Shown piece by piece: positions 1 to 64,000 of a stretch of 64,000 nucleotides of DNA. Every line of letters begins with the position of its first letter. The stretch's first letter is position 1. The position numbers were made by a program, and so were the translations under genes. This stretch comes from Branchiostoma floridae (lineage: Eukaryota; Chordata; Leptocardii; Amphioxiformes; Branchiostomatidae), in the NCBI RefSeq assembly GCF_000003815.2, contig NC_049987.1, forward strand, positions 19,117,952-19,181,951, given 5' to 3'. The notes under the pieces are model-generated. The model was given only the letters and a program-made list of their open reading frames with translations, was not told the origin of the DNA and made no database searches.

Positions 1-343
1 CTGCTACTTTTCTGTTACCAAATTTAGTTGCTTGGTGACATTCAAGCCTTGAGTTACATTAATTGGTAAAGTTGCACATGAGGAAAAGAATTTGCACAAA
101 AACGTTCTTACAACTAAAGTTGTACAACTTAAGTCACATTTCAATATGTTGATCATATGACATTGTATACTAAGCATGACATTAATATCAAAATCAATGG
201 GTTTTCATGGCCCAAACTTATACAGAGAGTTTGCCATTTTGCCTTTTCCTGCAGCTTCAGCTTTACTTACATCTTTTGTACAATTACAAACTCATGAGAC
301 AGGAAAAATGTTCACGGTCATTTTTGTTATTTTATTATTGCAG

Positions 344-428
344 GCATCAAAGATTATCCAGCCTGTACCAGTCCGAATGTCACCAGAGGGGCAGACATAC
401 TCAGACTACAGGCCCAGGACCTTCTCTG
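344..428 (+). CDS. REPS1: REPS exon encoding the IQPVPVRM segment
   Basis: The acceptor follows a T-rich tract ending ttattgcag and the donor is TCTG|gttagt. The 28 codons read ASKIIQPVPVRMSPEGQTYS and onward to FSG; IQPVPVRM is a block I recognise from vertebrate REPS1. The exon starts in phase 0 and ends in phase 1. It is the first exon in the window; bases 1-343 are upstream intron with nothing recognisable. Confidence 0.8.
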
Positions 429-3400
429 GTTAGTTAACACGTCAATTAGAGATAGGGATAGAGAGCATGTTATTTACCAAGACATGACACTTGGGCAGTG
501 ACCTGTAATCACAGAAGAAACCACCGAATGAGCGAAGCAAAAGCACAATTTCTAATGTTCTCTGATGATGCATTTTTTTAAATTTTGTGTTCACGGTGAC
601 ATAAGGCCTGTTAGTGACCTAAAACAGAGAATATGCCACTGAGTGAGGGAAGCAAAAGTCTGTGATATACATTGTAGTGTGAACTGTAATGTGCTCTGAT
701 GATGCATTACTTTGTTATATTGCACAATCCAGGTTATTGGAATGTGGAATTCAGCTGTATTATTGTTTTCTTACATCCTTATCAACAGTTGGTTCTGTCA
801 CAGCTTATCCCATGACAGAGAAATCGTAAAACAAACTACAGTGCCATAACTCGTAGAAGGGTAAGCAGTGTTATATTAATGGAAAATACAAAAGTTCTGG
901 ACCCATAAATATAATTATGATGATTATTGTATGAGAAACAACTTTCTTATGTTAAGAACATGTATCAACATTCTTATCAAAATTCAGCCTTTGCCTGTTA
1001 GATTTAAAAGCATCTGTGAACTTGTCATTTGGAGAATCGTAACAAATGTCTGACATTTTGTTGTTCTGTCCATCAGAACCAATCCCAACGGACGTGGTAA
1101 ACTTGCGCAGGGAGCGGTCGGGCACCAGTCCGAGCAAACATCCCAAATCTGGCGACACGGCAGAGTTCACGCCTGGCAAAATCGCCCCTCCCCCTCCAAG
1201 CTCACGCTCAAAGAGTGCCAAATCCTCAGGTATAACTTCATTTTCTAATCTAAGAAAACCTTCAAATCTTCTTCCAGGATCGACACATGGAACTAAACTA
1301 TTAAACTATACTTTTTAACCCTTTAAGAGCCTATAGAAACTGACGCTTTCTTTATTGAAAATCATTATTATAATAGTGTCTTTTATTGCAGATGGATATA
1401 TAACAACATTTCTGTATATGTTTTGAGTGTTTTGACTAATTTTCTATTTCTATAAAGCAGGCAGGTGATGATGGCCATGTTGGTGTCCTTGATTTGCATT
1501 TCGGTGCTAATGGCCATTTTGGTGACCTTGATTTGCATTTCAATGCTGACGCTGTACCTCTAACTATTAATTGTTTTATTGAACTGTAAACATATTGAAT
1601 TATGATACACATATGGCATAAAACCAAAAAATTGCACATTGTGTATGAGAACTTCTGTTATACTAACAATAATCATTACAGAATGCACAGTGTCACTGCG
1701 ATTCATGTGTACATGTACTTGCTGTCTTTTCCGTCATTAAGTTTCGCTGCTGTGTGAAATAATGCTACAAATATTGACTAATGCAAGTTTAATTTCAGAT
1801 GCTGTAAAGGCTACTGTCATTTTGATCTCATTCTAACAGATTGCCTTCCATTTCTACATTTTTTCGGTCTAGTTTTGAAGTAGTGAAGGAACAGCAAGAG
1901 GAAGCGAGAAATCCAGTTTATACTTGAAAACTCTCTTTCACAAATTTTCTTTGTTTTGAAATGTGTCATTCATGTTAGCATGTTCTAAGTGGTGTACACA
2001 CAGAAAGTGCAAACTGTAATGAAATTGAACAAAATGTAAATGAAATTGTCATTTGCAATCGCAGATCTGAGGATATAGCTCAGACATGGAAACACAACAA
2101 TCTTGCCCCATACTGAGTACAGAAATAAAACATTGTATATTGGTTTACCGTCCACTTCTGTATTTTATTCCTTCCACATTGCCGTTTCCTTATACATTTG
2201 TATTTCCATTAATTTTATTTCAGTTTGCTTCATATGTCGTTCCATTTTGCACTTTATGTACACCGTCATAAAGCTGATGTCACATAGCTGACAAATAGCT
2301 AACCTGACGAGTCTAGGAGCTCAAAAGTATGTTGTTGAAAACCATCACTACACAATTCTTTCTGTGATCGCTAATGTTTGCAGGTCAGCAAGCCCTGTCT
2401 GATGCCATAGGGTAGATTTAGATGCAAAAATGTGCTTGATTCCTTTAGATTTTCAAATTTGATCTACAAGTGAGTCCAAAGTTTATTTACAAGTGTTACG
2501 CCAACTTTACCGTGCGTATGAAAATTGTTGAGCATGAAAGTTTCCTTCCGTATATCGCAAGCAGAGGAAGAGATGGAAAACGGAGTCCCTCCCCACAAGA
2601 AACTGACACAGACCGTGTCGGACACCATCCGGATGAGACCCAGGCTTGCAGAGAAACTATCCCGTCCAAGGTACCCGGCAATAACCCCTCACCCCCCGTA
2701 CCCTCTCTCAGTCCCCACTGTACTCTGTTTCTGTTATCATAACCGTCATAGACTGTACTTATTAATCGTAATATACGTGAAATCCAACTTGCTTGAGATA
2801 GATCTGCTACTTGTAAATATATGACATGTACATATATCTCCTTTATTTTGTTGGTTTTCTGTAGAATCTAGTCAAACAGGTACTTCATATAGCAAATATC
2901 CATTTAAACTTTTATGCATTGGCATTACCTCAGAGGGGGAGCCATATTACAAAAGGTGGTAGTCTCCAATACTGCTAACTGATGTCAACTTAAACGTTCT
3001 GAAAAGTCTGCATTATCGCAATCATAATCCATGTGATCACCTTATTATGATCGTATAGACTCATCCTAGCATTAATGTTATAGTTGTGTAGATTGATGTA
3101 ATGTTATAATTATTTCATCTTTCATAACATTTTCTTTGCATGTTTTGCTCTCTTTATTTGATGTTTTCCCCACCCTCATCATTAGGTCTTACTCGGGAAC
3201 CAGTGTCGGAGTGCATCACCCGCCCCCCCTGGCCATCAGCCCCCTGGCCCAATCCGATAGCCCCACCGAGTCCCAGTCGGGGGGTAAGAAGGAGGCCCCC
3301 CTGCTGCCTCCGCCCCCTCCCCGACCTCCCCCCAGACGCCAGCAGACCCACTCTCGCTCCGTGTCCCTAGACCTGAACCGTGTCTTCCTCCACAGGGACA

Positions 3401-6400
3401 GTAAAGGTTAGGACGCCAAACGTTTTCTCACCGGACCTTCCGTCGTTCTTCCAGGTTTCTTGTTGCTGTACATTTGTAGACGTCTCTCTAGGCCCCGAGT
3501 ACCTAACCCGTGTTTTATCCTACGTCACCCCGTCCAATCGAACCCTCCGAAACCCATGGAATCAAATCAGCTGCGACCCAACAAATTGTTTCCTAATTTG
3601 CCAAAAACACAACTTTTGGCAAACCATACCCATGTGATAGGGTTTCATCTTTTTTAAAAGGTTGTTTTCAGATTGAAAGTTTTGGCCGTTTCCAAATGAT
3701 CAGCATGGCAGCGTACATTTAATCTTAGAACTCAAATGAGGGGACACCTTGCGAACCATCTTATTTCCAAACTGCCACAATTCTCAATCAAAATCTTTTT
3801 AGAAATGAGACACTATCCCACATGAAATAGTGGGTTTGTCGATGAAGGTTCGATATCCAGGTAATAAGACACGCCAAAAAGCAGTTACTCATTGACAAGT
3901 AACTGGATATGATTTTTAAACGATCAGACGTTTCAGATAGCATCCACTATCCTTTGTCAGTGACACTGTGACGATGGTGGGTTTATTTTGCTATATGTTG
4001 TGGTTTCGGTGAGTTAGGAAGAGATTTCGGGTCATGGCCGATTTGAGTCTGAGTTTCGAAGACTTTGATCAAACTGGGTGTTCATGTGTGAGTCGTAGTA
4101 CTGAAAACACTAATAATTCTGCTTCTTTCTTCATAAAACTAACTCTTGTCTGTAAGTAGCAACAGGGTTTTTTCTTACCTATGTTCTGCTTCTTTCTCTC
4201 TAGCCCGGCAAACAGCCCCCCAAACCCAGCCTACCTCTGCATGGGCTGACATAAGCTGGTTGGAGCCTGTTACCTAGCCTATAATCTAACCTATGACATG
4301 TTGAAACTCTTTTCGTGTGATACATTTTGTACCTCTCATAGCTGAGCTGAGTTACTGACTCTTGAGATTGTGTATTTTCTGTAGACTATTTTAGTATTTG
4401 GTTTTCAGGTCTGTTTTGAAACTTTTATGCTATAGACTATAGTTTTACAGTGTGTTGATTTCTTTCTAACTCTGTACCCTTTTCCCAATGACGTGTCCAT
4501 TGTCGTTGTCCTTGGAACCCCGGAAATAGACGAGTTTGCACTTTGATTTGTAGATTACAAAACTGCTTGCGTCGCGGGAAAGCATTGAACGTACATTTCA
4601 AGTGTTACAACACATATGATTGTTGACGAAAATAATGTATGTCTGTAGTTATGCCAGCAGTTTTTGTATTTTGTATAACTAGTGTGAACTCGTCTATTGT
4701 GCTGTTATGTTGTGTTAACCTTCAGCTACAGTATGTACATATACTGTCATAAGCAGTATATGGTCTCGCCTGGTAGTAGAGACACCTAGTGGTTAATGGA
4801 TGAATTGCAGCCAAAATGTTTTACTGTGTAAGTTAAGGGATAGTAAACTACACATAACATACTTTTGCCAGGATGATGTTATTTACTTACTTGGAGAATT
4901 GTAATCCTTAGAAATCGTAATTTTCTTCAGCTTACGCTGTTCTAGATGAAATTTGTGTTACCCTTGAATAATGGGAAGACAAGGCTCTAGCCAGCTTCCG
5001 TTTTTCTGTCAATTGACGGAAATTTGCGGCGTGTGACGGAAATTTTTTTAAACCAATCCGTCAACCTTGACGGACAAAAATTCTTGGTGGAAGCTACAGG
5101 CGGCCTGGGACGCTGTCCACAGTCGGAAAGCTGCACATTGTTTGTTTTGCTATTGTTATGATTGTTGACTTAGTGTGTCGGCGCCCTTTCGCATATGATA
5201 ATCTCATTAAAAACCCGTTTTTCAAGGTCTCAGTTCCGTCTTTCTAACTTAATTTTCGCGGTTTTCGCGACAATGGGAATTGGCTGACGGAAAAAATTTT
5301 CGAGCTGGCTAGAGCCCTGTTGGAAGATCATGCAAAGCGTACAAGTATGACAAAAAGGCAGCAAAACATAAGTGTAAAAAAGAATTACGTTTTTACCGAT
5401 GGAATAGGTTCAGTATGCCGCCAATAGGTCACCCCTTCAGTGAGATACCATCTTTAGAGCACACAAAAGAAAAATTCACTTTGTACAATGAAAGTCATTT
5501 TGTTGAAATTGTGTTGATCTTTTGACAATGTCAATGTCATTATTGTGAGTTAAGATAAATTTTACTTGCTTTTCCTTTTAAATCTCAATGATGTATTTCG
5601 TGTTGTTTTAGGCAAACACCCCGCCCCCCAGCCGTTAGCCCCACCCCCTGCCGTACCCCCCAGACATGTGTCACCGGCTACGGTAAGTTCATGAACTATG
5701 AATGAATGAATGTTTCATAATGGCAGACATATTTAGGGACTTAAAAAATTTTTTTTTAAATTGTCAAAAAGCTAATGCATTGCCCAATGTTGAATTTGAG
5801 TTATAATCCTTTCCACACCTAGTGTATAATGTGTTCATAATGTATATGGCAGTGCCCATCTTCATTTTTTAAGCCCTTAGACCACACAGTTGTTCAAGTG
5901 TTGAATGGTCATTCATAATGAGTCATACATAATAAGATCATAGTTAACATACACCTTTTTTACAGTACAAGCTTTATTGACTCAACAAAAAGTACAATAA
6001 CTGGTACTTTTGCATGGTCAACTATCAACTAAAAAAAAAAGAAAAAAATCTTTTGCCTCGGGTACAAGTTTTTGGGCTCATAGTTTGTAGCACTCAAGGA
6101 TTATCAGGGACCAGATCAAAAGAATATTTCAAAAATGCCCTTTTCCACTTTTCTTTCTCCAGAAGGGGCCCAAAGTGGTTCAACAGAACAGTGAACAGGC
6201 TATGCCAATCAGCCCAACCCCCAAGACTACCCCCAACAACGTGGTCAACTTCATCACAGCGGAGGCCGCTGTCCCAGCGGAAGGGTTGAAGCACAGCAGA
6301 ACGATGTCCCTGGACAGCAAAGCTGTGAGTAACAGACAGCTGCTGTTCACTACTGCTGTAACAGTTTAACTGTTAAATGTTTGGATAGCATTTCATTGTA

Positions 6401-9400
6401 TTATGTAACTATGGCGGTCAAGTCTCCAGTTTTGTGCATAATTGCAAGTTGTTGGTACATGATTGTATGTTTGTACATGCTACTGTCCAGTGTTGGAAAT
6501 TGCATTTTGACATATGTCAATCATCACAAAAAGAAGTGTGCAAAATAGATATGGGAATGGTGAAATGCAAAATCAGGACTTTTCCTGTTTCTCTTTATGC
6601 ACAGAGCAAATGCCCAATATGTTTTGTGTAAAGCCTTGTTGCAGTGTCTGTCTGATTAACAAAAGGGAGTTTACGGTGTGGATGAAATTGTTAACGGCAT
6701 GATATTCTGCGATCGTCTGTCTACAACACATGCACTAACACTTATACATGTATCATTATAACAAAATGATACATGTAGCTGTTGGGCCATGCTTACATGC
6801 TAAAAGGTTGCACAGCATAGCTTGCTATCTATCCTGTTCTAGCTACGGTTTGCTCCTTCTATTGCTTCACTTACCTCATATATAGTCTAGATCTGGCACC
6901 CAATGATAGAGAAATGACCGTCATTGAGATATGTTCGTAAAATTTATATAGACCAGCCCTCCAACCCGCTGGAGGGCTGGGACAGAGGATGATGCGGAAT
7001 ACACCATGTTATATTTTATTTATGTCGTACCCACTTGAGAAAGCACATATTTGGATGCGAAATGCACCAGAAGTTGAGAAAATGTTGTGTCCTGGAACAA
7101 AAGATTGTAACACAACAGCACTTCTAACGTCCGAATAGGGTATTCAAATTTTCAACCGTGCCGAATTCGGCCCGTTCGAAATAGTTCGATTTACTCGAAG
7201 GAAGCCTGTGTGATACAACTTAGAACCCGTGTGATACGGAAAGTTATCACACGGTCCGGAACACCCGTATCGAATGTTTTTGTGGCCCAGGTATGACCTA
7301 AAAAAGTTATCACACGGTCCGGAACACCTGTATCGAACGTTTTCGCGGCCCAGGTATGACCTAAAAAAGTTATCACACGGTTCGGAACACCTTTATCGAA
7401 CGTTTTCGCGGCCCAGGTATGACGTAAACTGTAGTACATGGAAGGCCTGATTGACTTTAAGTTGCATTATTTGGGTCATCAAAATAGATGAAAATTATTT
7501 CTCTATCAGCCGCAGGTTGCTAGATGAGGACAAAATTGTGTCATACTAGAGAAGCAAACCAAAGCTAGAATATTGTGCATACCAGGCTGACACAGCAAGG
7601 GTTCCTTAACATACAACTTCTCTGATTTAGTTCTCAGTTGCTTTGCTTTGTTTAACAAAGTGCTTGGTAGCTTGTTTAAATGTCTATGTTGCAAAGTGTA
7701 TATATTGCTTACTCACTCTGATGTTACCTTACTTGGCTGAAGTTTAAAGTTAAATTTCCTTGTTGCTGGCTTTTGCAGTTCCATATGTTTGGCTTTTCCT
7801 TGGTGTTGTTTTTGGTTTTCCCTCTTTAACTCCTAGTTTTGTAGGATTATTGTCTTCTTTTGTTTTGGGGACAAGTGTTTGATCTTTTGTGTTCTGTTTA
7901 AAAGAATTATTTGGAAGCTTGATGAAGGTTAGATATAAGATATGCCAAACATCAGTTACTCCAGTAACTGGATATGATTTTTGAAAATGGTCAGACGTTT
8001 TATGTAGCATCCAAATTTTGTCAGTGACACTGAACATATCTGTACTCATTAACAACTGGAGCTACCTGTAATTAACTCATTTGCATCAACCTTGTCTTGC
8101 CTTTCTCTTACTTTTGTTTCCTGTTAAACTCTCTTTAAAATTTGTCTTCACCTCCTTTGCGTATCAATTTATCAATGAGTCAAGGTATAAAAGCTGCTCT
8201 TCAACAAGATCTCCTCAGTGTCACTGACAAAAGGTAGTGGATGGTATCCAAAACGTCGTACCGTTTCCAAAATCAGTTTCTTGAGTAACTGCTATTTGGC
8301 GTAATTATTTGGAAGTTGTTTTTCCTTTGGTTGCTTTGGTTTATTTTTCGTTTTTTTTGGTCCCGATGTCTATGTAGAGGTTTGCTGTATGGTGGTCTGA
8401 GTTGTCATAACCGGTATATATACAGTTGCTGTTGTTTTTTTCCCCTCCCTCCCTACTTTTCGCTTTAGGGATCCGCTTTTAGAACCAAATGGACTTTTCG
8501 TAGGTCTGTCTCCTTCCAGCCCGAGGTACGGACCCACTCACCGACAAACTTGCCAACGCATGTCCACCATTTTGTTTTCTAAAGGAAACCTAGGCAATAC
8601 TAGAGCATTAAATATGGAAATATTCTGGATGAGGCAATCTGTATGATGCACAACATTCCCACAATTACATCATTTCATACTTTGAGCTGTTAAAAACGGC
8701 GCAGAAACAAGCCGCACAAGAATTATATTGGAACCCCCTAAAATTAGGTCCAGATCCAGTCAGTAAACATTCAGCTTGTTAAGTCCAAAGTTGTAACCGC
8801 TCAAAGAATGCAATCATGATGTACATGTAAATGTGGGAATTTAGTGCACTAGATGTCAATATCATACAGATTGCCTTATCCAGAATGTTTCCACTTTTAA
8901 CGCTCTAATATTGCTGAGGTTGCCTTTAATTTTCGTTTTTTTTTACCCACCACTAACAAGCATGGGTGACTCTCAGAGTGTAATAGCATGGCTGTACCTG
9001 AACCATCTTTTGTTCTGTTTTTGTCTTTTTCATTTCATTCTTGTCTAGCCATTGTGTTTGTTGGACACATTATGAGCTTTGGTGGTACAGACTTCAGATT
9101 TAACCCCCAGCATACTAAGCGAAGAGTTCAGCAGCAAATTTGTATTGGTTATAGGGTTAGGCATGTATGAAGAAGATTATATTCTAGTGTTATGTTGCTT
9201 TCAAGCTTTGAAAAAAAAATTAACTATTCAATCTAGAGGTATTTGTAACAAGAAAATTGGCCTTTTGTTCATATCTTTCAAAGTTGTGAAAAATTAGAGT
9301 GTTTGTAATAAAAAACAAAAACTGTGTTGAATAACAAATTACTTTGAACATGACCAAGTATCTTATTCAAGACTTATGTTTTGGTGACGGTCTGTCACCT

Positions 9401-12400
9401 TCGTCATTTAACTTCATTTATTTCTAGAAATATTGTTCTGCAGACCCCTTTAAAACTGATTCCAGGGATTAAAGTCTGTTATTGAAATTATTTCCATTTT
9501 TAAATTCCACCCCGTTTTGCTGAAAGCTCAGAATTTTTTTTCAATATAAATTGATGTCTATATGTGTTTGATTCTATTATATTTCTTACCGTTTTGGTTT
9601 GTTGTAAGTCTATTACGAATTTGCCAGAAATAGAGGAATTGCGTTGAGCTCAACAATTTGTATGTTATATTATATGTGTTTGTGGATGTATGCATGTGTG
9701 TGTGGTACATACATTGTTGATTCCCATCATAGAAAATCATGTTTGTCATCTGTGTGTAACTGTGTATAATTTATGATTATGTTATTATAATGTTATAGAG
9801 TCGAGCTACTACTGTGTAACTGTTACTGTAACAGTAATGTATCAGGCTATGATGGTTTGATTATATGGATGACATCCACACGTGTGCATTAATTTTTGTC
9901 CATCTCCTACAATGACAAAGTTTCTACCCTACTGTAAATTGTACAAAGCAGCTGCAAAATGAGAAATATTTGCCATATACATTATATGCCGAAAAAATAT
10001 CAGAAAATTTTTTGAGTTCCCAGAGGATGTTATTCATTTAATTGAACCAGCATGGCCTCATGTAGTCTTGATAATGTATACTATGCTCTAAGACCTACAT
10101 ATACATGACTTGTATAGTAGAAAGAAATTTGCTGCAAACAAATTGTCCTTGATGCTTTTAAGACAATTTTTCATGTATGCAAAAGTGTATCTAAATCAAA
10201 ATGATTACATCGTTACAGTAATATGATTAGCATGCTAGTTTGACATGAAACCATAACCTGTTGTCATTGGTTCCTTTCGAGAGAAATTTTTCTTTTGTTG
10301 TTGTTCTAACCAATGAATTTTCTTGTTGCTGTGTTGCAGGTACCTTTAGCGACAGATACGCCCCCCACCCCTCCCCCCAGACCACATGACCAGACAAGTG
10401 AGTACACATTCTTACTCATTTCATTACATATTCTAACCTGGGTTCCATCAGAATAGTGAAAAAATCAAATCGACCTGCAAGCCACTCTTGTATACGAGCG
10501 ATCGCGATGATGTCTCGGTGACGCAGTGGTAGGCAAAAAGCAGGTGTTTGGCAAAAGAATGATTTACATATTAACTTAGTAATTTGATCTGATAATTTAA
10601 ATGTCAATTTTTAATCTAATCTTCTGACGTCCTGGTAGGCACCAGCCGCCGAATACCCCGGATAGATTTAACAACAACAGTGATCGCTCGTATTCTCAGA
10701 AAACAATAACAAAGATACATGATTTAAGTAATTGTATAAGTAGGGTTTTAAGTTTCTCAAGATCTTTAAATAAGGTATGTTTCATACTGGAGCAAGGTAT
10801 TTTTTGCTAAATTGTAAGTGTTCATTAGATTTTATTTTCTGTAATTTCAGGAGACAAAGCTGAAGACACACCAGTGGAACCTCCAACTAAGCCTGTAAAG
10901 AAGGTAACCTTTAGAAAAATGTGTGTGTGTGTGTGTTTGCTTTTGTTCCTGGATATTTGTGGTCAGCATAACTTAAAAACCTCTGGATGGATTGCAATGA
11001 TATCTGGTATGTCGATAGGGCTTGGGAAGACAACAGTCAAGTTTGATTTTGGTCACAAACCCCCACCTACCCCTTTGGTGTAGTTCTAACATTGAATTAT
11101 ACCCTCTTGAAATGATCCAGTTTTGTTAGCACATTAAGTACAACTTGTGTAAAACCAGACTTGAGAACCACACACACTGGAATGAACTTTTTGTATCATT
11201 GGGATCTTCATTAAGCTTGACATTGTCCTTAAAGACCTTCGGTTTTACATCTTATCTGAGGGGACATCCCTTGTAAGGTGTATTTCCCAAGGGCACAACA
11301 TGGACACCTCCTAGGGATTCAAACCCAGAACCTTTAGATTCTCAGGCTACATTGCAGTATTTACTATGCATATTCTTAATAATGGGAATCATGGCAGAAA
11401 GAGGCTGTCAAAAATCACCTACCTGACTTTTAGAACATGAAAAACTCACATTGGCATGGTTGTCCGGCCTCTGAAGAGTAATTTGACGACAAAAAAAGGG
11501 AAACATTTACGGCGGAATTATATTATGCACCATCAAAACATAGGTGGTGACCTTTTCACCCCATTTCACTGTCTGTAAACAACACCAAAACACCTAACTT
11601 CTAAGGCCTACAGCAACCACAAATATCGCTAAAAATCTGTTTTTTCAACACAATGTAGAAGCTACAACCCTTACCTATAATATGCACATCCAAAATTCAA
11701 ACATATCCCAAGAAAAACATTTCTACAGCCACTTTGGGCAAGGCTACCTAAGCATTCTGAATAGGCTGAAACTTGGTCATCTGTCCGGAAATACCGAAAT
11801 TTGCCCCTCAGGCAACATTGCTAACAACCATGCCATTATTCACAGAAGGCACCCACACCTCCGCCAGTGAGGCCCAGGAACAGACACAGATCTGGAGAGG
11901 ACAGTCAGAAGTCAGAGCTCAGACAGGAAGAACCCAGTACAAACGACAGGAGAAGACACGTGTCGGCACCCGCTACTAGAGTACCCCCCATTCCACCTCC
12001 GTAAGTATGGACTATACCGAATAACAAAGTTCCGTCGATGTAGGTTAGACATCCAGGTAATAAGATTCGCCAAAAAGTTACTCAAGCAACGGGATATGGT
12101 TTTGGAAACGGTCGGACGTTTCGGATAGAATCCACTATCCTTCGTCAGTGACACTGTTCTTTATCCGACGTCAATAACAAAGTTCTTTATCCGACACAAC
12201 CACACGTGTGGCCAACGTCTGTCATCTTCTTCAGGGCAAGAATGACACATTTATTTTGCACTGCAGCTAGGTTTCTTTGCAAGCAATGCTGTCCTAAACG
12301 TTAGGTACTATCAGATACATGCTGCTAACTAAACACCTGGAATAACAAGATGGTTCCAAATGTAAAGCATTACTGCAGCGCACACGGCGTGCATTAGAAT

Positions 12401-12881
12401 GATTCTATGGAATCCCTAATGTGATAACGGGCCTACATGTATGAGCTCGTGTGATAGCCCAAAATATCACTCTGTCTGAAACCCAAAATATCTTTCTGTC
12501 TGGAACGTAGTCTCGGCCAAGGTATGATATGAAGTACTTGAAACGTCGATGAAGGTTTGACACCCAGGTAATAAGATACCCAAGCAACTGGATATGATTT
12601 TGGAAATGGTCAGATGTTTCAGGTAGATTTCACTACCTTTCATCAGTGATACTGAAGAACTTGAAGTGTTGATTTTCTAAATGCTTTTGACTTTTTTCAG
12701 ACCCGTCAGAAGAAAAAGGGAGGATATCCAGGCTGCCATCAGGGCGCACAAGGAGCGGAACACGGTCCTGTCACGCACCAACAGCGAGCTACAGGGGGAC
12801 CTGGCAGAGGCCACGGAGGAACGCGTAACGCTGGAACTGCAACTTCAGAAACTCAAGCCATTCGGGGTCACCGGCCTATAG
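344..12881 (+). CDS. REPS1: REPS1/2-like RalBP1-associated EH-domain protein, 3' part of gene (10 exons seen)
   Basis: This is the spliced 3' portion of a gene for a RalBP1-associated EPS-domain protein, a cytoplasmic adaptor linking Ral signalling to endocytosis. Joining exons 344-428, 1077-1229, 2562-2670, 3186-3406, 5612-5682, 6163-6324, 10340-10397, 10851-10903, 11846-12000 and 12701-12881 keeps one frame throughout and gives 415 residues plus a stop. Family hallmarks seen are IQPVPVRM at the start, RSGTSP, a proline stretch followed by THSRSVSLDLNR, many PPxPPR class SH3 ligands, and a C-terminal coiled coil (KREDIQAAIRAHKE ... LQKLKPF), which in REPS proteins is the RalBP1-binding end. 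The N-terminal EH domains are not in the window, so the gene is partial. Invertebrates usually have one REPS gene, so the 1-versus-2 symbol is nominal. It converges on the SLC16-like gene. Confidence 0.88.
1077..1229 (+). CDS. REPS1: REPS exon with RSGTSP motif and first PPPP run
   Basis: The acceptor is tccatcag and the donor is CTCAG|gtataa. The 153 bases keep phase 1 on both sides. The product contains RRERSGTSPSKHPKSG and APPPPSSRSKSAKSS, a serine- and proline-rich linker. Vertebrate REPS1 has a similar RS(H)SGTSP block before its proline region. Confidence 0.82.
2562..2670 (+). CDS. REPS1: REPS exon with tandem NAGNAG acceptor
   Basis: The exon encodes EEEMENGVPPHKKL, then TVSDTIRMRPRLAEKLSR. 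The acceptor reads aagcag, so splicing can occur after either AG (exon start 2562 or 2565), adding or dropping one alanine without changing frame. The donor is CCAAG|gtaccc. The exon enters in phase 1 and leaves in phase 2. Its assignment rests on frame continuity with both neighbours. Confidence 0.72.
3186..3406 (+). CDS. REPS1: REPS proline-rich exon with SRSVSLD motif
   Basis: This is the longest internal exon (221 bases, phase 2 to 1), with acceptor catcattag and donor GTAAAG|gttagg. It encodes several SH3-type ligands (LLPPPPPRPPPRR), then QTHSRSVSLDLNRVF, which closely matches the HSRSSSLDMNR block of vertebrate REPS1. The RSxSLD serine looks like a basophilic-kinase or 14-3-3 site; that is inference. 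GC content is much higher than in the flanking introns. Confidence 0.9.
3838..3970 (-). repeat. Penelope-type tail repeat with degenerate hammerhead core
   Basis: On the minus strand it reads CACTGACAA, a stem-loop (AGGATAG/CTATCT), then GAAACGTCTGA, followed by the family's AACTGCT...GGTAATAAGAC flank on the plus strand. The CUGANGA core has an A in place of the conserved G, so the copy is probably inactive. Confidence 0.6.
4203..4276 (+). CDS. Possible alternative last exon of REPS
   Basis: A strong polypyrimidine tract and acceptor (cttctttctctctag) precede an open stretch. From the phase-1 end of the preceding exon it reads ARQTAPQTQPTS, then AWADISWLEPVT, and meets a TAG at 4274-4276. 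Composition is proline/glutamine-rich like the rest of the linker. It could be an alternative terminal exon giving a protein without the coiled coil, or a decoy acceptor. No transcript evidence is available. Confidence 0.25.
4980..5320. mobile_element. MITE with GGCTCTAGCCAGC termini
   Basis: Starts CAAGGCTCTAGCCAGC and ends GCTGGCTAGAGCCCTG, 17-base near-perfect inverted termini. Internally it has several TTGACGGA/TCCGTCAA units. There is no coding capacity. Short non-coding elements of this sort are common in amphioxus genomes. Confidence 0.7.
5612..5682 (+). CDS. REPS1: REPS exon, APPPAVPPRH SH3-ligand segment
   Basis: The 71-base exon enters in phase 1 and leaves in phase 0. Its acceptor is gttgttttag and its donor is CTACG|gtaagt. 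It encodes GKHPAPQPLAPPPAVPPRHV and SPAT. The PPAVPPR core matches a similar segment in vertebrate REPS1. Confidence 0.82.
6163..6324 (+). CDS. REPS1: REPS exon with SRTMSLD motif
   Basis: The 162-base exon is phase 0 on both sides, with acceptor ttctttctccag and donor AAAGCT|gtgagt. The product includes AMPISPTPKTTPNNVVNFIT and ends KHSRTMSLDSKA, a second copy of the basic-x-S-L-D motif seen in the exon at 3186. Confidence 0.82.
7241..7429. repeat. 3 x 63 bp tandem repeat
   Basis: Units start at 7241, 7304 and 7367 (AAGTTATCACACGGTCCGGA...GGCCCAGGTATGAC). Because 63 is a multiple of three, the minus strand stays open as a 21-residue repeat; I regard that as incidental. A diverged related stretch lies at 12410-12535. 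Confidence 0.8.
7919..8037 (-). repeat. Penelope-type tail repeat, degenerate
   Basis: Same family as the repeat at 12031 (TGATGAAGGTTAGA ... GGTCAGACGTTTT...GTCAGTGACACTGA). Stem II of the hammerhead-like motif has been lost. Confidence 0.55.
8213..8306 (+). repeat. Penelope-type tail repeat, plus orientation, degenerate core
   Basis: Reads CAGTGTCACTGACAAAAGG, then a GGTAGTGGATGGTATCC hairpin and AAAACGTC. It lies about 180 bp downstream of the opposite-strand copy at 7919, making a loose inverted pair. Confidence 0.55.
8469..8525 (+). CDS. REPS1: Probable cassette exon of REPS (57 bases)
   Basis: A long C/T tract ending cgctttag precedes 57 bases that end CCCGAG|gtacgg. The length is a multiple of three and both neighbouring exons are phase 0 at this junction, so the exon can be included or skipped freely. 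It reads GSAFRTKWTFRRSVSFQPE in frame, again with a basic RRSVS serine motif. Conservation is unknown to me, so it is a candidate rather than a certain exon. Confidence 0.5.
9371..9412 (-). repeat. Degenerate copy of the second hammerhead-like repeat
   Basis: The plus strand TTTTGGTGACGGTCTGTCAC followed by CTTCGTCA is the complement of the stem II and core region of the motif at 26262. Flanks are not recognisably preserved. Confidence 0.35.
9845..10056. mobile_element. MITE, family A (GGCCATGTTGATT... termini)
   Basis: Left end GGCTATGATGGTTTGATTAT then ATGGATGACATCC; right end GGATGTTATTCATTTAATTG then AACCAGCATGGCC. They are inverted copies of one another. Internal sequence has no ORF. 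Confidence 0.65.
10340..10397 (+). CDS. REPS1: REPS exon, TPPTPPPRP segment
   Basis: This is a short exon (58 bases, phase 0 to 1) with acceptor gctgtgttgcag and donor GACAA|gtgagt. It encodes VPLATDTPPTPPPRPHDQT, another proline-rich SH3-ligand segment. Confidence 0.82.
10851..10903 (+). CDS. REPS1: REPS exon, PPTKPVKK segment
   Basis: The 53-base exon (phase 1 to 0) has acceptor tgtaatttcag and donor AAGAAG|gtaacc. It encodes RDKAEDTPVEPPTKPVKK. The PPxKPV(R/K) motif recurs in the same place in vertebrate REPS1. Confidence 0.85.
11210..11350 (-). repeat. tRNA-derived SINE remnant
   Basis: On the minus strand a B-box-like CTGGGTTTGAATCCC is followed by TGTGCCCTTGGGAAA, the post-tRNA motif seen in other SINE copies here. 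The A box is not clear. Confidence 0.5.
11846..12000 (+). CDS. REPS1: REPS basic linker exon before the coiled coil
   Basis: The 155-base exon (phase 0 to 2) has acceptor tattcacag and a perfect donor CACCTCC|gtaagt. It starts KAPTPPPVRPRNRHRSGEDS, continues with a charged stretch (KSELRQEEPSTNDRRRHVS) and ends RVPPIPPP. Confidence 0.85.
12031..12155 (-). repeat. Penelope-type tail repeat with near-intact hammerhead core
   Basis: Plus-strand landmarks are GTCGATGTAGGTTAGACATC, GGTAATAAGA, and GGAAACGGTCGGACGTTTCG ending at GTCAGTGACACTG. The ribozyme-like core is listed separately at 12110-12154. Confidence 0.65.
12110..12154 (-). ncRNA. Hammerhead-ribozyme-like motif (minimal, dimer type)
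   Basis: On the minus strand the order is GTCA, then CTGACGA (12142-12148), then a six-pair stem II GGATAG/CTATCC closed by a six-base loop, then GAA-ACGT-C. The palindromic ACGU would form stem III only between two molecules, as described for Penelope-like element hammerheads. The stem I partner is CGAC, pairing three of four positions with GTCA. This is sequence pattern only; self-cleavage is not shown. Confidence 0.6.
12544..12655 (-). repeat. Penelope-type tail repeat with CUGAUGA core
   Basis: The minus strand carries canonical CTGATGA, stem II AGGTAG/CTACCT and GAAACATC. ACGU has become ACAU, which weakens the intermolecular stem III. Located directly upstream of the last REPS exon. 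Confidence 0.6.
12701..12881 (+). CDS. REPS1: REPS last coding exon: C-terminal coiled coil
   Basis: The acceptor is gacttttttcag and the stop TAG is at 12879-12881. The exon encodes VRRKREDIQAAIRAHKERNT, then VLSRTNSELQGDLAEATEER and a leucine-rich end LELQLQKLKPFGVTGL. The pattern RKxxIQAxIRxxKExNxVLxRxNSEL ... QLxxLxPF is the signature C-terminus of REPS1/REPS2 and is the strongest evidence for the gene call. In vertebrates this region binds RalBP1. Confidence 0.93.
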
Positions 12882-13840
12882 CACCGCGGGTAGCGCACAG
12901 GTAGCTTAATCCGTCGGGTACGCTATTGTACGTACATCCAGCTTCTCACAGCGATAACTACACGGCAAAACGACCGCAGCGAACGCCTCATGCACATTAT
13001 CCAGATTGCATGGACAAGACTTTTACTCAAGTCCCTTCACACAAGGATCTTGAAGGAAAGGCTTTAAGATTTAACACCAGATTTTGCACTACAGGTACAC
13101 TGTCATAGGCATAGTCGTGGTTAAACACTGTAATATGCAAACAGACACGTTTTTGAGAATGGCAGAAGTTCGTTTGCGGTGGCAATAACAAACTTACATT
13201 TACAAGCAACACAAGTCAAGTTTGCCCTTGCCATAGCCCATAGAAGGTCAAAGGTGAGATGTCAGAGGTCAAGGTCATAGGTAGCCAGTGACCTTTTCCA
13301 TGCTTGCAGAAAGCTGAGTGGAAAAAGAGGCCCTATTTCACAAAGAAACTACTAAAAAGTATTTTTCCCCACTGCCTCCCTTCTTGCTATACAAAATGTA
13401 AATGCCAGTAAAGCGAAGGATTCTCGAAACTGTCGTGGTGGCAATCTCGTTTTGCCCCCGGTTAGAAACTACGTAGTTGTGCAAGGGGGTCGGAAAATGG
13501 TAGAAAGTAGCGTACGTCTTTGCCGCTGTGTGTCTTCCCGTCGTGTAGTATTTTTGTGACTCTCGTGAAGGATATATCTCTCTCAAGCAAGGCAGAAAAG
13601 CGACTGAAAAGTGTTGAAAAGCTGTTTCACCAAACTTCAAACTTGTATGGCACGAGCTCACCTCCTACTACAGAAATAGAAATAATTCTCACCATACTTT
13701 TTCCTTATGTTTTGAAGGAACTAAGTGATGCGCGTAGTTTTTGCAAGCCAAATTGTTCAAATTATGTACTGACTTGCAAAAGGAACAGTAACAATGATTG
13801 TCCTTTGTCGTAGTGAAATAAACTTTCAACACTTTCTGCG
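12882..13840 (+). other. Probable REPS 3' UTR
   Basis: The sequence following the REPS stop has no coding potential on either strand. The first clear polyadenylation hexamer is AATAAA at 13817-13822, so a UTR of roughly 940 bases is likely. Around 13246-13283 it carries a cluster of AGGTCA-like half-sites. Confidence 0.5.
13817..13822 (+). terminator. Candidate polyadenylation signal of REPS
   Basis: A canonical AATAAA about 935 bases after the REPS stop, on the coding strand. No stronger hexamer was noticed earlier in the UTR. Confidence 0.45.
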
Positions 13841-13922
13841 TACCTTTTGGTAATAAGGCAAGAGGGTATGAGATGTTCTTTAAATGGAAGAGATGTACAA
13901 TAGAAGAATTAGAACCACACAA

Positions 13923-16900
13923 ACTTTTTTAACATCGAACTATTTCATCGCGTACGTCTGTAAGTAAAAGAACGCATTTGAACGACATTTCCCAAACCAT
14001 AGAGATCAGTTGTTTGTTGTACTGTCTGATTTAGGACATGTGACTACAAAATAAGCCTTTTTTGGGAGTATTTTACGAAAGTGGGGAAGAAGAATAGAGA
14101 CAGACAGCAATATCCAGAAACGTTTGCCGATATATCTGTGGGCACCGTGTCGCCCTGTGGAAGTGAAATCTGGGCCCTGTAACACCGTTTAAAGAATGTT
14201 GTAAAAAGGTGCTCTATTATTTACAAGTGCATGATGACGATTAATTAGTTTGTAAGCAAAATCCCCGCTATGTTGAAAGCAGTTTATGTGGTTCAAGAAC
14301 GTCTACTAAGGTTTGAGAGAGTATATTGTCTTTGTGCCATGTACCGGAGAAATCATGTGGTATTTCTTGTCCATATAGATATGTAGTCAACTAACGTGTA
14401 CATGTACAGAGATAGGTCCAGAGTCATTTTGAGTGAAGAAGGAACAAGTGCAAATGGTATGAAATAAGTGTAGAAAGCTTAAACATATTCCATTGTTTTC
14501 GAGTAAGATGACAGTGAGAAAGAAATGATAACTTCTTTCAATGCTGATTAGAAGATGGTTGGTTATTAAATGACCCGTTGTTTGAGTAAGATCATGCCAG
14601 AAGTTTTATGTTAAGCAGAATCGTGTCCACAATATTTGGACCTCCCCCCATCATACAAACATGGAAATGTCCATCCACATGGATCTGATAGCATGGAATA
14701 GTTTATTTCAGTCAAAGAGGGGTGGCCAGGGTCAAAGATTGTTATGTTAACTACATGAACAATTACAACCCTGCTGATGAAAGTTCCAGTATTATGAAAA
14801 CCTTATTTAGAAACTATGGATATTATTATTGTAGATAAGAGACTTATGTAGATAATAGATATGCACATAGTGTAATATTTGAAACTATGGAAAAAAAAAA
14901 ACTAACCGAGAAAAGAGAGAGTTAACGACAAAAGAAGAAATAGTAGAATATTATAAAGGTATATGCAGAACACCAACATTGTGAGATGTCAGTTCCTTTA
15001 ACAAAATTGATGTGTTTAAGATGATTATACTGCCTGCCAAAGTAACCATATTCACGGTAACATTTTTCAAACCTTCCCTCAACAATGCAAGTACACTAGA
15101 GAGTCAGTTTTGTGTTATTTTTGCCATTTTTGTAGAAAATTTAGTAGCCAGATTTGAACTTTTGTTGTTGTTATTGTTTAAGGTCATACCATTTCCTTTC
15201 CTAGTGTCATGGGCATTTTGAGGTAAAAAAACAACAACTTTCAACTATATCCACTTCAAAAAATGAGTACCAATGTATAGTTTTTCCCACCAGCCATTTT
15301 TTTGCACCCAAGAAGCAACAAATTGAATTGATATGGCCAAACAATGGCTGTCACCAACTGCCATGTTCACAGTTATTTTATTGCTTAGAGCAGGTAAACT
15401 TAAGAGTTTGATTTCTTCTTTTTGAAACAGGAGCTGGGGTTGTCATGCATGATTTCACAAAAGCTTTGGATTTCGAAAAAAAGGTGGCCATGCCAGAAGG
15501 TATATATTACACTTCCACATCCCTAAGTGCTGCTGAAATATTCCATAATTACAATCTAGACAAGGCAAATATCAAATATAACCTTCTCATTTGCATTTTA
15601 GACGATCCTTAGAATCATAATCTACAAGTCTTTTTTGTTTGGGATGGTTGCAAAATTCTTCTGCATCCGCAAGAAGTTTGCATAATAGTTTGTAAGAAAC
15701 AGCTACATTATAGGTTTTTGGTTTGTCTTTTTTATTAGACATACAGGTATACTTGAGAATACACTTAAGAAAGAACACGTGTCTTTCCATTGAGAGAGAA
15801 GTGCAATAGCATCACACATTGTCAAAGATACCCAACACGTCCTATATCATAGGCATGGGTACATCGATAGTCCTTTTTTTCTTGTAAACCTTATCATAAG
15901 CAGTGTTTAGCATTATCAACATTTGCCTTTAGGTAAATTACACCAAGTGTCACTGTCATAAACATTACTTTTATTACCCTAACCATATATCTTGCCATTA
16001 CGATTAGTACCTTTGTCATAAAATGATTAGAATATCTGTAAGCTTAGTTTGAGTCAAATGGATATTAATTGTATTATATCAGTTGATTATTGAATGTAAG
16101 GATACTGAAGGTAGGTTGAATTGTTACGTTAGTTTACCAATGCTTTCTTTGCAATTAAATACAAAATTCCAAGTAAAGAATATGCTTACTAATTGTGTTA
16201 GAAAGTTATTGCCCAAAAGGCCAATGTAAACTCAATATAATGGTAATATTTTGTGAAAAAGTAGTATATGATGGCAACTTCTTACCAAGTAAGTGTGGCA
16301 AACTTGTTCTTCAAGCGTATACTTCTAAAGATCAAAGAACTCACTTGTACATTTTGTTTGTGGCATATTATTAAGTATCTTCATTACACCGAGGAGATAT
16401 ATGACGAGACTGCACATTGTAATATTAGGTTTTGCTAATAATTAATTCAGAAGAACCCCATGTATGTCTTGCTGACATGTTTTGATCGCAATTGAGAGAC
16501 ATACCCTATTGTCCATGGGATGATGAAAAGGGTGTGGCGTTTTCATGGATTAAACCTATTATTCATGCCAAAAGGTGTGACCAATTGTGCTGGTTATCTT
16601 TGCGTGTAGGTTATGATTTTGGTAGCATGCACATGTGTGTGTATGTGTGTGTATGTGTGACTGTATTTGCATGTTAGTGTTTCTTACTATCTCATTATAC
16701 AATATGTTTCAGGCTTGGTGTAATCTTTAAGTCTTCATTTTATGAAGCGTATCCGCCAATGTAAGACAGTAATGCCATTGCAATGGAAAGAACAAGTGGT
16801 TTTGGTTGTGGTTATAGGTACCTGTCCAAGGTGCTGAAATTAGATCTAACTCCGCTAGCTGGCGCCATTACCGCCTGGCATACCTTCTGACACCACGTCT

Positions 16901-17397
16901 TTCGCATTCAAATACGTACATCAACAAGGTAACTAAGTGCGGTACCTCCTATCAGGGAATTGTAGTAGTCCAATCTGATAACATCCAAAGAAAACATAAG
17001 AAAAAAGGCAGCCGAATTTTTGTTGTTAATACTTATTGACAACATATTTTAATATAAAATTTCCTTAAATTAGATCCCTAAACTTATTCACTACAAATAA
17101 ATTTCCCCATACAATTTTTTTACAAGTATTTAATTTTGTCGTGATCTGAATAAGCACATTCACTGTTCCTAGTACGCATTCGCTTCGATACGAATTATGG
17201 GCAATATGTGAAAGGTGAAGGTCCCTCTGATATAAACAAATCACGACAGGCAATGTTACGAAAATCGAAACACTGGTTGAGACGAGAAAGTTTAACCAAT
17301 AACAAATGAGAGACCTTAACCTTTGAAATATTACCCAAAACCCTGTTACTGCGCATGCGTTCTCACAGTAGTGCTTATTGATGTAACGTTAGAATGT
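13923..17397. other. Intergenic, no gene recognised
   Basis: AT-rich sequence downstream of REPS with no long ORF, no RNA gene and no clear repeat apart from a GT-rich microsatellite at about 16630-16665 (TGTGTGTGTATGTGTGTG). Confidence 0.5.
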
Positions 17398-17875
17398 ACA
17401 GTTGCATGCAAAATTATTCACTTCCCTTCACATTTTGGCTACTTTGGCCAAATTACAACTACAGACTGGTGCTTAATCATATACAAATAGTGAACAAATT
17501 AGTTTATTACAAACTGATTCCAGATCAAAAGTCATTCATTCAATAGTCCATCTAAATTCGCAACTTTCACACCAAAAGCAGGTTGCAAAATCATTCACGT
17601 CGTGAGTTTCTGTCTTTGGCACTTCGTTGGCACCATTTAGCTACAAAAACCTACTGCAGACAGGAATATAGCCCGTCACAAGCTTCTACTAGCAGCACAC
17701 TTTTGGGACTTTTTTGCCCATTCACGGCGGCCTATGGTCTTCAGCTCACCAATGTTCTAAAAATCTGCAAGCCACAACAGCTTTCTCCAAATTCCCCCTA
17801 CAGATTCTCAATCGGGGGTATAAGTCTGGAGACTGTTATGGCCACTCAACAACAGTAGAGAAGTCAACGAAGTCT
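17398..17875 (-). pseudogene. Decayed Tc1-type transposon with transposase C-terminal remnant
   Basis: A terminal-repeat-like end ACAGTTGCATGCAAAATTAT lies at 17398. On the minus strand at about 17780-17875, WP-stop-QSPDLYPRLRI corresponds to the Tc1 transposase block WPxQSPDLNPIENLW, which holds a catalytic aspartate, followed by LEKAVVACR in place of LKxAVxxR. Several stops and frame breaks make it inactive. A second internal copy of the terminal motif (GGTTGCAAAATCATTCAC) is at 17581. Confidence 0.65.
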
Positions 17876-18467
17876 CATTTTGATCACACCGTACATTATA
17901 CATTATTTTATTTTATTTTATTTCATTTTATTCACATTTATTTCACATTTATTTGTTTATAGGACAAAAAGCATATCCGTTATGTGAGTTTTCTGCCCAA
18001 TAAACATAAAACAAATAACAGTCAATGTCAACGGGAATTTATAAATACAACAAATAACAAAGATTTGCATTGGATAAGCCAACTCAGCATTAATGGAAGA
18101 AAAATAATAATTGCAGAGATACAATAAAAACGAACTAAGCTGTGACAAGTACAGACACAAGGCTGGCTTAGCAATCAAATTGAACTGAATGAATTTTCCA
18201 GTCTTTGTAATGTAGGCATTATACATTAGACGGGTTACTTACTTGTAACCTTCTTTGAACTGAATTGTCTTATCAGCACTCAACACCTGACGTAATATAG
18301 AATGATACATATCTGTACCACACAGCTACGCTCTCCAAATTTGTCAGGATAACAACAATATGATTTAAACTTACATTACTATGCCCTTTGATGATAAGTG
18401 TACCGGAGTTGTTCATAGTTATGGTATGAAACCTGTTTCTACCAGATCAGGGTATGATAAAAGCTAA

Positions 18468-18932
18468 GTCGATGAAGTTTAGACACCCAGGTAATAAGAC
18501 ATGCCAAATAGCAGTTACTCAAGCGACTGGATATGATTTTGGAAACAATCAGACGTTTCAGATATCGTCTGAGACACTGAAGAGACCTGGTAGAAACAGC
18601 TTTTATCATATGCCAAAATGCAGTTACTCAAGCAACTGGATGTGATTTTTTTTTGGAAACGGTTAGATAGTATCCACTACAGTGGTCAGTGACACTATCT
18701 TTGGTCAGTGTCATGGATGAAAGATAGTGGATACTATCTGAAACGTCTGACCGTTTCCAAAATCATATCCAGTTGCTTAAGTAGCTGCATTTCGGCATAT
18801 GATCAAAGCTGTTTCTACCAGATCTCTTCAGTGTCCTTCAAAAAGATAGTGGAAGATATCTGAAACGTCTGACCGTTTCCAAAATTATATCTAGTTACTT
18901 GCATGCATTGAGTAACTGCTTTTTGGCGTGTT
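18468..18932. repeat. Cluster of four Penelope-type tail repeats in inverted arrangement
   Basis: Two minus-orientation copies (18468-18582, 18607-18700) face two plus-orientation copies (18702-18800, 18826-18932). The segment 18575-18833 is a long imperfect palindrome, from CACTGAAGAGACCTGGTAG to CTACCAGATCTCTTCAGTG. The plus copy at 18702 has an intact stem II and GAAACGTCTGACC, but its CUGANGA is altered to TGGATGA. Confidence 0.65.
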
Positions 18933-21100
18933 CTTGTGTGTATTGTAACAGTACTTCTAAAAGGAGCACTAAAGTCCAGAAAAACATTTTATTTTCCAAT
19001 GCCGTTGCCAATGGAATGCATAATCAGCCGACGCTTTACCAAGGTCAGAAATTGTGCAAAACAGTTACCATCTCAGTTAGATGGTTACGAAGGTTTCAAA
19101 AAGGTTATAACAAAAGGGCAGCAAACACCCACATGATGGTAATATAATGTGGAATTAACTCTACTCGTCTTACAAATTGCGTCGGGCGGTTACAAATTGC
19201 TACGCTTGACCCTGCCTCAGTATATCCGCTTGCCTACAAGCATTTCGTGGAAACATCTCACGTTCTTCAAAACATTTCCGGGAATTTCCAAACCAACGAT
19301 TACGATTTAGATTTGCTCAGTCAAAGACACGCCCGATCTATCCGCCTGTATACGCGTGCTGAATCGATATTTTGTTTAACGTGTCATGGCACAAGTCATG
19401 CCGGAGCTATGGAACCCGCAAATTGGATTGATGTAGCGTTTAACAACTTAACCGCACATTGATTTATTGAATGCCGTTTCCCAAAACGGATGTCTCGTCT
19501 TGTTTTCACATCAATTATGACTTGCTAAAATCGTTAAGACTTTATTATTAGCAGGCGTCTATATGATTGACTTTGACTTTATTGACGATGAGACAAGTCA
19601 CTACAATGGTCTGCCTAGGCAGCTTTGGGCTGGTAGCGGCGGACCCTACACAAATGCGGACGAACATACAAAGAATTCATCGCAAGGAACATTACAATAT
19701 GATGCATGATATAATATAATGACAATGGCCACTTTTCATACCATAGCGATGGCTTTCTAAGTGTGGGCAACGTTTTTATTTGGATATAACATTTTCAAAT
19801 AGTTTGCTCTCACTTGATTTTAGGCCTTAAAACTTCTCCTTTTGTATCTTTGGTCCCATACCCATCTATATTTTTGATGACTATGGTTGCAGACAGCTTT
19901 TGATGTAAGGGCGGTGTTGTGTAGGTTTGGTCCTCCTAGTCGCTTGCTCAGGAACTGCAGGGGCGTTTTTGTTGAAATATTTCAATTTGCAAACATGATC
20001 GAAATGGGTGATGTTTGTATCTTGAAGTCTTATTGGAGGTGAACATAAGACAAACCAAGCATGTGAAAGAATGGTCTAGATGTTTAGTCCTGTGGTTGAG
20101 GAGCACTTTTTATTTTTGCTGGATTTTTTTGCCCTTTTTTGCGCCTTATTGGGTCCCCAGAGGATGTCATCCGTAAAATTAAGTCTATCTGGCCTTATCA
20201 CCAACCGCAAAAGGTGTCATAATATTTCACATGCCAGGCAAGGAGGAGACCAACGGTTGCTAGAGACTGCTATAGATATACATGTATATTGACAGATACA
20301 TAATGTCCACAATGATCTATGTTTACATGTATGCTGGATATTTAAGAGATGAATTTGCTTGTAATAATAACAAGCGGGAAGTGCCATAAATATGACAGTG
20401 GACATATACTTTGTATTTAGAATAAAACGACAGCTACAGATTGAAGAATAAACTACATGTAATAACTGCAATACTTGTCGTCAAGTCCTTTATTCTCTTT
20501 AGGTCAACACAGAAATTCAAGAAATATTAAAGTGTTACGAAGTCGTTATAGTGTAGTATAACCACATCTCAGTTGTGTACAAAGACGTACCGATCTTCAG
20601 TTTGCAAATACTAGCCATTTTTGGTCCCAGATATGAACTATTATTTCTTATGTAACAAGCCAAATAGCGACACATCCCATTTAAGAAGGTCATTTCAAAC
20701 GAGTTAGAAATCTGGCTATACATATCAAAGCAAACACATCAATGGTACATCTATATTTGGCAAAGAAGTGACTAATAGTAAGAAGGATCTTCAATTGCCC
20801 AATATGTACAATGGATCAAGTCATTAATACCCAGCGAAATAAAAACAAATCCCCTTTGCGATGGTCATTGTATATGAATTAGAAATCTGGCCATACATAT
20901 TAAAGCATATCAAGGGTACAACTATATTTGGCAAAAAGGTGATGAAGAGTAAGAAAGAGTTGTGTCCTGTACTTTGCCGGCCTACTTTGCTTTTCATCCT
21001 CCCCCGCCTGGCTCTTGAGTACAATCTTCACAGTGTTTTTATCACCAGAATCTCGTTTAATTGTTGCTTTCCTTTCATCTGCTCGCTCGTGAAGTTTCAA
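18933..21100. other. Intergenic, no gene recognised
   Basis: No coding unit supported. 20162-20200 holds a solo MITE terminus (GGATGTCATCCGTAAAATTA). 20645-20780 and 20830-20960 are diverged tandem copies sharing AAATCTGGC(T/C)ATACATAT. Confidence 0.45.
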
Positions 21101-21105
21101 CGTTG

Positions 21106-21523
21106 GCTCAGTTCGGCCTTGATCTTGGCCGTGGAAAGAAAATTGGCAAATCCTTTCTTCAGGGAGAATACTTCCTCGTGGCTTCCTCATTATTTTCTTA
21201 TTTCATGCCGTTGTTTCCGCTTGGTATTCACCTTCCAGACTACAGTTCAGGCCCCAACAGTGCAACAAATTTGTAAGTACCCACACTCTTGAAGAATTTT
21301 GGGTGCGTTCATGTATCCACCACATAAGCTCAGTTCGGCCTTGATCTTGACCGTCACACGGCGTGGAAACAAAATTGGAAAATCTTTCCCTCAGCGAATC
21401 ATTCCTTCAGAATGCTCCGTCGGCTTCCTCGTTATTTCCTTATTTCATGCCGTTATTTCCGCTTTGTATTCACCTTCGAGACTGCAGTTCAGGTCCCAAC
21501 AGTGCTACAAATTTGTAAGTACC
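21106..21523. repeat. Tandem duplication, period 222 bp
   Basis: Copies start at 21106 and 21328 with GCTCAGTTCGGCCTTGATCT and end with CAACAGTGC(A/T)ACAAATTTG followed by TAAGTACC. A third partial echo (CCCACTCTTGAAGAATCTTA) is at about 21645. Frames differ between copies, so coding is unlikely. Confidence 0.7.
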
Positions 21524-22023
21524 GCCCCAAGCTGTTTCTAAAGCAGACGATATAGCGAGGGCTTGGACAAAAAGAAAGAACGTACGTATTTTTCGAAGAC
21601 TGCTAGAGAAATGATGAAAGCTGGAGAAATGATGGTATAAAAGAAACCCACTCTTGAAGAATCTTAAGTGCGTCCATATATCACATATCCATTACATGGA
21701 GTCAGCCCAAGAGGCGTTGGCGAGATGCAAGTTCTTCATAATTGCTTTTAAATCAGATTCAGTAGCCACATATTGTTGAAGGAGTAGACGGAGTCCGAAT
21801 ATGAAATTCAACACAGCGGTTGCGTCGTATGACACACAATATAGAAGCGTGGGGTTTTAGGCAAATGATCAGAATTCTTCAAGATGGTCAACCATGATAA
21901 GTCGTATTAAGGAGATGAGACGCGTACATCCACAAAATGATCCGACCTTAAGATCTTCCAAACGTTGAACAAACGAGTCTAGAAATCTTCTTGCGCCATC
22001 CCTGGTTATCTAGTGAGATGTCT

Positions 22024-22398
22024 TCATTCTTTCGCGACATCTTCCGTCTTGGGGACCACGTCTGGTACACAGGTGACGCCATTTAAGTGTTCAACCTCAG
22101 TCGTTGATTCCGTAGCGGCCACGGTACTGCTATTATTCGGCAAAGACTCTCTCCAATCCGCCTCACTCAGTTCAATTTGTACCTGCCCACTTTCTGCCTC
22201 CGGTTGTTGAAGCTGTCGAGGAGGTCCAACACTTCCCGCCCGTTGGCGCTCGCGGCCGCCGCTCAGGCTGAAGATGGGATACAAAATAAACATCAATCCC
22301 AGTAAGGGAATGGCAGCGGAAAGAACCAGTAAAATGGTAGCTGGAATCTCCGAGATCGGACAGGGAGGTACCGCGGGAATGTTCGGTGTTTCCTCCAT
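22024..22398 (-). CDS. Single-exon small membrane protein, unrecognised
   Basis: A 124-residue uninterrupted ORF with an ideal start context (ACCATGG). Residues 1-20 are Pro-rich and acidic. Residues 21-45 form one strongly hydrophobic span (TILLVLSAAIPLLGLMFILY), immediately followed by basic GGRERQR, which predicts a cytoplasmic C-terminus. The rest is polar and acidic, ending in KTEDVAKE. The local GC content exceeds the flanks, as expected for coding sequence. I do not recognise a family. It lies between convergent REPS and downstream of the SLC16-like gene, on the latter's strand. No polyadenylation hexamer was seen within about 480 bases, so it may continue into an exon I cannot identify. 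Confidence 0.5.
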   Translation of the reverse strand: MEETPNIPAVPPCPISEIPATILLVLSAAIPLLGLMFILYPIFSLSGGRERQRAGSVGPPRQLQQPEAESGQVQIELSEADWRESLPNNSSTVAATESTTEVEHLNGVTCVPDVVPKTEDVAKE

Positions 22399-24135
22399 GG
22401 TGTAGTAGTATATAACTGCTGCAGTATAGCCAAGTGCACGGCTCTATGCGTAACGCCTTTTCATTTGCGTACGATGTTGAGGCGTATTACGTCTGACATA
22501 CGGTGTATGGAAGTACGCACGGGGGCATTGTATTTCTTAGAAAATCTTGAACCAGAATTCTAAATGTAGCATCATTGGCATTGGGCTATTCTATTGATTT
22601 CAAAGGGGTGAACATCAACTGCCTGAACGATAGTTTTGCAGATTAAAAAAATGGACACGGTTTATCAGATTTTAGACATTCTGTAACATCAAATATGAGT
22701 TTCGCGTTTTAATTATAATATGTGCACACTATCATCTTTAAGTTTGATTCTTATACATATCACAGTCGTCTCAAATCCCTGAAGTGTATTCACCTTTCCG
22801 CGAAAATTACGAAGTAGAATGACCTTAAGTAACACAAGTACTGACAAGTCAAATGGTTGGGTTTTCGTGCGTCAATGGTAAATTTAGAAACGAGAATAAT
22901 GATAGGAGATTTGGTAATAGCGAACCAATAGTAGTTCACTTCGACAATTACCTATCAAGAAAAGTCCGGACTGCATACGAAAAAAGGACGTTGCATGTAT
23001 TTGTCGTTGATGGGGAAAGGTCCAATAATGTATTTTACCTGGCTAAATTGGTATTTTGACCTTCAATTGTTTTCCCATTAATGAAGTAAACAAGGATAGA
23101 GCCGTAACGAATATTGATAGATGGTCCTGAAAGTATTCTAAATCTGATTTTTTGGGGGCCATATGGATAACGTCATTAGGTTTTATTGTCCCTAATATTA
23201 TTTTTTCTTTGAGAAAATACAGCACTTTGGTACATACCACTGCAATGGAACTATCTATCTTTTTCATGTGTATAATGAAAAAAGCTACAAACGCACGTTG
23301 CGCAAATTGATATCTTCTACTGATCTGTAATTATTACAAAATGTTTTTTGATTAGATGAAAACAATAGTTTAGTCAGGTTAAATATTCTGTCAGTGAATA
23401 TATCTTGTTCATGTTCCTTGGTGCTTTCACTGTACATTTTCTACTTTCAAACACCGATCACCGTCTTGCATGTGGTATTGGGGCCTGAGCAGGCTTTTAG
23501 CTAGGATTTTATCATAGGATGTCAAAATTTCTTGCCGTTCGGCAAGCGCTGCAGGTGTGAGTATTGTAGGGTGTCTGGGGACATGCTCACTCAGAAAAGT
23601 TTGAAATTTATAACTCTCTGAAACACTATTTCCCACATCTTGAGGTGCAAATTTGGGGGAATGAAGCAAATTTACTGTCAGACAGGCCACATGTGACCTG
23701 TAGCATCCCTGGTCGATCAGAATTTCATGCTTGTCAGAGGATATGCTCCCCAGTGTAAGGTCCGTACATTTTGAGTTATTTTTCTAACAGGCCGTACAGC
23801 AACGTACGCCTGTACGGCTGACTAGCTATAAGCTAATCTATTCCCATGTCGCACATTACTCATGCCGTCTGAGTAATGTGCGACATGGGAATAGATTAGT
23901 ACATGCTCAGTAAATGTTGTCTATGGACACGGAATCATTTTAGGATCATTTCTTGGAATTCTCTAAGAACCAATTCCGGAAATTTAAGCGTATGGATACG
24001 CCTTAAGCCCGCTAATTGGTTAAAAGGATTGCGTTTCTGAATATATTTCTTACAAAACATGTTTTTTTTATCAACCTTAAGAATTAATCTTCTAAAATCA
24101 AGTCGATCTACACAAACAAGTCAAGATATAATAGT
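22399..24135. other. Intergenic between the 124-residue ORF and SLC16-like gene
   Basis: No gene recognised. It contains the perfect hairpin at 23833-23899. The region just right of 22398 is the presumed upstream region of the small ORF and includes TTATATAC about 20 bases before its ATG on the minus strand. Confidence 0.4.
23833..23899. repeat. Perfect 30-bp inverted repeat with 7-base loop
   Basis: Arms 23833-23862 (CTAATCTATTCCCATGTCGC and ten more bases) and 23870-23899 are exact reverse complements, separated by TGCCGTC. No mismatch in 30 pairs. Confidence 0.9.
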
Positions 24136-24418
24136 TCTTGACCTTGTATTTATACACCAGATTATTATTATTATTATTTAAGACAAATTCATCCCGTGCG
24201 ATCATCCCGTCTTCAGATGTATTGCAGGAAGAAGCAACATGTTACATGGTGAAGATTAAACTTCTAATTATGAATTGTGGCTGGAAAAGGCATATGGCCG
24301 CATCGCTTAACACCATCACTCTATTATTAGAATGTTAGTTGCGACATTTCTATTTCATACATGTATTGAGTTCTTTCTTGTACTGAGGAATGTGAAGCAA
24401 GATATGGCATGGAGCGAT

Positions 24419-24652
24419 AGCTTGGATTCCAGCCGTGTTGTGCTTTGGTCTCTCTGCTTCCTGCCAACACGTCTCGTGTTTGTTACTATTGGAACGACCG
24501 TCCCTTACGTCACTAATGGAGCCAACAGCCAATCAGACATCTCGCATAAAATCAAATGCGGATCGTTCCAATAGCAACGAACACCAGACGTGTTGGAAGG
24601 AAGTGTACCTCTGGGGAGCGACCAAAGCAGAACAGGGCTGGATTCCAGGGTA
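24419..24652. mobile_element. MITE with GGATTCCAGCCGTGTTGTGC termini
   Basis: Starts CTTGGATTCCAGCCGTGTTG and ends with the inverted copy CAGGGCTGGATTCCAGG. The same element, better preserved, is at 54377-54791. No ORF. Confidence 0.7.
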
Positions 24653-24849
24653 ATGGAGCGTAGCCACGACAAAATAAATTTGGGAGTTAACTTTCTTAGT
24701 TACTAATGCATTAGGTACATAGCGGAGGTACCACAATGAATCCTTGTGGTACCCCTGAAACTTTGACTGACGTGTAAAGGAGGTATATCAAGTGTTGAAG
24801 GGAATTCGAACGAAAGAAACGTCGACGTAGATTTGAAGGAATTGTAAAC

Positions 24850-24855
24850 TTTATT
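24850..24855 (-). terminator. Polyadenylation signal of the SLC16-like gene
   Basis: A canonical AATAAA on the minus strand about 98 bases after the stop, followed by an AT-rich stretch. This ends the transcript before the ORF at 22.0-22.4 kb, which must therefore be a separate gene if real. Confidence 0.6.
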
Positions 24856-24952
24856 CATTGAATAAAATAAGACTATTCCTTTCTTTTCATCTTCGTCGGT
24901 GCATACTCAAAAGTCATGTTATACATGTGATGTATAGTTTATGGTCGCAAAG

Positions 24953-26124
24953 TCAATGCTCATTCTGAGTTGCGTGCGGGACCCCGTCATTGATGCTCTG
25001 TTGTTGCTGGGCTGTAGACGCCTCAGGTGGGTTGGACACAATCACCCAGTCTGTATCGATCACTGAAGTGCTGTCTAGGCTAGAAGCACCCTCCGACGAG
25101 CGGTGAACGCGCGGTGGCGGCGGCAAGATCGCCGGACCCGGCTGTACGGGCAGGTCCGATGCGCTGCTCTCCGATGATCGTCGACTACGTGGTCGGACGT
25201 CTGTCACCTGCAGTTCCTTGGCCAAACATTCGCTTCTGACCATTCGAATCGGTTCCAGACGATGATCTGTGTCTCCAAAGACAACGGATGCATCAGGTAA
25301 CATGATCACTGGTACCTCGGTGTTTGTGGGCGCACAGTCTATTGTAGGACTGCCTGATACATCCGTTGTAGTGTATGGCGACATGTCGATGAGCGAGTCC
25401 GTGGTGGCAGGTGTGGAGAAAGAAACCGCCGCGGGCGCAGGGGGAGCGATGCTAATTGACAGAAGAGCCTCATCTGTCTGCTGTTGGTCAGGCTCTTCTA
25501 AGAATGGGTTGCCGGTGGCAAAGGCCGGGGACAGCCGACCGTCAGCACACAGAGATGACGTCACACTCACAGAAGGAGAGTGGTGAGTGGAAGAAGTTGG
25601 AGTATCAGAGAATTCGACCTTGTTGGTTACACCCTCGGACGCCTCCAACGGCTGTTTTGTGACGTCATAAGGCACATCCGACGATGCGGCATCCTCCCCC
25701 CGCTCAAAGGTCGCCAGGTCTTCACCAGGTGCTGTAACGGTTTGCATCTCGTAAGCTTGGCTCCCCATCTTGGAATACTCCTCGGCGTATATGTGGGCTT
25801 CCTCTAACTTCATGACGTAATCGAGGACACTTGCGTCTACAATCGATCTTGTTGCGGACAATGGCATGGCGCATGCGCACTCTTGGCTCGACGTTTTCGG
25901 TATCGTTCCGACTCCTTCGTCGGTTCCCTGACTCGAACTCGAAGTGTCCGAGCCGCTGCTGATGTTTATGCCTGAGAACTGCACGGGTAAGGTGTTGTTG
26001 TTGCGCAGCGTGTTGCGACGTTTGGCCCACGGGATGGCAAACAGCAACAGGCCGCCCAACATCACGATGGTACCGGCGACGTAGAAGGCAGGGTGGTACG
26101 ACTGCGCAGAAGAGCGTATCCAAC
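24953..26124 (-). CDS. SLC16-like exon 6: TM12 and long cytoplasmic tail
   Basis: The acceptor is tatgtttgtttcag. The exon starts GWIRSSAQSYHPAFYVAG, gives TM12 (AGTIVMLGGLLLFAIPWA) and the stop transfer KRRNTLR. About 355 residues of tail follow, rich in Ser, Thr and Pro with acidic clusters, for example SSGSDTSSSSQGTDEGVG and RPRSRRSSESSASDLP. The stop TGA is at 24953-24955. The tail has no recognisable domain; its basic-serine runs could be phosphorylation sites (inference). Confidence 0.87.
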
Positions 26125-29100
26125 CTGAAACAAACATATGCAAGACGAAGTCATTCACAATGAAGGTTAGACATTCAAGTCATAAGATATGTTCCGTGAA
26201 TAGTTTCGTTGGTACGTCACTGAATAAAGAGACTCTTTTTACACAACCATTGCTTTATTCTCACCAACGTTTCGGTGACCGTCTGTCACATTCTTCAGGG
26301 CAATTCTGACTGGTTCACATTGTACTGCAGGACACGTGTCGCTGCTTACAGTGTGTCGCTGGACACCTGTCCTGTAGTACAATGTGAACCAATAGAATAA
26401 AGCAACGGGTTTGTAAAAAGAGTCTCTTTATTCGATAACACATGTTAGATACATAGTAGTTACACAAGCAACGTAACAGTCAAACGTTTCAGACAGCATC
26501 TACGTGTACTATCTTTCGCCAGTCACACCGAGCAGATTTTGTTGAACAGCAGTCACTGCCAATGTCTGTGTCGTCTTCGTCTGCTGATCAATCTACAATA
26601 ACCATTAGTATTCATGGGAGGTTGAAATATGTTTTCCCTAATGCAGTGATGCTTAAAACTAAACTTGCTGTAGTACTGTTTGACAAACAATTATATCAAT
26701 TGTGAGATATTGCTGTATGTGCTCCACAAGCGCTAGCCACGTTATATACAGTAACAATGAAAACTCCCAACTTTGCTTAGAGCGTCTGACAGAATTTGTA
26801 GCATAAGGTGAGGTAAAGATTCATTAGCATAATTTATTCTTACCTGCGGTGGGCGGGCCCAAGATGAATGACACGGAGCACGACCCCAGCGTGAAGCCCC
26901 AGGCTAGCGACATGTTCTCCACGCCCACAAGATCCACAGTCAGGATGGGCAGGAGGGTGACAAAGCAGCCGTCAAACAAACCCAGGAGTAACACACAGGT
27001 CACAAGCCCGCCAAACGTGCTGGAATGGTAGAGAATCAATCGATCAATCAAAACAGCAGCCACTCTAATTGGTTTAACCACTAAGTGCCGTGCTATCAAT
27101 GGGACTGCTAATAGTGAATGACAGTCAGGATCAATCGACTCACCTACATGCAGGCAACACGAGCGTGACCACAGCTGTGACAATCATGCTGAAACTGTAG
27201 CTGCAGCAATGGACTTAACAGCAGCCACTCTCTCATTGGTCAAGCCACTAATTAACGTGCTATCATTGGTGTAACAGCTTATTGTGATTGACAGGCAGGA
27301 TCAATCGACTCACCTACATGCGGGTAACATCAGCGTGACCACAGCTGTGATGATCATTTTGAAACTGCAGCTGCAGCGTAGGACCGAACAACAGCCATTC
27401 TCTCATTGGTCGAACCACAAATTGCCGTGCTACCTTTGGTGGCATTGGTGGAACTGCTAATTGTCCGGATAAATCGACTCACCTGCATGCGGGTAACGCC
27501 AGTGTGACCACAGCTGTGACGATCATGCTGAGATTACAACTACAACTGCAGTGCAGAACGGAAAAACAGCTTCCCTCTCATTGGTCAAACCACTAATTTC
27601 TGTGCTATCATTGGTGGAACTGCTAATTGTCCGGATAAATCGACTCACCTGCATGCGGGTAACACCAGCGTGACCACAGCTGTGACGATCATGCTGAATG
27701 TCTGGATGTGGAGGCGGTTCAGCTGCACCAGGAACTGTAGCTGCAGTACCGGACCGAACAGCAGGCGGCTACACGTGGACGCTGCACCCAGGATCAACAC
27801 CAGCACCGGCCCGTCAGACACACCCAAATCGGCGGCATAACTCGGCTGTGTTGTAGACATTCTCTCTAAAGTCATTTTCTCTTTCCATTTCCTGTTTGTA
27901 CCATCCCCAAACAATTATTCGTATCGTATCAACTTCGATATTCGATATTAGTACAAACGTACCTATCTTAACTATAATACAATGAACATAAAACACGTCA
28001 ATTTAATTGCAATGGATTTCTTATAACTGTATAACTGTACAAAGACTGGAGTTGATCAATCTAAAACTTGGGTAATTTTCTTTGTCTTGAAAATGACAAT
28101 TTAACTCTGATTTATAGAATGTCAAGTAAACAAATCATATATATTGAACAGCATAAGCATGACGACCTCCGCTACTCAGTTGCCTGTGATCTACCGTTTC
28201 CTTTGCGTTCGATCGGATGAGACCTAGTCTTTACCAGACTGACTACGCTGGCTATTATAGGAAAAAAAATTGCCAGGGGAGGTTTGCTACTAGAGGAGTT
28301 AGTAGGCCTCGCAGTCGGAGAGGAAACATAAACCTAAGCATAAACTGACTCCCCTGGCCAACTTTCCAATTTTTTTTTCGGACAAATTGTACTATCCCCG
28401 CATCCCGTAGGAAGGCCTGGTGAAGGCTTAATGCGACAGTTATCTAATCATCATTGTGAAGTACTCAGTAAAACTGCAGTATTCCAATTTCCGCTTGTAG
28501 GCGCTGCTGACAGGCATTCCAGAACTATGCTCACTATAGCAAACTGTTGAAGGAGATGGGAGGACATATTCGGCATTTGTTAGTATATACTAGTATTATA
28601 GCTCTCTAGAATTTTTCTTTCTCTCCAAAAGCAAACCGTTGGTACGGACCAGATGGACATAAGGGATGTACGTAGTAGACGTACATGGTGTCGGAGATGG
28701 GAGGACATATTCGGCATTTGCTATTGTATGACTTTCCCTTCCAAGACCAAACCGTCGGTACTGACCAGGTGGACATACGGGATGTAGTAGCCGTACATGG
28801 TGAGAGAGATGGCGGCAGTCCAGACTATGAAGACCTCGTTCCTCCACAGAGACAGGTCCAGCACGTAGTTCTTAGCGGGGGAAGTCTTGAACGTCTGCAG
28901 CTGGGTTGGCTGGGATCCCGGCGGGAGAGGTCGGTAGGCGAGGGCGGCGAACCCGACAACTATCTATGGTTAGGACATAGGGATACGAGGAGGAACTTAT
29001 TGCGCGATGATAGCTGTAACACTTATAACGTATGACAAAGTGTATATACGTGGGAGTTGAACTATGTAACGTTACTATTGCTAGAACCAAACAAATGATC

Positions 29101-31750
29101 TTACCTAATGTAATCTAATAGTTTAGACAATCTAGTTAATATTATACAAGCTAATACTTCAGAACATTATGTCAATATAGCATTGTCTCATTTTGCAAGG
29201 AGTTGTATATGAAATGGCCTACGTAGGTAAACATATTAGCAGGACTTGAAATAACGTGTTTACTAACTAGAAATACGTATTTGCAAGGACAGGACAAGTA
29301 TTTGCAAGGACAGCTCCGCGTTTCAGTCTAATTTTTGTACGTAGGCGACAGTTTCTTGGATTGAACATTACATGTTGTTATTGAGTAGTGTTTATGGCAG
29401 AAACTGTAGGCCGTACTAAAGCGCCGACTAGTAATCCATGATATTACTGCTGGGATGAATTCTGATTACTCACCTTGGTGAACTATTGCAGCCAAACAGG
29501 TACCCAATCTGAGCAAGGAGGTTGATCTGAGTAATGAAGCTGTATTTACGTACTCGAGGCACCGCCTCGAGCACGGAACCCCCAATTTACGTCCTTTTCG
29601 AAAGACGAATGCAATCCCTTTAATATATCATTATTACAAAATGTCCGACCTGAGCCGACCCTGGGATTGAACTCAGGCTCAACAAATAAAATACTCCTGG
29701 CGCAATTTTATCTGTAAACGTGGATCAAGTTATAACTCCTGTGACCTTTTTTGACGAAAATAGATCACGTAAAAATCTTGGTGACATTTTGTGGGCAAAT
29801 CGTTTGTTAGTACCTGCCAAATAAGGAAATATCTGATGGCGCTCCTCCAGCCTTGACTGTCCACCATCGCCTGCAGCAGTGGTGCGAGCGCCACGTTGCC
29901 GAAGCTTCCCCCAGCGGCTGCAATACCCGTGGCCAAGGTGCGGTGTTTTTCGAAGTACCACGTGATGACCACGTTACCCGGACTGTAGGCCAGACTGGAC
30001 CCGAGGCCGAACAGAACTCCGTACGTGAAGAAGATGACCGGAAACGCCTCCACGATAGACGTCAGAAGCAGCCCGAGAAAGCAGAGAACACTGCCCGACA
30101 ATGCCACCTTGCGAGGTCCGTAGGTCTTGCACATACTGCCTGCGAAGGGGCCGCCAAGAAGAAGTAGCCCGTAGGCCAAAGAGCCGACCCAAGCTGTGGA
30201 TAATAACAGAAGAGAATTGTCATGGAATACGGTATTAAAATAGGAGTCATCTCATCTTTTTTGATATCAGAGTGGTTATGAATGTAGCTGTCACATGCAA
30301 TATGATATATGACATGATAACAGTCAAGTACAGACAAACAAAGGTTTTAGTATGGGGTAACGATCTTTTAAAAAGTTAGTCAAATTCGAACCCATGTGTT
30401 CTATCTTCGTTCGAAGGACGTTCCATTTTCGCGCCGCGGGGTCCAGGTGAGGTCAGGCGTAATGTTGCAACATTAGTTTCGTGTTGTCTCAAATAGGTTT
30501 TGTGAAACACTTTCAAATAAGACAGATATCAAATGAAAGCTAAACATAGTAAGATTTATATTCAAGTTGGCAAATGCCATTGTTCCGGATCAAACCCGTT
30601 TCCCATTAAATTAACCATGAAACATTGGTATCAATTTAAAGGTGAGGAAACAGACTATCACGATACGTTATTAGATAATTGGATCCATGTTAACTGTAAA
30701 AGATACAAGCACAAATAAACTGCCCAAAATCGCGTATGTTTGGAAAACTATAACGTTCGCTGTCATTTCTCAATGCAAGAAATATCTACATGGCTGTACT
30801 GGGCGAAACCTGTAGATATGACCTGTAGGTATGATGTCTTTTTGCTACACAATAGGCAGTTATTTACATCCTTGCAACGGGGTCAAATCGGTTAGTGACA
30901 AAAGTCGTATCTACGCGTTCTAGAGTGGCCTGCGGTTCGACGGAGAAAGAACCCACCACACTTATCAAAAAGAGTAGAGGCCAGTCCCGGTGTGCGTATG
31001 CAATAGCCAATACAATCAAATGGTCAGAAGCTCTATATCCTAAACGTTATCCGAGCCGTTATCCGGAAAATATCGTCCGACAGGATGTAAAAAGAAAAGA
31101 AAAAAGAAGACTATATCAGCTGAACTGAGCCAGGGAGCGACCACAAATATAGCAACATCTTTTTTGTTTACTTAATTGGAAACTAAAGGATGATAACGGT
31201 ATTAAATACAAGAGGAGAGTTGAAACCATCTTCTGGCTAACGGGATTCAAACCTGGGCCACCAAATCACAAACCCAACGAGATAAACCGTTACACCAAAA
31301 CGGAATGACCCGATTTCCATGGTCAGTTTGGCGGCGCTAGAACCCCACTGTAACAACAATAAGTAGCATATAGCCTTTGGGAAACTCCGAATGCGTGAAC
31401 GTTTCTGCTCATACCTTTTCATGTTAACATGAAGATGTAAAAAATATCAGCAGAAATGTTCACGTATTCGGATTCTCCAGGGCTATATAATTATAAGTAG
31501 CTATACCTGCACTTGCTCGACTTGCTCCGAATTCGTCTAAGAAAGCTGGAAACAAGACTCCGTAGGATTGGTGCGTGCCGACCATGAAGAAGTTGATGAG
31601 GAAGACGGCAATACAGACGATCCAAGCGCAGCCCCTGTCCTTCCATTCTGCGGTGTCTCCGTCCGAGGGGTTGAGTTCGTCCCTGCTGTACCCGGTCACC
31701 GCCATGCCGGGGTCGGCCTGGGCGGGGGAGGACGGCACAGTCCCCGACAT
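24953..31750 (-). CDS. SLC16-type monocarboxylate transporter-like protein, complete, 6 coding exons
   Basis: Exons 31750-31507, 30193-29814, 28963-28766, 27845-27649, 27019-26844 and 26124-24953 join in one frame to 789 codons. The product has 12 predicted membrane spans in the 6+6 major-facilitator layout. The TM4-TM5 motif WYFEKHRTLATGIAAAGG is a clear match to the SLC16 YFxKRRxLAxGxAxAG signature. The N-terminal MCT signature (D-G-G-W-G-W) appears as D38-R-G-C-A-W43, with two consensus positions changed. About 355 residues after TM12 form a Ser/Thr/Pro-rich cytoplasmic tail, longer than in most SLC16 proteins. The ATG is supported by an in-frame upstream TAG at 31772-31774 and a G at -3. 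The substrate cannot be told from sequence; SLC16 members carry monocarboxylates, aromatic amino acids or thyroid hormone. Confidence 0.87.
26222..26432. repeat. Nested foldback element
   Basis: Outer arms GAATAAAGAGACTCTTTTTA and the matching TAAAAAGAGTCTCTTTATTC, plus inner arms GGTTCACATTGTAC (26312) and GTACAATGTGAACC (26377), are inverted repeats. The left arm alone carries the extra segment 26262-26305. Confidence 0.65.
26262..26305 (-). ncRNA. Second hammerhead-like motif of a different sequence family
   Basis: The minus strand reads GCC-CTGAAGA, a stem II of GTGAC/GTCAC with loop AGACG, then GAA-ACGT-T and GGT. The core residues fit CUGANGA...GAA-ACGU-H, and GCC/GGT can form a short stem I. 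Related but degenerate sequence is at 9371-9420 and 12203-12250. Confidence 0.45.
26844..27019 (-). CDS. SLC16-like exon 5: TM10 and TM11
   Basis: The acceptor is ctaccattccag and the donor is CCGCAG|gtaaga (phase 2 to 1). It encodes STFGGLVTCVLLLGLFDGCF, TLLPILTVDLVGVENMSLAW, and GFTLGSCSVSFILGPPTAG. The GVENMSLAWGF...GPPTAG pattern is the standard SLC16 TM10-TM11 region. Confidence 0.87.
27131..27660 (-). repeat. Four tandem copies of the SLC16 exon 4 donor end
   Basis: On the plus strand the landmark CACCT(A/G)CATGC(A/G)GG occurs at 27141, 27311, 27480 and 27646 (spacing 170, 169, 166). The copy at 27646 is the true end of exon 4; the other three lie in the following intron. Each keeps a gtgagt donor and about 40-50 bases of exon, then shared intron sequence (CTCATTGGTC, CTGCTAATTG). 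Confidence 0.85.
27649..27845 (-). CDS. SLC16-like exon 4: TM8 and TM9
   Basis: The acceptor tctacaacacag and a good donor CATGCAG|gtgagt define 197 bases (phase 0 to 2). It reads PSYAADLGVSDGPVLVLILG (TM8), then TM9 (TFSMIVTAVVTLVLPAC). YAxDLGVS after YVHL is the usual SLC16 TM7-TM8 join. Its donor end is repeated three more times in the next intron. Confidence 0.82.
28236..28395. repeat. Dispersed repeat also present at 46280-46470
   Basis: ACCAGACTGACTACGCTGGC, then TATTATAGG and CCAGGGGAG here correspond, reversed, to CCCCTGGCAAATTTTCC and CCTATAATAGCCAGCGTAGT near 46.4 kb. It is non-coding, in SLC16 intron 3. Confidence 0.55.
28552..28812 (-). repeat. Tandem duplication of the SLC16 exon 3 donor end
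   Basis: GGAGATGGGAGGACATATTC recurs at 28552 and 28693 (period 141). The downstream copy includes a diverged version of the exon end (TTYIPYVHLVRTNG on one minus frame) lying inside intron 3. Confidence 0.75.
28766..28963 (-). CDS. SLC16-like exon 3: end of TM6, central loop, TM7
   Basis: The acceptor is cctaaccatag, and the chosen donor CACCTG|gtcagt keeps phase 0 with exon 4. It encodes IVVGFAALAYRPLPPG, the large central loop, and TM7 (EVFIVWTAAISLTMYGYYIP) ending YVHL. Other GT sites up to 40 bases further on are possible but break frame or hit a stop. The last part of this exon is duplicated just downstream in the intron. Confidence 0.75.
29814..30193 (-). CDS. SLC16-like exon 2: TM2 to TM5 and family signature
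   Basis: The acceptor is tattatccacag and the donor is TGGCAG|gtacta, with phase 1 in and 0 out. The 127 codons begin AWVGSLAYGLLLLGGPFAGS (TM2), continue through TM3 and TM4 (FFTYGVLFGLGSSLAYSPGN), and contain WYFEKHRTLATGIAAAGG and the start of TM6. This exon carries the best family evidence. Confidence 0.9.
30194..31506. other. SLC16-like intron 1
   Basis: Unremarkable apart from a tRNA-type SINE head at 31222-31310. Two short open stretches here show no family resemblance and are treated as chance. Confidence 0.5.
31222..31310 (-). repeat. tRNA-derived SINE head
   Basis: On the minus strand an A-box-like TGGTGTAACGGTTTATCTCG and a B-box CAGGTTTGAATCCCG are spaced as in a tRNA gene, but the acceptor stem and anticodon arm are not paired, so this is a SINE rather than a tRNA. 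Confidence 0.55.
31507..31750 (-). CDS. SLC16-like exon 1: start codon and TM1
   Basis: It encodes 81 residues plus one base, with donor GTGCAG|gtatag. A 37-residue cytoplasmic N-terminus precedes D-R-G-C-A-W and TM1 (IVCIAVFLINFFMVGTHQSY), then GVLFPAFLDEFGASRASA, a typical SLC16 TM1-TM2 loop. An in-frame stop lies 24 bases upstream of the ATG. Confidence 0.87.
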
Positions 31751-32286
31751 GCCGACTGCACGGCCCCGCGGCTAAGTCATCGCTGATCTATCTTTCATCA
31801 GTGCAACAACAGTGTGCCGTAACTTAGAACCATTGTTCTAGAAATGTCTCCGTTGCACAAAGGAGTTTTCGAACAATCTCTTTGTTCTGTAACAGGTGCC
31901 TTTGGTTGCTACGCAACATAGGCGATTCACAATGCTAACGTTTTCTCCGCTTCTTACGTCATGACGTTAGATAGGAAATGTATCACGGCATATCCCGGAA
32001 AAAGATAGTTGTGTAACGCCAAGACGAGCGAATATCATCTTTTCTCTGGTCTACGATGATAACTAAAATCACTTTCGTATATGACTTTGGATTAGGAAAC
32101 AACATTACAACATATCAGAAGATAGAACTGTTGTCCAAGTACGTAAGTAACGTTACGGTCAGAAAGGTCAAGAATTGTATTTGAAATATAACAAGACGAA
32201 TGTTAGTTCGTTGCGATAGGTGCAGTTACGGCATTTTGTCCCAATGTATAGTAGACCATATATGTATACCTTCACAGTACCCGATA
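31751..32286. promoter_or_regulatory. Presumed upstream region of the SLC16-like gene
   Basis: The 535 bases before the ATG up to the first MITE hold no ORF. The first 35 bases are GC-rich. No TATA box was identified, so the transcription start cannot be placed. Confidence 0.3.
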
Positions 32287-32668
32287 TTTAGGCCACAGCA
32301 CGTAAACTTTATGGATGACATGATAGATAGATGGTTTATTGCGCAACAATTACATCAGTGACAATGTATGGCATTGTATAGACAACAAAAGTTACAGTCT
32401 AATACTACATATATACGTTATATTACAACACTTTCAGTTACTGCAATACTAGCGGACTATATCGAGTGGAATCTAGGGTAGGTAACTTTGTGACATAATA
32501 TTTGTCAAAAATCGTTTAGGAATGGTACAGTTTCTTTTTTGCATGGCGTGATAAAAGCTCGCTCATCTTAGAGAAAAAGAGAAATTTCCCCTACGGAGAG
32601 GCTGGTCAACATGACGAGAGAGAACCAACTGTTTTGTTGTAGCCTTGGGTATAGTTGTAGTCTTGTAC

Positions 32669-33162
32669 TTGTAGAAGTGACACTAGTGAGGTAGCCTCGA
32701 CTGTAGTTGTAGATGTGACACTAGTGAGGTAGCCTCGACTGTAGTTGTAGAAGTGACACTAGTGAGGTAGCCTCGACTGTAGTTGTAGAAGTGATACTAG
32801 TGAGGTAGCCTTGACTGTAGTTGTAGAAGTGACACTAGTGAGGTAGCCATGAATGCAGTTGTAGAAGTGACACTAGTGAGGTAGCCTTGACTGTAGTTGT
32901 AGAAGTGACACTAGTTAGGTAGCCTTGACTGTAGTTGTAGAAGTGACACTAGTTAGGTAGCCTTGAGTGTAGTTGTAGAAGTGACACTAGTGAGGTAGCC
33001 TTGAGTGTAGTTGTAGAAGTGACACTAGTGAGGTAGCCTTGAGTGTAGTTGTAGAAGTGACACTAGTGAGGTAGCCATGAGTGTAGTTGTAGAAGTGACA
33101 CTAGTGAGGTAGCCTTGAGTGTAGTTGTAGAAGTGACACTAGCGAGGTGGTCATGAGAATAG
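32669..33162. repeat. Minisatellite, 13 x 38 bp
   Basis: The unit starts TTGTAGAAGTGACACTAGTG and continues AGGTAGCCTTGACTGTAG. Thirteen units fit 32669 + 38n exactly with substitutions but no indels. The same unit occurs singly inside the related MITEs at about 49170-49220 and, inverted, at 51622-51655. Confidence 0.92.
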
Positions 33163-33280
33163 CTGTAGAAGTTCGGTACGTAAAAGTGGGACCCATGTGC
33201 TAGCTTATAGCCATGCATAAGTGCAGTTGCCATCCAGGTACTACATGTAGGCTACCACACTAGTGTCCTTTTGTTACATC

Positions 33281-33462
33281 TACAGTCAAACCTGTCTATA
33301 GCGGCCACTCAAGGGACCAGAAAAATTTGGCCACTATAGACAGGTGGCCTCTGTATAGAGGTGGCAATTTGTAGTTAAAATACCCAAGGGACAGACAAAA
33401 AGTGGCCACTATGGACAGGTGGCCCCTCTGTAGAGGTGGCCCCTAATACAGGTTTGACTGTA
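33281..33462. mobile_element. Short inverted-repeat element (CAGTCAAACCTGT termini)
   Basis: Begins TACAGTCAAACCTGTCTATA and ends ACAGGTTTGACTGTA, with internal repeated GGCCACTATAGACAGGTGGC motifs. It is a foldback-type MITE of 182 bp. Confidence 0.75.
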
Positions 33463-34675
33463 CACGCGCGCGGAACATGTCGGGGACCCCTGCTAAGGTA
33501 TCGGTAAGGTATCGTTAGATGGCTTACGAATGGTCCGGACCATTCGGGAGAAATTTTCCCGATATAGTAATAGCGATATAGTAGTTGCATCTAGACGCTG
33601 AAAAAAAGCTGTCGGCGAGAGGTAGTAGGCTCGCCGATATCGGGAAAAACTGTGTGTAGATCGCGCCTTACAGGGACAAATTGTTGGCTGTGATGCCATG
33701 TTTTGTTGCTTCAATTCTTGTTTCAACGCTTATAACGTCTATTTTGAAAAACTATATATCCATTTGTTATTTTCGCCCTCTCGCATTACATGTATATGTC
33801 GCAGTAGAGATCACTAAATCACCAATCTGTACTAGTAAAATTGCCGATTCTCCTTGGATAGATCCCGATGGCAGCCTGCCCTAGGACTAACTCCGATCGC
33901 GATCTCTCCTAGGAGAATCGGCGATTCTACTGGATCGTGATCTCTACTGTGACATATATTTGGTGACTGTGGAGGATGCCATCATAAAAGTTATCGCTGT
34001 GCACTTATCCGAGACTCTCAGAGGCTATGACATCGTAGTGAAAAAAAAAGAAGTGCGACAAAAATCTTGAACATTTCGTAGAAAAGCTAGCGAGACATGC
34101 ACTTTACTGTATGGTAGTATAATAAGTGGGCTTTTATATCGTCTGACTGGAATTAGAACTGAAAGAAGACAAAAGTGGTTTCAAGTAAATTGTAGTATTG
34201 TTAATGTTATCGTATCTAGTACACTAGACGGTCTATAACACGTGGCAGGTGCGCCCTCTAGCGTTATAAGGTAAAAATCCAGTATCCATTTCTTTCTAAT
34301 CATTGAAATCAAATGTGAAATTATACAACATACTTCAATAAAGTGATTAAGTGCCCTACAGGGCGATCCTCAGAACTTACTCATTTACATTTAAGATCAG
34401 AAAATTCTACTATAGTCTTCTTCGTTAAAATGGGAGTGCAATACTTTTGTCAACTTCGCTTATTTGGCTAGAGAAGATGATCAACTGATATAATCGATAC
34501 AAATGCACATGTCATTTGCAAAGTCAACGAGAAACATATATATCTAAGGATAAAATGAAAAAAAAAGATACAGGAGCCCCGTAGAAAGAACTGGTAGAGG
34601 CTAAAGCTATTTCCTCATTAACAATGATGTCAACCATTACATAATCTATGCCTAATGATATTCACCTTTACCAAA

Positions 34676-34775
34676 GTCGCGTTAAGCGCCCTTCCCAATG
34701 ACACAACATCGGTGATTCAAACCTCTCGGTTCTGGACCAAATACGCTAACCGTTACGCCAACACGACGCCAGTTA
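34676..34775 (-). repeat. tRNA-derived SINE head
   Basis: The minus strand has TGGCGTAACGGTTAGCG (A box), GAGGTTTGAATCACC (B box) and then ATTGGGAAGGGCGCTTAACG, the usual post-tRNA SINE motif. Confidence 0.55.
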
Positions 34776-35223
34776 AGGCTTGAAAGAAACTGCTATAAGA
34801 ATACTACAAACCAAGTGTTAATTCGGATTCGCCCTTCGTTGTTTAATTCCCCCAATAAATTGCTGCTGATGGTACAAATAACCGACAAGGGTACGACCTT
34901 GTTTGAATTCGTTCCACTTTATATCCCCCGATGATCACAAAACCTCAGCTTTTCAGCCCTGATCAGAAAATACAAACCCTCCCGTCACATCCACCTCAAA
35001 ACTCCCAGGATTTCTAACGTTACCCATTTGACCAGAGAAAAAAATCTCTAGAAAGTTCCAGACCTAGCCTGGTACTACCTTCGATCAATTTGCATTGCGG
35101 ATGGCCGGCGGATCCCCTCTACAAAATTAATCTAGTGTGTAACTGCCGTGGGAAAATCAGCGCGGGCGCCCGGACCGGAATATGGACCGGAGCGGACGTC
35201 ACGGCCAAGGTTAAACTACTATC

Positions 35224-36192
35224 TTAACCCTATTCAGACCGGGCTTTTTTGGTCATCCCTGGACCGGGGGGGGGGCTTTTGAGGCCCTCCACTTCTAAGT
35301 CCTCTAACTCTTGGACGACGTGCCGTAAGGCCACCAAATTTCACCGATATCAGGATAAAATATCGATATAATATCTGACGAGTATTTGACGTTTGACGTT
35401 ACGTTGCCGTAAGATGACGTAATTATGACGTCATCAATTTGATTATATTGGCCGGACCCATGAAAAAAGGGTATTCTCAGAAAACTTAAAGTTATACTAC
35501 AAAAATTGTAACAACAAATGCAGATAACAGAATAATAATGTTTATTACGACTTGTATTGCCAATAGCAACATCGATGACGTCAAAATGACGTCATAAAAT
35601 GACGTCATGCACATCTAAAATACGAGTTAGGCTCCGCCATATTATATCCACCACCTTGAATTTTTAAAACTCCTTTTTTTGCAACAAATAATCACAAAGG
35701 GCAATGTAAATAGACTAAATTCATTCATTTAGATGGTTTTTGATGAAAAAATACCAGGTAGTTACAAATTTTAAGGGATAATTAGCTTGTTATTCTTGAT
35801 CTGGCCATACGGTCCGCCATCTTGGATTTTGGGCTGATGACGTCATCAAATTAGCATAATTTGTGCATATACAATTATGAAAGATATGCTAAATAATATA
35901 AGATTTTATTTATGTAACAAAATAGCAGTAATATAGCAAATAAATGTGAAAAATACATTGTTAGAACCAAAAATAGTGATTTTGGGCAAAACTGCCTGTC
36001 AGCAAACGGTTGCCATGGCAACACGAAAAAATGGAAAATTTGTCAAACTTCGTAGAATTGTTGCCAACAATATTTTGGGAAAACTCACTAAATTTGGTGG
36101 CTTTAGCGTAAGGCGTTCTGGCGTTATAGGACATCGAAGTTGGCGCAGGCCTCAAAAGCACCCCCCCCCCCCCCCGGTCTGAATAGGGTTAA
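35224..36192. mobile_element. Non-autonomous piggyBac-type element
   Basis: TTAA at 35224-35227 and 36189-36192 flank inverted termini CCCTATTCAGACCGGG and CCGGTCTGAATAGGG. TTAA target duplications and CCC-starting termini are diagnostic of piggyBac. Subterminal inverted homology extends further (CCGTAAGGCCACCAAATTTC against AAATTTGGTGGCTTTAGCGT). Homopolymer G and C runs sit just inside each end. No transposase ORF. Confidence 0.8.
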
Positions 36193-36484
36193 GGGCTCTG
36201 CCTTATTCCAAAATTCTTTAATCGGATTGAAACAAAAAAATGAGTCAAATGATAGATACACAATAGGTATTTGGTATAATATTATATTTCTGGAAATATT
36301 CCCATTTGATGAATTTCAACTAGGCAAACGTTGGAAAAACAGGGCGTAACAGAAAATCTTCTTCAATTGTGACCACCATCATGCCTACTGCTTGTCTTGT
36401 ACGTAAAGACATACGAAATACAAACAATCAAATCACCATTTGTATCTTATTTGTACTCTGCCGCATATCATTACACCGTATACT

Positions 36485-37012
36485 AGCCTTGTAGAAAAGT
36501 AAGAAAGTAATTTTGAGTACCAAAATTGCTTTCTGCCTACTCGTCACGGGTTTTACTATGAAATTCGAGTGACAAAAGTAACGCATTTTTTGTTTAAGAT
36601 TCTGGAAGTTCCATCGTATGGGGTCAAATTGCGGTTACCGAAGGGTTCGCTTAGCGGTTTCGCCGAGGGGAAACTTCATTCGCTGTCGAGCCTTGTAGAA
36701 AAGTAAGGACGTAATTTTGAGTACTCAAATAGCTCTCAACCTACTCGCTACTGGTCTTAATATGAAATTCAAGTGACAAAAGTAACGCACATTTATTTTC
36801 AGATTCTGTAAGTTCCATCGTATGGGGTCACTTTGCGGTTGCCGAAGGGTTCGCTTAGCGGTTTTACCAAGGGGAAACTTCATTCGCTTTCGAGGCTTGT
36901 AGAAAAGTAAGGAAGTAATTTTGAGTACTCAAATAGCTCTCAACCTACTCGCTACTGGTCTTGATTTGAAATTCAAGTGACAAAAGTAACGCACATTTTG
37001 TCTGGAAGTCCC
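36485..37012. repeat. Tandem repeat, period 204 bp, about 2.6 copies
   Basis: AG(C/G)CTTGTAGAAAAGTAAG starts at 36485, 36689 and 36893. The third copy breaks off near 37012. The unit includes AAGTTCCATCGTATGGGGTC and CGAAGGGTTCGCTTAGCGGT. Confidence 0.85.
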
Positions 37013-38377
37013 ATCGTCACAAAACAGCCGATAGCTTCGAAAATATGGCGTTCTGCGCGGTTTTCTGTTGTCAATCAGCGCGTTGAACTCTGCTGCAACC
37101 TTGATTCCACGTTCAATCCATGGCACGTGACTATTTTGTTTTTGTATCCGGTGGTCAAAGGTCGCGTTTTTCACAAGGGCGGGGCAGGGGCATGGCTTCG
37201 ATTCAGGCGGGAAGCCGACAGTAGCGGCGTGCGGGGGAATTCGAACGTTCGAACTAAATGTCTTGTTCGAAACCGCGGTGGCGCGCACGCAATGAAAGAA
37301 CTACGTACCACTTATTTCCACATAATTATTGTGGTCCTATGAAACATCCTATGTAGCTTCCGGACTATTTTGGGACTGGGCCGGGTCCCTCGAAGTCGTA
37401 ATCAAAATCAACACAGGACCTGGCGACAAGTATATATCGTTAACTACCTGTGTCACTAATTGTATTTTGTTAGTGGCACCACTGTGTACGACTTTGAATT
37501 CTCTTTTGTGCAACAATTAGAAAAAAAATAACTGCGAAAAAACGAAAAGGTTGAGATATATGTTTTTGTTTTTCGTCCGTCGAGTCGACGAGGACCGCGG
37601 TATATACAGCAGTCCATCGGGACAGATATGTGGCCTATAGAAGCCGGCCGGGGATACACCCCTGTAGGCACCAGCGTTAACGTGACCTAGCATTATCCGG
37701 CATGACTGACAGTTATAGGTAGTCTTTTTTTACAACTTCTCATGTATTCAGACTGAAGTTATTACTGTAACTATACACGTGCACTTCTTTCCATCGACCT
37801 TCACTTTCAAGATGCAATTTGCTGTGAAGGGCTGTTCCTCAAGCCGGTGTTGAAGAACCCTGGGGATGTAATTATTTCCACGCCAACAAATGTGTTCCTT
37901 TCATGTTCCTTTCCGCGAAAAGGGCTTAGTCTACGCTGCTGCTACTGCAATTTTGTAATCTAGACTTCAACATGCGGACACAACAATGCAAATGAACCAC
38001 TTCACTGGTTACGCTTATGACTGACAATTATAGTATCTGAACTAGAAAGTCACAGCACGTTAGCAATAGAGTTACGCTGGGGCTGTATCAGCATTCATTC
38101 TAAGGCCTTTCTCGTATCAGACCTAGAAAAAAATGTGCTGTTTCAGATCACGGCCATCAAGAAGATACGGTCGGTAGGTAGCGATTCTCCTCCTTTTCTT
38201 TCCTTTTTTTTTCAAATTTCGGCCGGATTGATTTTGAAGTTAAAATGCAAAAGGACACTGGTATTTTCAACATCGTATTTTACTTATACAGATATACATT
38301 GCACAACCACAGTATTCACAGTAACCAATGAGAAAACGTTGGAAAATGATTCTACGACATGTTCAGCACTCAGATGT
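37013..38377. other. Intergenic, no gene recognised
   Basis: Nothing supportable beyond an AAAATATGGCG motif near 37038 and a TTCGAACGTTCGAA palindrome at about 37239. Short ORFs here show no family features. Confidence 0.4.
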
Positions 38378-38378
38378 C

Positions 38379-38757
38379 AGGTTGATTTGATTATATGGAT
38401 AAACGCGCATAAATTTTCGGTGGTTTCCAAAAATAGAAAATAAAAGTTTTCAACCATGCCTTCAATCATACAAAGCAGCTTCAAAAGGAGCAAGTACATG
38501 CTGTAGATGAAAAATGTGTATATCGGAAGACATATACTAATGTCAGCGCGTCAATTTCATGGTCAAAGAATAAGATTTGGAAACAAAAAGATCTATTGTC
38601 AGGTATATTCAATACTCTGTATTTTGCCATTTGTTCAACCTTCGAGACCACCTAGATTTCATAGTGAAGGCAGCTTATTTTTGGCCAGTTCTTTTTATTC
38701 GCACGCTCGCATCAGTTTTGGGGTTCCCAGAAGATATCATCAAATCATCGTGGTCTA
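38379..38757. mobile_element. MITE, family A
   Basis: Left end CAGGTTGATTTGATTATATG; right end with GCACGCTCGCATCAGTTTTG, GGGTTCCCAGAAGATATCAT and CAAATCATCGTGGTC. The right side carries the family's TTTTTATTCGCACGCTCGC subterminal block. Confidence 0.6.
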
Positions 38758-38885
38758 CGTTTGATCGGGTCGCCGGAAACACAGCATTTCTTTTTCCTAG
38801 GCCTCATCAATTTTCATCGCCACCCTTATCTTTCCTTCGGACCATCAAGTTCCAAAGCATGGAGAGGAAGACAACTCTGACCTGA

Positions 38886-39073
38886 CGGCCTGCCGATATC
38901 ATTAAACACAGCCCAACGGCCGTTACACCAATGATGGCAGCCGCCATTACAGACCGGTAGATGAGAACCTAGCCGGGCAGAATGTCATCAAAGGTCGCGG
39001 TAAACCCCTCCATTCCCTCTGATAAGGCTCTACTGAGAGTTTTTGGCGAGGTCTATTTTGGCTTGGACGGAAG
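38886..39073. repeat. Conserved duplicate block (paired with 58815-59010)
   Basis: The two blocks share long identical runs, such as GGGCAGAATGTCATCAAAGG and GGTAAACCCCTCCATTCC and TTTTTGGCGAGGTCTA, interspersed with diverged stretches. No ORF spans either copy. Confidence 0.7.
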
Positions 39074-39445
39074 ATTGGTTGCGTTCTAAATGTGATATGA
39101 TGCAAGCCGCAATTTCTGTGAAAAATAGGCTCCTGAATTTCATTGATTTGAAGTTTTGTTGTTGTGACATTGAGACAACATGCACTTCGCTTTCATCAGA
39201 GGGGTAACCTATATCCGTTACTAGAGCAGACTGCAATATTGGTTGCATTCTAAATGTAGTATGGTGCAAACAGCAATTTCTGGAAAAATAGGCTCCTGAA
39301 TTTTATGTATTTCATTTTTTTTCTCGTGGAATTTCGACAACACGATAACGCTAGTTTACTTTCATTAGCGGGGTAGCCTATATCCGTTTCTAGATTAGAC
39401 TGCCATATTTTCAAATATTGGGGTAACCTATATCCGTTGTTGTAT
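39074..39445. repeat. Tandem repeat, period 164 bp, two copies plus partial
   Basis: ATTGGTTGC(G/A)TTCTAAATGT starts at 39074 and 39238. The end motif GGGTAACCTATATCCGTT is repeated at about 39420 and inverted at 39503-39521. Confidence 0.75.
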
Positions 39446-39706
39446 CTAACAACTATATTCAAAATATTTCAGTTCGAAACCACTGCATACAATATTTTTC
39501 AACAACGGATATAGGTTACCTCGCGGATAAAGGTGAAGTGGCTTTACACCTACAGACAGAAAACTACGGCATCTTGTACCACCCATCACACCTTACAACA
39601 CAGTTGGATCAAATCTATCATTAAAAACACATTATATATCATTGATCAAATTCTTTGGCAAAAATACACGGTGCAATTAATGTTATCTAAAAAGCAATAC
39701 AATAGA

Positions 39707-40635
39707 TACGAGGGTGAGTCAGAAAGTAATGCAAGTGGTTTCATACCAGATTCATTTTTCAATCGATTGGGTTGAAATTTGGCACAAAGGTAGAGGTATA
39801 TGTTTTCTTGAGATTGAAATTTGAAAATTTGGTCTTTATCGTTCTATGAGCAAATGAGTTGATTTCAAGTTCACCACACCAGTGTATGCTTGTCAGACGA
39901 TCAGTTCCTCTAAATCTGACCCATTGAAAATTACTGTAAGAGGTTGAAATTACACGTGTATGATAACAAATGTCTCTATAGATTGCATGTCAATTTTCAT
40001 GTCTGAACTCGCAATAGTTCTTCATTTACAGCTGCTAGGATGGAGTAAGCTGTGATATTGAGCAAGTTGGATTTATACACAATTCGTGAGTTGTTGGTTA
40101 AAAGACTACTTTTCCATTTACCCAAAAGAAACGAAACTTTACACACTTATTAACTGCTTAAACGTCAACAAGTGTGCTAAGTTTTATTCTTCGTAGTTAA
40201 TGGAAAAGTAGGTTACAGAAACTTTTAATCAACACACCGCAAATCGCATGACCTTGACGACCGCTTATACCTCACTCTACACCAGCAACGAAAAAAGAAA
40301 TACTGCTCAGATTTTAGAGTTGAAAATAAGCACGTGGCTTATAGAGAAATGCAGCTTATTAAATGTGCAGGCTCAGTCTTCTACAGTAGCAAAAATTGGT
40401 TTAGAGAAATTTTTAAATGTACGTTAATTGGACCTCATTTTTCTTATGACGGGATTCCAATCGTGTGGTCATCTTCAAATCAGCTCATTCACTCATAAAA
40501 TAATGAATATCAAATATAGATATTCTAATCTCAAGAGGACATATGCCTCTACCTTTGTGCCAAATTTCAACTCATTCGATCAAAAAACGAGTCTGTTATG
40601 AAGCCACTTGCATTACTTTCTGACTCACCCTCGTA
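39707..40635. mobile_element. Mariner-like non-autonomous element
   Basis: TA dinucleotides at 39707-39708 and 40634-40635 flank inverted termini CGAGGGTGAGTCAGAAAGTA (39709) and TACTTTCTGACTCACCCTCG (ending 40633). The arms extend imperfectly for about 100 bases (GTGCCAAATTTCAA). The centre also folds back (ACTTTTCCATTTAC against TTAATGGAAAAGTAGG). No transposase ORF. Confidence 0.8.
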
Positions 40636-41160
40636 TAACCCGACAAAACAGTCCATTACAGGATCTTTTTATTATTCATTTCACTTATGAATAATCAAAA
40701 ATCGTTTAGCTGGTCGCAATTTATTTGGAATGTTTATTTGCAATATCATGCCCGAGGACTAATTGCAAGTACAGTCTCAAAGTAATAAAAGATTATGACA
40801 CTAGTTTCCAATCAGATGTGAGGTACTAACTACGTTTAGAATTGTGCATGTGGGGTTGGGCGCACTCTTTGATGGCAGTGGTTAATGAACTGTCCCACGT
40901 CTTGCAAAATAAGCGGGTTTTGTCATTTTAATAAAAACGTAGACTTTTGGTGATCTTCTAAATGGCAAACGCCTGGCGAAATTGTAGCTGAGCAGAAATT
41001 ATCTGCTCCTTTCTGTGTCGAAGTGAAGATATTGACTGATAAAATGTATTTCATTTTCCACTGCGTTCATTGGGCAATATTTATACACAATCTCTCAGGG
41101 AAAGTTAGCTTTTTATAATGACGTCGTTCTATTTCTAATATGTGTGTGTTCTCATTCGTA
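40636..41160. other. Intergenic, no gene recognised
   Basis: No coding or repeat structure noticed in this 525-base stretch. Confidence 0.4.
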
Positions 41161-41372
41161 TACTGTAAATGCAGAAATGTTCGCGGTGGATTAATGTTCG
41201 CGGTTTTCGCGGCGGCTGCTTCACCGCGAATTTAAAACCACCGCGAACATTTTTTCATAACAGTAAGAGACTACAGTGCATGGTGCTACCGCGAAATTAA
41301 AACCACCGCGAAAAGTCCATTTTCCCGCTACTGCGAAATTAAATCCCCGCGAACTTAAATACATTTACAGTA
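41161..41372. mobile_element. MITE with TACTGTAAATGCA termini (copy 1)
   Basis: Starts TACTGTAAATGCAGAAATGT and ends TACATTTACAGTA, with internal GTTCGCGGT/ACCGCGAAC units. Non-coding, 212 bp. Confidence 0.8.
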
Positions 41373-41721
41373 TTACATATGGCAGATCTGTCATCGAACT
41401 CAGATCGAAGGTACAGATAGTTTTCCACCGTGTATTTGGATTTGACACTTTTGTAGAATCTTTGCTTTTTTTGTTTACTTGACGCCCACCTAACTACCCC
41501 CCCCCCACGGTTCCTTGCATAATCATTTCCGCTAATCCCGATGACCGTGGCACGTGGCCGTGAGACTTCTGTAACCGTGTATATGTACATATACATCACT
41601 GGGTAATAGACCAGAATGCCAAAGGCAATGGATCGCAAATTCAAAGAAGAATCAATTGTAAGGTATTGTAAGTCATTTGTCCAACCTTCCTGGCCACTTA
41701 TATTTCATAATGAAGACAACC

Positions 41722-41800
41722 TTTTTATTCGCACGCTCGCGTCAGTTTTGGGGTTCCTAGAGGATATCATCCATATAATTAAATCAACATGGCCTAAGAT
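41722..41800. mobile_element. Solo right end of MITE family A
   Basis: TTTTTATTCGCACGCTCGCG, TCAGTTTTGGGGTTCCTAGA, GGATATCATCCATATAATTA and AATCAACATGGCC match the right side of family A. No matching left end was found nearby. Confidence 0.5.
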
Positions 41801-42110
41801 ATGTGTTTCAATTGATGACAAGCAAAACATATTACATGCAACCTAAAAAAAAAAACTTCCATCGGACCACAACACTGCCATACAGAAATTCATATCAATA
41901 TACAGTTTATTGTACTTAAACATGAAACTCGACATTTATATCCAATTCTTCTCGACAAGTAATTACCAGATAGCTACGATTCAATCTCACTGATAAAAAT
42001 TATGTCTATGTATGCGTTTATTCAATTTTCCTGGCAGATTCTTCTCTATTCAGCGCACCACCTTCTTCTTTTTGAAGTCGGCTGATGACCCTATGTAGCA
42101 TCTCTGTCAC

Positions 42111-42210
42111 NNNNNNNNNNNNNNNNNNNNNNNNNNNNNNNNNNNNNNNNNNNNNNNNNNNNNNNNNNNNNNNNNNNNNNNNNNNNNNNNNNNNNNNNNN
42201 NNNNNNNNNN
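42111..42210. other. Assembly gap (100 N)
   Basis: A run of exactly 100 unknown bases, a conventional scaffold gap of undetermined length. Any open frame across it is meaningless. Confidence 0.99.
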
Positions 42211-42416
42211 GCCCTTTGAGACAAGATACCAATCGATATGGGGCATTGAAAGTCAGTCCGGTGGCGTTTTACGCAAAATACACTGTATATAAGAGGACCC
42301 AGAGGAATAATTCACGGTTGATATGAACGGTCGAGTTGGTTGAGGAATGATGATGACTGGTATACTCTAATACAAGTCTACTAAATTTAGAATGCGGGTA
42401 CAGAGGTGAAAACGGA

Positions 42417-42649
42417 TACTGTAAATGCATTTAAGTTCGCAGGGATTTAATTTCGTGGTAGTTTAAAGTTCGCGGTAGCACCATGCACTGTAGTCTCTTA
42501 CTGTCATGGAAAAATGTTCGCGGTGATTTTAAGTTCGCGTTAGCACCATGCACTGTAGTCTCTTAGTGCCATGAGAAAATGTTCGCGGTGAATTAGCAAC
42601 GCGAAAACCGCGAACATAAAACCACCTGAACATTTCTGCATTTACAGTA
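42417..42649. mobile_element. MITE with TACTGTAAATGCA termini (copy 2)
   Basis: Starts TACTGTAAATGCATTTAAGT and ends TGCATTTACAGTA. Internally about 70 bases are duplicated (GCACCATGCACTGTAGTCTC occurs twice). Confidence 0.8.
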
Positions 42650-42767
42650 TTCGCTGATTTAGGTTTATCTTGTTGGGAAGAATCACTCTGACTTGTTTCA
42701 TCTAAAATATAAAAAAATATTGATTCATGTCATGACATAAAGATTTCTTCCTTGAATTGAAATTTTG

Positions 42768-43226
42768 AATGTTGATTCGATAATATATGGATGGCATCCT
42801 ATATGGGAAACTAAAAATGACTGATGTGAGCGTGCGAATAAAAGAAAGTTGTGGCCAAAAAATCTAAGCGGTACAGATCAAAATGATATGAGCGTGCGAA
42901 AAAAAGAAAGTTGTGGCCAAAAAAGTAGTACAGATCAGCAAGGGTGAATAATGACTGAGCACACAAAGTATCGTATACAGAACAATTGATTTTTCATTTT
43001 TGTCTTTTTTTATCTTTTAACACCATCTTTTTTTACTTTGCTTTTGGAACTTACTTTGGTATTTGTTCTACGGCATTTGTATCCTTTTCCCAATAGTTTT
43101 GTTTGCAAATGTTTGCTCATTTCTCAGCTGCTTTGTACGATTTACAATATAAACGGAAAAAGAAATAAACGTCCAAAAATTGATGCACGCATGGATGCCA
43201 TCCATATGATCGAATCAACATGGCCT
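42768..43226. mobile_element. MITE, family A
   Basis: Left end AATGTTGATTCGATAATATA then TGGATGGCATCC; right end GGATGCCATCCATATGATCG then AATCAACATGGCC. The block GAGCGTGCGAA(T/A)AAAAGAAAG is duplicated just inside the left end. Confidence 0.65.
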
Positions 43227-43558
43227 CGATTTGCTTTTAAAGACAACAAAGCACTTATGTTGTTTTTAATCGACGCTGTGATTTTGCGACTCGTAATAGA
43301 CACTGGAGGTCGTAAGTTCTGACCTACAGGGCCATATTTACTACACGTACAGTCATCACCATGTTTTGTTTTACTTCACATTGAGTACTGGAATACCTAT
43401 AAGAAGAAGGTAATAGCCCCTTTTTAAAATGCTATCTATAACAATGTTACATTTTCTTGACTAAGTTCCTGATACATATATCATCATATCAGAATTCAAA
43501 TAATTTGTCGTTGTAGATTCATATGGTTAGGGCCGACAACCGAAAACATGATCTAAAG

Positions 43559-43742
43559 TACTGTAAATGCAGAAATGTTCGCGGTGGTTTTATGTTTATG
43601 TTTTTTCGCGAGGCGAACATAAAACCACCGCAAACATGTTTCCATTACAGTGTATGGAACTACCACAAACTCAAAACCATCGCGAACACTCCACTTTTCC
43701 GCTAACGCAAAATTAAATCCCCGAGAACTAAATGCATCTAGT
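43559..43742. mobile_element. MITE with TACTGTAAATGCA termini (copy 3, decayed right end)
   Basis: Starts TACTGTAAATGCAGAAATGT. The right end AAATGCATCTAGTA is a mutated terminus. Internal ACCACCGCAAACAT and CATCGCGAACAC units are as in the other copies. Confidence 0.65.
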
Positions 43743-46225
43743 AATCAGAATTTCTAAGGGAAAAATACAACTACGGCACGTTAAAAGCTGTTTCCATGTA
43801 ATGCTGTTATATATTGTATTGCTACCACAAAATACATGGCTGAAAACTACCAGCCTTCTCGCTTTTATGATATAATTGGGATGCGACACTATCTGTCAAT
43901 GTGAAAATCGGTACATCGATTTTTATTTCTCTCCCTCACCAAAATGCCCCCCGGTGACGTTATCTAAATGTCCTAACCTTTGGAAAGTAAATTAGGCTTT
44001 ACGTTCTTAGGTAAGTCGATAGATCTAGCTTCTAGTGCGTCGGTCTCAGTTCCCCCAAAATGTCTAAAAATGCCGCCACGAGGAAAAGAAAAATTGTTTG
44101 TTTGTTTGTAATGATGATATCAATCATATCAAGTCACTGAAGCGTATTAAACATACGAACATGCTCTAAGAAACAACGTTAATTGTTTTAGCATTAATAG
44201 AATGGTTTATTTATCGAAGCCAATTTGCGAACTATCAGGCTTGTTACAAGGGCACATATGAACGGGAAATAGAGCATACACAAAAGAAGGTATATAATGT
44301 GCACAATTCAATTACGTTAGTAGCTTATTATTTCTATGCCATGTGGAAACGTATGTCGTCTTTGTATATATATATATATAGATAAAGAACTAACATTATA
44401 CATGTATATACATATAGCGATTTCCAATTGTCCATCAAATGTACATTCTATATTCAACCATGAGATTTGTGGATGAAAATAATATTTCTGCATGTTGTTG
44501 ATGGACAAGAGATATGTTATGATACAATATTTGTATATATTTGTTTTTATTTGGAGCGCCAACTACTCTCTCTTCGAAGGCAGGGACTGAACTGCTTACA
44601 ATTAATTGGAGGGGGGAATCTCAAAGATTTGTAATGGCAGCCTGTATTCAGCGCTTTTATGTTATTAATACATATGACAGTAATAATCACTTTCGTGCAT
44701 TTAAGAACGTATGCGCGGGTGAAAGGAGTTTTACGTAATATGTCAAATGTTAAGGCCCAGACACTATAGATTCTGTCATTTTGTGGGTGCAATGTTACTC
44801 AAATCGAAACAATGGTCGAGACGAGACTAGTACTGTTTACCTCTCATTCACCCTTAACATACATTATAATATCTAGAATTCACGTAGCCTACGCATACGA
44901 ACTAGAATGTATGGAAGGTCTTATTTCCCCAGTTGCAGCCGTTGAACTGTAAATGAGCCCCTTTCATGGTAAGGATCGCTCTGTTCGATATCAACTGGTG
45001 GTGTGTGGCTGTCCTCAAACACTGGTCTTCCGTTTAATTATACAAAGTCCTATGATTCTTTTTCTTGAGTTTATTGTTAATTATCATATAGCCAGGCGCC
45101 GCGGACCAATCAGAAGGCCCCGTTCCACGTTGGTTATGACGCCGTAACACGTAGATTCAGGCCAGGCAGGTGGGTATCGCTCCCCTGATTGGTCAGAATG
45201 AATCAACACCGGCACCGGTGTCGATTTGCATCGACACCGGCACCAGTGTCGATTCGCTATGCTCACTTGGTGGTTTATTCGGTGGTTATCGCACCTGACC
45301 AGGGATTATCTCACCATATACACCTCGGGCCGGGGCATTAACCCTTTATTGTTTAATTATTTGGGTTTGTGACCGCATTGTAAATATTTTGCATAAAGCT
45401 GTCTGTACATATGTAAATACTTAACATTTTGTGACCGCATCTGAGCGGTACAATGTCCTGCAGTGCAATTTTTTTTTCTTCACGACAAAGTTCATCAGTC
45501 AATGATGCGGGCCACCACTGCCAGCCGCTCTCTTCTGCCCAGTAGCGTAGTTGCTTTCTGGCTCCTCCCCAGGTGTACTCCGGCTCTTCTATGTCCCCCA
45601 TAACTTTTTCCACCTAATTTGCTGCCCTCCCTCTTTCTCCTTCCTCATGGGATTCGTGTTGTGCCACTCGAGGGAGGCATGCCATTGGACCATCACACGC
45701 ATGGTCTGCAACCTATTCTAGGGACGTCTGCAACCGTAGCAAGGCACTCACTTCCAGGAAGTCTTGTTAAGTGCCGAAGGGTACAACTTCGCTCGGGGCT
45801 GGTCAGGGAATTTGAATCGGCCCAACACCCACACACAATTCCGTGATACCAATGCCAATGAAAGCTTCAGTGCTTTTGAAAGTATAGAAGCGTTTACATC
45901 TGACTCATTTCACTAGCCTAGCTCGAAAAATACGTAAGCATATTTTGTTTCTGACAAACTTTAGGCTTGCAAATTAGACTAACGTCTTTCCGCCAGTCAG
46001 CCATGGCCCTCAGGGCAACTTGGTCTTCGCGTGATAGGGACAATGCCATTGATCTGTCATTTTTATGATTTTCAACACATTTATCATATTCATTCACTGC
46101 TTATCCACTGTCTGACGTTGGGAACATATCGTTGGTCGGTCAGCTTTTTTCCATGGCCGGTGCTGAGGACCCCTTTCATATCGAACCGATGTGCTAGACG
46201 TTATGGTGGCACATATGGATCCCTA
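43743..46225. other. Intergenic, no gene recognised
   Basis: Contains a short TA microsatellite (44369-44382) and a GC-rich palindromic stretch at 45204-45253. Reading frames show no conserved features. Confidence 0.4.
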
Positions 46226-46279
46226 GAATTTATCTTGTAACCTGAGGTTCGTCTCGTCACTGAATGGAATCATTCGCCG

Positions 46280-46470
46280 CATGGAGATTTTAAGAAAAAA
46301 AAGTTGACGAAAGTTGTCGTTAACATAGTTGATAGCAAACTTCCCCTGGTATTTTTCCCTGCTTAGTATACTGCGCGGCCGGCCAACTCCTCTGGTAGCA
46401 AAACTCCCCTGGCAAATTTTCCCCCTATAATAGCCAGCGTAGTCAGTCTGGTAGGTGCTACGTATACCAT
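46280..46470. repeat. Dispersed repeat, inverted relative to 28236-28395
   Basis: Shares CCCCTGGCAAATTTTCC and CCTATAATAGCCAGCGTAGT and CAGTCTGGT with the block in SLC16 intron 3, in opposite orientation. Confidence 0.55.
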
Positions 46471-46525
46471 ATTCCACCGGGTTGTAGAAAAGATGTTCTA
46501 GTCCCTAGCAGGTATGTGCTTAAAC

Positions 46526-46582
46526 TATCTAATTTGTTTGTTTGTTTGTTTGTTTGCTTGTGTGTGTGTTTATGTGTGTGTC
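46526..46582. repeat. TTTG/TG microsatellite
   Basis: TTTGTTTGTTTGTTTG followed by TGTGTGTGTTTATGTGTGTG. Confidence 0.8.
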
Positions 46583-47060
46583 AGTCGAATCTGCTTCTTT
46601 TTTTATGTTTTAACTTCAACCTGGAGTCGGTCTTTTGTTTTCTCCCATTGTATTTCTTCCCTGTATTGATTAACACCTGGTCTTTTCTTGATTTATAGTA
46701 AACACAGGTTAACTCCTAAAAGGTGTGTAATTACTTACCATCGATCAAATGGATACAACGACTTCCGCACCTGTGCTGGGTATTTCATCATTAGGACAAG
46801 GTAATGCAGGTATTGAATGGCAAGCGGGGTGATTGTTTCTACGTACATCTCTGGGGGATTCTTGTTTGAAGGTAGTTGCTGATGAATGAATAGTGCAACG
46901 TTTCTAATGATCAGTGAGTTTTGTAACTTTAGTAGAAGACTCACTCACTTCTGGAGTTCTCTCAAAGTCTCTCCTTGGCTAGCTTTCTCCAGAACTCTTT
47001 GTCGTCCATCCCTGCGGAAAGTTCCAAGAGGTTCATGTCGCTGTCGGAACCAAACTGTTT

Positions 47061-47570
47061 AATGTGGCGTCATGTGTGGCATAATTGGTAGGGCGTTCGG
47101 CTCGGAATCTAGAGGTCCCGAGCTCGATACCCGCCGTGCCCCTGATGTTGTGCCCTTGGGGAAAACACGACGTTCCTCATTTCACCAAGGTGTAAAAATG
47201 GGTACCTGACTTCGGTCGCGGAAGTTCAAGAAAAGACTACCTTAAGTTTATCTTCTGTTCTTCAAGAGCAGGTAAAGTCCCCCACACGTGCGATGGTGCG
47301 GTGTGTGTTGCTGCAAATCCTTCTGTCGGGAGTTGGTGATTCACTTCAAATCACCCGGATGGAGACCTGGCGAACCTCTGTCTCGTATCAGCCACACGGT
47401 GATCTACATCATTCACCCGGACGGGTGTGTCACCCCGTAAGGGGCGGTATAACTCGTCGTGTGCGAACATGTGCGAACATGTACAGGGTTAGCCGTTGAC
47501 AATAGCCTACGGCTAGTTGGGCAGCCCTGGCTTTTTGTAAACAGCTGAACAAATAAATAAATAAAAAGTC
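47061..47570 (+). repeat. tRNA-derived SINE, long copy with A-rich tail
   Basis: The head has an A box (GTGGCATAATTGGTAGGGCG) and B box (CCCGAGCTCGATACCC), followed by GTTGTGCCCTTGGGGAAAAC. The body shares AAATCCTTCTGTC(G/T)GGAGTT and TCTCGTATCAGCCA with 56010-56115. The tail is AAATAAATAAATAAAAAG. Transcription by RNA polymerase III from the internal promoter is the family norm. Confidence 0.7.
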
Positions 47571-48232
47571 TACTAGACACCACGGGTCGAAGTGACAAAG
47601 TGTAAAGAAAAGATGAACAACCGAAATATTGGGTTGTTGCCAGAATCAATTCCCTGTGCTGAGCCTGCCATTTTCCACCTCATTAAAACGACCCTACAGG
47701 TCGAAGTTAAGCCCAACACTTTCTCATCGACCCTCTTCTCTTCGATGTTATCCTTAAATTCTGTTAGAGAGTAGGTACATCTCTTCTGACAGCTCACATA
47801 AGTGTAAATCATTCGACACAATATTTGCAGGAGACCGATATTTTCACCGATTAAAGTTTTCAACGTCTCTGCCAACAGCAAAACTTCATAATCCAAGAAG
47901 TATACAATCCAGATCGAGTAAGGTATCATGCGGACATCGCAATTAAGCTGCGCAGTGGATGGTTCAGAATGGATTTTAGTGCCAACTTAAATCCTCGAAA
48001 ATCCTTCTTTTTCTTGATTTTGGTCCCATTTAGCTGGAGACTTTATTTGGCGTTAGAATGATCTAAACGATCAAATTTTGGCACCAGTTTAGTTGGCGTA
48101 AGGACAGATGTGAGTGGTTGGGTCCTGCGGATGAATACTGGAAAAATTGAGGTCAAAGGTTACGGGCTACTTTATCCGTCAGTTAGCCATTCTGAGATGG
48201 AGCTGAACTGCCTGTTTTCTTTGCATGACCAT

Positions 48233-48582
48233 CAAGCTAAAGTCGAAGAACTGCATCACAAACTACGATGGGGATATCTACAGGACCGGAGAACTCAACA
48301 CTTGTGCATTATGGTGTACAGATGTTTGCATGGACTAGCACCTAGCTATCTACTCAATACTTTTAACTATAACAGTCAAATACACAGTTATGACACATGG
48401 CAGGCTTTACTTATGTTGAGCCTAAGTTAGATGCGTTATTTCTCCTATGTTCGATTATTTAAATTTAATGTTGTATGATTGTTGTTCATGTTGATTGAAT
48501 TGTCACAGGGCTCCCTTGGAAATCAGTCTGGTACACTGAAGGGACTACCCTACAAGATCAATAAGTAAATAAATAAATAAAA
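48233..48582 (+). mobile_element. 5'-truncated LINE 3' end (CR1/L2-like)
   Basis: A stretch encodes LHHKLRWGYLQDRRTQHLCI and MVYRCLHGLAPSYL, the conserved C-terminal region of many non-LTR retrotransposon polymerases (LxWxxxxxRxxxHxCxMxYxCLHGLAPxYL). The 3' part GGGCTCCCTTGGAAATCAG leads to an (AAAT)n tail at 48564-48582, as in CR1/L2-type elements. Dead fragment. Confidence 0.75.
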
Positions 48583-49036
48583 AAGGTACCTTCATGGAGA
48601 AGGATTCTAAGATTGAAATTTCTGAATTCTCTCCTATTGACAACCCTAACGCCACGTATGTTGGTTTATGTTATGTGTAGTCAGACTGACACCCCTAAGT
48701 TAAGTTGGTTCAGTCTTATAATTCAGTCCAACCACCGACTCCCACAAGTTCAACCATGTTGGAATAAAGTCTCCTCAAGTTAGATGCACTTGCGTCGCTC
48801 GTGAGATGTTCTTTTAGCGGTCCTTCTACTAAACTGGCGTAACTCTGATGTCAGCTCGATCAATATATAATGTCTTACATTCCGTGATACTTCGTATTTC
48901 CTTCTTTTCGTGACAATCCACGGCGAAGCGTTTCGGGCCAATTTCCGTTTGGCGAACAGGATCAATATCTTGACGATCGGCGTTGTTGGTAAGGTATATA
49001 AATCCATGCAGCTTGAAGGTGATGTCAGATCTCATT

Positions 49037-49542
49037 TAGGCCATAGCAAGTAAATTTTATGGATGACATCAGCTCGCGCATTAGTTTTCGCCTGCTTTCA
49101 GAAATATGGTAAACATGACGAGAAAGTACCAAAATGAGCAATTATGTTGTGTTGTAGGCTAATGGTTGTACTTGTACAAGTGACACTAATCTGGTAGCCA
49201 CGACTGTAGTTATAGAAGTGAAACTAGCTAGAGATTTGTAAAAGGGGCACCAATATGGAATCTATGAGTGTAGTTGCCATGTTGGTAAGTGGTACCACGT
49301 GCACTCTACCACACTAGTGTCACCTTTACTACACTTGTTCACGTATTGAATACAGGAATCGAATGAATGCCTTGTTGGTTGTGATACGTGTTTCGTCTCT
49401 TCAATTTTTTTACAATGTTTATGGCGTATAATTGACAAATATAGCCATCTTGTTTTTTTACCAATCTTGTTTTGTTTTCGCCAGATCTCACTATTTCAGT
49501 CTGCGGAGGATGTCATCCATAAAATTTACTTGTTGTGGCCTT
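49037..49542. mobile_element. MITE family B, intact-looking copy
   Basis: Left TAGGCCATAGCAAGTAAATT then TTATGGATGACATC; right GGATGTCATCCATAAAATTT then ACTTGTTGTGGCCTTA. It contains one or two diverged units of the 38-bp minisatellite (GTACAAGTGACACTAATCTG). Short direct repeats (GGTGATGTCAGAT) flank both sides at about 49018 and 49571. Confidence 0.75.
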
Positions 49543-49627
49543 ACTTTATATAACATCCATGTTGCTTCAAGGTGATGTCAGATGGTTAAAAAGCGACCAG
49601 ATTATCTTATGATTGAATGTTGGGGGA

Positions 49628-49940
49628 TTTTTATCTGATTGAACAAACGTTTACGGCTATTGATACACTTCTGAACATTAATCACATTCAAACTAAATGC
49701 AATTCCACGGTGCGTAATGTTATGGTCATGCATACATATTTTTTCACTCCTAGCAAACTGTGAACATCCTTTAATAGCGTTTTTTTATCTGATTAAACAA
49801 ACGTTTTGTTACGGCTTTTGATACTCGTTTGGACATTAATCACATTTTAACTAAATGCAATTCCACGGTGCTTAATGTTATGGTCATGCATATATATCTT
49901 TCTTACTCCTAGAGAACTGTGAAAATCCTTTATTAGCGGT
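49628..49940. repeat. Tandem duplication, period 154 bp
   Basis: TTTTTATCTGATT(G/A)AACAAA starts at 49628 and 49782. Both copies share TGCAATTCCACGGTGC and AATGTTATGGTCATGCATA. Confidence 0.8.
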
Positions 49941-50237
49941 TAGCACGTTGTGAGTATGCTTGGACTTATTTCTAATTGAGCATGACAATCCTTTATTCTG
50001 TAGCGGTCTGCGAGAAATGATACAGAAATTATCACCTTTGCGTAGCACAATAGGTTTTACAATCCCTTATTTCCGTTGGTTTATTTATATCAGTCCGTTT
50101 GAAATCCATAGACTCACCAGTACCCCTCAGGGGACCAGTAGCGCCTTTACAACATTCCCTGTTGGCAAATAATCCGACATAAGCTTCAATGTTTGCAAGA
50201 TTATTGCCAATAAGACAGTTGGCGCCTCGTGGAATGC

Positions 50238-50277
50238 AATGAAATACAATACAACACAATACAATACAATGCAATAA
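50238..50277. repeat. ATACA-type microsatellite
   Basis: Short run of AATACAATACAACACAATAC units. Confidence 0.7.
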
Positions 50278-50554
50278 AGTGGGAATACTGCAAAGCAATA
50301 CGAAAAAGGACTTGCCATGATTGCTGGATCGACTTAATATATACTTACATAGCACGAAGACGAGTTACGAGCTAAACGTGGACTTAAAACATATAATTTC
50401 GTTTGTCTTCATCAAAGTCATCTGCAGGTAAAAAATCATGAATTCATTTTGTCATTGCCTTCTTGGCCTATTCTGTTTTCTACGTCTGCCATTGAAGCGT
50501 ACCCTGCAGTTACAAAGAAAACTGCCAGAGGGCCCAAACAAATGTCCTTATTCC

Positions 50555-50735
50555 CTCTTCTGAAAGTCAGATACCCGGTTATTTCTTGTTGAAATAAGAA
50601 GGGAATCCTCATCAAACATTTTGACAATGTCTTCCTGGACTTCATGACGTGAGGAACACGGACGACACAATTTATCCTTGTTTTTGTCGTCACTTACCAA
50701 CTGATTTTCAAAATGACTTGGACTGGGAAAGAGTG
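50555..50735 (-). pseudogene. Coding-like fragment shared with 55680-55860
   Basis: The minus strand reads VSDDKNKDKLCRPCSSRHEV then QEDIVKMFDEDSLLISTRNN. The copy at 55.7 kb reads VSDEENKCELFSDLCGSCSL then CHELQEDIVKVFDEDSLHIL in the corresponding frame. The protein-level similarity with conservative changes suggests descent from a coding sequence, probably of a mobile element. I do not recognise the family. Confidence 0.45.
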
Positions 50736-51330
50736 AACATAATAATCGTGAAATTCGCTGGATATAAGCAGGTTCGCCGTTCCGGGTGCGCATGTGCAGC
50801 GACAGGAATTGTGTGTGGAAGGTCAAAGACCAAGGCGTAGAGTGTAAACAGTTCGCGTCTCGACCATTGTCGCTATTTGTACAGCAATGTCCATTTGTTT
50901 ATTGAAATAAGGTGTACAACAAGGATTTCTAAACACAATTTTATAGTATGGAATCTTTTAACAATAAGCCTTCTCATATCATAGAGATCAGAACACAGGA
51001 ATTCTAGGTAAAGGACCCAAAAAAGAAAATAGTCTTGTCTCGACCAACGTTTCTATTTGCATAACAACGTCCCGACGGGTTAGTTTTCTTTTTCAGTGCC
51101 TTTACCTTTCACATATTACAAGAATACCTGTCGTCGTTCTGATCTCTGTAAGAAGGTTTATTGTTAAAAAAAAGTCCTTATTATATAATTGTACACAGAA
51201 ATCCGTGTAGTACACCTTATTTCTTAGTGAGGCTCAGAATTTAAAGATCACCCCTCGTAGTGAGTACGGCCTCACCGGAGATACTTGAAGATGTTGCGCA
51301 ATTCGGTATTACGTCTGTTGTACCCACCGT

Positions 51331-52035
51331 TAGGCCACATCAAGTAAATGTTATGGATGACATCCTCTGCAGAGTGACAAAATTATGAGATAGCGCGAAA
51401 AGAAACAAGATGGGTAAAAAAAACACAATATGGCTAAAGTTTCAAAATAGACACCATAAACGTTGTAACAAGATTTAAAGTGACAAAGCGTGGCATCACA
51501 ACTAACAAAGGCATCGATTCCAACATTAAAGAAATGAACTAGTGTAGTAAAAGTGATATTCATGGCTTCCATATTGGTTGAACTTTTACAACTATCCAAC
51601 AAGTTTCACTTCTGCAACTATAGCCATGGCTACCTCCCTAGTGACACTTCTACAAGTATGATTATTAGGCTACAACACAACACGGTTCCCTATTTTGGTC
51701 TATCTGACCATCAGAAGAGGAAAAAAAATCTCAGATCTTTACAACCATCCCTGAATAGAGACGGTGGGCGCCATAGACTTCCTGCAACCTATGATCCACT
51801 GCTCACTGAGTCACGTGTTCTATCTGCATAACGTGACGTCACGACAGCAGTGTATTGTTCATTCCTTGACAAAGGCTGATGCTATGCAGTCGAAAATTTG
51901 GTTGAGTCCATTTTTTTGTGTTGGAAATTACAGTTCAACTAGTTCAAGAAAACAAATCTTGTTTTTTTTCTGAAATCAGGCTTAAGTTAATGAGCGCGCT
52001 GATGTCATCCATAAAATTTACTTTCTGTGGCTTTA
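51331..52035. mobile_element. MITE family B, third copy
   Basis: Left TAGGCCACATCAAGTAAATG then TTATGGATGACATCC; right GATGTCATCCATAAAATTTA then CTTTCTGTGGCTTTA. An inverted 38-bp-type unit (CTACCTCCCTAGTGACACTT) is at about 51631. Confidence 0.6.
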
Positions 52036-52238
52036 ATACACCTGACATTAATGCGACGCACAAGTGCATGGGAGGCGAGTCTGTGGACAGGTAATTTATT
52101 TTTTCTGAAATCAGGCTAAAATTAATAAGCGCGCTGATGTCATCCATAACATTTACTTGCTGTGGCCTTAATACACCTGACATTCATGCGACGCACAAGT
52201 GCATGGGAGGCGAGTCTGTGGACAGGTAATCTATTTTA
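51972..52238. repeat. Tandem duplication of a MITE end, period 135 bp
   Basis: GAAATCAGGCT(T)AA starts at 51972 and 52107. Each copy includes the family B right terminus and the flank GACGCACAAGTGCATGGGAG. The terminus plus flank was therefore duplicated together after insertion. Confidence 0.8.
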
Positions 52239-53060
52239 CTGCAGTGATTTACATTACCGGTCTCCCGGCGCACAGGCAATCAACCAGAGACGGGTGACTT
52301 CACATGAACCGAACAATCCCAAATTACCTCCGAAAAAGGCGGAACAGGTCGCACGTCAGTGTCAAATTACAACAGATTGCTGATGTTTTATTCGCCGTAA
52401 ACTGTTCAACTTTCAGCTGACATTTCGAAACTGGTACTAACTAGGCGTTAAACGTACCAAGATTGATGGATGTGATATATGAAGGAACTATCAGCTTTCA
52501 TTTGTCTTGGTTTGTTCACTTTGTAGGTACCGAGCGCTGGGGAATGTAAAAGAAATGGTTTATTGGATGCCTTCGCTTTGAACTCTTTTGTGGTGGTAGA
52601 TTGTGTATTGCAGTGCACTAATAAGCACATTGTCAGTGTACGGGCAAAGCCTTGTTACGGGTCCGATGACGTTCGCTGTGGGACAGGTCTAAAACAGATA
52701 ATTTATCAAATTCTGAAATATAGCAATAAAAAAGTTTGCTTATACAATAAGTATTAGAAATATGATGATGAGCATATGTTGAAAATATCATTGTCTGTTA
52801 AGTGTTGGGTAACTCAGAGGTCAAAATGTATAGAAACAAAACAAGAATGAGACCATAAAAAATGAAATAAAAATAAATTAACTTATGCGACTCTAATTTA
52901 CCCAACTGCAATCAAAAACACAACACCAATTTTCATTGGTCCGGTTGTACTGGGATAAACTGTCATAAATTCTTGTCATTCATTGGCTCTTTATTAGAAA
53001 ATTATACAACAAAGAACTGAAAGATCCAACATTCCTATCATTATCATTATTGCTACTACG

Positions 53061-53440
53061 GTATTATATGATCATGGATGACATATAGAGGGCCATGACT
53101 TGATTTGAATTGGATTTGTCTTCTTTATTGGAACAGTATCGGTATCTCTATATGGGTACCTTTTACTTATAATTGGTCCATTTTGATTCGAAACAAAACG
53201 TTTTTGACGGTACTCTAAACCGTACAAAGAAGCTACAAAATGAGCACCCCCCCCCAAATATCGAACAAAATGGCTACTAAAGTCAGTCACAAAGTCAAAA
53301 AAATGTACTATTCTCTGTGTTCAGTCATGTATTTAAGCTTCCTGATCACTTTATGATGAAGTTTTGCAACACCTTTTTTATTCGCACGCTCGCACCAGTT
53401 TTAGGAATGTTATCCATATAATCAAATCAGTATGGCCTTA
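53061..53440. mobile_element. MITE, family A
   Basis: The left end ATGATCATGGATGACATA is degenerate. The right end has TTTTTTATTCGCACGCTCGC, then GTTATCCATATAATCAAATC and AGTATGGCCTTA. Confidence 0.55.
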
Positions 53441-54374
53441 CTAGGAAATCTGCGTTATGTTTTTTATTGCGGAAAGCGGATACTTCAGATCAATGGTAGT
53501 TACGCATCATCTCTGCATAGCAATGCATTTTCCAAGAGAGCCTTGAAACAACTACCACGACTCGTCATTTATATTTATTACCATATACTGTATGTATGAT
53601 ATAGAGTTATTGTCCAATAGACTACCAATCAATCGTTCAGGGAACTTTTTATGATGTCTTCTACCCGCCAACCACATAAATAGCATTTTTTAAAAGTACG
53701 ATATATGTATGAATTACGTTGCAGTCAGCCAATTGCAATAAATCCCAATTTATTCCAAGTTCTGATGGTACAAAATAAACGTCAGAAATAAAAATGCAAT
53801 TGCCAGATAACGATGACGTTTTATGCAATAGATATATTGTTCAAATATTTTTCTTCTCTTTTATTTGCTACAGAATAAATCTTCATTTTTGTTAAGCTTC
53901 TAATAAGTATATACTTGTTTTTTTCTCGCCATATCCTCTACCATAAATCTGTATACGTAACATCCATCGGCATAATACCGGTCGGTTTACTGCAATTTCT
54001 CAAGCAATGCTAATTTGGCAAATGATCAACGCATCATTTTCTCCAGTTACATGTTGCTGTTACAGCTTACCTTTGCCACTTCTTCTGTGTAAATTATTTC
54101 GTCTCTCTGGTCCTGCTAAAAACATAATATCGTAATTGGAACACACCGCGGAATTGCACGGAGAACGGGCGCGTGGTTGGAAGGGGGTGCACTATACCGG
54201 CCGAACGAAACACGGCACAATTAACTGCCGCTATGTACCTTTATACATCCTCTGTTGTTACTTTCTTTCCTGTTAGTAGTTGCACAAAACAAAAATCTGC
54301 ATGAGCATACAAAAAGTCATGAGAAAATGGGCGTATACTGACAAGAATTTTCATTTAATTTTGGTCCGTCACAA
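53441..54374. other. Intergenic, no gene recognised
   Basis: AT-rich, no feature supported. Confidence 0.4.
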
Positions 54375-54793
54375 TAGCCTGGAATCCAGCCGTGTTGTGC
54401 ATTGGTCGCTCTGCTTCCTGTGCGAACACGTCTGGCATTCGTTACGATTGGAACGATTGGCCCTTACGTCACTAATGAGGAGACTCATGAATATTCATAT
54501 TTGTTTCTCTTTGCTGATTGGATGACCCCTGAGAGAAGAACACCAATCGCGAGGCGCTATTTCTAGCGTGATCTGTTGTTGTGATACTGAAAAGTTCGCG
54601 GGAAAGATAGAAGTAGTGTTCCGTTCGATTACAAACTGTAAACTTGGAGCTAACAGCCAATCAGAAATCTCGCAGATAAAATCTGCGAATATTTAAATGC
54701 CGATCGTTCGAATGCTTACGAATGCCAGTCGTATTGGCAGGAAGCGTACCTCAGGGGAGCGACCAAAGCACAATACGGCTGGATTCCAGGCTA
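54375..54793. mobile_element. MITE, TA-flanked, GCCTGGAATCCAGCCGTGTT termini
   Basis: TA at each side flanks GCCTGGAATCCAGCCGTGTT ... and its inverse CGGCTGGATTCCAGGC. The inverted homology runs on (GTGCATTGGTCGCTC against GAGCGACCAAAGCAC). The TA duplication suggests Tc1/mariner-type mobilisation. Longer than the copy at 24419 because of extra central sequence. Confidence 0.75.
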
Positions 54794-54844
54794 CCGTCAC
54801 AACCGCTATGACGTAAAACTTTACTGCTGGCCGTAGCATTAAAA

Positions 54845-55030
54845 ATGGCGGGAAAATGGCGGCGTACGTTCAATTTGACCCATTCAGCCGTAGATCCGGG
54901 CGATAATGCAACGGTTCCTCACACTTTTACACGAGTTGTAGGTCACCAAAAGAAATTCAAGATTGCTGTTGAATCATGCTCGTCTTGTGCCGTGAGCACA
55001 TGTGATTATTATCTACAAATCTGGCGATGA
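54845..55030 (+). CDS. Doubtful short ORF after AAAATGGCGGG motif
   Basis: A 61-codon open frame begins in a context (AAAATGGCGGGAAAATGGCG) that resembles YY1-type start sites of many animal genes. The product (MAGKWRRTFNLTHSAVDPGD...) has no recognised domain. It could be a first exon, but I see no good donor or downstream exon, so chance is at least as likely. Confidence 0.15.
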   Translation: MAGKWRRTFNLTHSAVDPGDNATVPHTFTRVVGHQKKFKIAVESCSSCAVSTCDYYLQIWR

Positions 55031-55679
55031 ACGTGACAGTGTGTTTGTCCCACGACGAGCTCGCCTGCCCCGAAAATGACCTGAAAACTTTTGGCCTTGT
55101 TGTCTTCGAATGCATTGTTATCGATGCTTTGTAAATTATGTATTGGACACCTAGATGTCTGAAGTGTGCATACCTCAGAAATAACTATTGTTGCATGTGT
55201 AGATCTCTTTAAGTTCCACTATTTTTAATCGACCGGTATAAGGCTTATGACCGGTATTATGCCAATGCATGTTACTGATATTAATCCCAACAGCAAAGCA
55301 AAAGGTAGGGACTTACGCAACAGTACGGGGATTAGAAATTGTTTTGCAATGGTATAACGTACCATAATTTGCAACAATAATTTGATGGCATTTTTGCGTG
55401 CTGGGAAGGGGTAGTTCTGAATAAAACACGAATTGCATGCGCTAGGTGATATTTATGCGCTAGGTGATATGTATGGCATCTGAAAATCAGGTTCTGATTC
55501 TCACCCATCAATTAGGTGTATAATTTTGGGACATAGTTATAAAATACAAGTCTTTTAGCGATATCTACCAAATTTCAACTCAATGTGGTCATTACATTGC
55601 AGGTGACACCCAAAAATTTTAGGTGAGATAAAAGAAAATAAACAATTGGGCTGTGACCTGAAGTGTGATGATGAACAAT

Positions 55680-55990
55680 GAGTCAGATACCCGCTTTCCT
55701 TCTAGTTAGAATATGAAGAGAATCCTCGTCAAACACTTTGACAATGTCTTCCTGAAGTTCATGGCATAAGGAACACGACCCACACAGGTCTGAAAACAGT
55801 TCACACTTGTTTTCTTCGTCACTTACCTAATGAGTTTCCAAAGGACGTCGACTGAAAAGTGACCAGAATGGTTTGAAATTTAGTACCTGTTGATTAAAGA
55901 GCTATGATTTTACCAAGAGAGTTGTGTTGTGTGCACCTTATTTCTGGGTGAGGCCCGAACGTTTTGATCACTCCTTATTGCTCACCCCTT
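55680..55990 (-). repeat. Dispersed repeat related to 50555-51260
   Basis: Contains the second copy of the coding-like fragment (FDEDSLHILTRRKA) and the flank GTGCACCTTATTTCTGGGTG, matching ACACCTTATTTCTTAGTGAG near 51210. Confidence 0.55.
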
Positions 55991-56006
55991 TTGAAAAAAA
56001 ATAGGG

Positions 56007-56118
56007 GCATGAACCGATGTGCGATGGCGCAAATCCTTCTGTCTGGAGTTGGAAATTCACTTGAAATCACCCGAATGGAGGCCTGATGTACCTCCATCTC
56101 GTATCAGCCATACGTATT
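56007..56118 (+). repeat. SINE body fragment
   Basis: CAAATCCTTCTGTCTGGAGT, AAATCACCCGAATGGAGGCC and TCTCGTATCAGCCA match the body of the SINE at 47061. Confidence 0.6.
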
Positions 56119-56188
56119 TACACGATGCAACCGGACTCCGGAAAGAGAAGTGATGTATCAGTCACTAATGGAGTTGCTATCCTATCAA

Positions 56189-56474
56189 GCCCAACCAAAC
56201 CAAAACCAAACCAGAACAGACCAAACCAAACCATAACCAAACCAAACCAAATCAAACCAGACCATACCAAACCATACCAAACCAGTTCAAACATTAACCC
56301 AAACCAAATCAGACCAAACCTAACCATACCATACCATACCATACCATACCATACCATACCATACCATACCATACCATACCATACCATACCATACCAGACC
56401 AGACCAGACCAGACCAGACCCAGACCCAGACCCAGACCCAGACCCAGACCCAACCAAACCAAACCAAACAAAAC
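56189..56474. repeat. Evolving simple-repeat array (ACCAA, ACCAT, ACCAG, CCCAGA)
   Basis: Irregular ACCAAACC/ACCATACC units pass into a pure (CCATA)n run at about 56314-56396, then (CCAGA)n, then a hexamer (CCCAGA)n to about 56452, then ACCAA again. Long frames open on both strands are an artefact of the repeat. Confidence 0.9.
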
Positions 56475-56767
56475 CCGCAGTACGCATGCAGTAGCTCGTA
56501 CTCTAGTACTCTATCACACACCACAAATTCTTCACTTTAAGTACTACAGCCACAGCTGTGCCTCGGACACACTATGTCAGCTTTACTGCAACTGGCCTTT
56601 ATGGACTTCAGTTTATCTTCGCCACCGTCATGCCAAGTATTTTTGCTGAAGCTGTGCAAACGCTGAACGTCCGGAGTTTAGGATCAATGATAGGTTATGA
56701 AAATCGATGTCATGCAATGTACTTTATTGCTAATGCTTTTTGGGAAATAACTGTAAATTATCGGTTC

Positions 56768-57150
56768 GGCCATATTGTTCAATACTATGGATAGCATCCT
56801 ATGGGATCCCCCAAACTGATGCATGCGTGCGAAAAAATGGCATAAAAGTTGCCTTTATTATGAAATCTAAATGGTCACGAAGGTTAAGCAAATGACTTAA
56901 CACACTGAGTATGATGTCGAAAACAACGAATTCTTAATGTTGTAAACTTTTACCCTTGGAATTAACTTTGGCATTCTACTACCTTTGTGCCCGTTTGTAT
57001 ATTGTTTTACAAGTTACAGCATTTGCACGTATATGCTAATTTTGCATATGCTTTACAGTGTTCTACAATATGATTGAAAAGTTTTCTTGAAAACGGACAA
57101 AACTTGATGCGTGCGCGGATACTACCCAATTATATAATCGACATGACCTT
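56768..57150. mobile_element. MITE, family A
   Basis: Left GGCCATATTGTTCAATACTA then TGGATAGCATCC; GCATGCGTGCGAAAAAATGG inside. Right GATGCGTGCGCGGATACTAC then AATTATATAATCGACATGAC. Confidence 0.6.
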
Positions 57151-58413
57151 GACGTCATTCCTTGGAATCATTCCGCCTATTCAGCATCTCTCTTGTTGTT
57201 TTTCTATTTTTTCCCATGATGTGGCAATCTGGGAAAACTCATAAAAATGCAAAGGGCAAGTATGAAATAACTCTTTTATATATCACTTTTTATTCAAATT
57301 GAGATATGTTTATCTTAAAAAAAACCTAGTCATATTATACACATAAGATTATACCTTTTTCGAAACTTGTCAAAGCTTCAAATGCATTCATTTTACTTAA
57401 AACAAAATTGGGTACACCAAAGTTATTACGATCTTGCAAATAACCGAGGAAACAGAAGTATATGTCTTGATTTTATCAACAGCTTCGCAGCATGTACCTT
57501 AACACCTCATTAAGAAAAGTAAACGGTTCTAATTGTGAGCCACATGCTGATTAGCAGTTTATTTACCACCTAACGTTTGATGGCTGTTATCACCATTTCA
57601 CGTCCCACCTAGCCCAGCAGGAAGACTAACTGTTTTGTAAGAGATTATGTTTGATTAATGTATTTCCGTTCACTGATATTTATCTCTCTACAGGATGTCC
57701 AATATTGTGATTTGCAATAGATATAGTTAATCTATCTTTCTAATTAGACAGTTTTGTTTTATTTACTTAGGATTCACCGCGAATAAAGGCTCATGGAGCC
57801 CCTGAAGCGTTTTGGGTTACAATACTGAAGAAAGATGTCTGTTAACCCTTGACTTGAAAAGTTTCAGATTTTACCCCACAGGGAAGCAAGTCCGTGGAAG
57901 CTTATTCCATAATGACGTAGTTCTAGGAAAGAAGTTTATCTATGAATATTTAGCTTGTCAAAAGGAATTTTAAAAAAGGGCCGAAGCCTCAAGTCTATTA
58001 ATTTTTTTCTTTGGTTGCGAAGAACACTTAACTTAAACACTGGTTAAAAATGAAATTTACAATGCACTAAAAGAAACATTATTTGATGATGGCAAAAGTG
58101 ATAGATTACAAATACATTTTACTCAATTTTTAAGGATTTACCTTCGAATGCTAAAAATACGAGCCGAGATGAAGGGTACGTCTGTTTTAACTTGCCGTAG
58201 AGACGTTTTGATTTTCACATTATGCAAAAGTAGGTTCCCGAAAGAATTATCTGCAAAAATGGACTTGCGTTGTTATTTTCCTGCAGACAAAAAAAAAAAT
58301 CACCTTCAGAAATATGGCTCTGGTAATCATAGGTGATACTTTAGACAGAAAAAGTCATATTACCTGAACCACCGAAACAATTATGCAGGTTTCCGGTGCT
58401 GTAAGCATGTCAT
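57151..58413. other. Intergenic, no gene recognised
   Basis: No coding, RNA or repeat feature supported. Confidence 0.4.
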
Positions 58414-58566
58414 GTGAAAGACAGAGAGAGAGAGAGAGAATGAGACACAGAGAGAGACAGAGACAGAGGGACAGTGAGAGACAGAGAAAGGTAGAGAGAC
58501 AGAGAGAGACAGCGAGAAAGAGAGAGAGAGAGAGAGACAATGAGAGAGAGATAGAGAAAGAAAAGA
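58414..58566. repeat. Polypurine (GA)n-rich tract, about 150 bp
   Basis: Almost uninterrupted purine strand of AGAGAGAC/GAGAGAG units with scattered C and T. The open frames through it are low-complexity (RERERQRQRE) and not genes. Confidence 0.9.
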
Positions 58567-58814
58567 AGCTATCGTTAAAGTTGAATTAAAGTAAAGTTAA
58601 TTTGCAAGTTCATGCCTGAAGGCTTATTGGCAAGTTCTTAGGAGACATACATGTTGCAATAAACAGCGATAAACATTATTGTAAAAACACGCTACTTAAA
58701 TCCTAGTGTTTACTATTCAAAACAATGATACTATATCAAGTTATCACCCCTCGTAACTTACCCCTGTAAATCTAACCGTACACTCGGAAATCATACCGTG
58801 TGTTTCTTTACGAC

Positions 58815-59010
58815 ATGCCGATATCATTAAACACAGCGGAGCGCCCCTTTTCCAATCACGGCAGCAGCTATTACAGACCGACGGAGTAGAGCCGAGCCGG
58901 GCAGAATGTCATCAAAGGTCGCGGTAAACCCCTCCATTCCCGCTGATAAGTCTATACCCAGAGTTTTTGGCGAGGTCTACTTTAGCCTGCGTGGAAGATT
59001 GGTTGCATTG
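58815..59010. repeat. Second copy of the conserved duplicate block
   Basis: Shares GCCGATATCATTAAACACAG, GGGCAGAATGTCATCAAAGG and TTTTTGGCGAGGTCTA with 38886-39073, in the same orientation about 20 kb away. Confidence 0.7.
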
Positions 59011-61634
59011 TAAATGTGACACGAAGCTAGCCGTCATTCCGAGAAAATAGGTTCCTAAATCCCTCTACTGTATCCTTCCATACATTTTCCGTTGATGGGT
59101 AATTTGGCTGGAATATAAATGGTTTATGAACTTCGGCAAATGTCTTACCAGTAATTCCGTAGCTTGAATGAATTACCATACGAGCTTCCAGTCGGATAAC
59201 GAATGTGGTAAATGTTACATTTACTAGAAAAACAATCTGCGCCAAGAATACATAAATTATATTTGCTGATACGGAACTATTGCTGCACTGACATTACAAT
59301 AACAATATTGCGCAGATTAAATCTAGCGAATATTTCTTTCTCCGTTTTTGTGCTACGTTGTTTCATGCTATGTAATTCTAATTTTGTGACAATTGCAACA
59401 ATAATGTGTTTAGTCATTTTATAATTATTTTACTACATTTTTTATATTTTCTTGTATATTGTTATTGCTAATGTGTTCTTCTTATTGCTTCTTCTTCTTT
59501 TGTCATGAACCAATCAGAGCTAAGGACTGCGGGTGACATCAGCAATGACAAACTAGACTTAATGATATACTAGCTGTTACAGCTGGTATGGGAGAATATC
59601 AGCTGTTGAAGTAAATATGTAATATGATTTTGGTGACGCCTCAGGGCCGAGGCTTATGGTACAGTATTGTGTGCTGGTAGCTTGACAAAAAGAAAATTTC
59701 TGGGAGTGGAACATTCTGCATTTTATCGAAAATGTTTCCTTACGTATATCACAAAAGGTTTAACAGAAAGTGTGCTATAATCGTAGCATGCTATAATCCG
59801 CAGAATGCATGTATGAAAGCAACGGTGTATTTATTTTAATGCTTTGTCAACAACATCAGTTCTTAATTGTAAATACTGGCCTTGAATCATATCACCACTG
59901 CTGATATTTGTAATGGAAATTGCCCATTGAGTTTCAAGCATTTTGCGTCTTCCAAAAAAAATCGATAAACTCTCAAACCTTGGACATCTCACATTTCACC
60001 TGCGGATGATAAGACCCTTCAATTGCTTTTTAGAGAAATTTAAAGGGATTTAAATAACACTTTTTCCTTATATGAAGAATGAATGAAGAGGCAACGATAA
60101 ATAGGAAACACACTGTATTCCACATAATGAGGTTCAAGTCCTTCCACGGGAAGAAGCGCCCGAGGGCCGGAACTAGTAGGATCCGACCCTCGGGTGGGCG
60201 ATATAAACTGCCTGGAACTTTTGACCAATTGCTGACGTCATGTGTCAATAAGGTCACGTGTTTGTAACAATCGGGAGTCTACGTTCAGAAGCGACTGGTT
60301 ATTATTGATTAAAAAAAGGGCGACTCGTTTGATTCGTATATAATATAACTTAGTGTTGGAAGAAAGTTTAACATTGTACTATGATGAAATACCAATAAAG
60401 ATGAGCTTCCTTTCTGAATTGGAACATTTGAGTGACTTGTACAGACGGACAGGCTGACCCAGGAAGGGCATCCTGTCACATCACTCATCGTTACCGGGCT
60501 TTGTTCTGTACATCTACCATCCAATGCTGCCTGTCTGTTTAACTTCAAGTATATTGATTGAAAGATGCTATCGTTGGCCTGTCATGAAATATTGATGGCG
60601 GACCATATTTTACAGCGGACCGGTGCTTCAGTCATCGAGTCGAAGCCGAGATGTGAGGCTTCAGATTTGACCCCTTCACCCGCCTGTCTGTCTCGTCTCT
60701 TGCGGGCAGCGTATGCTGCATGGAGGGGGAATAATTGACGACGACAAGCCGGTTTCTCCGGGTAATTTGGCACAAGTAATGCGACCCACGACGTGTCCCT
60801 CAAATCCATCGGCAGTCTAAAGGGTTGAAGACCGGTTAATAAGAATACGTCCTCTGAATACTGATGCCTAGGGCGTGCTTTGTACGGGATCTAGGAACTG
60901 ACTGAGCGTTCTGCTTGTGGAATGTGCAATCGCAAATGTTTATGTTATCGAATTTTTAGATATTCTTAGAAAATTAAGTGGCTTCAGTGGTGAAATTGAA
61001 TGGGTTGAATACTTGTTTTGGTAACCAGAGATTATGTTTCTCGCAGCTATTCAGACTACACGAAATTGAATAACCAAGTACAGCATTTGATGACACTTTT
61101 GTCTTCTCAACCATTATCCACATACCAAATATCATTACAATCCCAAAAGTTTGAAAGTTTTGCTGACCGTAAATGCACGGAAACACAAACAAACACACCA
61201 AAAACAATACCTCCATTTTTCCTGGAGTTAAGAACATAACCTCACACTGCACGAGTTGCAACTTGCCTAACACACTTCTGGTAATTATAGATTTCCTTCA
61301 AACACCAGGAATATCTGACATGATAACGTAACATTTTCGGCTATAGAAAACGTTTTTGTTTTGTATTTTTCTTTTCGAGATATAAGAAGCAAACATCAGG
61401 TTATGTTAGATCACACTTTTCGGTTAGATTTTAGCTTCTATCAAACAGTTCTACCAAGTAGAGTTTGAGGCTACGATAAAAGTAATTATCACCCTTAACG
61501 CACATAGCACCTTATAAAACACCACACGTCTAGTGTAAGGATCCTATAAATCCCAGTACACTTGGCCAGCAAAGCACACGTCTGGATATGTAAGAAATTA
61601 TCTAGCATCGTAAACGGCAAGCCTGGTCCGTAAT
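59011..61634. other. Intergenic, no gene recognised
   Basis: Nothing supportable except a small inverted CCCGAGGG/CCCTCGGG pair at about 60160-60196. Confidence 0.4.
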
Positions 61635-61920
61635 GACTAGGGCACAGCATATTGCACTGACGTTTCAGGAACTTGATACTCCTGGAAATTTAATTTTGAC
61701 TGCAGTGTTTACGCATGCTTTAATTAGTGACTAGGACACAGCAAATATCACTGATGTTTCAGGGCCTTCATACTCCCGGAAATTTACGTTTTAGTTGTAT
61801 TTACGCATGTTGTAAGTAGGAAAAAGGGTAGTACAAATTTCACTGATGTGTCAGAGCCTTGATACTCCCGGAAATTTGCGTTTTTATTGCAGTGTTTACT
61901 CATGCTTTAAGTAGTGCTTA
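61635..61920. repeat. Tandem repeat, about 94 bp, three diverged copies
   Basis: GACTAGG(G/A)CACAGCA starts at 61635 and 61729, and a third copy from about 61815. All share CACTGA(C/T)GT(T/G)TCAG and GATACTCC(T/C)GGAAATTT. Confidence 0.8.
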
Positions 61921-62220
61921 AATAGAGGATTCGGTGCAGTCATCACGTCATATTGACAGACTGCCTTAAGCTAGGATTGTGATTATTTTCTCCTTATTTG
62001 AGGGCACACTTGCGGGTAACATTGATTTCTCTTAAGAGGTTTGTAATTAACCCCATTAATCAATGGAAGCTAACGATTAGAGTTGAGACAATGGAAAATA
62101 CAACGGCAGCTATTCAGGGCCCAATCAGGAGTATGGTTATTCATACTTTATATCGATTTCTGTTCTATAAGCTACTTTATATATAAGATAATTTTTCTTA
62201 GGTCATGGCAATATTGTTTA

Positions 62221-62222
<2 letters not shown>

Positions 62223-62271
<49 letters not shown>
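62223..62271. repeat. (AT)n microsatellite
   Basis: About 24 uninterrupted TA units. Confidence 0.95.
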
Positions 62272-62272
<1 letters not shown>

Positions 62273-64000
62273 GAATATTTTTTTTATTCCACATTGTGTT
62301 ACGTTGTTTAATGACACGTAATTTTATCCCCCCGCCCCCCAATGACCAGGAGGTCAAGGGAATAGATAGGTAGGTAGGTAACTTTTGTGACAATCATATT
62401 ACGTATTAAACTATTGACGAGGTATTTTTTCCGTTCTATAAGCTACCCAAGCTTCTATACACCATTGCAAAGTTGTTTTATTATCATTTATTTTCTTTAT
62501 TTACTGTAAGTACTTTCTTGTGCAAATAGACTATAAACAAATAAACAATAAACTATAAACAAATAAATCTCTCTATATTTAGAGCTCACACATTGTGTCG
62601 AAGACTTCACAATAGTTTTCAACGAATATTCATATCAATTGGTAAGAATTTTCTTGATTTTCTATTAATATTGATATGATGATTTCAAGTGCATCCGGCT
62701 ACAGATGTGAAATCAATACACATATTATATTCTAAAGATGATGAATATTCGGTATGTTATTTTCGATAAAAATCAAAGCTGGCGTGTTAAATAATTTATA
62801 TGTGGTACCGTTTTCAGTTGAGCAATGTGTGCTACGTTGTCACAAGGATCGATGTGGAAATAGTTCATCTTGGAGTGTGTTCTTTTGGTGTTATTTTTCT
62901 TTATCGTATGTGTTTTTATTATGTATGCGTGTCTTTTTATGCCTGTGTATGTGTCTATGTGAGTGTTTGTGCACGTTTCTATTTATGTGTGATTAAATAA
63001 GCTAGCGTATGAACATATGTGCGTGCGCGTATGAGCGCGTTTTGCAAGTCTAGGCATGTGTGTGTGTGTGTGATATGTATAGCCTGACTGGCAGTAGTGT
63101 GTGTGTGTGTTTGTGTGTAAATAAGACTTTTTAAAAGATAATTTCAAATAATGTAATAGAATTGATCTATATCTTTGTTACAACATTTACTAGCCATTTC
63201 ATTCTTTATGTTTCAATTCTCGGGTAGGACGTTACATGAAGGTCCAGTTTTTTAGGTGAGCCACACCTCAAGTACGTTGAAGAACACATCGCACCTATCG
63301 AAAACAGGAAAGGTTCTTCCCAGTGTGAGTGGATCAAATGAATCCATCGGATATGCAGCTTTTACTGTTCAGTACGAACCTGTTATGTTACGCCATGAAG
63401 ATGTTTGCGGGTATGTAATAAAAACAAGTGAGAAAACTTTTGTACCGGTAAAATTACATAAATTGTAACTTATCAAAATAAGTAAAATAGTAAAAGGGTA
63501 GCGTGGAAAGCCTAGGACCATGAACTTTGGGTCATATAAAATTTCAAACAGTAAATCTTCTATATTCTTTTTTTCATAGTGACAATTACAAATGATAAGT
63601 TTTTGATTATACTTAATGAATAATGAGCAGACTTCAAACTTAGGAAAACATGTTTAAATACTCCGAAAGTAGGCTTTATAAAAGAGCTAAGCCGCATTTC
63701 AAACTTTAGAATTCTTCTTAATCAGAAAGTCGCATGGGTCTACTTTATAACCATGCAAAGAAAACACTCGATTTAACAGCTTAAACTCCGAGATTAACTT
63801 AATCTAGCAAAAAACTTCACCTTTGACCCCATTTTTGTTGTATCCATCCGCCGGACCCAACAACTCAAATTTGTCCCCTTACGCCAACTTTTAACTGCTT
63901 AACTGAACGAATTCTGACCAAAATGGGTACGCTCACACTCTACCTGTTCCTTTCTAACCAAAGCAAGTCACAAGACTGGGCCAAAATTGTAAAGGAAAAG
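62272..64000. other. Intergenic to window end, no gene recognised
   Basis: AT-rich with short (TG)n runs at 63058-63071 and 63098-63117. Open stretches of 60-80 codons here show no domain or splice context. Confidence 0.4.

Follow-up and report, generated by a model that had tools for sequence, protein, structure and literature searches.

A damaged hammerhead of a Penelope-like retroelement in Branchiostoma floridae, and related lineages in which the active-site pair 3-8 appears to be naturally reversed

In Branchiostoma floridae, a 64,000-nt stretch of contig NC_049987.1 (positions 19,117,952 to 19,181,951; hereafter the window) carries on its minus strand a short insertion, c12118, which begins with AGTGTCAC and ends with CATCGACG (Table 1). 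This copy is a 5′-truncated insertion, flanked by a 13/13 target-site duplication (TSD), a match of a quality equalled in 5 of 4000 random pairs; the same TSD went unseen when c12118 was scanned as one of the genomic loci (L022) with a narrower flank. The insertion is antisense to a downstream exon-like plus-strand frame at 12693-12866, so that sense RNA of that gene would lack the ribozyme strand. A preliminary description of the locus had placed the motif in a REPS intron, an assignment that found no backing: three plus-strand frames of positions 1-9902 held no Pfam domain at E 0.01, and the frame at 12693-12866 gave Pfam matches below the cut-off only, mostly to coiled-coil. Elsewhere in the window, a minus-strand frame at 29730-30251 matches the Major Facilitator Superfamily (E 5.4e-17). 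Two long near-perfect hairpins (23827-23905 and 43567-43645) resemble miRNA models on either strand, with scores under the cut-offs, and are perhaps short inverted-repeat transposons.

Read on the minus strand, the motif at 12115-12148 consists of CTGACGA, A, GGATAG, the loop TGGATT, CTATCC and then GAAACGTC, in agreement with the preliminary description (CTGACGA, a stem II of six pairs closing a six-base loop, then GAA-ACGT-C). It contains the type I minimal hammerhead core (CUGANGA...GAA-A15.1...U16.1-H17) with one extra A after A9, and its ACGU palindrome is loopless, leaving stem III without a loop; the cut position was placed by analogy with known hammerheads. Stem I is GTCA/CGAC, in which the pair beside the cut is C/A and 3/4 pairs form; the usual stem I of the family, GTCA/TGAC, is paired 4/4 and complete beside the cut. 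The CGAC form recurred in one further case, L023, among the inspected loci L014-L051. The earlier wording "near-intact" holds for the core but passes over the added A and the mismatch in stem I. Because of that mismatch, it is the family for which hammerhead membership is claimed here, c12118 counting as a damaged member only; this copy looks like a decaying fossil and, given the C/A mismatch next to its cut site, is probably weakly active or inactive.

A chance origin of the motif was rejected after scanning dinucleotide-shuffled versions of the window. A scanner that required CTGANGA, a stem II with 5 pairs or more, and GAA matched at two places in the window (12148 and 12646, both on the minus strand) vs a mean of 0.15 per shuffled window, and the core with GAAACRTC after it occurred in 0/100 shuffled windows. 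The covariance-model check proposed in the preliminary description turned out negative, the Rfam hammerhead models giving no match to the motif even at E up to 10; loopless dimeric hammerheads may fall outside these models.

Table 1. Parts of the 123-nt insertion and copies of the repeat in the window.
Feature	Position	Strand	Remarks
Insertion c12118, 123 nt	12033..12155	-	Hammerhead at 5′ end, leader, PLE ORF start
ATG of PLE ORF start, in tail (MSNLHR)	12050..12052	-	From translation of the tail
TSD, 3′ copy, GAACTTTGTTATT	12020..12032	-	13/13 match
TSD, 5′ copy, GAACTTTGTTATT	12173..12185	-	17 nt extra between TSD and element
Hammerhead core and stem II	12115..12148	-	Predicted cut between 12115 and 12114
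Extra unpaired A of c12118	12141	-	Between A9 and stem II
Stem II strands of c12118	GGATAG 12140-12135, CTATCC 12128-12123	-	6 pairs, 6-base loop TGGATT
Stem I 5′ strand GTCA	12149..12152	-	From the sequence
Stem I 3′ strand CGAC	12111..12114	-	Family mostly TGAC; first pair C/A lost
Copy c12616	12546..12653	-	CTGATGA A AGGTAG/CTACCT GAAACATC; TSD 12/13
Copy c3900	3839..3967	-	Core CTGACAA; TSD 10/11
Copy c8000	7921..8031	-	Decayed
Copy c8250	8217..8327	+	Decayed; head-to-head with c8000
Copy c18530	18469..18570	-	Member of four-copy inverted array
Copy c18640	18582..18696	-	Four-copy inverted array
Copy c18730	18707..18824	+	Four-copy inverted array; AGATAG/CTATCT
Copy c18860	18830..18940	+	Four-copy inverted array; 122 nt past c18730

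The repeat is present in nine good copies in the window, and a tenth match, at 26453-26528, is weak (E 1e-6). Four of the copies, at 18426-18940, form two head-to-head inverted tandem dimers with a 122-nt spacing on one side. Matches as good as the TSDs of c12616 and c3900 were seen in 8 and 47 of 4000 random pairs, respectively, and no TSD was found at c8000 or at c18530, the end of which was misplaced in that test; these results cover c12118 and the four copies just named. The three stem II versions named in the preliminary description (GGATAG/CTATCC, AGGTAG/CTACCT and AGATAG/CTATCT) are indeed present, at 12118, 12616 and 18720, and CTGANGA, stem II and GAAA are kept together in 2/9 copies, those at 12118 and 12616. 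Divergence among the copies amounted to 38/278 sites in the hammerhead vs 92/640 in the remaining repeat; as the two diverged alike, nothing in the window copies points to selection once they had been inserted. Across the nine copies no covariation measure exceeded shuffles, 108 to 153 of 500 of which reached the observed values. The core reads CTGACAA (G8 to A, unpaired with C3) in c3900, c8000 and c8250, a change for which decay of the CTGACGA CpG could account.

The genome as a whole (513,431,437 bases, 431 contigs) contains many further copies. A pattern fixing the core and half of stem II had 438 exact matches vs 0 for a reversed control, a figure that counts near-intact cores since full pairing and an intact stem I are not required by the pattern; among the 100 matches listed, the sequence seen most often was exactly that of 12118. 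Searching with the 123-nt element gave 2307 first-look candidates, of which 40 were scored, and 38 loci (L014-L051, including the window copy) were inspected after being picked either with that pattern or for their similarity to the 12118 element. Their 3′ ends coincide, with CATCGAC found by script in 31/38, and their 5′ ends vary, some lying at the AGTGTCAC start and others taking in up to about 190 nt of matched pseudo-LTR; four loci have 0.86-1.12 kb of upstream sequence in common. No pseudo-LTR was recognised upstream of the AGTGTCAC start in 10/38 loci, among which L025 retains a short stretch by eye and the start of L018 is not clean. Longer copies have TATAAAAG about 30 nt upstream of AGTGTCAC, which suggests a presumed transcription start at AGTGTCAC. 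TSDs of 13-15 nt with at most one mismatch were found in 9/31 testable loci, shorter ones or none in the other 22, as counted without a random control. No complete window-family element with both pseudo-LTRs was seen among the inspected loci. Pattern scans of viral contigs and of other genome contigs returned 0 matches in some cases and 7 and 6 in others, the latter with no complete stem II by eye.

The repeat is tied to PLEs (Penelope-like elements) by its position beside their coding frames. An open frame with a YIGE.S motif lies upstream of two such hammerhead ends, and a search of the genome with a 311-aa frame gave 129 matches (1535 first-look candidates, 127 scored). A hammerhead lies on the same strand, 187-347 nt downstream of the PLE ORF, in 16 of the 20 best loci, with a stem II of GGAAAG/CTTTCC in 13 and GGATAG/CTATCC in 3; none was found on that strand within 350 nt in the other four, where L069 and L075 have none at all, L073 has one on the other strand only and L074 has one at 1138 nt. 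Of the window-family ORFs scanned, the two longer ones, L069 and L058, gave RVT_1 scores above the Pfam cut-off, and over the query both share 97% identity with the L043 frame that adjoins the hammerhead; among ORFs of other lineages RVT_1 was above the cut-off in L120 and below it in 6/7. GIY-YIG was matched in 4/12 PLE proteins scanned, always below the Pfam cut-off (E 0.0061 in L043, 0.00058 in L120, 0.00035 in L122, 0.009 in L117), with the YIGE.S motif visible, and gave no Pfam match in L048, L058, L069, L116, L118, L119 and L121; a PDB search with the PLE C-terminus returned nothing relevant. The repeat tail encodes MSNLHR(R), comparable to WMYNLHKR at the ORF start of L120.

The repeat shows features of the PLE type, namely a pseudo-LTR, often inverted head-to-head, a tail that runs into the ORF start, and TSDs; in its element end, its tail, its inverted pairs and its TSDs it matches the PLEs that sections of two papers describe (PMC3846280; PMC11167929). 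That an element end with the ribozyme encodes the PLE ORF start and was inserted with TSDs settles the motif as a retroelement ribozyme of a known kind: it is a PLE minimal hammerhead. The preliminary description had named this Penelope type, and its identification is borne out by the family's position next to PLE open frames and by the retained ACGU palindrome.

Structure was examined across divergent PLE lineages in 40 regions downstream of PLE frames (L076-L115), chosen from the 129 matches at an identity of at most 73%, mostly in list order. The scan fixed TGA, A9, GAAA, the U before the cut and at least 4/5 core-side stem II pairs, and left positions 3 and 8, stem I and stem III free, stem I serving only to break ties; stem II was thus partly selected by the scan, and 3-8 and stem III were unused in selection. 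Hammerheads were found in 38/40 regions (no match in L080 and L101) vs 0 antisense and 0.22 per 40 shuffled regions, and in 36/40 by a stricter scan; one additional match was excluded as chance-like (L112 at 173, with A3/G8 and lacking any stem I pair). Self-complementary bases stand at 15.2/16.2 in 38/38 of these loci, and an extra nucleotide follows A9 in 38/38 (A 34, G 2, U 2).

A set of 22 distinct rows was drawn from the lineage loci (19) and the window family (3); in it, 96.3% of cells were paired vs 58.9% after shuffling (0/500), and the covariation score was 1.073 vs 0.288 (reached by 0/500). Two-sided change was seen in 11/11 pairs, a count reached by 31/500 shuffles; as the rows are related, these events cannot be counted as independent. 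Covariation across lineages is seen in both stem I and stem II, in the palindrome of stem III and in the active-site pair 3-8, and the loopless palindrome, which covaries as CG, AU or GC, argues at the level of sequence for a stem III formed between two ribozymes. The argument from compensatory changes made in the preliminary description, not significant on the nine window copies alone, is thereby strongly confirmed across PLE lineages; the non-compensatory stem II changes that it had offered as a counter-check are not upheld there, although several decayed window copies have broken pairs.

Two of these other lineages have copies in the window. One, at 51866 (+) within 51785-51950, is a PLE hammerhead of the U3-A8 type (TTGACAA A ... 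GAAAATTT) that shares 92% identity with the L098 lineage over 166 nt. Another, at 26193-26352 (-), is 93% identical over 165 nt to the L110 PLE hammerhead lineage (CTGAAGA A TGTGAC..GTCACC GAAACGTT) and lies near the weak tenth copy of the 12118 family.

As a whole, the insertion is very probably best explained as a PLE-derived piece made up of a minimal type I hammerhead, a leader and the first ORF codons, a reading that builds on what was seen directly: the family, its ORF association, the common 3′ end, the variable 5′ ends, the TSDs of some copies and the covariation among lineages. The insertion would then span, in order, the presumed transcription start, the hammerhead, the leader and the first PLE ORF codons, and the PLE open frame would encode a reverse transcriptase followed by the weakly recognised GIY-YIG domain. 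PLE transcripts with tandem pseudo-LTRs would bring two hammerheads together, and the loopless ACGU palindromes of the two may pair into a shared stem III, upon which each would cut after the C of GUC, perhaps with the help of the PLE protein (as passages of PMC11167929 suggest). Reverse transcription would begin within the ORF-start tail and sometimes halt at the RNA 5′ end, giving copies of about 110-130 nt.

The repeat could instead be a metazoan retrozyme, that is, a non-autonomous tandem repeat that has a canonical type I hammerhead and spreads as small circular RNA. The hammerhead and the 122-nt tandem spacing of the array at 18.4-18.9 kb do resemble those of a retrozyme, and part of one report has retrozymes co-existing with PLEs (PMC7229834). 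However, the repeat forms the terminal part of a coding PLE, its tandem unit of about 122 nt is shorter than the published 170-400 nt or so, its stem III has no loop, in contrast to the canonical type I hammerhead of retrozymes with its stem III and loop interactions, and single copies flanked by TSDs occur; for these reasons the retrozyme reading was rejected as very unlikely. Still less probable is the reading that the hairpin arose by chance or has a structural role only, as a non-catalytic stem in the leader of a retroelement, given that GACG and CGTC can extend stem II. The minimum-energy fold of the hairpin does pair GACG with CGUC, and the missing Rfam match also fits a mere stem, but against it stand the covariation of the palindrome, of stem I and of pair 3-8 across PLE lineages, and a lineage scanner that finds 38/40 real regions, 0.22 per 40 shuffled ones and 0 antisense. 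A DNA transposon was rejected as well, no terminal inverted repeat being seen in the three element ends examined.

The PLE-derived piece resembles known systems in several respects. Sections of PMC6155905 and PMC7761336 describe PLE minimal hammerheads in which the non-conserved part of helix III is missing and which lie in pseudo-LTRs, occur in tandem and possibly act as dimers, all likenesses to the present family; the second attributes them to Cervera and de la Pena 2014 and Lunse et al. 2017. Set against these descriptions, the B. floridae hammerheads have the extra nucleotide after A9 in all 38 lineage loci, and G3-C8 or U3-A8 occurs in some of the lineages. The element PAc (Poseidon of Anolis carolinensis), as presented in parts of PMC11167929, likewise has a hammerhead at the pseudo-LTR/ORF junction, it combines RT with GIY-YIG, a domain weakly recognised in the present family, and its reverse transcription begins inside the template RNA, not at the 3′ end; in contrast, its ORF starts at stem II and the cut falls 26 bp inside the ORF, whereas here the ATG lies about 60 nt past the cut. 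The same source reports no cutting by the PAc hammerhead without PAc protein, and that cutting was unneeded for insertion in vitro. An unpaired A10 between A9 and stem II is also found in the CChMVd plus-strand hammerhead (in the portion of PMC3705267 on that ribozyme).

The CChMVd plus-strand hammerhead is a viroid ribozyme and is not known to be a loopless dimeric one. In the 38 lineage loci of B. floridae, the active-site pair 3-8 is C-G in 23, G-C in 10 and U-A in 5, and never unpaired (other 0); the ten G3-C8 loci comprise 5 distinct sequences. A G3-C8 pattern had 204 exact genome matches (89 and 115 by strand) vs 0 when reversed, and among the first 50 matches listed at least one (C2:13494742) had no stem II. 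The 3-8 result has its controls in the 38 loci, shuffles, antisense and the reversed pattern only. On a tree of 8 PLE proteins, one per fetched lineage group, the 3-8 states need 3 changes, with a minimum of 2, and well-supported branches force no more than one change per label; since shuffled labels were as low in 79/200, the tree alone shows no clustering.

Natural U3-A8 covariation has been reported, such covariation having been known earlier only in vitro, in sections of the work of Perreault et al. 2011 (PMC3088659); U3-A8 is common to those variants and the present ones, and those sections do not mention G3-C8. A C3G/G8C double mutant of PAc was made in the laboratory and gave partial rescue (parts of PMC11167929), in contrast to the natural G3-C8 of B. 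floridae, which occurs in other PLE lineages. No description of natural G3-C8 was found in the literature covered, including the relevant passages of PMC3088659, PMC10085705 and PMC11167929, with Cervera and de la Pena 2014 and Lunse et al. 2017, both key accounts of PLE hammerheads, lying outside that coverage. On balance, the sequences modestly favour a natural PLE lineage in which C3-G8 is reversed to G3-C8, which together with U3-A8 would make a natural three-state covariation at the pair that includes the proposed general acid, position 8. Substitutions continue on either side of stems I and II in the G3-C8 lineage, which suggests that the swapped ribozyme is being maintained and propagated. 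It is the G3-C8 form that offers a new lead, the window motif itself being of a known kind.

If the reversal is real, position 8 may be G, A or C provided that it is paired with position 3, and the swap bears on the proposal, found in parts of PMC6155905 and PMC11300833, that the 2′-OH of G8, rather than the base, is the general acid. The wider family makes two points testable, a loopless stem III between ribozymes and the natural 3-8 swap.

A splice-donor-like GTRAR lies at most 20 nt past the predicted cut in 34/38 loci from L076-L115, vs 8.7% of random 20-nt stretches drawn from the same regions. It overlaps the stem I 3′ strand in several lineage loci, and ribozyme and splicing could compete; the 12118 family has no GTRAR there.
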